Assembly (NCBI GenBank): GCA_963969345.1
Contig: OZ017770.1
Coordinates: 753,246-817,245 of the forward strand
DNA: 64,000 nt
Reading direction: 5' to 3'
DNA from: Turbatrix aceti
Lineage: Eukaryota; Nematoda; Chromadorea; Rhabditida; Panagrolaimidae
Shown: positions 1 through 64,000 of the stretch, one piece after another
Layout: the number at the start of each line of letters is the position of its first letter
Position numbering within the stretch: the stretch's first letter is position 1
Position numbers and translations under genes: made by a program
Notes under the pieces: generated by a model
The model's input: the letters and a program-made list of their open reading frames with translations, nothing else
What the model was told of the DNA's origin: nothing
Databases searched by the model: none

Positions 1-447
1 CTTGCTCGCTCTGCTCACGCTCTTTGAGCAATTCAATTTTTCGTGCTCGCTCTGCTCATGCTCATTGAGCACTCCAATTTTTCGCGCTCGCTCCGCTCGC
101 GCTCGTGAGCTGAGCAGGAGCGAGCAGTGAGCAGGAGCAATTTGGTGAGCATCGAACAACTCTGCTGAAAAGGAAAGAAAGTATAACCGTTGAAAGTGTC
201 CCCGCGCCTCACAAACTTTATGTGTTTTTCGGCCAAATAAGCCATTAAATTGAGTTAGACTCCCAGTTTAAACGTAGTTGTTGTAGTATTGGCTCATCAG
301 TTGTATTAGTAGCTTCCAACTTACTCCAAGCGAATAAAACCTGCCAGTAAAACGTTGCCATATTTCTGTCTTTCAATATTTTTTGTATGTTTTAAATTTC
401 ACACAACCTCATTCATCTACCTAATCACTAATCATCGTGCTGTTGCC
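1..447. repeat. Low-complexity GAGCGAGC-rich tract and upstream region of the TWK gene
   Basis: Positions 1-155 are built from imperfect copies of short units such as GCTCGCTCTGCTCA and TTGAGCA, first on one strand and then as the reverse complement (GAGCGAGCAG) near 110-140, so the tract is both tandem and partly self-complementary. The rest, to 447, is AT-rich and I see no gene in it. It lies directly upstream of the potassium channel gene and may hold its promoter, but I see no specific promoter element. Confidence 0.6.
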
Positions 448-2795
448 ATGTCTATTAACGTCCGTAACAATAATGATCCATGGGATTTGGAACAATTACT
501 ACCAGATGAGCAGGTAATTTGTTGTGGCTTTTTCTATTTTTTTCCTTTCTTTAAATCACGTAGCGCATTTTATGAATTCCAAGAGATGTAAAAAACAATG
601 TCTAGAGCGTATAACTCATATCAACAACAAGTCAGTGCTGCCGTTTATCAAAATTTTGCCAAAAGTAGCGTGATAATCGATGAATCCCGAGAGAGCGCCC
701 AAAACAAAGCAATGCCTTATCTTTTTTCTACTTTAATACTCTGCTACAAAAAAGTCATGTTTCAAAGTTAAAAAATAATATTTAGAATATTACCCTATAT
801 TGTCCCTTTAGACACAACTAACAACAAGGAAAAAAACTTTTCACAAAATAATATTCCCCCTGCGCCTTGTCGTTAATCAGTTGTGTAATGTTTTGTCTGA
901 CCGACAAAATTTCAAATAGTAAAAAAAGGCAAAATAGCATTGTTCAAAATTGTTTCTTTTTGGCATTTGAATTCCAAACGACCATAGATACATTTTATTT
1001 AAAAAATATCGTGTCGCCGTTTTTATCTACATCGAAATGTTTGGCGGTCATAATATTTTTCCACCTGATCAAAAGGTAATATTAATTTACTATCATTAAT
1101 AAATGTCATTTTTTTAATCGAAAATCACAAAAAAAACAGATGAGTATGTGTTTCGTTTTCTGTCCGGCATATCTTTTACAAGTTTTCTGGATTGTGGTAA
1201 CTTTGAGAGGTAATGCAGTTTATCTGACGCTTTCGGGATGGGTAGTTGTTGACAAGGAGGCATAATGTTGTTGCGTACAATATAGAGTCCCTCGCAAGCC
1301 ACTCTTCGTCATACAATTCTTTAATTTGTTCAATTTTTTAAAACAAATAAAAATTGCCTCTCTCAATAATTTTTTTATGTTTGATTTTTTAGATCATTAT
1401 GAATGACATGCCAACATGGAAAAAGTATGCCCGAATTATTTTACCTCACATTGGACTCATTATTCTATCGTTGGTATACATAATCGGAGGAGCTTTTGTT
1501 TTCTACCACCTTGAACGACCTAATGAAGTATACGTCAGAACCGAGTGTTTGAATCGAATCGAAGAAAGTAGGAATAAAATGTTGCGTCATATGTGGGAAA
1601 TGGTCATAGACAACGCTACATCAAAAGGTTAGTAAAATGTAGTTTTTGACATTTTTTCGGACAAAAAAAATTTCAGAACAATTTGAAGTCACGGTCTACG
1701 AACATGTCGATAACTCATCTAAGCTACTTTTTGAGGCATTTGACACTCACTTCTTGTTTGTAGCACATTTGAAGAATCCCACAAATCAAATCGATTTTTG
1801 CTGGACAATGACAACGGCTATTTTTTACACTACAACGTTACTCACGACTATTGGGTACGGCAATTTGGTACCTGTGACATTTAAAGGTCGAATGTTTTGC
1901 ATCTTTTACGCATTGCTGGGAGTTCCTTTAATTCTCATAACAGTTGCTGATATTGGCAAATTTCTCTCCGAAAACATTGTATGGCTGTACGGACTGTACG
2001 CAAACATGAAAACACCTTGCAAATCAAAGAGCATATCTACAGAAAATCTAGAAATTGACAACGACATCAAAAGCGAAAACAAAGAAGTTTTCATTAATGT
2101 TTGTCCTTTTGCCATGATTTTAATTTTGAAAAAACATATTTTCAGCTGGACGTATCCATTCCCACATCACTTATTGCTATAATTCTATTAGGCTACATGG
2201 CAATAGGTGCCGTGTTACTCGGAACATGGGAGCAATGGGATTTCTTTGAAGGCTTTTATTTTTCTTTTATTACAATGACCACTGTGAGCATAAATCCGCT
2301 GTTAATTCTAGTAATGTGAAAAATACAATTACAGGTCGGCTTTGGTGACATAGTTCCGGTAAAGCAACAGTTTTTCATCTTTGATTTGTTTTACATTATT
2401 ATTGGACTAGCAATTACGTAAGTCTACTCTATTATGTCAACCATACGTATTACGTGTCTATCTTTAGTACAATGTGCATCGATCTCGTCGGTATTCAATA
2501 CATCCGAAAGATTCATTACTTTGGCAGAGCTATCAAGGACGCTCGGTATGCGCTCGTCAATGTCGGCGGACGCATGGTGCGTGTGCCAGACCTTACTCGG
2601 GTAGCATACATGCTGCAGCAAAAGTATGGTCAACGCAAGCGAGGCAGTCATGATCTTTATCACGGCGCCTACGCTCCAAAGGATCTTGCGCGGATACGAT
2701 ACATTGATTACAGTGCTCTTTCAAGCGAGACCAGTCTTGCAAGCTTGGTCTCGAGTTGCTTTAGCGGTCGGTCAAAAGGTCCTGTCAAAGTCTGA
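448..2795 (+). CDS. Two-pore-domain (TWK-type) potassium channel
   Basis: Spliced CDS, exons 448-513, 1393-1627, 1677-2098, 2146-2283, 2335-2417 and 2468-2795 (423 residues); all phases close. The product is a plasma-membrane leak K+ channel subunit with two pore loops, acting as a dimer. Seen directly: a first membrane segment at about residues 37-60, the first selectivity filter TTIGYGNLVP at about 157-166, the second filter VGFGDIVP at about 288-295, and the nematode TWK signature MCIDLVGIQYI followed by KIHYFGR after the last membrane helix. The first exon encodes only 22 residues and is separated by an 879 bp intron. I chose ATG 448 because it has a good context (GCCATG) and splices in frame to exon 2; a start at Met 1399 would lose the N-terminus only. 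AATAAA lies at 2859-2864. Assignment to the family is firm; which TWK paralogue is unknown. Confidence 0.93.
514..1392 (+). other. First intron of the TWK gene (879 bp)
   Basis: GTAATT donor at 514 and TTTTTTAG acceptor ending at 1392. The interior is AT-rich with only short random open frames. No RNA gene or repeat is recognisable. It is far longer than the other introns of this gene (about 45-51 bp), so it could hold regulatory sequence. Confidence 0.75.
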
Positions 2796-4785
2796 TTCAT
2801 CTCACCATTCGGTTCATTCTTACTAATTATGAGCTTTGGCACTGGCTCTTACAAGTCAAATAAATAAACATTTGAGGGAGGATTACGGCCAGATGTATTG
2901 ACTATAAAAATAGTTAAGATTTATAGAGCCTTTCTGTCAAACAAATGTCTGGTAAGGATGTGTGACATACTATCCGAACAGTTTGCATTAAAGGCCATGT
3001 CTGCTGCAAAAATATTACAAATTCCATGCGTATGCGTGCATGCAGGTGGCATTTCGTGAAATTTTTATTTTCTGTATGCGTGATATTTTTTTACTTTTTG
3101 TGTTAGGCTATGTCTTTTCGCTAATGCAAACCCAGTTGTGTAGGCGACAGACTCCACGAATGTCTGCAAAAAAAGCTGCTAGTCTGTGTGTTTCAGGTGC
3201 GGCAAGTTGACGAATTACGCGCGCTTTCGCTTTGCCGGTTTCTGGTGTAGCGGAAAAACCCTTTTTCGCTTTTTTTGCAAACGAAAAAAGAGTGTTTCCA
3301 ACACACGGATTTAATTTTCCTTAATATCTGCTAGAAGTTGATCGGCATGCTGACAAAGTTTTAGCGTGCCGCCGTTTTGTATTGAAACAGAAAAAGGATA
3401 ATTTTTTAAATAAATAGAACGTAGCATTCTGTTCGAAAAATGCAAACGTCTCATTGTCAATTTAAAAACCTATTTTTATTTATAAACTATCGTGAAACTT
3501 CTGGTTTTGTGTTAAACTTAATTCTTGTCTGGTATGTGTACAGAAAAAATTACAAGAATACATCCATTTCTGATTTCCTGAACAATTGTTGATTCGTTGG
3601 CAGCAGGCGTTAAAAAAACAAACACAATTTTGACATCAGTGTTGATAAATAGGGTGGGTATTTGCCGAGAACGAACGTCTGGCCAAAAAAAATAGCGGGA
3701 CAAACAAACCAGGCGCCTGTTTTTTCTTTTCCATCTGCAGTTTGTGTGGTGCGCACCAGTGTCAAGGGTATATGACACTAACAAAATAATTGGCTATACT
3801 CAGTGTCTTTCATATAGAAAATTACGAATTTCGTTGTCGAAAATTAAATTTTAACTACGTTACTACAAGGCGGGTAGTATATGATGTTACTGACCGACAT
3901 GTTTTACCCGCTTGCCTCATGCAGCAGCAGTTGGCTGTAGAGGACAGCACAATTTGTAAAAGGAAAGTCAGCTTGCGCAGCGCAAATCCTGCTGAGTGTG
4001 AACAACAATTCAGCCCCATCCATCGTGCGTTTTTAGCGCGACGAAAATCGCAAAGGCCAGTAAGGAAGACAACGACAACTACAATGACAATAGTGCCCGG
4101 CATGCATCCGCCTTCTTTGAGTAGTTGTAAGAAAATGTCCAAGGAAACTCTTTTTATTTGTTTGCTTTTTACGTTAAATAGTTTTCGAAACATGCTTTCT
4201 TGTCAATGCCACTGATTTATTTTTTCAAAACCTGTTGAAAATCTTTACAAATGTACGTATATACGGAATCTGGTGTTTAAAAAAATCCGTTAACAGCGTG
4301 ACAGTTTCAGCGTTCTTTTACATGTCGTCGTGTTTATAACTCGTGTATTATTCGTAATCGATGTAGTTGGATTTTTCCCAAATAATTATATAAAGTTTGT
4401 GCGCACCTGTTTATTATTTTATGACGGCGATCAATTTTAGCTATAGCTATTGTCTTGCTTCTTAGGTAGCGTTCCAGTACAACGCAACAATCCTCTTAGT
4501 GAAGTATAATTGAGCAGGTGTCAGTGCATCTCATACGCGCATTACACTCGACTCCTCTTTTTTCTATACTTTGTTTTCTATTTTTTAACCATTTTTTAAG
4601 CCACAAGTACGTCGAGTGTTTATGTGACGGGTTATAAAACTGATATCATCCAGTAGCTTTTACGTGTTTTACCTTGCTAGATTTTTTGTTTTATTGCCTT
4701 GGGATGAATAATGATGTCGATTTAGTCATCCATTTGTCTGTCTCAACGGCGTTGCTCGGTTATTCATTTGATAATTTACCTGTCA
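2796..4785. other. Intergenic region, no supported gene
   Basis: About 2 kb between the TWK gene (3' end) and the plexin-domain gene (5' end). It holds the TWK polyadenylation signals (AATAAA at 2859 and 2863). Open frames of 88-141 codons occur on both strands around 3518-4215, overlapping each other, with no domain, no signal peptide and no splice partners that I could find. I treat them as chance frames. Confidence 0.6.
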
Positions 4786-4796
4786 TCGCTTTCAGC
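4786..4796 (+). promoter_or_regulatory. Candidate trans-splice acceptor before the plexin-domain gene
   Basis: The sequence CGCTTTCAG ends at 4795, two bases before the initiator ATG at 4798. A strong acceptor with no in-frame upstream exon, right against the ATG, is the usual look of a spliced-leader acceptor in nematodes. A 5' UTR cis-intron would look the same. Confidence 0.4.
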
Positions 4797-4797
4797 C

Positions 4798-6508
4798 ATG
4801 CTGTCTAGGTATTTATTTCCGACTATCATTGTAGCCGTCATTTCCGTACAAGCTTCAGATTTTTTTTCGTATTCAGGTGAATTACTTTTTTTAATCCCAT
4901 GCGATTGTATTTTATAAAAAATAATTTCAGTAAACAACAATGAGGACCGACAGTCATTAAGGCAGAAACGGGACGTAGACGATGATTGGACTCCAACCAT
5001 TCCCTTCATGTTTGAAGTAGATGATGAGGAAAATGAAGAAAACTCAACGGTTACGAGTTCTCTTAAATATTATGAACAACGAATCAAAAATGTCTCAAAC
5101 GATGAATTTGCTGTCTACTTTAAAGACCTCACGTCATGGCTCAAAGATAGTAATGTTACCGGAAACTCAAAGCATGAGCACTTGAAAGAAGCTTACCGAA
5201 AAGCTGCAAGCTTTTCATTAAGATTTGATTTTACATTTTATGGCCATCAGTTGTCAAATATAACGTTGGCTACGGGTGGTTTTATTTATGTCGGTGATCC
5301 GACTCACACTTGGCTAGCTGCGACACAATACATCGCTCCTTTGATGGCAAATTTTGACACAAAGAGTGAAAATTCAACGATAAGATTTGGCGACGATGGA
5401 ACTAAATTCATCGTTGAGTGGACAAATGTTCGACTGCGTGATAACTTTAATGGTATGCTTTTTGGTCTTTTCAAACAACAAATGAAGGTTTATTACTTTA
5501 CAGCAGGTGAATTCACCTTCCAAACGACATTACACAAAAATGGAAGTATTTGGTTTGTTTATGACCAGGTATGACATTTTGAGGATTTAATATTTTTTCT
5601 ATAAAACCTCGTTGCAGATTCCCATTCCTGTCAGCAACATTAGCCGCATGCATCACCCGATGAAAACCGGCATTAGTGATGCATACATTTTTGATCACAA
5701 AATTAACGATTTTGGTACGTTGGTCACGATGAAAGTCATTAAGCAAGCTTGTCGTTATAGAGAAGAAACGTGTAATTCACGAGTATCATCGTATCGAAGT
5801 CCCATATCAATACGTTCAGTCAAAAACCATCGTCTTATTTGATCCCTTGCCAAGTACGTTTAATATTTTGCGGATTCAATTTCATTATGTTAAACAATTT
5901 TTTAGTGTGCCAACAATTTAACAGCTGTAGCAGCTGCAATGTCGCTAAATTGGAAAACTTTAACTGCACTTGGTGTGCTGACGGTGAAGGGAACGGTTTC
6001 TGCTCTGATGATCAGGGGTGAGTGTTTGCGTCGCTGTGACGCATGTTTTCATTTTTAACTTTAAGGCTTCACCGGCGACGTCAGCAGTGGTACGAATCTA
6101 CCTGCAGTCGCAAGGAAGGATTTTGCGAGAAAAACATTACCGCAGCTGCTTCAACGGCGTCTCCCCTCACAACACAAGTCTCAACGACAAAGCCGACGTC
6201 AACACCTAGAATACAGGTAGTTACTGTAAGCAAAGCAAAAGGTTAGTTACAAATTTCATAAAAGATAACATTTTACTTGTTGCGTTTCAGCACAAAGCAC
6301 ATTGATAGAAAAGGTTGAGCATTCAAGCAGTCCACTTAAGACTCTGCTTTTCCTTATCATGGTATTTTCAATCTGCTTTGCTGCATGGTTTTACTACGCA
6401 ATGACCAATCCATACAGCGCATCCGGACAATTTCTCATCAAATATCGCCCCTCACAATGGCGCAGTCCAGCAAATCATGTTCGATACAGTGCCACACTTC
6501 ATATGTGA
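4798..6508 (+). CDS. Plexin-domain-containing membrane protein (PLXDC/TEM7-like)
   Basis: Exons 4798-4876, 4931-5568, 5618-5714, 5761-5853, 5906-6017, 6066-6241 and 6291-6508 (470 residues); introns of 46-54 bp. Type I membrane protein of the PLXDC1/2 (TEM7) family, which in vertebrates binds extracellular ligands such as PEDF. Visible: a signal peptide in exon 1; a dibasic RQKR site at about residue 37; the family core with FYGHQL, ATGGFIYVGD and ATQYIAPLMANF; EYHRIEV just before the cysteine-rich part; a PSI-type module from MCQQFNSCSSC through NCTWCADG to a second cysteine pair; a Ser/Thr-rich stalk; a membrane helix near residues 420-440; and a short cytoplasmic tail. The 46 bp intron at 5715-5760 is inferred because reading through it breaks the family frame. 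Length and order fit the family. Confidence 0.9.
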
Positions 6509-7125
6509 AAAAACAAACAAAAACAAAGCTCACATCAAACGCATACACAGACACAAAATTCCGGTCAACGTTTTTGATACATTGACGTCTATCGATGAAC
6601 TCTTTTTTCAACCATAATCTGTACGACGTTCTTTTTTACCACAAAAAATACAGAACCCCTGCATAAAATTAGGTAGCGCAAGCATGTAACATGTTTACGG
6701 CTTTTGTCTCATGTTGATACATCCTATTTTTTGTTCGTCACCTATACTTATTGTTCTTTTATTGATACATACGAGGGGCTTTTTGTGCTTATCAGGCCGT
6801 ATCGTTAACTCCTCATCGGGTGATATTTCTTAATAAACATAATATGCATAAATCGTTTGTCAACATCAAGGTCTAAAATGAGACCGAGATTTGGTTTACT
6901 GTACAGTTCATCATTTAATGCAGGGCTTCCTCACTCTTCAGGGGTTTTTTGCTTCGCTGCAGATGACAAAGAACGAGAATGCCCTGAAATGTTGATGGAC
7001 TATTTTGAGAAATGATAATGAATAATGATAAAAAAATATTCTGAATAACGTGGGCACTATTTTTATCCGATTTTTGTTGAAAAAGCATCCAAAAACAGGA
7101 AAATCGAAATTGTGTCACACAAATT
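6509..7125. other. Intergenic region between the plexin-domain gene and the inverted-repeat element
   Basis: AT-rich sequence with an AATAAA at 6832-6837 that could serve the upstream gene. The 120-codon frame at 6915-7277 on the minus strand runs across the element boundary and is not credible as a gene. I see nothing else. Confidence 0.6.
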
Positions 7126-7168
7126 TGTTCCAAGACCACAAAAAGTCTGCAGTTTTTTACAGTAATTA

Positions 7169-7343
7169 GCGTCGCTGATTTTTCTTCTCTCTGCACATGT
7201 TTGTTGCCCGTCTTTTGGTGCGCGTGCCAAGCAAAGTTATCAGTAGACAAACGAACTGATATGATTGTGTGCAACAAGCATAGTCCCTCTGACCTCTAAA
7301 GGCATCAGTTGCGTTTGATCATTGTTTTGTTTTTTACAAAAAT
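7169..7343 (+). repeat. 175 bp subterminal direct repeat, copy 1 (left arm)
   Basis: Begins GCGTCGCTG and ends in a T-rich then ACAAAAAT stretch. It is matched at 7779-7953 in the same orientation with about three differences over 175 bp. Both are mirrored in the right arm (about 13399-13573 and 12789-12963), giving four copies per element. It starts 43 bp inside the tip. Confidence 0.85.
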
Positions 7344-7778
7344 TATTTCAAAACACAGTTTTTTTTGTTAGAATTGTCGGTTATTTTTGCTTTTCTCGTT
7401 GTATCGATCGCAGCATGTTTCGGGAATTCAATTTTTTTATCAGCATATTTGGGCATTTTATTGTTGATTTGGCAGCGAGAAAAAATTCGTTATCAGACTA
7501 TCAGACGAACTCAGATATGACCTTGCCGCAAACAACATCTCTCTGTTCTTATTGGTCATCAGATGCACCTGTTGTTTTGTGATGTTGTTTGCAACTTTTT
7601 TCTTTTTATCAGTGTCTCCATGTTTTTATTGAATTTTGACGGATCAGAATAATTTTTTGTTGCACACATGCATTGATCTCCGACGGATACCATCGATATG
7701 CCTATTTATTGTCGATTTTTGGCATGTCAGGGAATTAATTTTTCTGTTATCAGCCATTTGGAGCATTTTATCAGTTGG

Positions 7779-7953
7779 GCGTCGCTGTTTTTTCTTCTCT
7801 CTGCACATGTTTGTTGCCCGTCTTTTGGTGCGCGTGCCAAGCAAAGTTATCAGTAGACAAACGAACTGATATGATTGTGTGCAACAAGCATAGTCACTCT
7901 GACCTCTAAGGGCATCAGTTGCGTTTGATCATTGTTTTGTTTTTTACAAAAAT
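7779..7953 (+). repeat. 175 bp subterminal direct repeat, copy 2 (left arm)
   Basis: Same unit as 7169-7343, about 610 bp further in. The DNA between and beyond the copies also shows weaker similarity, with repeated phrases such as CGATATGCC, TTTATTGT and TTTTTGGCATG near 7695-7730 and 8100-8145, which suggests older rounds of tandem duplication. Confidence 0.85.
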
Positions 7954-8399
7954 GATTTTAGGCCACTCGCGTGCACGCCGATTTGCCGCAATTTGAACCA
8001 GTTTCGTGCACGTTTACCCGTTTTTCCGTATGTTTTTTTTATTTGCAGCGAATTGGAATTATTTTTTGTTACCTATGAGCAGTGGTCCACGGTCGAGACT
8101 GTCGATATGCCCGTTTATTGTTAATTGTGCCGAGTTTTTGGCATGCATGATCCATGTAAAAGCCAAGAAAGGTTATTTTCCTGCGTTTTTTTTAATCGAA
8201 CCCAATTTCAAACCCTGTTTGACATGTCTAATTATTTTTATCATTTTCAGCTTAAGCAATTGTTTATAATGACTTCACTGATCCTTTTTTTGCTTCCGTT
8301 TTTTGTAATCGTGTTTTTTGTTTCTGCGTGCACGTTGTTTTTATATATTTTTTCATTTTTCATACGTTTTTATGAACTATGAAAATATGAAAACAACTT

Positions 8400-9004
8400 T
8401 GACGACTCGACTCCGCCGACGTCTGGTCTGCTTCTTGACCCAGTTTGCGGTTTCCTCGGCGTCGCACACTGCGAACTTGGGTATCCAACACGGAATGCAT
8501 GGCTGAGTATTCCGCGTCTACGCATGCGGACCCGCCTGGATCTTGGAGGATGGCCGCAGAGGCGAGTGCTGCGGACGTGAGGCCCGCGGTCCTTTCGTGG
8601 GGCCCGGGAGTTACGGGAACTTGGTTTTGGCGGTAGTTTTGGTTTTATAGGGCAGTCTGGGATTTTATGATGGTATGGGAGAATTTTACGAGACACGGGG
8701 ATGAGCTGGATACCGCCAAGACGGGTTGTCGTTAACCATATGCCAAGAGGCCCCCTTTGGGGGGTCGACGCCAGTGCCGAACCCGGAATTCACGTTGAAG
8801 GGTGACTTCGATATGCCTGATGGGGAAGAAGACAAAAGCCCAGCAGGACAGGTGAGTTGGCTTGATTTGAGCAACCGGTGTTTAACTTTTTTTTTCACTT
8901 GCAGAGTTCTCCGACTCTTGTCCGCTGCACATGCCACGGCCACTCAGGAGTCAGGTAATGTCGGGATCCTGTCTGTGCGGTTTGATCGCCGTCGCTGCCG
9001 ATAG
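8400..9004 (+). other. GC-rich, splice-signal-bearing stretch in the arm; possible fossil or cryptic exons
   Basis: In the left arm, a frame running to about 8850 reads PEFTLKGDFDMPDGEEDKS and ends at CAG/GTGAGT. A 50-odd bp AT/T-rich stretch follows, ending CACTTGCAG at about 8904, and the next open stretch begins with SSPTLVRCTCHGHSG. A good donor, a T-rich tract and a good acceptor at normal nematode spacing inside a GC-rich island look like an intron. I recognise no domain and cannot close a full reading frame. The same signals occur inverted in the right arm (about 11738-12340). Confidence 0.3.
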
Positions 9005-9174
9005 GATCCCAAAATTTGATTGCTATTGTTGCATGTATAAACTATTATGGGGGGGGGGGGCAAAATTAATTTTACGGTCTAATTATTGTGAATTAGAATT
9101 CGTGGATAGTTTTTCGACTTCGAATTTGCCGTAGTACTTGGATTTATTAGTGTTGCCGTTAGTTTGGTGCTGGC

Positions 9175-10000
9175 TCGTGTGATTGTGCCTGAAGGGATAG
9201 TTTTGTGTGTGGCGCTCTTTCGGACCTGGCGGTGTGGCAAACGACATTATTAGCGAGTATGCTGTACGCTAGATACCTTGGACGCGCGGAATGGATTCGG
9301 GGAATGCTTACGTAAGGACAATGGAGCTTAATTGTCAGGTGACGGCCAGTGCGTGTATTCAGGAGCAATGCTAGGGGTTTGGCGCTGCCTTATATAAGCA
9401 TTTTGTGCGATTTTTTGTTGTATGGATGACAGAAGAGTCTAGACTTTTGAAGGTACGTAGACGTAGCGCTAAAGGTGTGATGCTTACATTAGATCCCTGT
9501 CTGAGTCTATCGGCGGGGGTGGGTGCAAGGTGTCAGAGTCAAAGGTCGGTGTGCGTGACGCTGTAGGATACTCTGTAGGGTAGGGTGGCGCTCTTTCGGA
9601 CCTGGCGGTGTGGCAAGCGACATTATTAGCGAGTATGCCGTATGCTGGTTACCTCGGACGCGCGGATTGCTTAGGTGTGAGTGAATAGGGTTTTTGTCAG
9701 TGGTGTGACGCTGTAGGGTACTCCTCCTGCACTCATTAGCCGCATTTTCGTTATGGACATTGGAGCTTCATAGTTATGTCGCGGCCAGTGCGTGTATTTA
9801 GGAGCATTGCTAGGGATGGCGCTGCCTAGTATTGGCAGCATTGCTGGGATATGGCGCTGCCTAGTATTGGAAGCACTTAGTGTGATTTTTTTGTTATATA
9901 GATGACGGAAGAGAACGTAGTGCTGTTTGACGTAGCGCTAAAGGTATCAGAGTCAAAGGTCGGTGTGAGTGACGCTGTAGGGTACTCCTCCTGCAATCAT
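9175..10000 (+). repeat. Array of diverged repeat modules in the inner arm
   Basis: At least four phrases occur twice or more: one beginning GGCGCTCTTTCGGACC at about 9211 and 9588; one with GCCAGTGCGTGTATT at about 9340 and 9785; one with GACGTAGCGCTAAAGGT at about 9462 and 9928; and one with GTGACGCTGTAGG at about 9555, 9703 and 9969. GGCGCTGCCTAGTATTGG occurs in close tandem at about 9820 and 9855. This indicates a roughly 400 bp segment duplicated and then diverged. The mirror image lies in the right arm at about 10740-11565. Confidence 0.75.
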
Positions 10001-10088
10001 TGGCCGCGTTTTCGTTAAGCAACTGGTTCCGTGCTAAAGGTGTAATGCTTAGATCCTTCTCTGGTACTTCTTTGGTGCTGAGTCTCTT

Positions 10089-10650
10089 TAAGGGACGTTG
10101 GATTTTGACCGGTGATAGACGGTTCGATCTGTTACTCCTTAAAACTCCGGTGCTAAATGTAAATGTTCTGTATCTTAGACGACGCTGGTTACGCTGTTGG
10201 GTACTCTTCCTCAGCCACCGGATAAACAGCCCCTAGTATTCACCCTCAGTACCACGATATCTACAAAACATGCAACGAGGTCTTTGTACATGGCCGCACT
10301 ATCGACAAATGATATATTTTGCTCCCCACCATCACCACTACGGACAATAGCTTACTCTGATATAATCTAATTCCATGTCTCTATAATCTAAGGATTTTTG
10401 TTCTATTTACTTCCAAATAAAGCCATCAGATAATTGATCAAGTACATAGTGTGCGTGGAACAGTGTCGTCCACAGACGTAACCAGGTATAAGGGGAGACA
10501 GATGGCTAGTGCTTTCTACACGGAGACAGACTACAACACGTCAATCTACACACCCGTCCGATCAAAGGTCTAGCACAGTAAAAAGGTGTCTTACATCCAA
10601 GACCTAGGATTCTGATACGCTGCCCCCCCACCCCTCCAACTAATCTCGCC
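10089..10650. other. Single-copy spacer of the inverted-repeat element
   Basis: 562 bp between the inner ends of the arms, where left and right sequences stop matching (10088/10651). It is not repeated elsewhere in the window and has no credible reading frame; the two small frames that enter it start in the arms. Confidence 0.7.
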
Positions 10651-13616
10651 AAGAGACTCAGCACCAAAGAAGCACCAGAGAAGGATCTAAGCATTACACC
10701 TTTAGCACGGAACCAGTTGCTTAACGAAAACGCGGCCAATGACTGCAGGAGGAGTACCCTACAGCGTCACTCACACCGACCTTTGACTCTGATACCTTTA
10801 GCGCTACGTCAAACAGCACTACGTTCTCTTCCGTCATCTATATAACAAAAAAATCACACTAAGTGCTTCCAATACTAGGCAGCGCCATATCCCTAGCAAT
10901 GCTTCCAATACTAGGCAGCGCCATATCCCTAGCAATGCTCCTAAATACACGCACTGGCCGCGACATAACTATGAAGCTCCAATGTCCATAACGAAAATGC
11001 GGCTAATGAGTGCAGGAGGAGTACCCTACAGCGTCACACCACTGACAAAAACCCTATTCACTCACACCTAAGCAATCCGCGCGTCCGAGGTAACCAGCAT
11101 ACGGCATACTCGCTAATAATGTCGCTTGCCACACCGCCAGGTCCGAAAGAGCGCCACCCTACCCTACAGAGTATCCTACAGCGTCACGCATACCGACCTT
11201 TGACTCTGACACCTTGCACCCACCCCCGCCGATAGACTCAGACAGGGATCTAATGTAAGCATCACACCTTTAGCGCTACGTCTACGTACCTTCAAAAGTC
11301 TAGACTCTTCTGTCATCCATACAACAAAAAATCGCACAAAATGCTTATATAAGGCAGCGCCAAACCCCTAGCATTGCTCCTGAATACACGCACTGGCCGT
11401 CACCTGACAATTAAGCTCCATTGTCCTTACGTAAGCATTCCCCGAATCCATTCCGCGCGTCCAAGGTATCTAGCGTACAGCATACTCGCTAATAATGTCG
11501 TTTGCCACACCGCCAGGTCCGAAAGAGCGCCACACACAAAACTATCCCTTCAGGCACAATCACACGAGCCAGCACCAAACTAACGGCAACACTAATAAAT
11601 CCAAGTACTACGGCAAATTCGAAGTCGAAAAACTATCCACGAATTCTAATTCACAATAATTAGACCGTAAAATTAATTTTGCCCCCCCCCCCCATAATAG
11701 TTTATACATGCAACAATAGCAATCAAATTTTGGGATCCTATCGGCAGCGACGGCGATCAAACCGCACAGACAGGATCCCGACATTACCTGACTCCTGAGT
11801 GGCCGTGGCATGTGCAGCGGACAAGAGTCGGAGAACTCTGCAAGTGAAAAAAAAAGTTAAACACCGGTTGCTCAAATCAAGCCAACTCACCTGTCCTGCT
11901 GGGCTTTTGTCTTCTTCCCCATCAGGCATATCGAAGTCACCCTTCAACGTGAATTCCGGGTTCGGCACTGGCGTCGACCCCCCAAAGGGGGCCTCTTGGC
12001 ATATGGTTAACGACAACCCGTCTTGGCGGTATCCAGCTCATCCCCGTGTCTCGTAAAATTCTCCCATACCATCATAAAATCCCAGACTGCCCTATAAAAC
12101 CAAAACTACCGCCAAAACCAAGTTCCCGTAACTCCCGGGCCCCACGAAAGGACCGCGGGCCTCACGTCCGCAGCACTCGCCTCTGCGGCCATCCTCCAAG
12201 ATCCAGGCGGGTCCGCATGCGTAGACGCGGAATACTCAGCCATGCATTCCGTGTTGGATACCCAAGTTCGCAGTGTGCGACGCCGAGGAAACCGCAAACT
12301 GGGTCAAGAAGCAGACCAGACGTCGGCGGAGTCGAGTCGTCAAAGTTGTTTTCATATTTTCATAGTTCATAAAAACGTATGAAAAATGAAAAAATATATA
12401 AAAACAACGTGCACGCAGAAACAAAAAACACGATTACAAAAAACGGAAGCAAAAAAAGGATCAGTGAAGTCATTATAAACAATTGCTTAAGCTGAAAATG
12501 ATAAAAATAATTAGACATGTCAAACAGGGTTTGAAATTGGGTTCGATTAAAAAAAACGCAGGAAAATAACCTTTCTTGGCTTTTACATGGATCATGCATG
12601 CCAAAAACTCGGCACAATTAACAATAAACGGGCATATCGACAGTCTCGACCGTGGACCACTGCTCATAGGTAACAAAAAATAATTCCAATTCGCTGCAAA
12701 TAAAAAAAACATACGGAAAAACGGGTAAACGTGCACGAAACTGGTTCAAATTGCGGCAAATCGGCGTGCACGCGAGTGGCCTAAAATCATTTTTGTAAAA
12801 AACAAAACAATGATCAAACGCAACTGATGCCCTTAGAGGTCAGAGTGACTATGCTTGTTGCACACAATCATATCAGTTCGTTTGTCTACTGATAACTTTG
12901 CTTGGCACGCGCACCAAAAGACGGGCAACAAACATGTGCAGAGAGAAGAAAAAACAGCGACGCCCAACTGATAAAATGCTCCAAATGGCTGATAACAGAA
13001 AAATTAATTCCCTGACATGCCAAAAATCGACAATAAATAGGCATATCGATGGTATCCGTCGGAGATCAATGCATGTGTGCAACAAAAAATTATTCTGATC
13101 CGTCAAAATTCAATAAAAACATGGAGACACTGATAAAAAGAAAAAAGTTGCAAACAACATCACAAAACAACAGGTGCATCTGATGACCAATAAGAACAGA
13201 GAGATGTTGTTTGCGGCAAGGTCATATCTGAGTTCGTCTGATAGTCTGATAACGAATTTTTTCTCGCTGCCAAATCAACAATAAAATGCCCAAATATGCT
13301 GATAAAAAAATTGAATTCCCGAAACATGCTGCGATCGATACAACGAGAAAAGCAAAAATAACCGACAATTCTAACAAAAAAAACTGTGTTTTGAAATAAT
13401 TTTTGTAAAAAACAAAACAATGATCAAACGCAACTGATGCCTTTAGAGGTCAGAGGGACTATGCTTGTTGCACACAATCATATCAGTTCGTTTGTCTACT
13501 GATAACTTTGCTTGGCACGCGCACCAAAAGACGGGCAACAAACATGTGCAGAGAGAAGAAAAATCAGCGACGCTAATTACTGTAAAAAACTGCAGACTTT
13601 TTGTGGTCTTGGAACA
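10651..13616 (-). repeat. Right arm of the inverted-repeat element
   Basis: 2966 bp, the reverse complement of the left arm. The 12-base homopolymer is matched exactly (12 C at 11682-11693). The open frames of the outer and middle arm translate identically in both copies. The differences I found (four substitutions, a 2-base and a 1-base indel) all lie in the inner part, roughly 10651-11200. Confidence 0.85.
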
Positions 13617-14391
13617 AATTCTGAAACAAGTTTCTAGTCAACCTGAATAGTAAGTTTTAGTTTTTAAAACTTAAAAATGTGTATGAAATAATTGAACGAC
13701 ATTCTTTTCAATAATTTTTTACTGCGTTTTCTCATTAATTGCAAATCATTTCAGATATTAGGTTTCTGCATTAGCCAACAGAAGATAAAAAAAAATTAAC
13801 AAGCACAAAAATGTTACTTTTTCACCAAAAAAATTTATTATGTAACAAAAAAGCGCTTTTGTTAACTTTAAGCAACAATGGTTTGCAATCCATACTTTTC
13901 ATGTAAGTATTAGGCGCTCAAGTTTAAGTGTGACAAACATAAAAGCTGATTTTTGCACTTCCTTCTCCCCTTTCTCATTGTTCAAACTTTCAACGCGTAA
14001 AACGTGCCGAAGTAAATTCAGGTGCATGATGGCACACTGCTCGAAGCGCTGAACATTGTTCTCGGTTTCCTCAAGCTAAACATGCATTTCGCGGGTGATC
14101 GGCCACAATGGGTGCGTTGTAGATCGTAGTAGGAATTTTCCTGGCAACTCTTTTCAATTAACACTGTACAGTACTTTTTTCTGTTGCATTAACGGTAACA
14201 ACACAGTTCAAAATTCGTAGATTTAATTAAAAAAAAGCATAAAAACAAACAACACAAACTCGACAAAATTTAGGGTACAAAAACAACAAAACGGGAAGCG
14301 CTAACGATAAGAGACTGTTTTCGGAGTTATAGGAAGTGTGCATACGAGAAGTACTACGACAGTAAATGGTAATAGCTTAGTTGAATAGGTA
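13617..14391. other. Intergenic region downstream of calnexin
   Basis: AT-rich sequence between the element and the calnexin stop codon. It probably includes the calnexin 3' UTR (minus strand). I see no other gene, repeat or RNA. Confidence 0.6.
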
Positions 14392-16338
14392 TTAATCCTT
14401 GCGGGGACGCTGTCGAACATGCTGAAAGCAAAAACATGATTCATCAATAATTCAACGAGCCAGGAAAAAGTAAGTAATCCGATAACACATGACCGTCGGC
14501 TTTTTGTAAATAAATAAAAACAACATACCCGTCCAGGAGAATTCGAAGCCGAAGAAACAGCAGAACCCGCAGCAGAGCCATTGGCACTCTTTTCACCACC
14601 AGACTCAGTTAAGACATCGTCCTGAGCAGGCTCATTGTCAGCAGCTTCGTCGTCGTCGGGTTGTTCGTCGTTCTCGTCGCCATCCAGAAAGTCATCGACG
14701 GGAATGTCAATTTTTTCCTTGACCGCCGTGGTTTTACGACCGAAACAGAGAACAGAAATAAGAACAGTGGGGATAAGAAGAGTGAGGACATATACTGCCC
14801 AGAGCCAAGGCTTCTCTTCAGTGGCATCGATGAGACCTTGGAACATGTTTTTGATTGAGCTTGACGACGCTGTAAGAGCATCTTCGGTCGTCTTCTTGAT
14901 GGTAAATGTTTCGGCAGCAAATCGATGAACAACATTTTCGTCGTCGGCAATAATGATATTGTCAAAGATAATGCCGTCACTCATCGTCCAAAGCTCAAAA
15001 CCGATGGCTGTGATGGACTCGAGTTGGGTATATGGGTTTGGCTTGTAGTGATTGGGATTGGCAATAAGCTTCGGCGTCCACTTGCCCTTGTAATCAGGAT
15101 TCTTAATCAGAGGAGGCGACCATTTGCCTCGGTACAGAGGATTGGCAATCAGTGGTGCAGTCCACTTGCCACAGCCGCTCACCGAAGCACAAGCCGGGTT
15201 AGCCTTAAGGGGGGGCTCCCATTCGCCGTCCATCTCGGTGTCCCAGTCTTCGGGTTTCTTGGCTTCAGAATCAGGTATCAGCGCTTCTTCGTCTTCGAGC
15301 CAATCCGCAGGCTTCACAGCGTTCTGATCAATGATTTGTTGAGGCTGAGTTTCATCCCAATCTTCGGGCTTTGTGGCATCCGGGTCCTGGATTTGTTCAC
15401 GTTCATCCCAGTCGGCGGGCTTTTCATCCGTCGGATCAACGATTTCCACAGGTGGCTCAATAGGAGGATTCATGTCCGTGAGCAGATTGCCAGAAACAAT
15501 TACTGAATTATCGACGTAGACTGTGTAAGTGTTGTCCGAAGTGATCTTGAGGGTATAAAGATGCGTCTTTTTGTCTTCGAAAAATGACGCAAGGGCCTGG
15601 CTCGTTTCCTTGGCTTGATGTTCCTGAAAAAAACAGTTTATATAAAATTTGCAAAAAATAACGTAAAAACATACACCGATTGTGCCATTGATGGGATTCT
15701 TGATGTTAACGATGAAATGCACTCTGGCATTTTGGCCACACTTATCGGGACCGAACATGATAGAATACTTTGTTTTGTCGTTGAACGTAGAGATCGCTTT
15801 TTCCGCTCCCTTGGAAAGCAGTTTGACGTAACCACCACCACACTCCTGGCCATTTTCGTATTTGACTTCGTACTGAACGATAAGTGGTTTGCCGTCGAAA
15901 ACAAATGGCTTGGTCAGGCTGGATGCTATAGCATGGTGACGAGCACGAGTCTCAACCACAAGGCCGAAATCGTTCTCAACGATCACCTTGGAAGGCGTCC
16001 GAATGCTCCATTCTCCGTTATACTTGGCAATTTCCTCGTTGACACCTTCCTTCTTGGCAGACGACTTATGCCAGGTCTTGCCGATGACGCCGGTGTTCGC
16101 GAACCACTCGACAAAGTAGGCTTCGTCCTGTTCGATTGTAGGAACAGTAAACAACGGCCGGACTACTTCCTGAAACGCCAACAAGATAAAGCTCGCCGTC
16201 ATAGCTACAAAACAAACTCACATTAACGTCGTGATCGAATTCACTATCGTCTAATTCTTCGTCATCATTGTGTGCGTGAACAAGCAGACCCGTAGCAATA
16301 ATAAAGGCAACAAAAAATACTGACCACAACCTTTTCAT
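14392..16338 (-). CDS. Calnexin, ER membrane lectin chaperone
   Basis: Exons (minus) 16338-16222, 16169-15675, 15623-14529 and 14421-14392 (578 residues). Type I ER membrane chaperone that binds monoglucosylated glycoproteins and calcium. Visible: a signal peptide (VFFVAFIIATGLLVHA) followed by an acidic stretch; a lectin domain with VQYEVKYENGQECGGGYVKL and MFGPDKCG; a P-domain with four KP(A/E)DW repeats and then four GxW(x)PLIxNP repeats, the calnexin number (calreticulin has three); IGFELWTMSDGIIFDN; a membrane helix near residue 480; a long acidic cytosolic tail; and a basic end (RQRPRKD). The second exon is taken to start at 16169 because reading on from 16204 meets a stop. The antisense open frames over this gene are shadows. 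Confidence 0.96.
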
Positions 16339-18171
16339 CCTAAAAAGATCGATATAGTAAAGCACACCGGAAAAGAGGAAAAACCCGAAATTGGCAGGAT
16401 TATTCATCCACACATATACCCCACGATAGGAAATTATAAAGCAGCACGAAGCATAAGCGGGCCAACATGAAAAATGCGTAATCGTTTGTTGAACAAAGCT
16501 TGGCCTATTTTCGGGGCGAGACATGGCTAAGTGAGCGTATATGAACGAACTCACTATTTTAATATGCACTCCGGGCTTTTTCACTACTTAACCTCATTTT
16601 AATGTGCAGTCTTCAGTTTTCAGTTTTTAATTGGCATAATAAACTTGTTAATTAGAATAAAAATTGTATTCATTTTTGAAGCATTTTGGTATCACATTTG
16701 TGCCGATCAGTGTTTTTTACTGTCACGCAAACAATTAAATTGTGTCAACTGTCTTCGTTTAAGCCTCCGATATTAAAAAAAATAATAATCAAAAGGGTGC
16801 AATATTATTCGTGCATTTCCGCTTCACTTGAAAAGTAACCTAGAAAGTTATTAAAAAATTTAGTATAAAATTTGGCAGTTGGAAAATGTGGTGCCTAAGC
16901 TAAATCTCAACCTAAGCTAAATTTCATCCCTTCCCTTGCAGAGGATGAGTGAGCATACTTCATGCAACAATAAGCAAGATATTTCAGGGGAAATCATGTA
17001 TTAACGAACACAATTTTTTGGATTGAAAGCAGTTGTTATAATTAGTCCCACAAATCACAACCTTCACTGACAACTTACAACATTATAATGGGAGTATACA
17101 AAGTACATAAAATCCAGAATGCGAAAAAAAACGGCAAAAATTCAGAAATACAGGATTCATTACCTTATTTTTTCCGCAATTTTGCGTTTAAAATATTGAA
17201 GTTAAATTTAACCTTTATGCTAAAAAAAATGTTTTTTTAATCAAGATTGTTTGTCAGCCAGATTTTTTCTATTGAACGAAAGTGGTAAGACTAGATCATT
17301 TGTACTGCACGTCGCGTTCCCTTTCCATGAGCAATGTTGCCAAGAACCAAAAATTTCCGGCTACCTGAAACCGGATCTGCATTGGAAAATTTTGAATTTT
17401 ACCCCTCTCCGGCCCGGACCGACTACAATTTTTATGCTCTGAACTCGGGTCGACAAAAAATCGACAATTTAGTATTGTCGATTTTTTGACATTTATTTTC
17501 TTTCAACTCCACAAATTCATTCTGCGAAGCAGATCATCTTTGCTTTATGCTCAAGCAGCAGTTGATTCAGCTAAACGCTCAGTTGTGAGTTCAAACACGT
17601 ACAACGTGATGCTCAAGGTTGTTTAATTTCTTTACACATCGGTGTCGACGACATTGAAATTGTCTTTTTTTACAATATTGGATCTGTGTGCTTTATTTTC
17701 TTTTATTTATCTTATTTTGTCAATTAATTATTTTATTTATTTATTGCACCGTTACTCAGTGGTTAGTTATCATTAGATCAGATGTTAGGAGGCAAAAATG
17801 ATGTACACGTAGACGTTAATTTCTCGATTCGATTTAATCGTAATTTATTCTTCCCCTCGTCGCTGTCTGTAGACTTTATTGAATGCTATTGTTGAGGGTC
17901 TCTGGCAGCTGTGCCAAAAACCAAAATGGAAATGGAACAAAAAGTAACACACCTAAATTCAGATTTTTGCTTATATGATTGGACACCTTTTTAGTTATAT
18001 TTATGTATGCTTTATATGTGATTTTTTATTGAGGGTTATAAACGTTACCCAGTACTTATTGTTAAGTACAAAACAAAAATTAACCGTGTTTGTATTTTTT
18101 CATTCAACAATCATCGGATATACAATTTATTCAACAACATTTTTTCCGACTTGCCCGCAGTCACTGAAACA
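16339..18171. other. Intergenic region, contains one strong hairpin
   Basis: About 1.8 kb of AT-rich DNA between calnexin and the cyclin gene. A perfect 15 bp inverted repeat (CAAAAAATCGACAAT) with a 5-base loop lies at 17454-17488. No credible protein gene is visible. Confidence 0.6.
17454..17488. repeat. Perfect 15 bp hairpin, 5-base loop
   Basis: Left arm 17454-17468 and right arm 17474-17488 are exact reverse complements around TTAGT. It stands alone in intergenic DNA; the function is unknown. Confidence 0.7.
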
Positions 18172-18987
18172 TCAGTTTTCTTTATCCGAATCGCTGTTGA
18201 AGAGATCGTCCATCTGAGATGCACAGAAGTAAATTTCATTTTCTTTAAGCTAAATTAAACTTGATAAATATTTTCTATGGTTGCGCAATACTTACTCGAA
18301 ATATTTTGATCATGTCTTCGAGTGGTTCTTCGCTTTCGAACATCAAAAACAAAAGTGAAAAAGCCAGATGTGAAGGCCGGTAGGTAGAAACCATGTACCA
18401 GTTGGAGTAAATAGATTCGATTCTTTCATGGAGAAGTCCATGGTCAATAGGAGGATTTCCGAGTTTCTTAAGAATAGCGTACGTAAATCGTTCGATGGAA
18501 GGCAAGAACAGGTCCCAGTTGAGGTGAACAAGAATCTGTCGTTCCATACGCAGTATCTCAGCTGCTGAGTATGTTACTCCGCATTGTTGGCAGATTTCAG
18601 GAATCGTAAGGCCTCCAATTTCGTCGTCCAAAAGTTTGAAACCGAGATAAAGCGTCGTTAACGCAAGACAGTTGGCGTATTTGATTGGCACGCAGACCCT
18701 GGAGATAACGTGGTCAAAAATGACAATGGCAGCTCCCAAGATATCGACGGTTGCGTCGAGTTGTTTTCCTTGTTTCCGTATCCATCTTACGAGAAACGTT
18801 CTTATTGCGGGTGTCACAAGTCGATTCCCCTGAAGGAATATATATATATTATAGAATGGAAGCTAACTGATAAACAAAAAATAATTACCTCAGGTAGGAT
18901 AATAGGTTGTTGAGAGCACAGGTTGCCCTCTTTTAGCAACAAGTTATGCAGGTAATCATTGTGAACCAACGATAAACTGCTGCTCAT
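18172..18987 (-). CDS. Divergent cyclin (possibly cyclin G/I-like)
   Basis: Exons (minus) 18987-18889, 18829-18296 and 18213-18172 (224 residues). The cyclin box is recognisable across exon 2: FLVRWIRKQGKQL, then TVDILGAAIVIFDHVIS, YANCLALTTLYLGFKLLDDE and EILRMERQILVHLNWDL, the usual cyclin helix 1-5 pattern with the MExxIL..L.W.L signature. Helices of a second fold follow, from FLPSIERFTYAIL. The protein is short compared with A/B-type cyclins. The last exon adds an acidic, Ser-rich end (MDDLFNSDSDKEN). Subtype is uncertain: the order and size recall cyclin G/I, but I cannot exclude another small cyclin. ATG 18987 is the first Met in the frame. Confidence 0.8.
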
Positions 18988-19707
18988 TGACACGGTCAAG
19001 CGATATTATTACCTGCAAGAGTGACATGGTGAAGAGAGCCTTTTATAGAAAGAGGGCAGTGGGTAACGGCTAGATTTATACACGCAGGGGGTAGACCCTC
19101 TGAATCGCATAAAACGTGCTACACACAAAGTTAAACGCATCCGGAGCCCATAACTTTTTTTTTCTAAAATCAACAGCGTCTTCTGACAGACGCCTCAATG
19201 ACAACACACGTGATAACAGCGGTTGTTAATGGATACCGCTCTCGAGCAGTATACAAAATGCGCAGTCCCATGTATTGGAACTGAGCCAATAATTGTCGCG
19301 AAAAAAATTGTGTCCACAAGAATTGTCCTAAATACAACCTTTCGATGCGAGATTGCCTTTTATGGCAACAATGAAAAGGAAATTTATACGTTTTGCAAAT
19401 TCAACGACGCAAGCAATCAATGGAGCATACACACAGCGCGCAGTAGCTTTGCCTCTAGCAAAAGGCATGGAATTCCTGGCAGACCGCATGCCGGTTGCAC
19501 GATGCCAGCTAGGCGAAGATTAGCCTTCGTCGCTCCCGACAACACATATGCCACCGCATGCACTTCGAAATAACCATAAAACAGACTGTACCGCAAACTG
19601 TACGTCCAACGCACCGGCCGAAACCAGCTTCTTGAAATGGAAATGACTAGGGGATAAGAAATGTTTTGGGTTGCTTTATATCACAGATATTTTCAAAATG
19701 CACAAAG
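18988..19707. other. Intergenic region; one weak 114-codon frame
   Basis: Between two minus-strand genes. A plus-strand frame from ATG 19229 to 19573 is open, but the protein (MDTALEQYTKCAV...) shows no domain, signal peptide or splice partners, so I do not call it a gene. Confidence 0.5.
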
Positions 19708-20374
19708 TCAGTTCTTGTCTATGCAGTAACTCTCGCAGTGTTCCTTCGTCGTAAAAGTGTTGGGAGAATGAGCCAAAAAGGGATTCCAAGTAAACATCTT
19801 GCATTCTTTGCCGTCGAAAAACCACCGCTTAAGCCAGCCGTTAATGTCCGTCTCCACGTTATCGTCAGGTGAGCAGGAGTATTCTACAGTAAATCAATTT
19901 TAATCAGCTGCTCGGTTGCAAGTGCGAGTCCTACCTTGTCTGGGGCAACATACGCCATCCCATTCTGCGGAAAACTGACCAATGGTCTGGATGCACTCGT
20001 AGTGCTTCGGGCAGGGCTTGTTTTCAGAGTCGCAATAAATGGGTGTGTTGTTCTCGTCTTTCAAGAGTACACGAAAACCCGCACCATCAGGCAAAGGACA
20101 AGTCAATGGGGGGCCAATCATGGATGTTGCTGAAAGCTCACTGCCTCATCAATCATCCCGCAGAGCACTTACACGCATCCAGAAGAGACAAACAAACCCA
20201 TCCTCGAGACTCGCTCTTGCGCCGTACGTAGTTCTCAAGACAGGAGCAACGGCCGTTGTTACACGCTGATTGTGGCCAGTGCCTTTCGCAGTCTTTGTTC
20301 GTATCGCATTCTTTCTTTCGCGCGGCTATCACCAAACCGGTGATTGCCAGGGTAGTAAGAAGGATTCTGCACAT
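19708..20374 (-). CDS. Secreted cysteine-rich protein with a C-terminal Kunitz-type module
   Basis: Exons (minus) 20374-20173, 20129-19935 and 19883-19708 (190 residues). A signal peptide (residues 1-18) is followed by a Cys-rich region of EB/whey-acidic flavour (CDTNKDC, CNNGRCSC), a second block with CPKHYECIQT and GVCCPRQ, and a Kunitz/BPTI-like module (C-x(23)-C-x(21)-C-x3-C with RWFFDGKECKMFTWN and NTFTTKEHCESYC). Kunitz domains inhibit serine proteases. Here the second and fourth cysteines of the canonical six are missing (NPF stands where the GC pair is usual), so one disulphide is absent and inhibitor activity is uncertain. The start at 20374 is the ATG just before the hydrophobic segment. 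Two 43-51 bp introns separate the modules. Confidence 0.85.
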
Positions 20375-20749
20375 CGCTATCGACGCAAAGTGGAACAAAA
20401 AGCAAATTGATTGACCGCAAGTTGTCGGGTTGGTCAGCCGTCATTTGTATAACACAGTCACGCACCAGTTCGTCGTTGCGCTACATTGACTTGTGTGTTT
20501 TTTCAAAATTCTTTCAAAATATTTGACTCCTCGCCCTGTGAAATAAATGGATTACTTGCTTTTTAAATAGAAAAATCGCTTTAACCCGAACAATTTTGTA
20601 ACTCAAGTGAATGTGAAAGAAAACAACAGCAAATAAATCGACATTTGAGGCGAAGGAAAAAATATCGTGATTAGCAGAAACGAGCAGAGATTCTTCAAAT
20701 CAAAATCAAATATACGTGGCATAGCCACCTTTTTTGCCTAAATTTATTG
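20375..20749. other. Intergenic region between the Kunitz gene and the nuclear receptor
   Basis: 375 bp, AT-rich, upstream of the Kunitz gene and downstream of the receptor (both on the minus strand). No features recognised. Confidence 0.6.
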
Positions 20750-22380
20750 TTACAACGAAATAGAGGTTGGTATCGTTGTTGGCGTTGTCGACGTTGATGA
20801 TCCGTAAGGTGATGGGGATTGCTTAATAGTGACCGGTGACACAGCACCGTCTTTGATGCCGAAAAGAAGTTGCTTTGCGAAGGGTGAAAATTGTATTTGT
20901 TCAAAGAAGTCTGCTACAACAATCGCTTCTTTCATTTCAACTGCCATAGTTGCGATAACTGTGCCTAGCAACAGAAGCTTTCCAAATCGATCCGCTGCTT
21001 CTAAGCTCCCACGCTTACGAACCATGTATCGATATAGAGCGTTCGTTACAAAGGATCGTCCTTCCGCAATGTTCATACGCACCGTTGGGTTCAAATCGTC
21101 AGCATCTGCAAAAAAAACAATCGGGTTTTTATTTCAATAACATAAAAAAGATATTTACCCGGATTTAGGAAAAATATGGCTTTTGCAGCAGCAAATTCAT
21201 TTATATCTATGTTGAGCTTTCTCATGGGCTTCAGAAGATTATCGAGCATTTGGTGTTTTTTACGCGTAAATCCAGCCGGTCTAAAAAATCTAAAAAATCA
21301 TTTGGGCCTTCAAATAGCCAACACATACCTGTTAGGTTCAACCGATTTGTCAAAAAAAGCACCGTTGGGAAATACTATGGTGTCTGGGCCCTTGTCCGGT
21401 GTGTAGAAACATTGTATCAAGGATGGATAAGGGAAAGCCGAGTGTCGAAGAAGTGCCAGCTTATCAGAAAGCTGAAGCTCGTTGTACACAGGTATGGTTT
21501 TGGCCCACTCGATCATGATGGCCCATTCCCTTTCATGCCAGTAGTGGTAATCATTTTGCGTGGCTGGTCGAAGTGTTTCTATTGTATGAGGCATTTGAGC
21601 ATGATATGCAATAAACTGAGGATCAGAAAATATTGATGGCGACAATACTGCTTCTATGAGAGATTTTTTCATTGTCATGTGACTGTTTCTGAAATTATGA
21701 TTTTGGCATAGATCTGGATCATAATGTGGAAGTGTGCATTGATTACCTTATTGTTTTAATGTGTAATTCCACTTCCATGAGAGCTTTGAGTAGTTGATCT
21801 TCCTGAGCTTGTTGGCGTTCTAAATTGTTACTAGGGACGACAGGTTGTTCGCGTTCCTTAGGTACTTCGGTGATCACCGGTGTCTTGATTAAGGGATATC
21901 TTCGGGTCCGCTTGGTATAACCAATGGGATCTCGATTTTGCTGAATGGCACTTGGATTCATTCCAACAGCCAGACATTTTTGGAAGCGACAGTGCCTACA
22001 TGCACACCTGATACCTAAATTGCCCTCATGCATTGACGCATCTTTTTTTTGAAAAAGAAAAAATGGACGCACTTTTGTCAATAATGCATTTCCCATCGTA
22101 CTGACAAATAAATGTCTGCTTTTTCATTATCGTGCGTCGAAAAAAAGTTTTGCTGCAACCATATTATTATTCGCAAAAACAAAAAAAATAAATCTAACCA
22201 TCCATTGCAACTTGGCGTATTGTAATGATAACCGGTGGAGACATCGTTACCTGAAGTTCCCATACATATGTAAGCGTACGCAAAACAAAGAAAAAAAGCA
22301 AACTCACAGACAAGGCAGAGTTCTACGTTATCGCCATTACTAGATTCAGAATTTGTTAAATCGGTTGCAACGTTTGTCAT
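20750..22380 (-). CDS. Nuclear hormone receptor of the nematode type
   Basis: Exons (minus) 22380-22308, 22250-22199, 22152-22073, 22014-21747, 21688-21329, 21280-21159 and 21105-20750 (436 residues). The DNA-binding domain is assembled over four exons: [14 protein letters not shown]-box CNGCKTFFRR, second finger CQYDGKC, and [18 protein letters not shown]. The P-box CNGCK and the linker [13 protein letters not shown] are typical of the expanded nematode receptors related to HNF4. The ligand-binding domain is recognisable by helix 3 ([18 protein letters not shown]), [14 protein letters not shown] and a later helical region ending with a Ser/Thr/Pro-rich tail. It acts as a DNA-binding transcription factor in the nucleus. 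Ligand and paralogue are unknown. ATG 22380 is the first in the frame. Confidence 0.9.
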
Positions 22381-25141
22381 GAGACCTGTATTGGTAAAAA
22401 GTGAGCTGTAACATACGAAAAAATTACTTGTATATACATAATCGCGCCTAATCTTCACGTGACTTAGCAGACGTACACAGCAAAAGTATTGACCAAAAAA
22501 CTAGGCGTATTTTTGTTTCTTTGAAAGTTACACTGTATACGACATGAAAATGAAGTCAGGCATTGTGGTATAGTTTTTTTTTCAACTTTTGCCAGTCAAT
22601 GAGAATTGCCAACGAGTGGAATGGAAAAAACGCTTTATTTTAAACGGATCACACATGCACAGGCACGTTGTTTGCTAGGGAAATAAAGTAGTAATTCAGC
22701 AATGTTGTTATGAAGGCTTACCGGCGCGACCGAGAAAAAGGATATTAAGTACTACAAATTCTACACGCAATGTTTTTGCATTTGCATGCGAAAAGCGCGA
22801 TGGACGTACTCTATTGTCTAGGCCACGTAGCAACTATTTTCAGAAAAGTTTAATTGCACATTTCATGGTAAACGAGAGATGATGATCACGTAATTATATT
22901 TAAAAAAACAGTGGCGTTAAAAAAAAAGTCATCAATGTAGTAACGTACATACACTAAGAACACACTAAAAATGAAGACGACAAGTCTATAGAATAATTGA
23001 TACATTTAATTTCTTTACCATTTAAGAGTAAAAGCAGCAAAGCTGGATGCTCATTGATAACACGGAAATGGGTGACAAGATTGTTTATTTTGTGCGTTCT
23101 GTCACGTGATTGAACGGAAACACAATCGATGCGATGCGCACTACTCATAGGCCTATGCATAACTCGTGGTTGTGGTGGCGGCTGTGTGAGAGAACAATTT
23201 TTTGATCAAGTAGGATAATATTTTGAAAAGCACCCGGAGAACCTGGTACACAATCGTAGAACGAAACTAATCAATGCATACACCTGGAAGGTGTGCACAC
23301 CCTGCGCCAGCCGTTTCTGTTCTGTGTAATGCACTATTCAGCCTGTTGTTATGTTTGATTTATTCCACAAAATGGTTGTGCAATAACAGCCGCACATACA
23401 ACCCATATGGTTTGTCTCCTTTTTTAAAAGATAATTTTATGTGTCATTTGAAATCTACAAATTACCGGTGATTGTACGTTGTCATTCAATTCATCAAGCT
23501 GCTTAGAAGAAAAAAAAACAGAAAGAGAACAAGACAAGAACAGACAGAATACACGATGAAGCAACTGCAAAAACTGAAATGTGAGAGTATCAGTAGTGGT
23601 TCGAAAGGTGATCCATTAAAAATGCAAATGGAATGCCATGCGTTTTTACAAAAACATTACTTCACATACCTCGGCGGGAATTTAGTGTCAATTGTTTGAA
23701 ACGAGAAAAAAAAACAAAGAAAAAACCTCTGTTCTTCTTTATGTAACCCGTCACTTTTATAGTAAATAATAACAACTTTGCCGACTCATTTTTTTAAAAG
23801 CTTTTTTGAAGGTGACAAGGCTACAACTGACGCCTCAAGTTTTTTTACGCTGATAGCGCTTTTGCTCGGCAACAGATCATAGATACTTCGCACGCTTTTA
23901 AATTCGTGACGAATTTGTCAGACATATCAAAAAAGTTCTCGCAAATAAGTTGGCATATTGTGTTGATGCACCACACACATTCAGGTACAAACGATGTGGG
24001 AGCGCTGGCAGGCTCTTTGATGCGATTTTGCATTTTTCTTACGTGGCAATATTTCTCGCAAATTTATTTCAGTAAGAACAAATTGCACATGATAGCAGGT
24101 ATGTACATAGCTTACGAGTCTGCTTTGTAATATAGGCCAAAAGAGACGACAAAGAGAGGCTGGCATTTGAGAGGGTGGATGTTGTTGGCGCAACTGTTGC
24201 GTCTCAATCAGAGGCGATCCTCACACACCCAGGCTTGGCAACGCACTGCCTTGGACCGATCGCTCTATGACAAAAATCTCCCTTATTTTGTCATTAACAT
24301 ATTCTTTTGTTGGTACAATTGTCAATCTGATTCACATCTGGCCATTATTTGATATTCCTTAGTTACGTTCGAAAATTGGTCATCTGTTTCCGTTGTCATA
24401 ATTCTGAAACAAAAATTAAGAATGAGCTTAATCAAGCGATTAGATGATTAATTTTCGATTGCTGCTTTTTGTTCTCTCTCAGATGCTTAGTGTGTCAGCC
24501 TTTAACTTTTGAATGAATTAACGTCTTTAACTTTGGCAAGGTATAAATGGCTAAATAGTGTAGCATGTTTTCGATAATATAATTATAAATTATTTTTTCA
24601 AAAGAGTGCACAAAAAATATGTCGTAAAAAAACAAAGCGCACTATAGACAACAAAGACAATGCTGCTTTCTGCCGTCGAAAAAAATTCTTGGCGGCGCAA
24701 ATAAGAGGCTCTTTTGTGTGTTATTCTTACCATTATAAATATTGCCCCTGGCAAAAGACTTTGACGAAGATGGACTGACCCCTAAGTTGTGTAGTTGCCT
24801 TTAACAAGAAGCAGAACGATTAACTCATCTTGAGGAGAAAAAAAAGTTGTTCATTTTGACAAGGGCCGTCTCAAAGACCCCTATTATGAAGAAGCAATCT
24901 TTGTCACAATTTCTGGCTTTCTTATTTCTATGTGTTTTTAGACTTGCCATTGTTATTGTCTCTGTTGTTGAGTTAGTCGGATCTAAATGACACATGCCTT
25001 GTTATTAATGCTTTTTTGTTTTTAAATTTTAAATTCGAGATCATAAATTGCAGTATAAATTAGCAACGTATATGGCGACTCAATTTCCAGGTTAACCATA
25101 AACCCCAAATAATTAATTGAGCCACCCATCCATATGTTCAC
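22381..25141. other. Long intergenic region, no supported gene
   Basis: About 2.8 kb, AT-rich, between the divergently transcribed receptor (minus) and the TPM-domain gene (plus); it therefore likely carries the promoters of both. Several frames of 60-75 codons exist, none with a domain or splice structure. I saw no tRNA or repeat. Confidence 0.55.
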
Positions 25142-26649
25142 ATGATTGCCGGAGACTGGCGATGCGGAAGACGACGTGTCGCCAGTCTGGTGGCATCGGT
25201 CGTACACTCAATAATCTGCCGAAATATTCATTTCTTATTTTCTTTTATTTACGTGGTGATTATTACTTCTACGGTGCCTCAGATGGCTTTCGCAGCTACC
25301 CATCAGCAAGATTGGTCGAATTCGGGATATCCAGATCTACGGGGGCCCACATACGATATGTGTGCTAAAAAACTGCCAAAACATGGACTCTTGTATATTT
25401 GTGATCCCGACAACATCTTAAATTCATCTCAACGTGAGTATTTTATTCACCACTTGTCCGCGAATTTTTCAAAATCCGCGAATTTTAAGCCGCAATGCTT
25501 TTAAAAAACGCATTACTTTTACCAATGAAAAAACTTTATCGATATTTGTTTATTAACAAAAAAGCTGACGAAAATGCAATAATTTCTTTTTGCCAGATGA
25601 ATTTTCTTTCAAAATTTGTCAATAAAATGCTGATTTTCTTGTTAACTTGCATGTTTATAGTTCTCACACTCAATAAGCAGCTCGAAAGACTTGCTGTAGG
25701 CACACCATGCCCGTGTCAAAGAAGATCACAGTGTAGTTCGGACGACGAGACTGGAAGTCCTTTCCACGGATTTGTTGTTTCAATAGCACTGGTTGATAAC
25801 CTGCAGATGACATTCCATAGCCCTTCCGAACAGTAAATTGCTCTTACAAAAAAGTTGCAATTAATGACATTTGTTTTTAGACAACTGACAGATCGTGCAG
25901 AAAGCTTTTGCAAAACTCTGGAAGGTCGATGGGCTCTTGGTGACTGCGGCAACTCGGTTATTGTCTTTGTTTGGCGTCATTATAAAAAAGTAATACAAAA
26001 TGATGAATCTTTTATTAAATTTACATTTTTTCCATCGATTTAGGTGACAATTTGGCCCGCGAGATTGGCAGAGCGCTATGTGACACTAGATGAAAGAAAA
26101 GACATGCTCTCAAAAATTAATGATTTGATTCAGGCCGATCAATGGGCTGAAGCATTATCGCAAATCACTTGTAAGCTGTTTTTGACAAACGACAACTGTT
26201 TAAAACAACATTTTTTTGTTTTAGATGAATTACATCAAGAACTTCAGGGCGAGCCGGAAGACAGGTTTGACACGGGTACATTGTCGTTAATTCTTGCCGT
26301 CGGAGTTGCGCTGTCTCTCACCATCCTTATAACATGTCTGTTTGTTTTCACAAAAAAACATAAAATATTATAAACATTTTAGGCTGCGTGTGTGCTTTTC
26401 GATGTTTTGGAAATCTATCCGCAGATGACGAAGATGGAAAGTCACTTAATCATTTTGACGGCATTCATACACAGGTAACTTTTAGGTAACCGAACTTTTC
26501 GTAACGTTGTGCTGCAGGAATTCCTACGACGAGGTAGCCAGCTGCGACGATCGTTATCACGTTCTCCCAAATTTCCGATACGAAACCGCACGCCACCGCC
26601 TTTGACATCTCTCAGTTACCTGAATGAATCTGACACCACAATGGTGTGA
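25142..26649 (+). CDS. TPM-domain single-pass membrane protein (MOLO-1-like)
   Basis: Exons 25142-25433, 25661-25832, 25881-25989, 26044-26170, 26225-26335, 26383-26474 and 26518-26649 (344 residues). The extracellular part has the nematode TPM-domain layout: W....YPD.R, YDMCAKKLP, LLYICDPDNIL at the start, then TPCPCQRR and GDCGNSVIVFVW with IWPARLAERYVTL. A single membrane helix at about residues 252-272 follows, then a basic cytoplasmic tail (RRGSQLRRSLSRSPKF). In C. elegans the founding member MOLO-1 is an auxiliary protein of levamisole-type acetylcholine receptors, so a neuromuscular role is a reasonable inference. The exon 5 donor GTCTGT at 26336 is weak but the only one that keeps the tail in frame. 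The N-terminus (about 50 residues before the domain) is unusually long for a signal peptide, so the start is less sure. Confidence 0.8.
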
Positions 26650-27063
26650 TCAAAGGCGCTAATGAAAATTCTTGGTGGCTTGTTGTTGTTTTTTCTGGCT
26701 TTAATGATCTCACGGAGATAAATTGACACCCTCAGTCGCTTTGGACATGATTATTTATTGGTACTTGTCCGTTGGAAATGAAAACATCATTACAAATAGC
26801 GTCAGACACGGGAAGAAAAATAAAGCAAATTATCACATTAAATATTTTTTTACAGAATACAAATGACTTTTTTTGGAAGGATCGATGACTGATCAAGATA
26901 GATGTTACTAGCAAAGACATTGGCTTAATTAAAAACATGTGCCGACATGAAAAAAACAAATGTCAGTGTAATGTCTCTAAGATGGGATACGTTTTCTACA
27001 TAAGAAGATAAAAAGAGAAAAAAGGAAATGTGTCGACGCGTAGTGTGAGGTTGGTGTCCGGGA
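26650..27063. other. Intergenic region between tail-to-tail genes
   Basis: About 410 bp between the 3' ends of the TPM-domain gene (+) and histone H4 (-). AT-rich. I did not find a clear histone stem-loop within the first 100 bp after the H4 stop, and I see no other feature. Confidence 0.5.
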
Positions 27064-28310
<1,247 letters not shown>

Positions 28311-30079
28311 ATGCGGATCGCCAGTGGTAGTGACGAGCTCGTGACGGGCAATGGCAACGGCAATAAAATGAATATGCGTATTGATATCCTTGAAAGCTTG
28401 CTTAAAGCTTTCGGCGATGGCAGTTCGGCCAAAGTCAACTCTCTGCGACAGTCATTGCGCCAGAATAAGTGCGACGTGGCCGATGACGTGACACGATCTC
28501 TGGATCTGTTGCGCATGGTGTGTCACTTTCCATCGATTTTGTTGTGGTTTTTATGAGGGATTTGTTTGTTGTAGGTTTTTCAAACCGAAATGACCGCTGA
28601 GATCAGGCAAATTATCGATCGACATATACGAACCACTTTTCAACCGGCTTTTGAAAACCTCAGACGTCACGGACATGTATGCGGTTTTGCTGCTGTGTAT
28701 CATAAATTAACCCAGGGGGAGGGAGACACTGATAATCAGAGATTATGGTTTTTTCTTTCTGCTGCGCACGTCTTTTCACAAACAACAATTTTAAGCCTTG
28801 CACATACGCAGTCATGTCAGGGTCCAGACATTTTTACCCCCGACCCCATCAGCCCTCGACCCCATGACCCTCTTTATGCCCTCTTCACAACCATTAAACT
28901 ACTTAATTAAAAAAATAATCAAAACAGTGTACAATTTTTTTGGGGTATGCACACCGACCCCAACCCCTTAAAGCCAGCCTCCCTTTCAACATATTTGAAT
29001 ATGACACACCAACATTTTGATTTCCGGGTGAATTCTAATTATGATATCATCCGGCTTTTCTATAACATCAAAAAGCCAATATACCTGCATAACAATCATG
29101 AGCTTATCCACGTCAAAAAACAGTTTATAATTTCCATCTATGTTCCAGGAAGTGTCAAACCGAGACCTCGATGATCTCTGCGTCGGCATTCTAGACGGCG
29201 TCAAACAGTCGTATGGCGGGAAGAAATCGTCTTCAAAGTATTGCATTCCCGCAGAGTCCATGCTCAAAGTCACACCGGATTCAGAAAATGGTTATTCCGG
29301 GCACTTTGAAGAAAACTCAAAATACGAAAGCGATGAAAGTGACTGTAGCGTTGTAAGCCAGAACTCAGGATTCAAATCTTATGCAAATGTGAGTCAGCGA
29401 CCGAAAAAGCGGGGGCGACCTCGCAAGGTCGACGTAGATACCGGACGATCTGGTACGCCTATACTCAATGGCATACATCCTATTTCCTATCAAGAAGCGA
29501 TAAAATGGAATCCTGAACGCCTTACTGCACAGACAAAATTTGTACTAGGCTCCAAGGTCAACAAGCTACTAGCCCTGGGTCATCGGGCACATATCTTTGT
29601 CAAGTATCCCCGAATATTCCGCTACGTTGGCGACGACGAAGACAAAGCCTGGTTATTTGATCGAAATATTTCCACCAGAATGAGTGGCAAAGTTTTTTTT
29701 ATGACTTTGGACGATGCCATTGAACTTTCACAATTGGAGCAGTCAGCGTAAGTGTTTTTCTTAATTCACGCGTAACGTATGATTTATTTTTTGTATGTCC
29801 TTTTGCAGCTCACACATCACCATCGAACTAACAAGACACGCATTCCGAGTACACGAAAAAATTATTGCCAAGATGAAAATACGTATGCAGCCCCACTTTG
29901 AACAGCTACAACACAGAGTTGCATTTGATTCTTCCGAAATGCAAATTCATAATCAACAACAGCCACAACAACAACAACAACAACAACAACAGCAACAACA
30001 ACAACAACAACAACAACAGCAGCAGCAGCAGCAACACCACTACCAGATGCACTACAACAATTTTGGGATTGCTGAATGA
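28311..30079 (+). CDS. DNTTIP1 (TdIF1)-like subunit of the MIDAC histone deacetylase complex
   Basis: Exons 28311-28517, 28575-28676, 29149-29747 and 29809-30079 (392 residues). In vertebrates DNTTIP1 is the scaffold that dimerises and activates HDAC1/2 with MIDEAS in the mitotic deacetylase complex. Visible: the N-terminal dimerisation helices (SLDLLRMVFQTEMTAEIRQ); an acidic/Ser-rich linker; an AT-hook-like basic stretch RPKKRGRPRK at about residues 187-196; the conserved C-terminal domain with WNPERLTAQTKFVLGSK, HIFVKYPRIFRY and DKAWLF; then a helical segment and a polyglutamine tract (about 350-385). The second intron is 472 bp. ATG 28311 is the first Met in the frame after a stop; an upstream exon is possible. 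The poly-Q end is not part of the vertebrate protein as I know it. Confidence 0.9.
28677..29148 (+). other. Long intron of the DNTTIP1-like gene (472 bp)
   Basis: GTATGC donor and TGTTCCAG acceptor. It contains a C-rich stretch with repeated GACCCCA near 28840-28975, in contrast to the AT-rich surroundings. No gene is seen. Confidence 0.65.
29956..30038 (+). repeat. CAA/CAG trinucleotide repeat coding for polyglutamine
   Basis: Near-perfect CAA repeat with interspersed CAG codons at the 3' end of the DNTTIP1-like CDS; more than 20 consecutive glutamines. Likely length-polymorphic. Confidence 0.9.
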
Positions 30080-30683
30080 CATAATCGAGCTGTACCTGTA
30101 ATCAAACTTATTACACTTTTTTTTTCAGAAAAAATAATAATTGTAAGATTTAAATGATCAAGATAAAGAAATAAATAAATGTAATTTTATTTTTTTGGAT
30201 TTTGTTTATACTTTTTTAAAATCTCCATTGAAATGTGAAAAAGCAAGCAGGCTAACAGGAATTTAAAAGACTCAATTTTGGAAGATCGAACAATGGAGCT
30301 GCTATTATCCTATTGTTAACGCACTGTTCGAGAAAAAAAAAGAAATTCAAAAAGACAGTATATATTGCATCACCGATTTTTCTTTATTTTATAGCTGGAA
30401 GTTTTTTTGTGGTACTTTATGCAGGTATGATATGTTTGTGCGTGTGACCTTGTCAAGGAAAAGCTGTCTTTTGTTATACATGGCATATTATGTCTATGAT
30501 CTTTTTGCTGTGACCGTTGACAAATTCTAACAAAAAATAGCTCTTACCGCCAAAGATAATCGCAGCAACGCACTTGATTTGGGGGGAGAAAAAAAGTATC
30601 TTCCGGCATCTTCTGGTGCTATGGCTTTCTCTTCACCACTTTAGACACGACTGCGCTGAATCGACAACGACCGGAAGTCGCGT
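30080..30683. other. Intergenic region upstream of the serotonin transporter
   Basis: About 600 bp. It has AATAAATAAA at about 30169-30178, fitting polyadenylation of the upstream gene, then AT-rich sequence. A frame starting at 30574 overlaps the transporter's first exon in another phase and is not supported. Confidence 0.55.
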
Positions 30684-33399
30684 ATGCATACCTATGATTC
30701 TACCGAGGAGCGACATATGGCATGTCTTTACAAACGTTTTGGAAAGATTTTTGCAATTCTATCAGAGCTTCACGAAAAATGCTTATTTGAGAGTTATTTT
30801 AAAGGCACTAACATATATGTGCAACCATGCACAAAGGAAAAAACTGCCGTGCCCCCGGTCGAAAGAAACTGCTCCGATTATAATAACAAGAAAAGAATGC
30901 TAGACGACCCCCAGCAATCTGCCATTGCTACTACGGTTAGTCGTTGTGTCATTCGACAACTTTCACCCGGTGATTCGAGTGCTTCGACAGATTGTTCTAC
31001 AGTACCGTTATCAACATTCGCCAAAACGACGGGAGCAATAACGTCGGCTACGACGCCTAGTTCAACGGCGTCGTTGCAAGGTAGGAGTTTTTTTAGACGT
31101 TCAAATGGTACCTGACGTCATTTCAAACAAATTTTTTTTAAAGCCTTTTCGGGATTTTGAGAATAGTTAATTTTAGACTATGAGAGTACTGACCACCAGT
31201 CAAGCAAAGACAACAATCACTGCAACATGGAAGAAAATAATAACAATCACGTTCCCCTGCTTGCCAAGCAGCATGTCATGACCACTCAAAACGCAGATTC
31301 CGTTATTGTAGACGAACAAGGAGTTCCTGTTGTGCGTGAAACATGGGCAAGAAAAGTCGATTTTCTGCTATCAGTTATCGGCTTTGCCGTGGATCTCGCC
31401 AATGTTTGGCGCTTTCCCTACCTGTGTTTCAAAAATGGAGGAGGTTAGTTTATTTTTTTGATCCAAAACCAATGTAACAATTTAGGAGTATTTCTTATTC
31501 CGTACACTCTAATGGTTTTGCTTGCCGGTATACCTCTGTTTTACATGGAGCTTGCCTTAGGACAGTACTACCGCAAAGGTGCCATCACAACGTGGGGCAA
31601 AATCTGTCCCCTGTTCAAGGGCATTGGTTATAGTGTTATTCTCATTGCATTTTACACAGATTTCTTTTACAACGTCATCATTGCTTATGCGCTTCATTTC
31701 TTTTTTGCATCGTTTACAACAAACCTGCCTTGGAGTTCCTGTAAAAATGATTACAACAGTAAAGCATGTTACGAACCACGGTAGTTATTTTAACATGCAC
31801 GACAGACCAATTGACTGTTTCAAATTTAGCTGGAGCGATTCTTCAAGCGAATGTCATACGGAGCAGCACATTTCGATCAACAATAGCAGATATCGTCCGA
31901 TCTCGGCAGCAGAGGAGTACTTTTACAAACATTTCTTAGGCTTGCACGAACCCCGCAGACCCGATCCACACGTTGGTCAAAGCATTTTTGACTTGGGAGA
32001 GATTAATTGGCAGACAGTTATTTGTCTATTTATAGTCTACCTGATTTGCTATTTTTCGATATGGAAGGGCATAAAGATGTCCGGAAAGGTTGTTTGGTTT
32101 ACAGCCATCTTCCCTTACGTTGTGCTCTTTATTCTGCTCATTCGAGGAATCACGCTGCCAGGCGCCGAGATGGGCATAGAATACTACCTGCGACCTAATA
32201 TTGAAATGCTCAAGGTCCCAAGCGTCTGGCAGGACGCTGCAATTCAAGTATTTTTTTCGCTTGGGCCCGGCTTTGGCGTCTTAATGGCCTACTCTTCGTA
32301 CAACCCCTTCTACAATAATGTTTACTTGTTTGTTTTCAATTAAAAAAAATGATCGAAAATACAAAATTTCAGTGACGCACTCCTGACAAGCACGATCAAC
32401 TGCTGCACGAGCTTTTTGTCAGGATTTGTCATTTTCTCCGTACTAGGTTACATGGCATGCAAGAGTGGTCGGCCGATCAATGAGGTGGCCCAGGAAGGAC
32501 CAGGCCTTGTTTTTGTGGTTTATCCCGAAGCACTCGCCACCATGCCCGGATCGACAATTTGGTCAATTATTTTCTTTTTAATGTTACTCACGTTGGGACT
32601 CGACAGCTCGGTATGCTAAAATCATTTTCTTATTAGTAATATTAAACAAAAAATTTTAGTTTGGCGGATCAGAAGCCATAATTACAGCACTGAGTGACGA
32701 ATTCCCTTGGATTAAAAAAAATCGAGAAATTTTTATTTTCATACTTTTTTCCTTCTACATGGTAGTTGGTTTAACCATGTGTACCAAGGGCGGCATGCTA
32801 GTGCTCGAATGGCTCATTGTCTACGGAACAACCTGGGGTCTACTGATCGCTGTCTTTTGCGAGGTTATAGTCATCGCGTTTTTCTATGGTACAGTCAATT
32901 TTTTAAACTGTACTTTTACGTTTTCTATTTTAGGTGTCGGTCAATTCTGCGAAGACATCAAAGAGATGCTCGGCTTCAAACCGGGTTGGTACTGGCGGGT
33001 TTGCTGGACAGTCGCTGCTCCCATTTTTTTGCTGGTTTGTTTTGGATTGTCAACAGCGTAAAAAACTTGATTTTTTAGACCATGATTCTGAGCAGCATCA
33101 TAAATTACATGCCACTGACTTACCAGGATTATGAGTATCCGCCTATTGCAAACATCATTGGCATATTTTTTGCGCTTTCCGCAGCCAGTGCAATACCTAT
33201 TGTCGGCGCCTATGTCCTGTATCATTCTAAAGGCGCTACATTCATGGAGGTATGTTATTTATTTTCTGTTTAAAGGTCAAAAACACAAAAAAAATTTCAG
33301 AAACTCAAATTGTCAGTGACGCCGGTGAGATGGCATCCTGAATTTTGCAACGCTGCAAATAAGAACAAATTTCAATCAACTACCGATATTATGCTTTAG
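30684..33399 (+). CDS. mod-5: Serotonin transporter (SLC6 family, MOD-5/SERT-like)
   Basis: Exons 30684-31080, 31177-31443, 31486-31780, 31830-32327, 32373-32610, 32660-32888, 32934-33034, 33079-33249 and 33301-33399 (764 residues). Na+/Cl--coupled plasma-membrane reuptake carrier with 12 helices. Visible: [21 protein letters not shown] with the monoamine-binding Asp at about residue 205; [32 protein letters not shown]; a long extracellular loop 2 with CKND..SKACYEP and C in [40 protein letters not shown]; and [24 protein letters not shown]. The C-terminus ends DIML, as I recall for C. elegans MOD-5. SERT is preferred over the dopamine transporter for these reasons. The N-terminus is long (about 190 residues before TM1); translation could instead start at 30897 or 31227. 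Confidence 0.92.
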
Positions 33400-33875
33400 A
33401 AAAAAGAATATTACTAATTGACGGTTCTTTTGCGAACCTTCAATCAAATTTTTTTGCATAGCTCTACTTTTTTTAAATTCTTTCTTAGGTCTGTAGATTG
33501 CTTTTTTACAAGCTTTATTTTTTTTTAGCATTTCACCAAATTTGTAGAAACTGTTATTACTTTTGATATGATTTTAAGCAACGTTTTTAGGCTTCAAAAA
33601 ACATTAATGGCTAGCACTAAAAATTCATACTTTCGTTTTTTTTCACAAATATGTTTTTTGCATTGCACTCAAGTTGTCAACAAAGGTCACAAATATTTTT
33701 TTGCATTGCACTCAAGTTGTTAAACACCCTTAAAATCAAATAAAACTTTTTTAGATTCAATTAAGGAATTGCGTTAAACTATAAATTAAAACAATTTTTA
33801 TTGCACTTTTGATGTCGATCGAGAATAAACAACTTTATACAAAATGATGAAGAAAAAAAATAGATGCAAATGACA
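33400..33875. other. Intergenic region with a 44 bp tandem duplication
   Basis: AT-rich DNA between two convergent genes. Two adjacent copies of a unit containing TTGCATTGCACTCAAGTTGT (33644-33680 and 33688-33723) differ at a few positions. Nothing else is recognised. Confidence 0.65.
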
Positions 33876-35850
33876 CTAGTTTTTTATTCTATAATTCTGA
33901 CTGTATCTGCGAGACAGCCAAAAACCCACCATCATTCCCGATAAAATAATATTGAGAGCTCCGAGTGCAGCCACAACTGCTACCTGCTTTGGCGACCAGG
34001 CCCAGTCTGAAGGAAGTTGTTCTTGCGTAGAGGAAGTTGTCGACTCATCAAATATGGCGCACTGAGTCAGACTGGCAAATTCGTCATCGACAATGTACAT
34101 CGGTTTTGTAAAGACGTCAAGTGTGCTCGGATAATTTATCCTTGGCGTCGCGCTTCGGGACTTCCTCAACTTCTTGGATCGCTGCTGGATGTGGGCATGA
34201 TGATGGTGTGCTGCTGTTTCGGGACATTTTGGCGGTGTAATTCCTTCGCATCCACCGTCAAATTTCAGACATAATGTGACTTGGCATTGAAATTGCAAAA
34301 CCGGACGGTCAGCATACTTAAAGACGTGATAAGCCCTTGAGGCCAGCCGCAAGGATTCGTTGTACTCGGGAGTAGATAGCAAAACAGCATCGACGCCGCA
34401 GCCTTTGTTATCCAAGATATCGACTCGATCGCCAAAGCCGTTGTCGACATAGCAAGAGTGTACAAGCATGCCAAATGTGTCTTTTTTTTCGACTTCTACG
34501 CATTCCCATCGATGAAACACGCTTTGCCCAAGTGTTGCGTACTGCACGATGGGGCCATCCGGGTGATCTTTTCGAAGCGTGTATTCACATCGAGGCATGT
34601 CGTACACTTTTTGGCGGAACTGAGTTGTGAGCATGCTAAACATTTTTTTTCCATAAATTTTTTATTTGATTTTACTTACCTGACTTCCATCGGAGCTGTC
34701 ACCTGCTTTTCAGCTTCCATGTAAAAACACTGTATTTTTACTGTCTGATCCACTTTTGTCATAAACAAAAAGTGAAACATAAACACGATGGTGACTTCAA
34801 CAAATATGCCCCTTGGATTTAGGGATCTGTATCTATGTACATTGCACTTGTTGAACGGCACAGTCAGACCAATGCTCTTTGAATCCGGAAACTGTTCAGG
34901 TCCAGCCCGACAATCCTTGTCGTGAAAGTGATCCATGACGAAGACATATCCATCAAAAGGCTTTTTCGTCGACGCCCGCACACCAATTCTGTCGGGTGCG
35001 CAAATAATATCCGGTGTTCCAGGACCTACGCCAATGCAAATAGTTTAAGGTATAATTAAAAAAAAAACTAACGGAATTCGGTTTTGCACATATCCCAAGT
35101 TATTGCATCTGCGAGAGACCTGTCCAATTCATCAAAGGATTCGACGGTGAGCACACGCAGCGGGTTACCGGTAATCTGGTGAAGCTCGTGCACGTTGACG
35201 AGATTAGTGACACCAATAGCATATATCATAACGTGTGCGTCACGTAGGCGTTGGGCAGCTTCGGCCACACTGTCCTGAGACTGACCATCAGTAATCATGA
35301 TGACAGTCTTCGGCACACTGCCTTTCCTGGCGCCCTGAAAACCATTTTCAAGGGCAAATTGCAGCGCTTGACCAGTATTTGTGGCTCCAGATTGATATTT
35401 AATTCGTCTAATTGCCCATTCCAGCTGGCTGACTGACGTGAATTGGTTAAGGGCAATTTCAAGTTGCGGTATTTCGGCAAACTGAACAATGGCCATGTGA
35501 TTGGTGTCTGACGACACATTGAGGCGGTTTGCGAGATGGACTGCAAAGTTTAGCTGCAACTGGAAGGTTTCATCGCCGATTGACCCGGAACCGTCAAGAA
35601 TCAAAACCAGATCGACCGTGTTGTTGTTGATGCATTCTGCAAGATAAAGTTGATTTACGGTATCTACGTGATAAAAAAATACCCTTTACTAATTCGGAAT
35701 CCACTAAGCCGTTATCAATGGGAATGGAAAACACCACTGGTAGGAGAATAACAAAATATGTCTGTAATTAGTGTGCGAAAAATATCACAGGTATAAAATG
35801 ATTTTACTTACCACAAAAAAACCCGATAAAATTTGTTGACAACAAGTCAT
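33876..35850 (-). CDS. Cuticlin-like protein with vWA and zona pellucida domains (CUT-6-like)
   Basis: Exons (minus) 35850-35812, 35761-35683, 35636-35073, 35025-34680 and 34635-33876 (595 residues). Order: signal peptide (TYFVILLPVVFS); vWA domain at about 45-220 with a complete MIDAS (DGSGS, the Thr in SGATNTG, Asp in MITDGQ); ZP domain from CAPDRIGV through CRAGPEQF, VPFNKCNVHRY, IVQYATLGQSVFHRWEC and SCYVDNGFGDRVDILDNKGC to FQCQVTLCLKFDGGC; a basic KKLRKSR site fitting the furin-like cleavage site of ZP proteins; a membrane helix (VAVVAALGALNIILSG); and a short basic tail. The vWA+ZP combination matches C. elegans CUT-6, an extracellular cuticle component. Released ZP modules polymerise outside the cell. 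Family call firm; one-to-one orthology not shown. Confidence 0.9.
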
Positions 35851-38319
35851 TGCATCCTGAAATGCAAAAAAATCAAAGTCATCTGGAGGAAAGTTTGTGT
35901 TCCTCGTCGTCGCACGATAATAACCAATACTCATCCTCATTTATGCGCGCATGTCATTTTGCAATCAAATTAACAAAAAATTGAAATCACAGTATTTGAA
36001 TGAACATCGCAAATTAAAACTCAATCAATGGATCAGAAAAAAATGAAAAACACGACAAACGAAAAATACTTATCACGACAATAAAAATGAAAACGAATAA
36101 CTGCCGATTCATGATCACAATTTTGCATCCATCTCAACATTATGTGAAATACTACGCCCTATCACTGCCACCATGTACAGACATTTTTCCGGACATGAAA
36201 GGCTGCAAACAAAAACACTAATAACTTGATCTCGTTTCAAATGAGCTCTTCTCGGCTGTGTACGATAATAAAAAGAAAGGTTAGATCGATGTCGGTGAAA
36301 AAGCACGCTTTTGCAGCGTCCGTGAAATTGTGTCACAACAGTGATTGTCATCCAACAAATCAGCTCCCGAGATATCACATTCTCAAGGGTCTGTATTATT
36401 TTTTTTCAATTTCCTTTCAACAGCATGGAAGGTCTACGTACAATGCGTACATATCGCTATCCAGAAGAGCGTCAAAAGTTGCGCCCCGACCTAAATAATT
36501 TCGCACCGCCAATTGTTTGGATATTGCAAATAACGTAGCATGGCTTAACGCTTAACTTTCATTTTAATGCGGATAGAAGATAAAGCGGGTAAAAACATTA
36601 CAATGATAAATGATGTTCTCCAAAATACCAAATTTTTGATATTCGCCTTTATGGGTGGGTATGAGTGCAAAAAAACATGATGGATAATTAATTATATGAT
36701 CCATAAAAGACACCTAAAAAATAGCTATAATTAACGAGGCACCAAAAATGTGACGACTGGACCCTAATGACCACTGAAGAAAATTTTACAGGTGAAAAAA
36801 AAAATTTCAATACTGAGCCAAAGTATGAGTAGACATGATATACAAATGAAGTAACGCATAATTTGTTATCAGCAGTAGACACAAAAAGCGTTACAGACAA
36901 GAGAACACTTGTTTGCCGTACCCGGATTTTCAAACATAATCGTTCCCTGCGAGAAAGTTTTGCGCCATATTTTTGACAGCATCGGTCAGAACAATGAACA
37001 AATGGGCTTGCTGAAAAGTTAGTATGCTGTTTTTTGTCGTCGCATCTTTTGTTGTTATCAAATTTTGTGGTTTTATTTTACTCTTTACTCTTAAAAATTG
37101 TTTTTTTCTTCGCTTTATTGATCTAAAATCCAGTCACAACACAGGGCAAGTTATTTTTCTTCTTCAAACCTTGCCCCATAGTTTTTCTTCAACATTTAAG
37201 AATTACAATTTTTTTCAAATCTGTATTTTTTACGCTTCCAATTCAAGTCAAGTTAAGTACGTATGAGTTTTTAACTGATATAAATGTATCGTTATGCTAC
37301 AAAATTGAAAACAATTAGGTTTTTGGTATAAGGAGTTTCATGAGATGCACAAGAGCACACAAAAAAGTCTGCATTTTTTCTATAAATTTGTACATTTTGA
37401 TAAAACCTCTAAGTGCGTTTACAATATTTTTGCCCTGATGAATAATCGTAAGCAATATCTTCCCTCTGTTAACATTTATCCCCTTATTAAACACGTTTTT
37501 TCTGAATGTTTGCATTTGATGACGATGATAGAATTTTAGCTCTTTGATGACACGACTTGTGATTTACAAACATTATCAGTAATCAATTATACAAGTTATT
37601 TGCAGCGATCAAATGCTAAAGGAAATTTCCATTTTCTGAGGAAGGTTGGTTTATAACTATCAAAAACTAACAAAAAAAAGCAGCAGCCTAAAATGCAGAC
37701 ATCAATGGTTTTATATTAACTTTTCATTTTTTTGCATTTTATACTTTAACAAAATTAATAACAAATCTAATTCAAAATTTGTGGTTTTATTTTCTAATTC
37801 AAAATTTGTGGTCCAGTTTTGAATTAGATAATTTAAATTCTTATTTTGTAAATAATTCATACTTTGTAAAAAATTTTATCGAATCATTTTTCTGTAAGTT
37901 TTCTTTTTTTTTTTTTTGATACAAGTTTATGTTAATTTTTCATCCAATCATTTGGTTGAAACTCTTTTTGCAATGATTTGTGCCTCACATGCGATAGAAA
38001 TAATCACAACGCTTAAGTAAATATTATTTTCGAACCAAAACTGGATTTTTTGGCAATGTTTATCCAAAATCAAATGCGTGAACAGAAAAAATCAATGTCC
38101 GCGATGAGTCAAATGTGATGTTTTTTCCAAAGTCGTGATCATGTTATCACTTCGAATATACAAATAATTGGTTAGAACTTTTCGCAATACTAAAATTATT
38201 GACGACTTAATTAAACAAAAAAAACAAATAAAGAGAGAAAGAATTTCTTAGAGGTTTTCCAAAATTAATCCGCACTTTGAATCCAAAGTTCAGATCGGTT
38301 ACGTAGCTTTGACACGGGT
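35851..38319. other. Intergenic region, AT-rich, with a small hairpin repeat and one tiny frame
   Basis: About 2.5 kb. CTAATTCAAAATTTGTGG occurs twice (37767-37784 and 37794-37811), and the second copy is half of an 11 bp inverted repeat (37794-37804 with 37817-37827). A 37-codon frame (36424-36537, MEGLRTMRTYRYPEE...) begins one base after a CAACAG acceptor; it could be a micro-gene or an exon but I cannot support it further. The other frames are chance. Confidence 0.5.
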
Positions 38320-40029
38320 TCAGAACAGATTAAGGCCTGCGTTAAATGCGAAGATGCGTTCCCATTTTATGTTGGACGGCACTGCTCGGGTATGACGGCG
38401 GTAGACGGCTCGGCTTTTTAATGAGATGAGAGTGCTTAGCTTGCGCCATTGAGCACGCGGAGCACACAATATCGCCTAAAAAGTCATTGTATCGTTACTC
38501 ACAAAAATAGTTTTCAAAAATGGGGCTTTACAGATGGAAATAAGTTTGTAACAATAAAACGCGCTCAATGTCAATGTGTTTTGACTGCAACAAAAGTTTG
38601 CAGTAAAAACACAATTTTTATAAATCACAGATTAGTTTCCTTTGAACGCTTTAAAAAAAATGTGAGTAAAAAGTAATCAAATGCGATAGACAAAAAAAAA
38701 GAAAAATACGAACTCTTTTTGGCTTTGATTGTTTTAAATGATGAAGGAGAAGGGTGTTGGCGATGCTCTGGTTGTCGGCGTACAGAGCCATAACATGAGA
38801 ATCAGCCTTGGAAGCAACGATGTATCCGACAACCGTCTGGATGCCTTCTTCGTTGGCACTCTTGGCAACGTAAACGTTGGTTTGTGTGAAGAGGTATTGC
38901 AGGAATTCATTACGGTTATGAGAGCTTAGAGTCTGGTCGTATTCAAATACGTCATTCAGATCGCTTTCTTTGGACACGTTAAATGAGGTGATAGAGACAC
39001 CTGCAAAGATAAATAACGTCAGATCATGGTTAGGTGGGTACCCTTACATTGGTTGCAGCTAAACTTAACATTTTGCAGTATATGAAAATCCGGTTTTTAT
39101 CAACCTTTTATGTCTTTTTATCATGAATGATTTGTCAACGATATGACTGCTTCTTATTTTTTGAACTAAACATTAGACATACGTGTGCCCTTGCAACTTA
39201 GAAATGGTTGTACTCTTGTACACCGAAGACACGTCACAAACCCAAAAGAAGAGTATTTTTAAAACGGTTGAGCGCCGGCAGAAAAGGTGCAGTTTTTGTC
39301 AAACTTTCAGTTTCGGTGACCACATGCAGTGGACGCAATCAAAATGCGCAACAATGAGAAAGAGAAAAAAAGATTAATGACTATAGACAATGTTTCAAGA
39401 AAGTGACAACCAACCTTTGGCAGGCTGCAGTGCTTTTAACAATTCGTCTGTATCAACTGATATTTGGTGGAGCTGCAGACGATCAGTGACAATGAAGCCT
39501 GCATTATCTCGGAGATGCGCGTCACTGTCTGAATCAAATACATCGATTGTGACGTTTTTCTTTAATTCAAGGTTGTTGTTTCCGAGAACACCTTCCGCCA
39601 AGTGGTCAAGGAGGTGTTCAACAAGGAGTCGTTGAGGAGCATTGTGGTGAACTTGAATGTAAACCCTTTGACAGCGGAGGTCTGGCAGTGTATCTTCAAT
39701 AAGAGCGATTTTTAATTTGCCATCTATGACGGAAAGCTGAGGTTTGATCGTGATTGCCTTGGTGGCGAGGTTCGGGTCTACGTGTTGATAAATGAAATAT
39801 CCTTGATTATGCGAATAGCGCATTAGTGCAGCGACAGCCGCGAGTCTGCCTAAAAAATGAGGTTAAACAAATGCTTACACGAAACACGCAAACCTTCTGG
39901 AGTGACAATTTGTGCAGAAACAATACCCGGCACCTGGTTGAAGGGGAAAGGTGACTGAACGGGTTGAGATTGCGCGCTTCTGGTCATGGACGTAGTTGAT
40001 GAAAGCAACAAACGAGACGAGGTACCCAT
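38320..40029 (-). CDS. GNAT-like N-acetyltransferase-fold protein, 3' exons uncertain
   Basis: Well-supported exons (minus) 40029-39894, 39849-39415 and 39000-38714; likely last exon 38475-38320. The body (GYIVASKADSHVMALYADN; FEYDQTLSSHNRNEFLQYLF) resembles nematode proteins with tandem GNAT/DUF1248-type folds, and the candidate last exon (RRHTRAVPSNIKWERIF, stop at 38320) has the look of that family's C-terminus. How exon 3 joins it is not settled: a 24-nt micro-exon at 38584-38561 would keep frame 0, but both donors needed (GTTCGT, GTTTTA) are weak. Without it the frame would end at 38651. The first introns are 44 and 414 bp. No acetyl-CoA-binding motif is clear enough to assert catalysis. 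Substrate unknown. Confidence 0.55.
39001..39414 (-). other. Intron of the GNAT-like gene (414 bp)
   Basis: Donor GTTGGT next to 39415 and acceptor TCTTTGCAG next to 39000 (minus strand). No gene or repeat is seen inside. Confidence 0.6.
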
Positions 40030-42333
40030 CACTGTCTCTGAATTTTTGTCTACAATGTCTGGACTAAACCACAGAGTCTAATTTTCAACTCGTCTTTCTT
40101 TGTCTTCTGTGTGATAGAGAGCAACTGTAGACAATCGGCAGAAGACGGATTGGAAGGAGATGCTAAGATACACGAGTGCGGTATACGTACGTCTGTGAGC
40201 TGACGGGTTTTTCGGAATGTTGTTGGCGGCAAGTGCGCGATCGTGCTTAACTCCGCCCTTCCAATGACAAAAGAGTGAAAGAAGAGAAACCACAGCCCGT
40301 GGCGCGTGGAAATCAATTGGCAAACCTGAAACGGCGAGTGCGTCCTTTTATTCGTGCATCGCTATAGTAACTGTTGTGCGTAAGCCGCTCGGTACACCAC
40401 AATCTCTGTATTTTGCTTGAGGCTGTTTGGATCACACGGATACGCGGTTTTTGACGGGGATAGGCAAAGCTAGATCGCGGAGGTGAATGGCTTTTTGTTC
40501 GTTTGTATAGTTTTTTTAAACATTGATGACGCTTTTTTGGTCAACACAAAAAAACAGCATGAACATTAATCACAGCAAAACCAACACTTAACGAATATAC
40601 GAATAATTAAGACAAGAAATAATTGCAAATAGAAAACAAACCACAATTTTACCCTATACATTGTCACACATACATACATGTACATGTATCATGGTGGTTC
40701 ACTACGAAATGCGCAATTGTTCAATATGCATGTCGTCCAAAGGCCGACTGCTGCGTGAAATCACATCTTGGTGGCCGTCCTTGGCTGACGCCTGTGGTAG
40801 TCGATACAACGAGTCGAAAATTGCGATCATTGAAATCGCAAAATCCTGAACTCAAAAGGCATAACAACCCCTGAGCGTCATCAACCTCGGTCAAAGTCAC
40901 ATAATTCTCTCTTTTTTTATTTCAATGGTTTCGACCGCCCTAATGTTCTATTTGCTTCTGCTCAAATACACAACGCTACGATTATGATAATCACCGAAAG
41001 GCCTTACAATGGTACTTAACAATACTTAAGTAAGGGATTTTTTATGGAAGCACTCATAAGAGAGTAGCATAAATGACGGTAATATTAGAGTGCGTGCATG
41101 CGCCATGAATTCACATCCGCAATTATTGCCCCACATTTGAATAATTCACGCAAAACGAAACCCCTATGTACAGGGGGTGCCAACCAGCGTGCGCGAGAGG
41201 GGGAGAAAAAGAGGGACTGATTTGACCTCTACAGAGGGATTATCGAAGCAGGAGGTTGTTTCACAGTTCGAAGTTTTACAAGCGCTTTGTAGCTTTGTTC
41301 ATATCGTTCTCAATCCACTATCCTAAAAATATTGTATTCATAACATTCTGAGTTGTACACGGCAGGTAACAACTCACGTAGTTTTTTAGACATCAATGGT
41401 TAATCCAGCTAAACAACTGATTGGTGGGGGTACTGTGACCCACAGTTTTTTTATATTGTGGGGGTGGAAGACGTCGGTTGTTACAAGAAATAAGTGCGCG
41501 CATAGTTTTCAGACAAAAAGATAAAATTTTACAGACCGTTGGTAGGTAAAAAAAAGAAAGCGAAAGGACGATAGGGATTCAACCGCAATACATTGTCGTA
41601 TCCAAAAACATATTATCACATTCAATCTCATAAGAAACAACGGATATAGGATAACCAAGTGGCAAAGTGTATCGAATAAGGATTAGAGCGAAACGCGGGA
41701 TTCTGATTAACAAACGCACAATCGCCCAAAAGACAAAATTATTGAGAAAGTTATCATTGTTCTCTCTGTACTGATATCCAAGGCGTGATTGATTAGTCAT
41801 CGGACGTCGTTTGTGTCCAGCCAGTTTCGACAATAGAATCAGTGTCTGACTGACTCCTTCTCGTTCCGCACGCCTGAACGGAAAAGAACAGACTGACGGA
41901 TCTGACCTGGATTTCGTTTGCAAAACTCCAGAACTCTCTCTCATTCTCTCCGTCACTGCTTTGGCGTGGTGGTATTCTATTCGTTGCCCCTCTCTCTCTC
42001 TCTCTACGAGATACTTCCTGTCGTTGTCAAACGAGCGTGCATGCGTCTTTTGATCTGTTCTCCCGACGACTGTCTGATTGAAAACGAATTCTATCATAAA
42101 AATTATAATATCGAAGACAAAAACGCAACCACGAATAGGTCGCGCAAATGACCTAATCAATACAAGGCAATAATAACGTTTCATATTTGACGAATTGAAC
42201 AAGTCAAGAAACTTACGACAAGGAAACAAGAAAAGTGTTCATTCAAAAACTGCTGACATGAATCAAAGTGTTTCTAACCAACGCATGCTCTCTGGTTGTG
42301 TGAAGTCAAATGCCTCAATTCAAAGACGCTTAA
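40030..42333. other. Intergenic region; (CT)n microsatellite and an unexplained 216-codon open frame
   Basis: About 2.3 kb. A short CT repeat lies at 41992-42004. A minus-strand frame is open from 42229 to 41579 (ATG at 42185), but the protein has no domain, and the frame runs through the CT repeat as alternating R/E. I do not call it a gene. Confidence 0.45.
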
Positions 42334-42705
42334 TGAGGCAATTTTATTCTTAAGTGACAAGATGTGAAAAAAATAACAAATAAATTGTTCGATTAAAACC
42401 TTACCAAAATTGCAAGGCCTTAACCAAGTTGTTGGCATTTGTTGGCATCAAAATTGGACATTTAAAAATTACTAGGAAGAAAGGTTTCACAGACTTTAGT
42501 GCCGTGAGAAGAATGCTTACATAAAAACCGACATTTTTGATAAAATGTTTTTTGATGATTCAACCGTGTTGAGATACACCGATTAATGTGATGTTTTGTC
42601 GTTGATTCCTAAAAAAGTTTATTTATCAAAGGTGACATATATTTTGTGCAATGTTTACATTTTTGAAACGCAATCAGCTGAAGTGTTAAACTTTTTTTTG
42701 TTTTA
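42334..42705 (-). pseudogene. Decayed partial duplicate of the 3' end of the tailless-type receptor
   Basis: Two blocks match the functional gene in the same order. First, 42334-42403 resembles 43010-43073 (GAGGCAATTTTATTC, then AAAAATAACAAAT, then GATTAAAACC), which lies just 3' of the real gene. Second, 42540-42705 resembles 43565-43725: GTTGAGATACAC, GATGTTTTGTC, the intron acceptor (TAAAAAA on the plus strand), a piece like CATTTCAAAAGAGTAATC and finally GTTAAAC. On the minus strand the copy retains NDKTSH but then has a stop and frame changes. The remainder of the last exon is deleted. A dead partial tandem duplication is the simplest reading. Confidence 0.6.
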
Positions 42706-43189
42706 AACGTTTGCTGCAAGATATTCTTAGATAATATTTTTTACAGATGACTGCAAAAAAATTTCATCGCGTTTCCAAAAAAAAAGAAAAAGAAGTGAAG
42801 TAATATGAATTTGTACTTAATTTTGATATTCTTACCCAAAGGCTAAAAAAAATTGCCCAAAAAAATACATGTTGTTCTGCACGGAAATTGTATTTTGCTC
42901 AAGATCGTTACCTGCACGCCAGAGGAAAATAAAAACGACTTTGGTCAGTCGGGTGCATGAATCACTTTGTTCCTTACCACCGTCCATACGAAAAAAAAAC
43001 TCGAATTTATGAGGCAATTTTATTCAAGTGACGAAATGTAAAAAATAACAAATACTAGATTGCAAGATTAAAACCAATGGAATGACAAGTATAGAAATAA
43101 GTTAGTTTGATTTAATGGAAAAAATTGACGACTCACTGTGATCCGGATATCCAAATATTTTTTTGTAGTTTCTATTGGAAAAATGAAAA
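42706..43189. other. Spacer between the decayed duplicate and the receptor gene
   Basis: AT-rich. It includes the 3' flank of the receptor that was duplicated (43010-43073). A 61-codon minus frame (42832-43017) has no recognisable content. Confidence 0.5.
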
Positions 43190-44970
43190 TTATTGTGATT
43201 GCGACAACTTAAACAATTTCTGAAGGTCGCTCGCTGTGTTGAAGACTTGCGATGCAACTAGGTTCACGGGACTAATGGATCTCGACAGAGGTGCCGAATT
43301 AAGCCGGCTCTGCACGGGACTGCTTGCGTTGTCGCTCTCCTCGTTGACCGATGTTGCAGGACTTGCGGAGGCCACAAGGCTGGCTATTGAGGCAAAGTTG
43401 TTGCCACTTGTTGGCGTAGAGGTTGAAGTACTCAAAGTTGACGACGACTGGGAAGGCTTGACAGATTTGAGAGCCTTGAGAAGAATATCTGAATCAAAGT
43501 TGCTCAGTGCGTCGAGCATCATCATGCACTGTTGATAACGGCCCGTCTGATATGAGTAAAATGCTTGATGGTGGTTCATCATGTTGAGATACACTAACTG
43601 GAGAATATGCGATGTTTTGTCATTGACCGCTAAAAAATATAATATTCGCTTATATTTTGAAAAACGTATCATTGTGCTCACATTTCAAAAGAGTAATCAC
43701 ACGTAGCAAGTTAAACTCATTAGCGTCCAAACGAAGAAGGTCCATCTGATTAATCAAAAGCTGCAACTTTTCTCTAGTATCCACTGAAGCCGATCTTCGC
43801 CATTCAGGCGAGTTCGTGAGAGCTCCAGCACTGAGAAATCCATCTTCAATGCTTGACAGAAACAGAAGTCGATTTATCGAAGCAGCAACAGCTTGACCCT
43901 GTAGTCAGATTATATTTTGATAGCGATACGTACGAATGGTGTGTCTGTACCACCAATTAGAAGAGACTTACCTGCTCGTTTGTGTTTAATCCCGGAACAA
44001 ATCCGATTAATGAACGGGCCCACGTCAGCGTGCATACCATTGCGGCTTCAAAATTTTGTGATTTACCGCCGGCTTTTGGCTGCAAACAATCATGAGTTGA
44101 AAACGTAAAAGGCGTGATTTTCTACCCTCGACTCGGATTACAGTAATACTACGGTCTCGAATCAAAAATGTACCAAAACACAGTTAATTGTTTTTTTTAA
44201 TATTAATTACCGACATCAATTACTGTAACGCAGTCGTGGGTAAATTGGATTGCACAATGGCCGATATCGACCAGACGCAACGGATTAGCGCGGTCGGATG
44301 CCGTGCGAGATATTTGCCAACTTTTTAAATTCGCACCATATGTGGTCTTCGCGGTGACAAATTGCGCTTGTTGTAACAAAGACGGCAACAACTTACAATG
44401 ACAGGAGGAAAGTCGGCCGCGCCACCTGATAAAAATGGATTCATGATGTTGGGAAGTTTGTTACTTGAAGAAGCCGCCACAGCGAGTGCAGCCATCATTG
44501 CTGGCATCGAGGGGAATCCAGAAATAGACGGCATGTTGAATGATGCGCTTGCGGATGATACCGGTGTCGGAATTGACTTTGCAAAGGTGTCAGAGGGTAA
44601 GCCTCCCATCAGTGCCATCTGCCGACGAAGCGTAGAGTTTCGAGGGCCTCTTTCATGTTGAACAGCATCCTTATTCATGCCAATGTCAAGACAGCGCTTT
44701 AGACGGCACGCACGGCATTGGTTACGGTGCGTCTTGTCGACCACGCATTTACCCTCTTCACCGCTGCTTCGATTCTTGCAAATGTATTGCCTATGGCGTC
44801 TTACTGATCGCTAAAAAGCAAATAAAGTTGAATGTTTTAAATTTTTACCTTACCTTGAAAAATCCAGCGCATCCATCACAGCTGTAAATTCCGTAGTGCT
44901 TGCCCGAGCTGTGGTCCTGGCAAACTTTGCACGGCACATCCAGAAGGATGCGACCTGCAACAACGCTCAT
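43190..44970 (-). CDS. Tailless/NR2E1-type nuclear receptor (NHR-67-like)
   Basis: Exons (minus) 44970-44854, 44810-44397, 44079-43972, 43898-43682 and 43629-43190 (431 residues). The DNA-binding domain is very clear: [33 protein letters not shown], then [55 protein letters not shown], read here in short pieces across exons 1-2. The P-box CDGCAG is that of insect Tailless and vertebrate TLX. The ligand-binding domain is divergent: helix 3 as [18 protein letters not shown], then [26 protein letters not shown] Ser/Thr-rich tail follows. Such receptors are transcriptional regulators of neural progenitors; C. elegans NHR-67 acts in the anchor cell and neurons. The upstream 2.6 kb without genes fits a complex promoter. 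Start matches the TLX N-terminus. Confidence 0.93.
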
Positions 44971-47599
44971 TTACTTGAGATCTGTCTTGTTGACTACAGT
45001 AAAAAGTCTTCGCACTTGCCGTCGGCAACTTCTGGTTATTGCCTCGTTGGCATGCCCTCTTTGCCTCCGGCATTCAAAATAAAAAGACTTTTGCTTGAAA
45101 AAGGCAATAATGTTAAGCGCTTCCTTTGAAATTTATTAATTATGAATTTGGCTTGCATACGAAAGCAGGGCTCTCAAGATCACGTCTCAAAAATCTTGAC
45201 TATGATAAAAAAGTTTTATTTTGAGCAAACAAAAACGACTTGATAAAGAGAGGTTGCACGCAAAGCTGTTTTTCAAATGATGTGCAGATTTAAATATAAA
45301 GATGGGAACTTACTGGAAGGAGTCGTCATCTGGGACGACTGTAAGAGAGACAGAGGTGATGACGGTAGAATGATTGTTAACGGGTAACAGCTGTAGGCTG
45401 TTAGCAAAACGAGTAATAATGAATAAATTGAAAGTATGTAGAAGAACACAACACGATCACCGTCAATGACCAGCTATCCTGTTATTTCTTAGAAAATTTG
45501 ACCTGATTTGGCAAAGTTATCGTCACGGTTATAAAGTTTATAATGACGACAATAAAGCAAGAATAAATATCGTGTGAAAAGAACTAAGGAGTCTGAAGCC
45601 AAATAGATTTCACTTCGTCCTAGTGGCGTTCAGGGGGCGTGTCATCGGATTCCCATTGGTTGACGTTGAATGAGTGAAGCAGACTTTTCGCCGCCGAATT
45701 GACTCGTCCACCCACAGAGGCGGAGTCGATTGTTTGGAAACTGAGCAGAATAATACAGGAGTAAAAAATTGAAGTTTTCTACTGTATGCATGCGTGTGTG
45801 CGTATTGATATAAAATGAAGACAGCTGTAACTTAGTGAGAAAAGAACAAGATTGAAACGCTTTTTTTCTGTGTGAACTTGAGTTAAGGGATTCACAATAT
45901 CTGTTTGCTGAAGATTCACTTGATGCTCTTTTACTTTTTTTGCTGGAGTGTTTTATGTTCTGTCATTACCAGTAGCATAAACTGAAACCGACTAGCGGGC
46001 AAATCAGAGTCGGTAGGGACAACCTATACGCGTCGATACAAAAGACAGGATGTCACGGCTAATTTCACTCACTGGCCTGGATAAATTTCATGTGCGACAC
46101 TTTGCGGCTTCAAAGCCTCAAAGCGATTTCCGTCCATTACAGTGGTTCGAATTGCAGGATGTCTGTAAGGCATTCGGGACCAGGCGTCATTTTATTCATT
46201 GTTCGCGTCATTTTTGGTCGCCACCATAAGTTTTCATGTCAGCCACGACAACCGCAAGGCTTTAAATAAGGGTCATACCTTAGTGGTATCGAGCGTTTCT
46301 TCTTGCAAGCTCAGGATCACAAAAATAGACCAATTGGCTCTCTAAATGATGCACTAATCGGGTTGCATAATGACAAACAGGGATACACATTGCCTTTGTA
46401 TTTTCTAACGGTTTGCCAAAGACATAAGCGACGATTACGCGATGAAGCCGATCGGATTTCTCGCGCGCAGACTGTAACTCCACAATATGACAAGAGTGCA
46501 CCCTCTAATTGAGAGGCGCATCCGGCGGTAAGGACGACAATCTTGGCGACAAAAAAAGATCAAGCGGAACGAGTTGTTGTGAGCTCTTCGCCCTTTATTG
46601 TCAAGTAACGTACAATTCATAAAGCCTCCCTCGATACATCTGGTCAAGCATTCGAGAACATTTACAGAAGTGCACTTAACACACTGCCTGTTCCCACATA
46701 AAGCTCACAATCTGGCTTCAAATCCAGCATAGGTCGAAGTGACATGACCTGGCTCAAGTGTGCCGCCGACGCGGGAAGGTCATTGCGTTGTCTTTTTGGC
46801 AGGACTTGGCCTGACAACATGGAATAGTAAAATTTGAAAAGAGAAGTGCATAAGTATTTGTTCACATTTCACATGTTTGCGCGGTATAGGAACCTTCAAA
46901 GTTGCCGTACTTGAAATCATTTCGAGTCATTGACACTATCCCTTTTTGCGCTACGGAAGCCGCATCCAAATGAAGTGCGCGATCAGCGAGGGGACGTTAT
47001 TCATCCGGCTCTTTTTCATACGCGATCCATGCTCTTACACGCAGCGGCGCGAACAAAAGCCTCATGCGCGAGTAAGCGGTTGCGGTACGTTTTTTTCTCT
47101 CCCAACGATGAGCTAAATCCGGTCATTCATCGACGGAAACAAGTGACAAAGTTTGCGGCCCCAAATGATTTGCCTGACGGGAGACTTACACGATCACACC
47201 TCATTTGTAGGTGTAAAGAGGAAAAGGGAGGGAAGAGGCAAGGGTGCACCTCGTGTCCCGGGCAGCCTTGCCAATAACCTCCAACAGAGATATAATAATT
47301 TATTTACATAAGAACATTTCAATTACGCTCATTGTCGCAACAACATGAGATCAGGCAAAAAACAATGGAGCGAATTTTTTACCTCTGATGATCTTTGGAA
47401 GAGTTATATTGCTTCAAGGTCAATGGACTCACTTACTCCATTCCTCTGTCGTGTCACAATAAATGTTTGAATGTTGACATTTGTGTTACGGTACTCTGTG
47501 AATTAACGCATTTTATGCAAAACCAAAGGAAAAATACAGAGGCAAATAATTAAATTTATAAATTTATAAAATTAACAAATAAATAAAAAAAATTTTTTT
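44971..47599. other. Long upstream region of the tailless-type receptor
   Basis: About 2.6 kb between the 5' end of the receptor and the 3' end of the NACHT/WD40 gene. Parts are more GC-rich than average (45600-45740 and 46930-47280). The 115-codon plus frame at 46930-47277 starts at TTG and shows no domain. I read the region as regulatory DNA but can name no site. Confidence 0.5.
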
Positions 47600-50500
47600 T
47601 CAAATTATCGAACACATTGTTGAGCGAGTTTTTGTTGGAACGGGTGGAGACTTGGAATTAGCATTAACAGTGGATACCGGTGCACTGACTGATACGTGTG
47701 CATTGAACGAAGATTTTCCTTTCGGAGCAAGTGTCTGGGAGTTGTACTCCTTTTTCTGCACATTAGTGGAATTTTGTGATGTTTGTGCCTGTGACTGTGC
47801 ATTTGGTGCCAAATTCATATCAACGATAATAGATGCTTTTTGTGCCGGGGTATCGTGTTCTTCAAGAAGCTCGATGTTTTCACCTAGAGAGCCAGAATTT
47901 AAAAAAAGAATGACTGTGCTTCAACCTACTTCCACTACTCGAACTACTGTGAATACGATTGGTGCGTTGGCGTTCGTGACGTATGGACATGTTTGCAGGT
48001 GTATTGTGCAGGCAAAGAATAGGAAATTGTGCGGTTTCATTCAAAAGAACAAGAATACGACTGGCATCTGTCGACACTACAATATCACCGATTTGACGAT
48101 GTGTATTGAAAGAGCTGTACATTCGACTGGTTTCACTGCTCCAAGCTTCGATCCAGCCATCTTGGTCGGCTGAAAGGGCACAATTATTTTAAATTTTTGA
48201 AATTCACTCAACATACTGGAAATGATAACCGAGTTATCGTTTGTGATGCGAACAAAGTTGATGATGGACCGTGCGGTAATTGAGCGCCGCACAGCTCCGG
48301 TTCCGACGTCCCAGATATAGATGTGCTTGTCCTGACCGCCGCTAACGACTACTTGACTGTCTTCAGACACGCAGCAACAAGTGACTACGTCTTCATGACC
48401 CACCAACACCTGGGTTAAAAATCCGGTATCGATTTGCCAAATTTTGAGCGACTGATCCATTGATCCGGTAACCAGCACTTTCCCAGCTTTGTTTGCGCAG
48501 TAACATAGAATGTTTTCGTTATGATAGACCTTTGTTTTAATCACTAGTTTGTTTTCCATAATCGACCAAATGTTCATTCTGAAATTAAATTATTATTTCT
48601 TGTTTTTCAACATTTTACACATACTCTTTAGGATTCTTTGCGTTGTATCCAATGAGAACATTGTCATGACAGCCTAAATACAGTGGTCCACGGATGCCAT
48701 AAGTTGTGACATGAATTTCAATATTATTAATTTCGTCAGTAAACGGAAATGACCAAATGTTGAATTTGGAAGCCGTATCACATGACATAACCCTGAATCC
48801 ATCACCAAAACAGCAGATTGAATTCACTTCTGAATCGTGAATGCTGAATGTGCGCAGAAGATAGCCATTTGACGCTTCCCATATCATGACCGTTCCGAGA
48901 ATGCTGCCAGAGAGAATAAACATTGAGTCAAACGTGAACTCTAGTGCGGTTACTGTTCCACTTTTTTGTTGGGTTGTCGACCAGAGACATCGGCACAAAT
49001 CAAGGTCCCAGAAAGCCACGATGCCGTCTATGGTACCGCAGGCTGCACTTCTCTCGTCGAGAGCAAGCTTCACGCAGGTCAATTTGCTTTTTTCGTGACG
49101 GGGGGCAGTTCGCTCTATCGAGTTCATATTCCACAGGTGTATGTTTTCTCCGCATCCCGCAAAGACAAACGAGTTATCGTTGCTAATTTTAAGCGATATC
49201 ACAGGTTGCTGAGCCGTACACTCCAGTGTTTCGAGTAATTGACCGTTGTGAATGTCGTAGCACAAAACCTTGCCTTTTGTTGCAGCAAAAAGCTGACAAT
49301 CATCTCCTGATGCTGCCAGAGCGTTAATTCTTGCTTCATGGCCCTAAATACAAAAAAACTGAGCACCGTAAAAATTATTTATCATACCAACCGTCAGTTC
49401 ATGGAGTTCCTGGGCGGATACCATGCTAAATACCCTGAGTGTCTCATCTTCGCATGCGACCGCCAAAAAAGCGTCATTACTCGTTATTGCCAAACATGTA
49501 ACCGGTGCCATGAGACCACTCATTCTAAGGATGATTTCGCAGTCGTTGACATCCCATACCATAACGACAAAATCTCCGGATCCTGGAATTCTAATTTATA
49601 AAAATTAAATTCAGCTTCTTAAACAACGCCCACCTGTGACAAGTAGAGTATTGTCAGACGACATCTGTACATCCACTACCGGGCCAGTATGATCCTTGAA
49701 GGACTTTAACGTTTCACCTGTTTCAAGATCCATCAATCTTGCTGTCGAATCTGTAGCTCCCGTGACAATGTGTTTGTCGTCATTCGTAATTAGAAGACAC
49801 ATGAGTTTTGCCTTGGTTACAGTAAACACCTGATTCATTGGATTCGGAGTGCCTTGCTGCGTGAAACTCCAAACTCTAGCTGTTCCGTCAAGACTCACGG
49901 ATACAAAAAATTGTCCATCGTGGCTACATCGCATTGCAGTAACGCGTTGAGTGTGTCCGACAAAGTTTCTGACTGGCAGTGTGCTTGCAATGTGGTACAT
50001 TGTAATGATTCCGGTTTCGAGTTCATTTCCCGTTACCAAAAGATGCTGGTGATTGAACGTAGGCTCCAGAACTGTTTTTCCCGATTTCCAGTTAGCAACA
50101 TTGAACGAAACGATCTACAACTATTTGTTATTTTTTGTAGCAAAAAAAAACACTCACCTGCTTCATTTTAGGTGCCCTTAACCAACATGTAAGGGGCAAT
50201 AGCAACGGTGCCCTACTGTACGTGTCTGCGAATGTCATAAGCTGATCAACCATGTTATTAAGTCTGTCGCTGTTTTTGTTACTGGAAAAACGAAGGCGAT
50301 TCAGCATTTCGCAGTCCAGCTGTTCCCTGTCTCTGATAAGTGTCGGTATGGCAGGTAGAAGAATTTGTTCAAACAGCACCAAGATGTCGTGGTCCAGAAC
50401 TTGTTGTGAGCATTGCTCGTAAACAGAAAGCAAGTGACCCAGACCGGTGCCTCGAAAGCATGCCTCGATGTAGTAAAAATAACAAAGTGTGTATTCCTTA

Positions 50501-52951
50501 AGCTTGTCAATGTCGCCTGTGTGAAGGAAGAAATACCACTGATATCTCACTCGGCGGAGGTTCACGGTACCATTTTCTCTGTTGATAGGCTGTGGGAATA
50601 AAAACTTGTTTTCGTCTTCCATAGAAGATGGAACAGAATACATCTCACTCATGACTTCATTGATGAATTTCATATCCAAAGGTGACGTGTAATACCTTTG
50701 ACGCATGAGAACGGCAACTTCGGTGTGGGCAATGGACCAAACTTTCCGACGATCATTGTAGATGTTTATGAGCAATCTTCCAAGATGGTGAATAACAATG
50801 TAGGGAAGCGAAGTCAAAGGAAGGTCTTCCCGATCGTAGTACTCGCCACTCTTGTGCTGGCAGAGACGGAAGCCATCTGCTATTTCAATCATTGTTAACC
50901 CGTACGGCAGCGATAAAAGTAGTTGACAAACTATTCTGACGGCATCGACGCCGACCATGGACTCGATTTTATTGAGGTGATCATCTAGCGTGTTGCTTGG
51001 CTCGGTGCCCGTTATCGCTGCTTCTTCGTACAGAATTTCGCCAAGAATAACGTTTCCGTCTGCTTTTTTGATCTAAACAATGAAAAACACTATTATTTGT
51101 TTTGTTTTTTAATTTCGTATACCTTGTGTCTGATTAAAGTCAGCATTTCGCTGCCCAATTTTTGATTTTGATTTGCTCCCTGATGTTTCAGAATATCCAT
51201 TATCTGATCTCTGTTGAGCTGCGGGAGCTCGACCATTTCTGGCGGTGAAAAAGCCGGGATCACACATTGCGCAGTATTTGCTGTCAAAATAATTGAAAGT
51301 CGAGGAAAAAGTTTTCGAAGAGGCTTGTCCATGAGAGACATTGTTTTACCAGACCTAATCAAGTGAGCGTCGTCAATTAGTATAAATATCGGCTGTGTGA
51401 TGCGTTCTGATAACGCTTTGAAATGAGCAAGAATTTCAGATAAGTGAAATGAACCGGCCATTGATGATGGCGCAATACGAGCAGCTTCACAGATTTTCAA
51501 TAGGAGATTTTTGAACAGTTCATTGGCAAAGACACAGGTATCTGTGATTCCGGAAAATCTCGCGTAAACGTAACATCCTTCCCGCTTTGATAAAAGATCC
51601 AGAAATCGGTGAATGATAGCCGTTTTACCGCATCCTGTAGGCCCGTAGAACTGATAGAAGGTAGATTTGTTCATGCCTTGATCGATGATTGCGCTTATTC
51701 TTGCGTCTATTGTTTCTCTGGAACACCAGTATTTTGGAGCGTAATCAAGAACAAATCTTTCGTGAGTGGCTTGCTCTCGAAGCGCCACTTCTAGCGGTGT
51801 TACAGAATAACTTGACGATGAAATCGATATGTTTTCAGGAATGTTTAACACGTTTTTGAGTGTTGCCAAAGTTTTATCGTAAAGTTCTTTTTTGTACCTC
51901 TCGCCATCTCTGGAGGCAAACCACTGGCTTGGTGGTCTGGAGGACACGTCGTTGAGGAAAGACAAACGATTATCGGGTGGACGATTATTTTCCTGCGACT
52001 TGGGTGTTATTTTTTCCTTGAGAGCAATTAAAGCGTCTTGTTTTTTTCCGGGATCTTCTAGCCATGCATCATTCGGAGCCGATGTATCGCATCCGGTAAA
52101 ACTGCGTACTACGAAGATGTGATTTGCAGGCGAGTTGTCTAGCATTGCACTGACGACGGTCTCGAGGTATGAATAAAAAAATTGGCTTTGTCGCTTCTCG
52201 CTTATTCGCTGGAGATTGCCGTCTTCTTTTGCACGGTTCAAGCTCTCCTGGATGAGTTCGACAACAGCAGGGCGATTGGCCGCCTTGTACTCCTTGAGCC
52301 GATATTCAGATGAATATTTACTCTTCAATTGAATGTAGCATTGAGATAAAAGATTAACATCTGAAAAGCTTATGCATAATCGTACATTTTTTTATCCCTC
52401 AGACTTTAAGGTGAACCATGTGGCAGCCATCGTATTACCTTTTGAAAATTCGATAGCTGCAGCCTGAATTGCAACGTACTCTTCCTCACTTAGTGTAAAC
52501 GGAATTACATAGTTGCCGTACTTGTCACCGACAAACACCTGCAACGTGTATTTGAGAAATGAGCCCGAGATAAAGCACTTTTTTCTTACCAGTATGCTTG
52601 CATTGGCCTTTTCGATACTCGTAAGCAGGAAGTTGAGTTGAATGTAATCCATATCAGAGGCAAAAAATATTGCACATTCCAAATCGATGTCCCGATCGCA
52701 GCAATACGTGTACATTTCGGGAATAATGATCGTCCTGAGAAGTTCGTATTCTTGATGAAACTCTAGAACATTAAACATGAGGCGATAAAAGTAATAAAAT
52801 CAGGTCAAAAAAATATGTCCTAACCATCCGGTGATGGCAGTAATATGAACAACGTTCTTGCATTGTTGACGATATTTCTTGCTCTGTCAGGACCAGTGCT
52901 GCGTTTTTTGGTTACGGTTTGATTGTTGATTTCACCTCCTTTTTTGTACAT
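47600..52951 (-). CDS. NACHT and WD40-repeat protein (NWD1/NWD2-type) with C-terminal CaaX box
   Basis: Exons (minus) 52951-52825, 52762-52590, 52538-52439, 52360-51123, 51072-50158, 50114-49634, 49582-49392, 49343-48625, 48578-48217, 48169-47930 and 47883-47600 (1609 residues). An N-terminal module of the DUF4062-like kind ([31 protein letters not shown]) is followed by a STAND/NACHT NTPase with Walker A GPTGCGKT at about residue 373-380 and Walker [11 protein letters not shown] at about 457-466, a helical region, then at least ten WD40 repeats ([42 protein letters not shown]). The architecture is that of NWD1/2 proteins, predicted cytosolic signalling ATPases. The last residues are CSII, a CaaX prenylation motif after a Lys/Ser/Pro-rich tail. 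The donor of exon 7 (GTTGGT at 49391) is weak but the only one in phase. Confidence 0.9.
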
Positions 52952-54499
52952 CTTTGTGGCATCTATTTCCCCATTAGCCCGTTTAACATTATTTTAACCA
53001 AACAAAAAGCTGAAAAAAATATGTGTATTTCTCGATGTGAACATCGTAATATGATTAATTTAGTCAAACGCAGGACGTTGCTGGTTGGGCAGATACATTT
53101 TTTGGTGTATTTAACACAAATACGAAACGTTGCCAACTGCTGCTGCCCCCAGAGTTTCCTTTGATCAGTGACAAAAATACGCGTATCGCGAACGAGGTGT
53201 GGGCAGGAAGAAAAAGTAATCTTGACTTGTTATAACGCTTTGGGTTAGTTTTCAGTCTATTGACAACCATCATCACAAATCGAACGACGGATTAAAATTT
53301 TCATCTATCATTAACGCTAATACTATATCGGGTGACATACATGTTGGAATACATCAAACAATTAATACTAATTATTTACTACACAATTTGTAATTTACTC
53401 AGGTTTGTTTACCTTTTTTAAAAAAATTCTAATTTTTGACGCTTTTAGTAAAAAAAGTCAGTATATACTGGGATGATTATAAATAAAATATCAATGATGT
53501 AAAATAGAGGAAAAACAGAGTTTTTCGATATGCCCGATGAGTGAATGGAGGGGGCAGAGGCACGGGTGTCGATGACACATCAAAGGACAAAAATGTTAAA
53601 TTTTACCATGTTTGATGATTTCAATGATGATTAAATGTTTACAAAAAAGTGTGTAGTTCTTGATGAAAAAACCTTTACTACACAAAAAAGCTCAAGTAAC
53701 AGCATTTAGTTTACACAAGCATTCGTTTATGATAATGAATAATGCATTGCCAAAAGCCAAACAAAACGGCAAACGTTGCGTAAAAGTCTAGTATTATCAC
53801 TGCTTCAAGTAACCATTTCCGAGGATTTACCCAAAATGAGCAGTTAACAAAATTATAACCCTTAATGCTAACTTGCGGTTTTTTCTAAAAGGTGCTTTAC
53901 TCATTCGCGGTGCCTTTCTTTGGGCTTATTCGGTCTATTGCTTGCGCATTTATATACTGGCCAACAACCACTGTTGGCGCAGCGCTTTAAAAAGGCAAAC
54001 GAACCAACTCCTTTCATTTTTCTCGTTTCTTACGTCAGGCAGGGTAGTGCAGGCGTAAGCAAGTAAAATGGCTTTCCTCAAAGCTAGTAGCGTCGTTTTG
54101 CATTTGTCAGAAAAAGTCAACTGTTCTTACTTCAAGAAAAATGAGACACATTTATTGCCTGTAGCATTTTTTGGAAAAATTTTGTAGTCCAATCAAATAG
54201 CCTCCCAAAAACAGATTAACATAAATAAAAAAATTGTGGCCACTTTTCGATAGCCCAAAGTTTTTTACAAATTGTACTCAATAACGAAAAAAAAAATATT
54301 TTTATTTTTGTCGTTAACAAAACAACGTAATTAAACTACAGCTCGTAAGTAAGAGATGTTAAAATAGCTATACAAAGTATTGACTCCCTGAATTGCATCT
54401 GATTCTATGCAAAAGCACTTAACGTGCAACGCAACAAGCTGAGTTCTATTTCAACTCTCTTTTTCTACCAATGTGGTATTGAAAAGACAGTAAAAAACA
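52952..54499. other. Intergenic region, divergent promoters
   Basis: About 1.5 kb, strongly AT-rich, between divergently transcribed genes. No credible reading frame, RNA or repeat. Confidence 0.6.
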
Positions 54500-56020
54500 A
54501 TGCAGAAGTCAGAGACAACTTTAATTTCAAATAATTGCAGAGGAAATGAAGAGTGGAAATGCACAACGAATGCAGAAGAGGCTTCACGGAAAATTTGTTG
54601 CTCAACAAAGGTAAATGCCGAAGACAAGGTTTATCATTCTCGATATACAAAGCCGCCGACGACAACCGCCAACGATAGGGTTCATACGTTCCCCAATCAG
54701 TCATCTCTCTGGCAGCGAACAAAGGACAAGATATGGCAGTGGTGGGGCACTCTGAAGTCAGTCTTTCGACGCCCATCACAACGCATTAATTTGCCTACTG
54801 AGAGACAAGAAGATTCGCAATGGCGCGCCTATCTGACAGTTATTCCACGCTATTTGGTCCAAGGAATTGTTTGGATTGCCGAAAAAATTTGGGCAATAAT
54901 TCTTTTTGTCTTGTCGCTTCTGATTGCCATTGTTTGGACTCTGTTGGGCAAGCGTCAAGAGCCTACTGTTGCTGACGAGAAAAAAACACCTGCCAGTCCT
55001 CTGAAAACAGTCCCCCAAAGTGACGACCATACAAGTCCAACTCCATATCATTCAGGCGAAATCCAAACTACACCTTCGGTGACAGGATCTACAATCGAAG
55101 AACCTATTAGCTTTTACGTGAGAAAAGTTTCATTATCAACCGATGGCCTGCAGCCCCCCCCGCGACCTTCCCCTCCACCGCCGCCACCACCTCCGGCCCC
55201 CCGTCCTGCAAAATTAACCATCGGTTCCGAAGTGCCGCCCGTACCGTTGCCCCGAAACCATGCATCTACCCCTGAAATACCACCTCAATCACCTGTTCGC
55301 GGCGGCGTTGCTGTAATTGTGCCGGGCTTGGTTACTGCGGCCAAAGAGTCTGTTGAGCGCAGACAGCGGGCCAGAACCCAGTCCCCTGCACCAGATAGCC
55401 TAAGAGTGCGGCCGATTTCAACAATGATAACAACGACTGTGCAAGACACGAATGGCACAACAAACAATCGAATTCAGATTAAAGAACAACGCCAGTCAGG
55501 TGGTAATCATTATGGGCCAACAGACAGCGAAGGGCAATTTGTTTTTCGACCACATAACCGCAACGTGTATCGATGGAGCGAGGAACCCGAGACCCGATAC
55601 CGAAACACACGCCTTCACTCGGTGCCTCCCCAGACATCAGACAGCAATTACTTCCTAGGCCGTAGTGTTTTTACTCCAGTTCAGGAAGTCGAAAAGCTTC
55701 GAACGAACTTCAACCAACGCGTGCGCGAGTTTTCTCGCTCGCCTTCCGTGGGTGTACAGCGCTACTACGACAACGACCGGCAGCCTGTCAACAGCACACC
55801 AACTCCTTATAGGTAAGCGTGCGCGGCATATCATGACTTAACAAATCTTTGTTATAGTGGTGGACGAATTAGTCATTCCGATGGGTTACGGCACCGCGAA
55901 AAATGGACATTGCGCGAGAAAGACGACGATGTGGTATTCAGCAGGCTTCCAATTGGAGCCACGAGAAGTAAGGGCACTTTTTATAAAAACGGGTCAAATT
56001 TCCTGTTCACTTGTTACTAA
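54500..56020 (+). CDS. Unrecognised single-pass membrane protein with proline-rich region
   Basis: Exons 54500-55812 and 55858-56020; the phase-2 junction closes and gives 491 residues. I do not recognise the family. Visible: no signal peptide; a polar N-terminus; a Trp-rich segment (IWQWWGTLK) before a basic patch; one strong hydrophobic helix at about residues 128-150 (WAIILFVLSLLIAIVWTLLG); a proline run at about 219-236 (PPPRPSPPPPPPPP) typical of SH3/WW/EVH1 ligands; PVPLPRN, another SH3-like motif; a Ser/Arg-rich region; and a C-terminus with RSGGRISHSDG. A single internal helix with long polar sides would suit a nuclear-envelope, ER or type II/III plasma-membrane adaptor, but this is inference. 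A continuous 437-codon frame with coding-like composition makes it a real gene. Confidence 0.8.
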
Positions 56021-57883
56021 ATTACTCGTCGCTGGAGGGAAAAATTTTTTTGCAGCGTATAGTATATTTAGCAGGAAAATTTGTAACGTACATTGTATTG
56101 AGAATAGTTATTATAATTTATAATCACCAAGGAGACAAAGATGGTGACAATAATTCATTCTGGAATACTAGCTTGGGGGGAGCTAATGAAGATACATTAC
56201 TCTGCATAATACTATTATTCAAAAATTGTTTTTTCTTTTTGAGGGGATTTGTCACAACTTTCTCAAGACTCGTACATAGGCGGGAAGAGGAAAACAAAGT
56301 TCAGTAAAAATACACGACGTCCGATAAAAAGTAGCAGGACCATTTTATTTTATAAGGCGGAGAATATGCATAATAATTTGTCAAAAACGTAGCATAAACC
56401 TATTTATTTTGACGTTATGTGTTCCTCATCATCATTTTCATTCTTTGCCTCATTCTATAGCAATGTACACTTGACAACTAAGGCGTGTCTTTCTTTATAT
56501 GTGCTTTTATTTTTTTCTAAAAACAGCAACAAACTGCAGCTGTCATCATCATCAAAGTAATTCAACTACTTGCCGAATTTCGGGGTCCGTTCTAAACTTT
56601 TCTTTAACACATAAAACGACAACGCAACTAATCAGAATGGCTTTTTTTATAACAATACTTTTGACTTGTTTTTTTTGTGCAGGCTTTAACGCAATAATTA
56701 GCACGTTTTTAATTTCGTTTTATTACGCTTTCCATCAACGCTTTGGCACACAAATGAATAAATATTATACATTTAATGCCCGTCTCCGTCATTCTTAGCT
56801 AAACAAGCATTCATGATACGCATGTTACCTTTATGGAAAGTATACAGGTTTTTTTCCAAATAACAGAAAATTATTCATTTATGTTGAATCCTTTCTGTTG
56901 TAGCATTTAATTACAAAAATAGCCCCTATTGTTTTTTTTGTTTAGCATCAACAGAAAGATGGAGATTTCTTTGCGAAGGATGTAAAGATAAAAGGCGACT
57001 TTCAGAGATTTCCTAGCTCCGCAAGTTATGAATATAAAAATAAAAATAAAGATAAAAATTTTACGTTGATTTTTAAGGAGTTCTTGAGAAAAAAGTCACC
57101 GAAAAACACCTCGAAAAAGACGTCTCCGGTGCAGTGCTCAATGGATGGCGTGAACAGAACTGGGTTGGCACGTACGAAACGTTTGACAATACAGCCCCTC
57201 TACTGTAGAGTGAAAAAAAAGAAAGATAATGTAGAAAAAAAAGAATAGAAAAACGACAATCACTACATTATTTACAAATTTGTGCTCGCCTGCATGCCAG
57301 AGCTTTAGCGTGGCATTGCTTAGCATTAGAAGTTTGATGTAATGAAAATTATTATGAATAAAAGGAAAAAAATAATAATTGGTGGCAGGATACGTGTGGG
57401 ATGCTGGCATATTAGAAAAAAATGTGGCGTTGTTCGACTAACAATCATGACAACGATATAATGCTATTCTGTACATGTTGGTATGCTATAAAAATATTTA
57501 AAGACCAAAATAACCATTATGTTGAAAAAGTATAACTAACCGCACAAAAAAATCCCACTACCTTGTTGCTACAACAACACCACGGACATTACAAGCCCCA
57601 AGTACCACGAGTCAAGCGCTGCAACTCCCCCTTCTCTCCTTAACAGTCCCATACATCACACTTACTATGGCGGTGTCATTTAACAAGTCACGAATGGCGA
57701 GTTAACTAACTGTGATACTAACAAAAGCTTCGCTAATTATAGTGTAGTATTCTTAAACAGGAGTCTGCCTCACGCATCGTGACACGGGAATAGAGTTGCC
57801 ACAAAACATTTGTGTCCAAGGAAATGCAAAGACAATGAATTTATTACATATTTACTAAAATACAGCACCGGTATTAACATTGT
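56021..57883. other. Intergenic region between convergent genes
   Basis: About 1.9 kb, AT-rich, with A/T-rich simple sequence (AAAAATAAAAATAAAGATAAAAA at about 57034-57057). No supported gene. It must contain the 3' UTRs of the flanking genes. Confidence 0.55.
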
Positions 57884-60800
57884 CTATGTAAGATGATTAG
57901 CCGTAGGGACAACCATGTTTTTAACATCGTCGTAAACCGAAGGTGGGGAGATAGGCCTTACCTTTACAACAAGAGAAGTTTCGGGGCTTTCTGAAAAGAT
58001 TTGTGGCATTATAAATCTTTCAAGCGTCCTTGAAAAACAAGTAGCTTACTTTGTGGCAGAACGTTGTCGTACCTGCTTACGTCGAGAGGAAGTGACTCGG
58101 CACTACTCACATCTGTTTCGAGTGATTCATCGTCATCCGAGAGTTCATTATCGGTTTCGTGGGAAAAAAATATCTGAGGCTGTTGTACCGCGCTCTGGAA
58201 CATAACTCGCTTGGCTTTGACTTGAAAGTTTTGCATTTGGGCATCCGCTTGGTCGTTATTTGTCGTTGACGACCCCGATTTTTCATTCTTCTCACTTTCG
58301 ATAGTTGAAACAGTTTTTTTGGATGACGTTTGGTTGTTTATCATTTCATCTGAATGCGCTAGCGGAGGTCGAACAATTTCAAAATCTTCCTTTGCCGAAA
58401 AAGTGCCTTCATGACTGTCAGACTTGGTGGATCGGTTTCGCCATGCGTTGGTACGACGAAGAGAAAAATTACGAACACTTCGAACCAAATTAACCCCAAT
58501 ATTCTCAGCATTTTTTGAGAGAAACGAAAACATTGATGTGCTTTGTTTCATGCGAGTATGGTCACAATCCCTGAAAAAAAAAGTGATACCAATGTGTCGT
58601 AAAAAAAACTTGGAACAAAAACTGACAATGTGCTTGATACAGATTGGAAACTCGATAACCGTTGTCTCCTCTGTTCGCTGTTGCGCCGATTCCAAAAGCT
58701 GATAATTGATTGTTCAAGTGACGAATAGCGGAAGATATTTTTCCATTTAGATGAATTTTTTTCTCTAAATGTTCAACAATTACAACACAAATAAAAAACA
58801 AAACCTACGCATAAGGAATATCAATGACTGTGTGAAAGCCCGAAGGCAATGTTGCAGTGCCACCATTGACGTCGATGTATTTCTGCTCGCATGGCTCGTA
58901 GTCGTGTACTTCTTGACGATCTGGTGACAGATTGACGGAAGCAAATGCTGAAACACAAAACAGAAATATGCCAGAGATCAAAAATCTTTTAATTTCCTTA
59001 CATGGCAAAGTGACGTGGTTCTCCTTGTATTCTCCCTCCGAGTCAAACACAGCATTTGCGTTAACAATCAAAAAATTACACATGCTTTTGTGCACCGCCA
59101 GACCTCTCAAAAGGCGATTATTCATTTCTTCAGAAACTGGTATGCGAAAGAGGTTGGGTGTCCATACAATAGCGAGGTTGCTATCGGTCATGTCAGTCAT
59201 ATGTTTTTGAGTTGACATCCACCATAGGTGATGAAATAACTTTTTGGCAGTTCTACAATCATTTGTTAAGAGTGTGTAAAAATGTGACACGAACACATAC
59301 CTGTAATGCGCGGGCGGCAGCTGTCGGACAGCCTTGCGAACGTTTGTTATGCGTTCGGAGGGGTCGCTATCAAATGCTTGCTGAAACAAACGACCATTTA
59401 TCAACGCAGTCTACTTGCTTAGAGAAAGAAAATTCGTACCACAAGTTCGGGATACACGTTATACGTAAATAGAGGTACCGGGAGTTGTCGAAAATATTGT
59501 TTTAGTAGTGAAGATACGCAATGGATGTCGCGAAGAATTTTTTGATCGGTAAGATTAGGCACAATGCCGTGATCAAAATCCCATCTCAGTTTATGGATAT
59601 TTGATTGAATACCGCATTGTCGGTAGACACCGGTAACCAATCCATGAGTTTCGATAACTTCTGTGCAGGCTTTCAAGACTATGGGCACTAAAAAATGTAT
59701 AAAGAAATCAAGTTTTTCATGCTCCGATATTGGTCTGTTGATTTTTGTACATTGCGTAATAATTATGAATCACGCTGAACATCATTATGCAGTTACGATA
59801 ACAATACAGCTCAAAGAAATAAAAAACATTTTACACTCTTTTGATCCCACCCGTGCTTAAAGACGCGAAACAAAAGTTTAAAGCAGTAAAAACACTCAAG
59901 TTAAGTATCCATAAATTATCCGTTATTATCCAAACTGGTATCAACAGCAAACGTCGCACGACAACAAAAATTTAAGAAGTATAATAAAAAGTAAATAAAC
60001 CAACCGTTATCACCCGTTTTGTTGAGGTATTCCGTTAAATCGGTGCCGAAAACTATTGTATTTTGCTTGGTCCTTGGATTTGTCCAAAACGTAGAACGAA
60101 ACATTTTTGGTCTGCATTTCCAGACGTTTGAGCGTCGGTTGATGAAGCTCTGGCTGTGTAAAGGTCGCTTCGCATTCATCGTGGTATCAACGACACAATC
60201 GATTTTGTTAGAAAACAGTTTTACGCAATTGCTCGGAAAATAGCCAATCTAAAAAAATTCCAGAAAACCCATGTTGCACCGGTAAACAAATAAATAAACT
60301 TACGACAAAGTGATGATTCTGCGTGAGTGTGTCGTCTGCCGGTAACGACATGTGTGAACTGCGCAGGGTTGGGCGAACTTTTGAGATTGTCAACTTTCCC
60401 TTCCAGTATATATTGTCGCCCTGTGCCAGATTAGTCATCTCAATAACCGACACGATATCACCAATCTGAAAAAAAATATTTACGAGTAAAGCAAATATTG
60501 TATTTCGAATTGGAGTCCACGGTTATGTTTTTTTGTATGTTGAATGTCAAAAGTTTTTTGTGAACACAGCTGGGGACTTCCTACCTTTATTGAAAGCTCG
60601 TCGTGCTTTTTAGCTTCGTATTCACTGATGACAATGGCGGCGGCAACAGCGGGAACGTTGATTTGAGAGTGCTCGACGGGAACAAAATGATTACCCCGTG
60701 AGTCAAGCTGCAATTAGATTGAATGGAGAATAATAAAGAATAAAAAAACAGCGTAAACCTACTTCAAGAAATTTCAACATCAGAAAGCAAGTTACGTTGC

Positions 60801-61306
60801 TAGCGCTACTGGTGAGCTCTGAAAGGCGTTCAACGTAGGTGTGGAGTATATTCCGGATCTTAGAGGGATTATTGCCAGCGTGTGACAATGCTGATGGCGT
60901 GGACGTGTTTGAGCATGAAGGCACAGGAGAGGAATCAGCCGTACACACTATTGATGTGATGCGAGGTAAGCTGGGGGTTTCATGCAAGTTTGTGTTTTTT
61001 AAATCCTGGAGTTGTGAATATTTTCTGTCAAAAACACATCTATGGACCTGGCTGTCAAATTCGATAAATTCAAAGAACGTTCGATATATTGTCCTAAAAG
61101 TATTTTTTTGATAAACCTCTTATAAAGTTCAGTACAGACCATTTTGATTTATTGCTCTCTACTGCCAGCGTCCACAAAAAAGTAGCTGGATCACAGCTTG
61201 GTCTGTCATCAGCATAGGCCAAAACCTCTGTTACTGTAGTGACCAGGTTAATTGTCACGGTACCGAGTTCTACGTAGTCGTAGTGAAAGTGCTGGCAGCT
61301 AGTCAT
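57884..61306 (-). CDS. PX-SH3-RhoGAP protein of the ARHGAP32/33 (RRC-1) type
   Basis: Exons (minus) 61306-61140, 61093-60763, 60707-60585, 60465-60304, 60248-60005, 59687-59440, 59380-59301, 59252-59002, 58947-58809, 58698-58627, 58570-58050 and 57990-57884 (814 residues). Domains: PX-like, residues ~8-165 (HFHYDYVELGTVTINL; TIYRTFFEFIEFDSQVHRCV); SH3, ~190-275 (EYEAKKHDELSIKIGDIVSV; WKGK; IGYFPSNCVKL); RhoGAP, ~325-530, with arginine finger in GVYRQCGIQ and NLAIVWTPNL. It accelerates GTP hydrolysis on Rho-family GTPases, Rac/Cdc42 in C. elegans RRC-1. The C-terminal half is Ser-rich and charged. The final 35 residues come from exon 57990-57884, chosen because donor, acceptor and phase all fit and it ends in SVYDDVKN; otherwise the protein ends at 58009. 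Exon 1 and 10 donors are weak GTs. Confidence 0.9.
59688..60004 (-). other. Intron within the RhoGAP gene (317 bp)
   Basis: Separates the SH3-proximal exon from the arginine-finger exon (GTTGGT donor, TTTTTTAG acceptor). Nothing is recognised inside. Confidence 0.65.
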
Positions 61307-62283
61307 TGTCGAACAATAGGTGTAAAAAAATTACTAAATCTCGTGTTGGCGTGTCACAATGAGCTTTGATCTCTACGGGACCGTGATTGAGACAGAGAGA
61401 TTAAATAACGCATACTTAGTCGTGTGGCATGCTTTAGTCCGTTGTTTCTACCCTGAAACTGGTCAATTTACAATCTAATGAATAAAAAAACAATATTTAG
61501 ACAGGGCATCAAAATAAAATAAAGATAAAAAAGTTAATTAAACATGGCACGATTGTAGAGGAAAAGTAGATAAAACGTTGAAATAAAAAAAACGTTGTCA
61601 CGGCCCTTCGGGTGCATAGGATAGATGGACACTACGTTTTTACAAAGGATGCGTGTCGGTCGCGTCTACCGGGTATGACGGGCGGCGGCTATTTGGGCGG
61701 GACGGGTACAGCTGTTTCAGATTCATATTACAAATCCCTTGAAGGTGGCAGAATGTGACGAAGCAACTGCAAGCAAGCCACAAACAAGACCAGGCGAGAT
61801 ATCTCCCCCCTCCCCTCCCGGGGTCGGTACTCTTGCCGACACATACGAGCGATGAAAGAAAGTGGAGTTGAGGCAAGTGAGGACACAACTAACATGTCGT
61901 TGTGCCCCCAGTCAATCACCAATCTCAAACTTTTGTCTTCCAACCCAAACTAAAATTTGTTGTGGTTCGTTGGCAGCAAATCAATATCGTGTAATGAAAA
62001 ATGACCGCTCCAGACAAGATAAAGCTTGGCGAAACGCATTTCAATCGACTATTAAAGAAATTGCCGGTTATTGAGCGCGCACAGGCGAATCACAAATTAT
62101 CAATCATCGAATCTGTCATTTAACAGAGCAAACACTTTATTTTGAACATTTTCTCGACATCAAGTTAGCAAATCACATTAAAGCAACTCATTAATATTTA
62201 CAAGTGAGTTATTGCAGTTACCGAGTAGCGGTTATGGCCAACGACAAAAATTGGCCATTAGCATTAAAGCAAAAAAATATAAA
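61307..62283. other. Intergenic region between the RhoGAP and phospholipase genes
   Basis: About 980 bp; upstream of the RhoGAP gene and downstream of the phospholipase gene (both minus). A GC-richer stretch at 61590-61830 has short overlapping frames only. No gene supported. Confidence 0.55.
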
Positions 62284-64000
62284 TCAAGGCGTAGGCGGAG
62301 CTGAGGTCTGAGTTTCCATATCATGAACGTTCATTTTACGAGAAAAGAGGTGACGTCGATGACGGGAGGGGCCGATTTTGCGAAGGAGAGAAACCATCTT
62401 TTCGACGTAGGCTTTGTTTTCGTACACATACTCCACAGTTTCCCACATCATGCGAGCAAGTTCGTGGTCGTCCTTGCTGTCCATGGCGATGTCTTTAAAT
62501 AAGGGAGCACTGAGACGGAAGAAGGGAGTACGAGAGGTTGAGCACCAGGCAAGTGCCCTGTTCACTGGTGCGCCCTCGGTAGCCGTAACCTGGTCAACAA
62601 TGACAACGCCCAAGTTCTTGATGGCTAGTATAGCCGAGTAAGGGTTGGACGAAATTTCCATTTGCGATATGTCGAAGGGAATTGTTGGAATGACACCGGT
62701 GCCAATGCTAAAAATACACCCTACTTCAACGTTGTTTTTTATGCCTATATAATTATTCGTCTGTTTCCAGAGATCAATTTCAGCAAGCAAATCTAGAAGG
62801 GGGTTGTTAGAGATGATGCCGCCATCGATGTATTTGCTGTCGACATTTGAGAAGTATGTAGGCGCAGCGGAGGTACAGCGAAGGGCTTTCCATACCAGAG
62901 ATTCATCAGGATCTGTGAAACCCAGCTCCAGGTTTTGCTCTTCGGTCAGTGGAAGGCGATAGTTGCGAATGAATTCCTGTTGAACAGGAAACACGTCCGC
63001 CCGAACAGTTGTAAACATGAGTCGCGGCCATCGCAAGTCACCCATGGTAGTGGCGTTGCCCATCTCACGTTGAATGAAGGATTCCAGGACGGCTGAATTG
63101 TAGGGGCGAACCCATCCATCAAAAATAAGATCTTTGAAACGTAGATAGACCATTTGGCACTGACGAGCTGTTTTTCCCTGAGTCAGTCCTGTAGCAACAA
63201 GACCCCCAGTTGAAGTTCCAACACACCAGTCGAAGTACTTGAAAATAGGTTCCTGCATGAGACGTTCAATTTCCAGAAGCGTTTGAATTATGACAAGACC
63301 CCGAATGCCGCCGCCATCCAACGAAAGAATGTTGATAAATTCCTGTTCAGTAATTCCTTTTTTTGTGGCAGCAGTATTCAATTTCTCTAACAATTCTTCA
63401 TAAAACAACTAAAATAAACGGGTTTAAATAAATTTAAATAAATCCTGGAGTGCTTACATTTTGATAGTGCTGTTGAATAAAATTCCAATGGCCAGCCGAA
63501 GGAAAATTTGTCCGATTTTCTAGCCTCTCTAGATCTGCCATGGATCGGGGGGAAGCATACGTCTCGATCGAAGCATTCTTAACGCTCACACGATTTGCTT
63601 CCTTGTTTACGCATCCAGAAACACAGCCAGTCTTGATACGAGGACAGCGTGATGCACCACAGATTATGAGGCTCTTGAGTAAATTGGCCCTAAATTACAA
63701 AACTATGAGACTGAATAGTAGCAAAAAAATCTTACTCGTTTAACTTGGCTGCCATGTGTCGAGGGCTATCACCGTGACGATTGACGACATTTGGATCGGC
63801 GCCTAACGATAACAAAAGCCTTGTAACCTCAATATAACGATGAGAAACCGCAATGTGCAGTGCCGTATCGCCATTGTAATTCCCGGCATTCATATCACAA
63901 TGATAGGAGGCCAGTGTGATTATCATTCCAACATCGCCTCGAGAAGTGAAGATGTGCAGAGGCGTTTGACCGGCTTTGTTACGAACATTTAAATCCAGAT
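62284..64000 (-). CDS. Calcium-independent phospholipase A2 (PNPLA9/iPLA2-beta-like), 5' end outside window
   Basis: Exons (minus) 64000(partial)-63736, 63689-63458 and 63408-62284. The visible part has at least three ankyrin repeats ([41 protein letters not shown]), a linker, then a patatin-type lipase: glycine-rich oxyanion loop [13 protein letters not shown], nucleophile elbow GTSTG and catalytic aspartate in [11 protein letters not shown]. This is the Ser-Asp dyad of ankyrin-containing group VI phospholipases, which release fatty acids from membrane phospholipids. The linker has four closely spaced cysteines (CGASRC, CVSGCVN). The C-terminus is Arg/Lys-rich and ends [10 protein letters not shown]. 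Both catalytic residues are intact, so activity is expected. The N-terminus and further ankyrin repeats lie beyond 64000. Confidence 0.92.

What the first reader, a model, noticed from the sequence alone, without database searches (positions are those of the whole stretch)
7126..13616. 6.5 kb element made of two ~2.96 kb inverted arms and no visible transposase
Seen: exact mirror relation (x pairs with 20742-x) over at least the outer 2.4 kb, abrupt ends at 7122/13620, and a single-copy spacer. Known: foldback-type and MITE-like elements can have very long inverted repeats, but arms of ~3 kb filling over 90% of the element are unusual. Inference: a non-autonomous family moved by a transposase encoded elsewhere, or a self-propagating hairpin structure.
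Basis: partly seen in the sequence, partly recalled or inferred. Interest (0 to 1): 0.78.

Follow-up and report, generated by a model that had tools for sequence, protein, structure and literature searches.

The report
Mirror-image DNA family on one chromosome
A 6.5 kb mirror-image stretch of worm DNA is one of five related mirror-image stretches found on the same chromosome, whose two halves seem to keep correcting each other so that they stay almost identical; one of the five also looks as if it jumped using small transposons at its ends.

Summary
The palindrome is real: window 7122-13620, arms 2.97 kb (7 differing columns in 2970), spacer 562 bp. The 60 Mb nematode genome holds five such palindromes (A-E), all found on contig C6, with aligned arms of 2.3-8.5 kb. 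All share at least part of the spacer, so the palindrome predates its dispersal; yet arms of one copy differ by 0.04-0.25% and copies by 0.4-2.6%. Best reading: arm-to-arm gene conversion. In C a young, 5'-truncated LINE sits at mirrored positions in both arms. Palindrome ends differ in every copy, and B and C mirror private local DNA, so this is not a simple transposon with fixed ends. Copy D, however, is bracketed by two foldback MITEs with GAATTC outside both; 10 of 15 solitary MITEs have 6 bp duplications, but only 1 of 4 in D's own subfamily. D may have moved as a composite. Function, sex linkage and transcription are untested.

The parts
7122..10088 (+). left arm of palindrome A
10651..13620 (-). 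right arm of palindrome A, 99.76% identical to the left arm read backwards
10089..10650 (.). spacer; DNA related to part of it also lies between the arms of B (about 190 bp), C, D and E; as RNA it folds no better than shuffled sequence
7491..10088 (+). part of the arm shared with the other four palindromes (the core, as aligned)
7122..7168 (+). outermost 47 bp of the arm, matched only within copy A in the genome search; mirrored at 13574-13620
7169..7348 (+). extra copy of a 180 bp block (second copy 7779-7958, 98%); both are mirrored in the right arm at 13394-13573 and 12784-12963
7029..7125 (.). left flank: broken copy of a dispersed repeat whose similarity to other copies stops at the palindrome boundary
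9209..9669 (+). two copies of an 85 bp block inside the arm (9209-9293, 9585-9669, 92%); mirrored in the right arm

Best explanation
This is one of five dispersed palindromes of a single family (A-E), all found on chromosome-sized contig C6 of a nematode related to Panagrolaimus and Halicephalobus. Shown: each copy is arm-spacer-arm; at least part of the spacer is shared, so the palindrome formed once and then spread; the arms of one copy are more alike than arms of different copies; several insertions and deletions private to one copy are in both of its arms. Inferred: the two arms pair, as a hairpin or between sister chromatids, and one serves as template for repair of the other (non-reciprocal gene conversion), which keeps them alike and copies each new insertion across. 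When copying runs past the end of an arm, flanking DNA is duplicated on the other side and the palindrome grows (private mirrored DNA of B and C, 47 bp in A). Spread to new sites may have used a transposition-like step at least once: D looks like an 11 kb composite moved by two foldback MITEs. The other copies probably spread or were reshaped by rearrangement within the chromosome.
For: Five copies, all found on C6; spacer DNA of A found between the arms of the other four (only about 190 bp in B). Mismatches between arms of one copy: A 4/2598, B 2/1468, C 4/2587, D 1/2686, E 7/2850; between copies 10-64 per 1375-2650 aligned bases, the smallest being C-D with 10-11/2586. Gaps of about 59 bp in A and 49 and 43 bp in C are in both arms. 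Arm differences lie near arm ends: 18 of 21 events within 300 bp of an end, 3.3 expected; in C none in about 8.15 kb of interior. A 5'-truncated LINE in C, 99.8% and 99.6% identical to the two dispersed copies compared over about 1.59 kb, has the same breakpoints in both arms. B mirrors 297 bp, and C 664 bp plus 2.2 kb, with no full match elsewhere. D: GAATTC|MITE...MITE|GAATTC with inner flank TGGTTT; exact 6 bp duplications at 10 of 15 solitary MITEs.
Against: No reads, second strain or related genome were available, so conversion is inferred from one assembly; polishing might blur arm differences. BLAST chose the arm ends, so part of the clustering of differences near ends is a selection effect. 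The contrast is weakest for C: 4 mismatches between its arms against 10-11 to D. In C, the order 'palindrome first, LINE second' rests on 4 difference events in the outer 281 bp. B has a large deletion in one arm only, so conversion is incomplete. Private changes show no GC bias (31 strong-to-weak, 16 weak-to-strong). GAATTC is its own reverse complement, so it may be mirrored DNA and not a target duplication, and in D's own MITE subfamily only 1 of 4 solitary copies scored has a 6 bp duplication (9 of 11 in the more distant one).
Confidence: 0.72

Rival explanations
1. A non-autonomous foldback/MITE-like transposon family with very long terminal inverted repeats, moved by a transposase encoded elsewhere. 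The arms are identical because each insertion is recent.
For: Dispersed copies and no recognised transposase. D on both sides and E on the right stop exactly at MITE termini, and D has a 6 bp flanking repeat.
Against: Five palindromes have five different outer ends, and aligned arms range from 2.3 to 8.5 kb. Copies differ by 0.4-2.6% while arms differ by 0.04-0.25%, although both arms were present before dispersal. No palindromic copy was found on another contig. No clean duplication around A. Only D fits well.
Confidence: 0.15
2. Recent segmental duplications: each palindrome is a young inverted duplication made by template switching or fold-back repair, and no ongoing conversion is needed.
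For: Arms are nearly identical and include local private DNA in B and C; C has a further partial inverted copy of its outer arm outside the palindrome.
Against: Related spacer and arm pairs lie at five sites that have diverged from each other by up to 2.6%, so at least the core palindrome is older than its arm identity suggests. Five independent foldings at the same centre would be needed.
Confidence: 0.1
3. The palindromes are transcribed hairpin loci: read-through of arm-spacer-arm gives long double-stranded RNA and small RNAs (in C also against a young LINE), and selection, not only conversion, keeps the arms matched.
For: Matched arms of 2.3-8.5 kb; C carries a young LINE in both arms. Window 8400-9000 has few variable columns (8 of 576), but bins at 7800 and 9200 are as low (3 of 199, 3 of 200), so this is weak.
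Against: No RNA data; the spacer folds no better than shuffles; no Rfam match in the window. In the genome search the arm of A matched mainly the other palindromes, with two short 77% stretches on C4 and no active transposon.
Confidence: 0.08
4. Assembly artefact (fold-back reads or collapsed repeats).
For: No reads could be inspected; false palindromes are a known scaffolding error (PMC7953838, passages).
Against: Five palindromes with related spacers, different arm lengths, different edges and different flanks; differences between arms are kept at the edges.
Confidence: 0.03

Closest known systems
Long inverted repeats actively maintained in Caenorhabditis (Zhao et al. 2007, PMC1803023; parts 1-3 of 4 of the text read)
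   Same: Nematode; kilobase arms (2207 bp at the F44E5.4 locus, 99.7%), short spacer, arms more alike within than between related palindromes; gene conversion proposed; one group of three pairs is on the X.
   Different: There the palindromes are pairs of paralogous genes kept at orthologous loci in three species. Here no known gene family was recognised in the shared core, five copies are spread along one contig, and arms hold mirrored transposons and have copy-specific lengths.
Mammalian X and Y palindromes (PMC8981503, PMC5997626, PMC9122934; only listings and starts of abstracts seen)
   Same: Arm identity above 99% maintained by arm-to-arm gene conversion; several palindromes on one chromosome.
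   Different: The abstracts report GC-biased conversion and, in mouse, testis-expressed gene families; here no GC bias was seen, no gene family was recognised in the core, and sex linkage of C6 is unknown.
Tm1 Mutator/Foldback family of root-knot nematodes (PMC3169594; abstract and passages seen)
   Same: Nematode inverted-repeat elements with terminal repeats of variable length, one of 1080 bp, some carrying other DNA.
   Different: Tm1 has 8-10 bp, mostly 9 bp, duplications; the MITE at the ends of copy D makes 6 bp ones where one is seen. Palindromes A, B and C are not bounded by that MITE, and E only on one side.
Foldback-type transposons such as Tc4, FB and Galileo (recalled; Galileo seen only as a listing)
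   Same: Very long inverted repeats and little unique middle.
   Different: Fixed termini define such families (recalled); the five palindromes have different ends.
Palindromes in parthenogenetic animals (PMC7953838; passages seen)
   Same: Survey of hairpin-forming inverted blocks in animals including nematodes, with conversion as the suggested benefit.
   Different: It scored collinear annotated genes and found 1-4 palindromes in eight species besides Adineta vaga and Folsomia candida, and none in 13; a family without recognised genes would probably be missed (inference).

Membership tests
Foldback/MITE-like transposon | Copies share the same outer termini | tested here: not met
   Five palindromes, five different outer ends
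Foldback/MITE-like transposon | Target-site duplication at the outer ends | tested here: inconclusive
   D: GAATTC on both sides, self-complementary. A: nothing clean, only AATT, mirrored. B, C, E: only short words at shifted positions. Solitary MITEs: 6 bp in 10 of 15, of which 1 of 4 in D's own subfamily
Foldback/MITE-like transposon | Dispersed over the genome | tested here: not met
   All five found are on C6; on C4 only two short 77% pieces without palindrome; the search gives lower bounds
Foldback/MITE-like transposon | Empty sites in other strains | not testable with these tools
   The genome has no relatives in the held set
Gene-converted palindrome | Arms more than 99% identical around a non-repeated spacer | tested here: met
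   99.7-99.96% in five of five
Gene-converted palindrome | Palindrome older than its arm identity implies | tested here: met
   Related spacer in all copies (in B only about 190 bp), copies 0.4-2.6% apart, arms 0.04-0.25%
Gene-converted palindrome | Later insertions appear in both arms | tested here: met
   LINE in C with identical breakpoints in both arms; MITE in both arms of D; gaps private to A and C. B has one deletion in one arm only. That the LINE came after the palindrome is inferred
Gene-converted palindrome | GC-biased substitution (mammalian form) | tested here: not met
   31 S->W against 16 W->S private changes in 2406 usable columns
Mammalian-type sex-chromosome palindrome | On a sex chromosome | tested here: inconclusive
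   A glypican locus is on C4 and a let-7 candidate, below the gathering score, on C6; both are X-linked in C. elegans (recalled). No male/female coverage
Mammalian-type sex-chromosome palindrome | Carries germline-expressed genes | tested here: inconclusive
   Six core frames without Pfam match over cut-off; one 162 aa core frame without relatives; a coding-like frame in the arms of C without relatives; no expression data
Composite transposon (copy D) | Two transposon copies at the ends with one duplication outside and different inner flanks | tested here: inconclusive
   GAATTC outside, TGGTTT inside, as expected; but the word is self-complementary and D's MITE subfamily shows 6 bp duplications in only 1 of 4 solitary copies

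The most novel reading that the evidence does not exclude
These palindromes are a self-extending, chromosome-bound kind of selfish DNA: arm-to-arm repair both erases differences and copies flanking DNA across, so the arms grow and pick up transposons, while foldback MITEs trapped in the arms can become the new ends and carry the whole palindrome to another place on the same chromosome.
Probability: 0.22. Interest if true: 0.72.

Novelty: new variant of a known kind. Interest (0 to 1): 0.5.

Why it matters
Long palindromes are usually unstable, and their upkeep by gene conversion is best known from mammalian sex chromosomes. Five related palindromes in a small worm genome, with natural tags (a young LINE, MITEs, private deletions) in both arms, would let conversion between arms, its direction and the growth of arms be measured in a small animal. 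If copy D moved as a composite, it would also show how a palindrome becomes mobile without a transposase of its own.

Tried and rejected
Ordinary transposon with fixed ends: rejected for the family as a whole because the ends differ. Known non-coding RNA: no Rfam match in the window, no tRNA; the spacer folds worse than 95 of 100 shuffles. Coding content of the core: six frames sent to Pfam, none over cut-off; one had two matches below cut-off, E 0.07-0.08; one frame of 162 aa had no relatives among 91 candidates. GC-biased conversion: not seen. Sex linkage of C6: two marker families, mixed and inconclusive. Organism: the window's GC (40.5%) equals that of Bursaphelenchus xylophilus (40.4%), but that assembly has six scaffolds with N90 12.14 Mb against five large contigs here, the smallest 11.37 Mb; B. 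okinawaensis has six scaffolds and 36.2% GC; calnexin is closer to Panagrolaimus and Halicephalobus (57-64%) than to Bursaphelenchus (52-53%). Species unknown. The C4 relative (two pieces at 77%, beside a gene that I recognise from memory as pescadillo-like) shows no inverted repeat in the 7.5 kb read. The left-flank repeat of A was compared with three other copies to look for an empty site; inconclusive.

Corrections made on rechecking: my notebook says 11 of 15 solitary MITEs have a 6 bp duplication; one search gives 10 of 15, made up of 1 of 4 in D's subfamily (L028-L031) and 9 of 11 in the distant one (L033-L043); L032 held only one end and was not scored. The 565 aa reverse-transcriptase frame in C runs across the 5' border of the LINE, which begins at Cx 5853.
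Full report
OBSERVATION. The window is G000:C6:753246-817245 of a 59.9 Mb, 28-contig genome. The palindrome is as described: arms 7122-10088 and 10651-13620, 99.76% identical over 2970 columns, 562 bp spacer. The 24-base telomere word (TTAGGC)4 occurs 1343 times forward and 367 times reverse, its backward control never, and the calnexin gene beside the palindrome is closest to Panagrolaimus and Halicephalobus (57-64% identity among the best five hits, two of them unnamed), so the host is a nematode of that neighbourhood; the species is unknown. The five large contigs whose lengths I saw (C1, C2, C4, C5, C6) sum to 59.6 Mb.

COPIES. A genome search with window 7000-10100 and self-comparison of 29 kb around each place gave five palindromes, all on C6: A 760367-766865, aligned arm 2.97 kb; B 1184191-1190065, 2.27 kb; C 8435688-8453947, 8.5 kb; D 9981420-9992726, 5.04 kb; E 10818165-10825590, 3.13 kb. 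If places were independent and contigs equal, five of five on one of five contigs has a probability of about 0.0016 (my arithmetic), but local spread would also give it. Apart from short matches to the repeat in A's left flank, the only other relatives are two pieces at 77% (215 and 181 bp) on C4, without a palindrome in the 7.5 kb around them. The tool says that its counts are lower bounds.

THE ARMS EVOLVE TOGETHER. DNA from the spacer of A lies between the arms of C, D and E (about 435 bp, 81-89%) and of B (about 190 bp, 95%), so arm-spacer-arm existed before the copies separated. Without exchange, the two arms of one copy should be at least as different as the copies. They are not: mismatches between arms are A 4/2598, B 2/1468, C 4/2587, D 1/2686, E 7/2850, while between copies they are 10-11 per about 2586 (C-D), 28-31 per 2545-2638 (E with C or D) and 38-64 per 2479-2648 (A, or the full right arm of B, with the others); the short left arm of B gives 13-23 per 1375-1467 (gaps not counted). 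The contrast is smallest for C. Gaps of about 59 bp in A and about 49 and 43 bp in C are in both arms; B is the exception, with a large deletion in one arm only. Differences between arms sit near arm ends: 18 of 21 events within 300 bp of an end against 3.3 expected, and none in about 8.15 kb of the interior of C; because BLAST chose the ends, part of this is selection.

TRANSPOSON TAGS. The outer arm of C holds a LINE, 5'-truncated at Cx 5853 and ending near 7447, 99.8% and 99.6% identical over about 1.59 kb to the two dispersed copies that I fetched; the genome search lists ten other places at 99-100% over 1.2 kb or more, on C1, C2, C4 and C6. Both arms have the same 5' break and 3' tail, and an A-rich 11 bp word, AATAAAAAAAT, stands at both ends as a likely target duplication (read). 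One insertion in two mirrored places means copying between the arms, or duplication after insertion. The outer 281 bp of C, outside the LINE, hold 4 difference events and the interior none, which favours copying into an older palindrome; the numbers are small.

THE ENDS. The palindrome ends differ in every copy. B mirrors 297 bp with no match elsewhere. C mirrors 664 bp outside the LINE and 2.2 kb inside it with no full match elsewhere, although fragments (97% and less) lie outside on its left, partly in inverted orientation. The outermost 47 bp of A matched only within A. So arms extend into local DNA. D is different: its arms end in a foldback MITE (about 1087 bp, 467 bp inverted repeats) found on C1, C2, C4, C5 and C6. 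Of 15 solitary copies scored, 10 have an exact 6 bp duplication: 1 of 4 in D's subfamily, 9 of 11 in a subfamily about 76% alike. At D the sequence reads GAATTC|CACGGTG...CACCGTG|GAATTC with a different inner flank, TGGTTT: the pattern of a composite moved by its two outer MITE ends. But GAATTC is self-complementary and may be mirrored DNA, and D's subfamily seldom shows the duplication, so I call this likely, not shown. The right side of E reaches the same MITE terminus, with a different flank and no similarity to D beyond it; the left side of E lacks it. A has no clean duplication, and its left flank is a dispersed repeat broken at the boundary.

CONTENT. Six frames of the core arms gave no Pfam match over cut-off (other frames were not sent), the window has no Rfam match, and a 162 aa core frame has no relatives. 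The arms of C alone hold a coding-like frame of 311 aa when spliced by hand, without relatives. Private substitutions are 31 S->W, 16 W->S and 15 neutral, with 18 other variable columns, in 2406 usable columns, so no GC-biased conversion is visible.

LITERATURE. Long inverted repeats kept alike by an active process are known in Caenorhabditis (PMC1803023, parts 1-3 of 4 read), where gene conversion is proposed and one group of such pairs is on the X. Mammalian X palindromes kept by conversion were seen in listings and abstract starts only. Tm1 of root-knot nematodes is a foldback family with mostly 9 bp duplications (abstract and passages). A survey of parthenogenetic animals found few gene-containing palindromes (passages). 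The papers listed (20 of 58; 9 of 9; 12 of 21; 10 of 18) do not, by title or abstract start, describe a dispersed palindrome family confined to one nematode chromosome; the library holds open-licence papers only, so this is weak evidence of novelty.

VERDICT. The feature is real and not an ordinary transposon. It is a new variant of a known kind, converting palindromes, with two unusual traits: dispersal along one chromosome, and ends that grow or are replaced by transposons. Conversion is inferred from sequence; spread by MITE ends is suggested for D only; function is unknown, with hairpin RNA as an open possibility.

Noticed in passing
L028-L043; D arms at C6:9981426-9982506 and mirror: Genome-wide foldback MITE family, about 1087 bp with 467 bp inverted repeats and CACGGTG ends; exact 6 bp target duplications at 10 of 15 solitary copies scored.
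   Followed up: yes
L048, L049; C6:8436352 onward: Young LINE family with ten dispersed places at 99-100% identity over 1.2 kb or more and a TTGAAA-rich tail; probably active until recently.
   Followed up: partly
L018 2867-3787 (C6:8433366-8434286): Partial further copy of the outer arm of palindrome C, inverted, about 1.4 kb outside its left end.
   Followed up: partly
L013 3247-3852 (C4:11440746-11441351): Two pieces 77% like window 7852-8375, not palindromic, downstream of a gene that looks pescadillo-like (recognised from memory).
   Followed up: partly
window 1-165 (part of C6:752866-753410): 545 bp stretch 97% identical to one in the left flank of palindrome D, outside both palindromes.
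   Followed up: no
C6:10813646-10814461 and 10833838-10834653: 816 bp direct repeat, 99.3% identical, one copy on either side of palindrome E.
   Followed up: no
Cx 8923-9997 (C6:8439422-8440496, arms of palindrome C): Coding-like frame with a plausible intron and a 125 bp internal repeat, 311 aa spliced by hand, no relatives found.
   Followed up: partly
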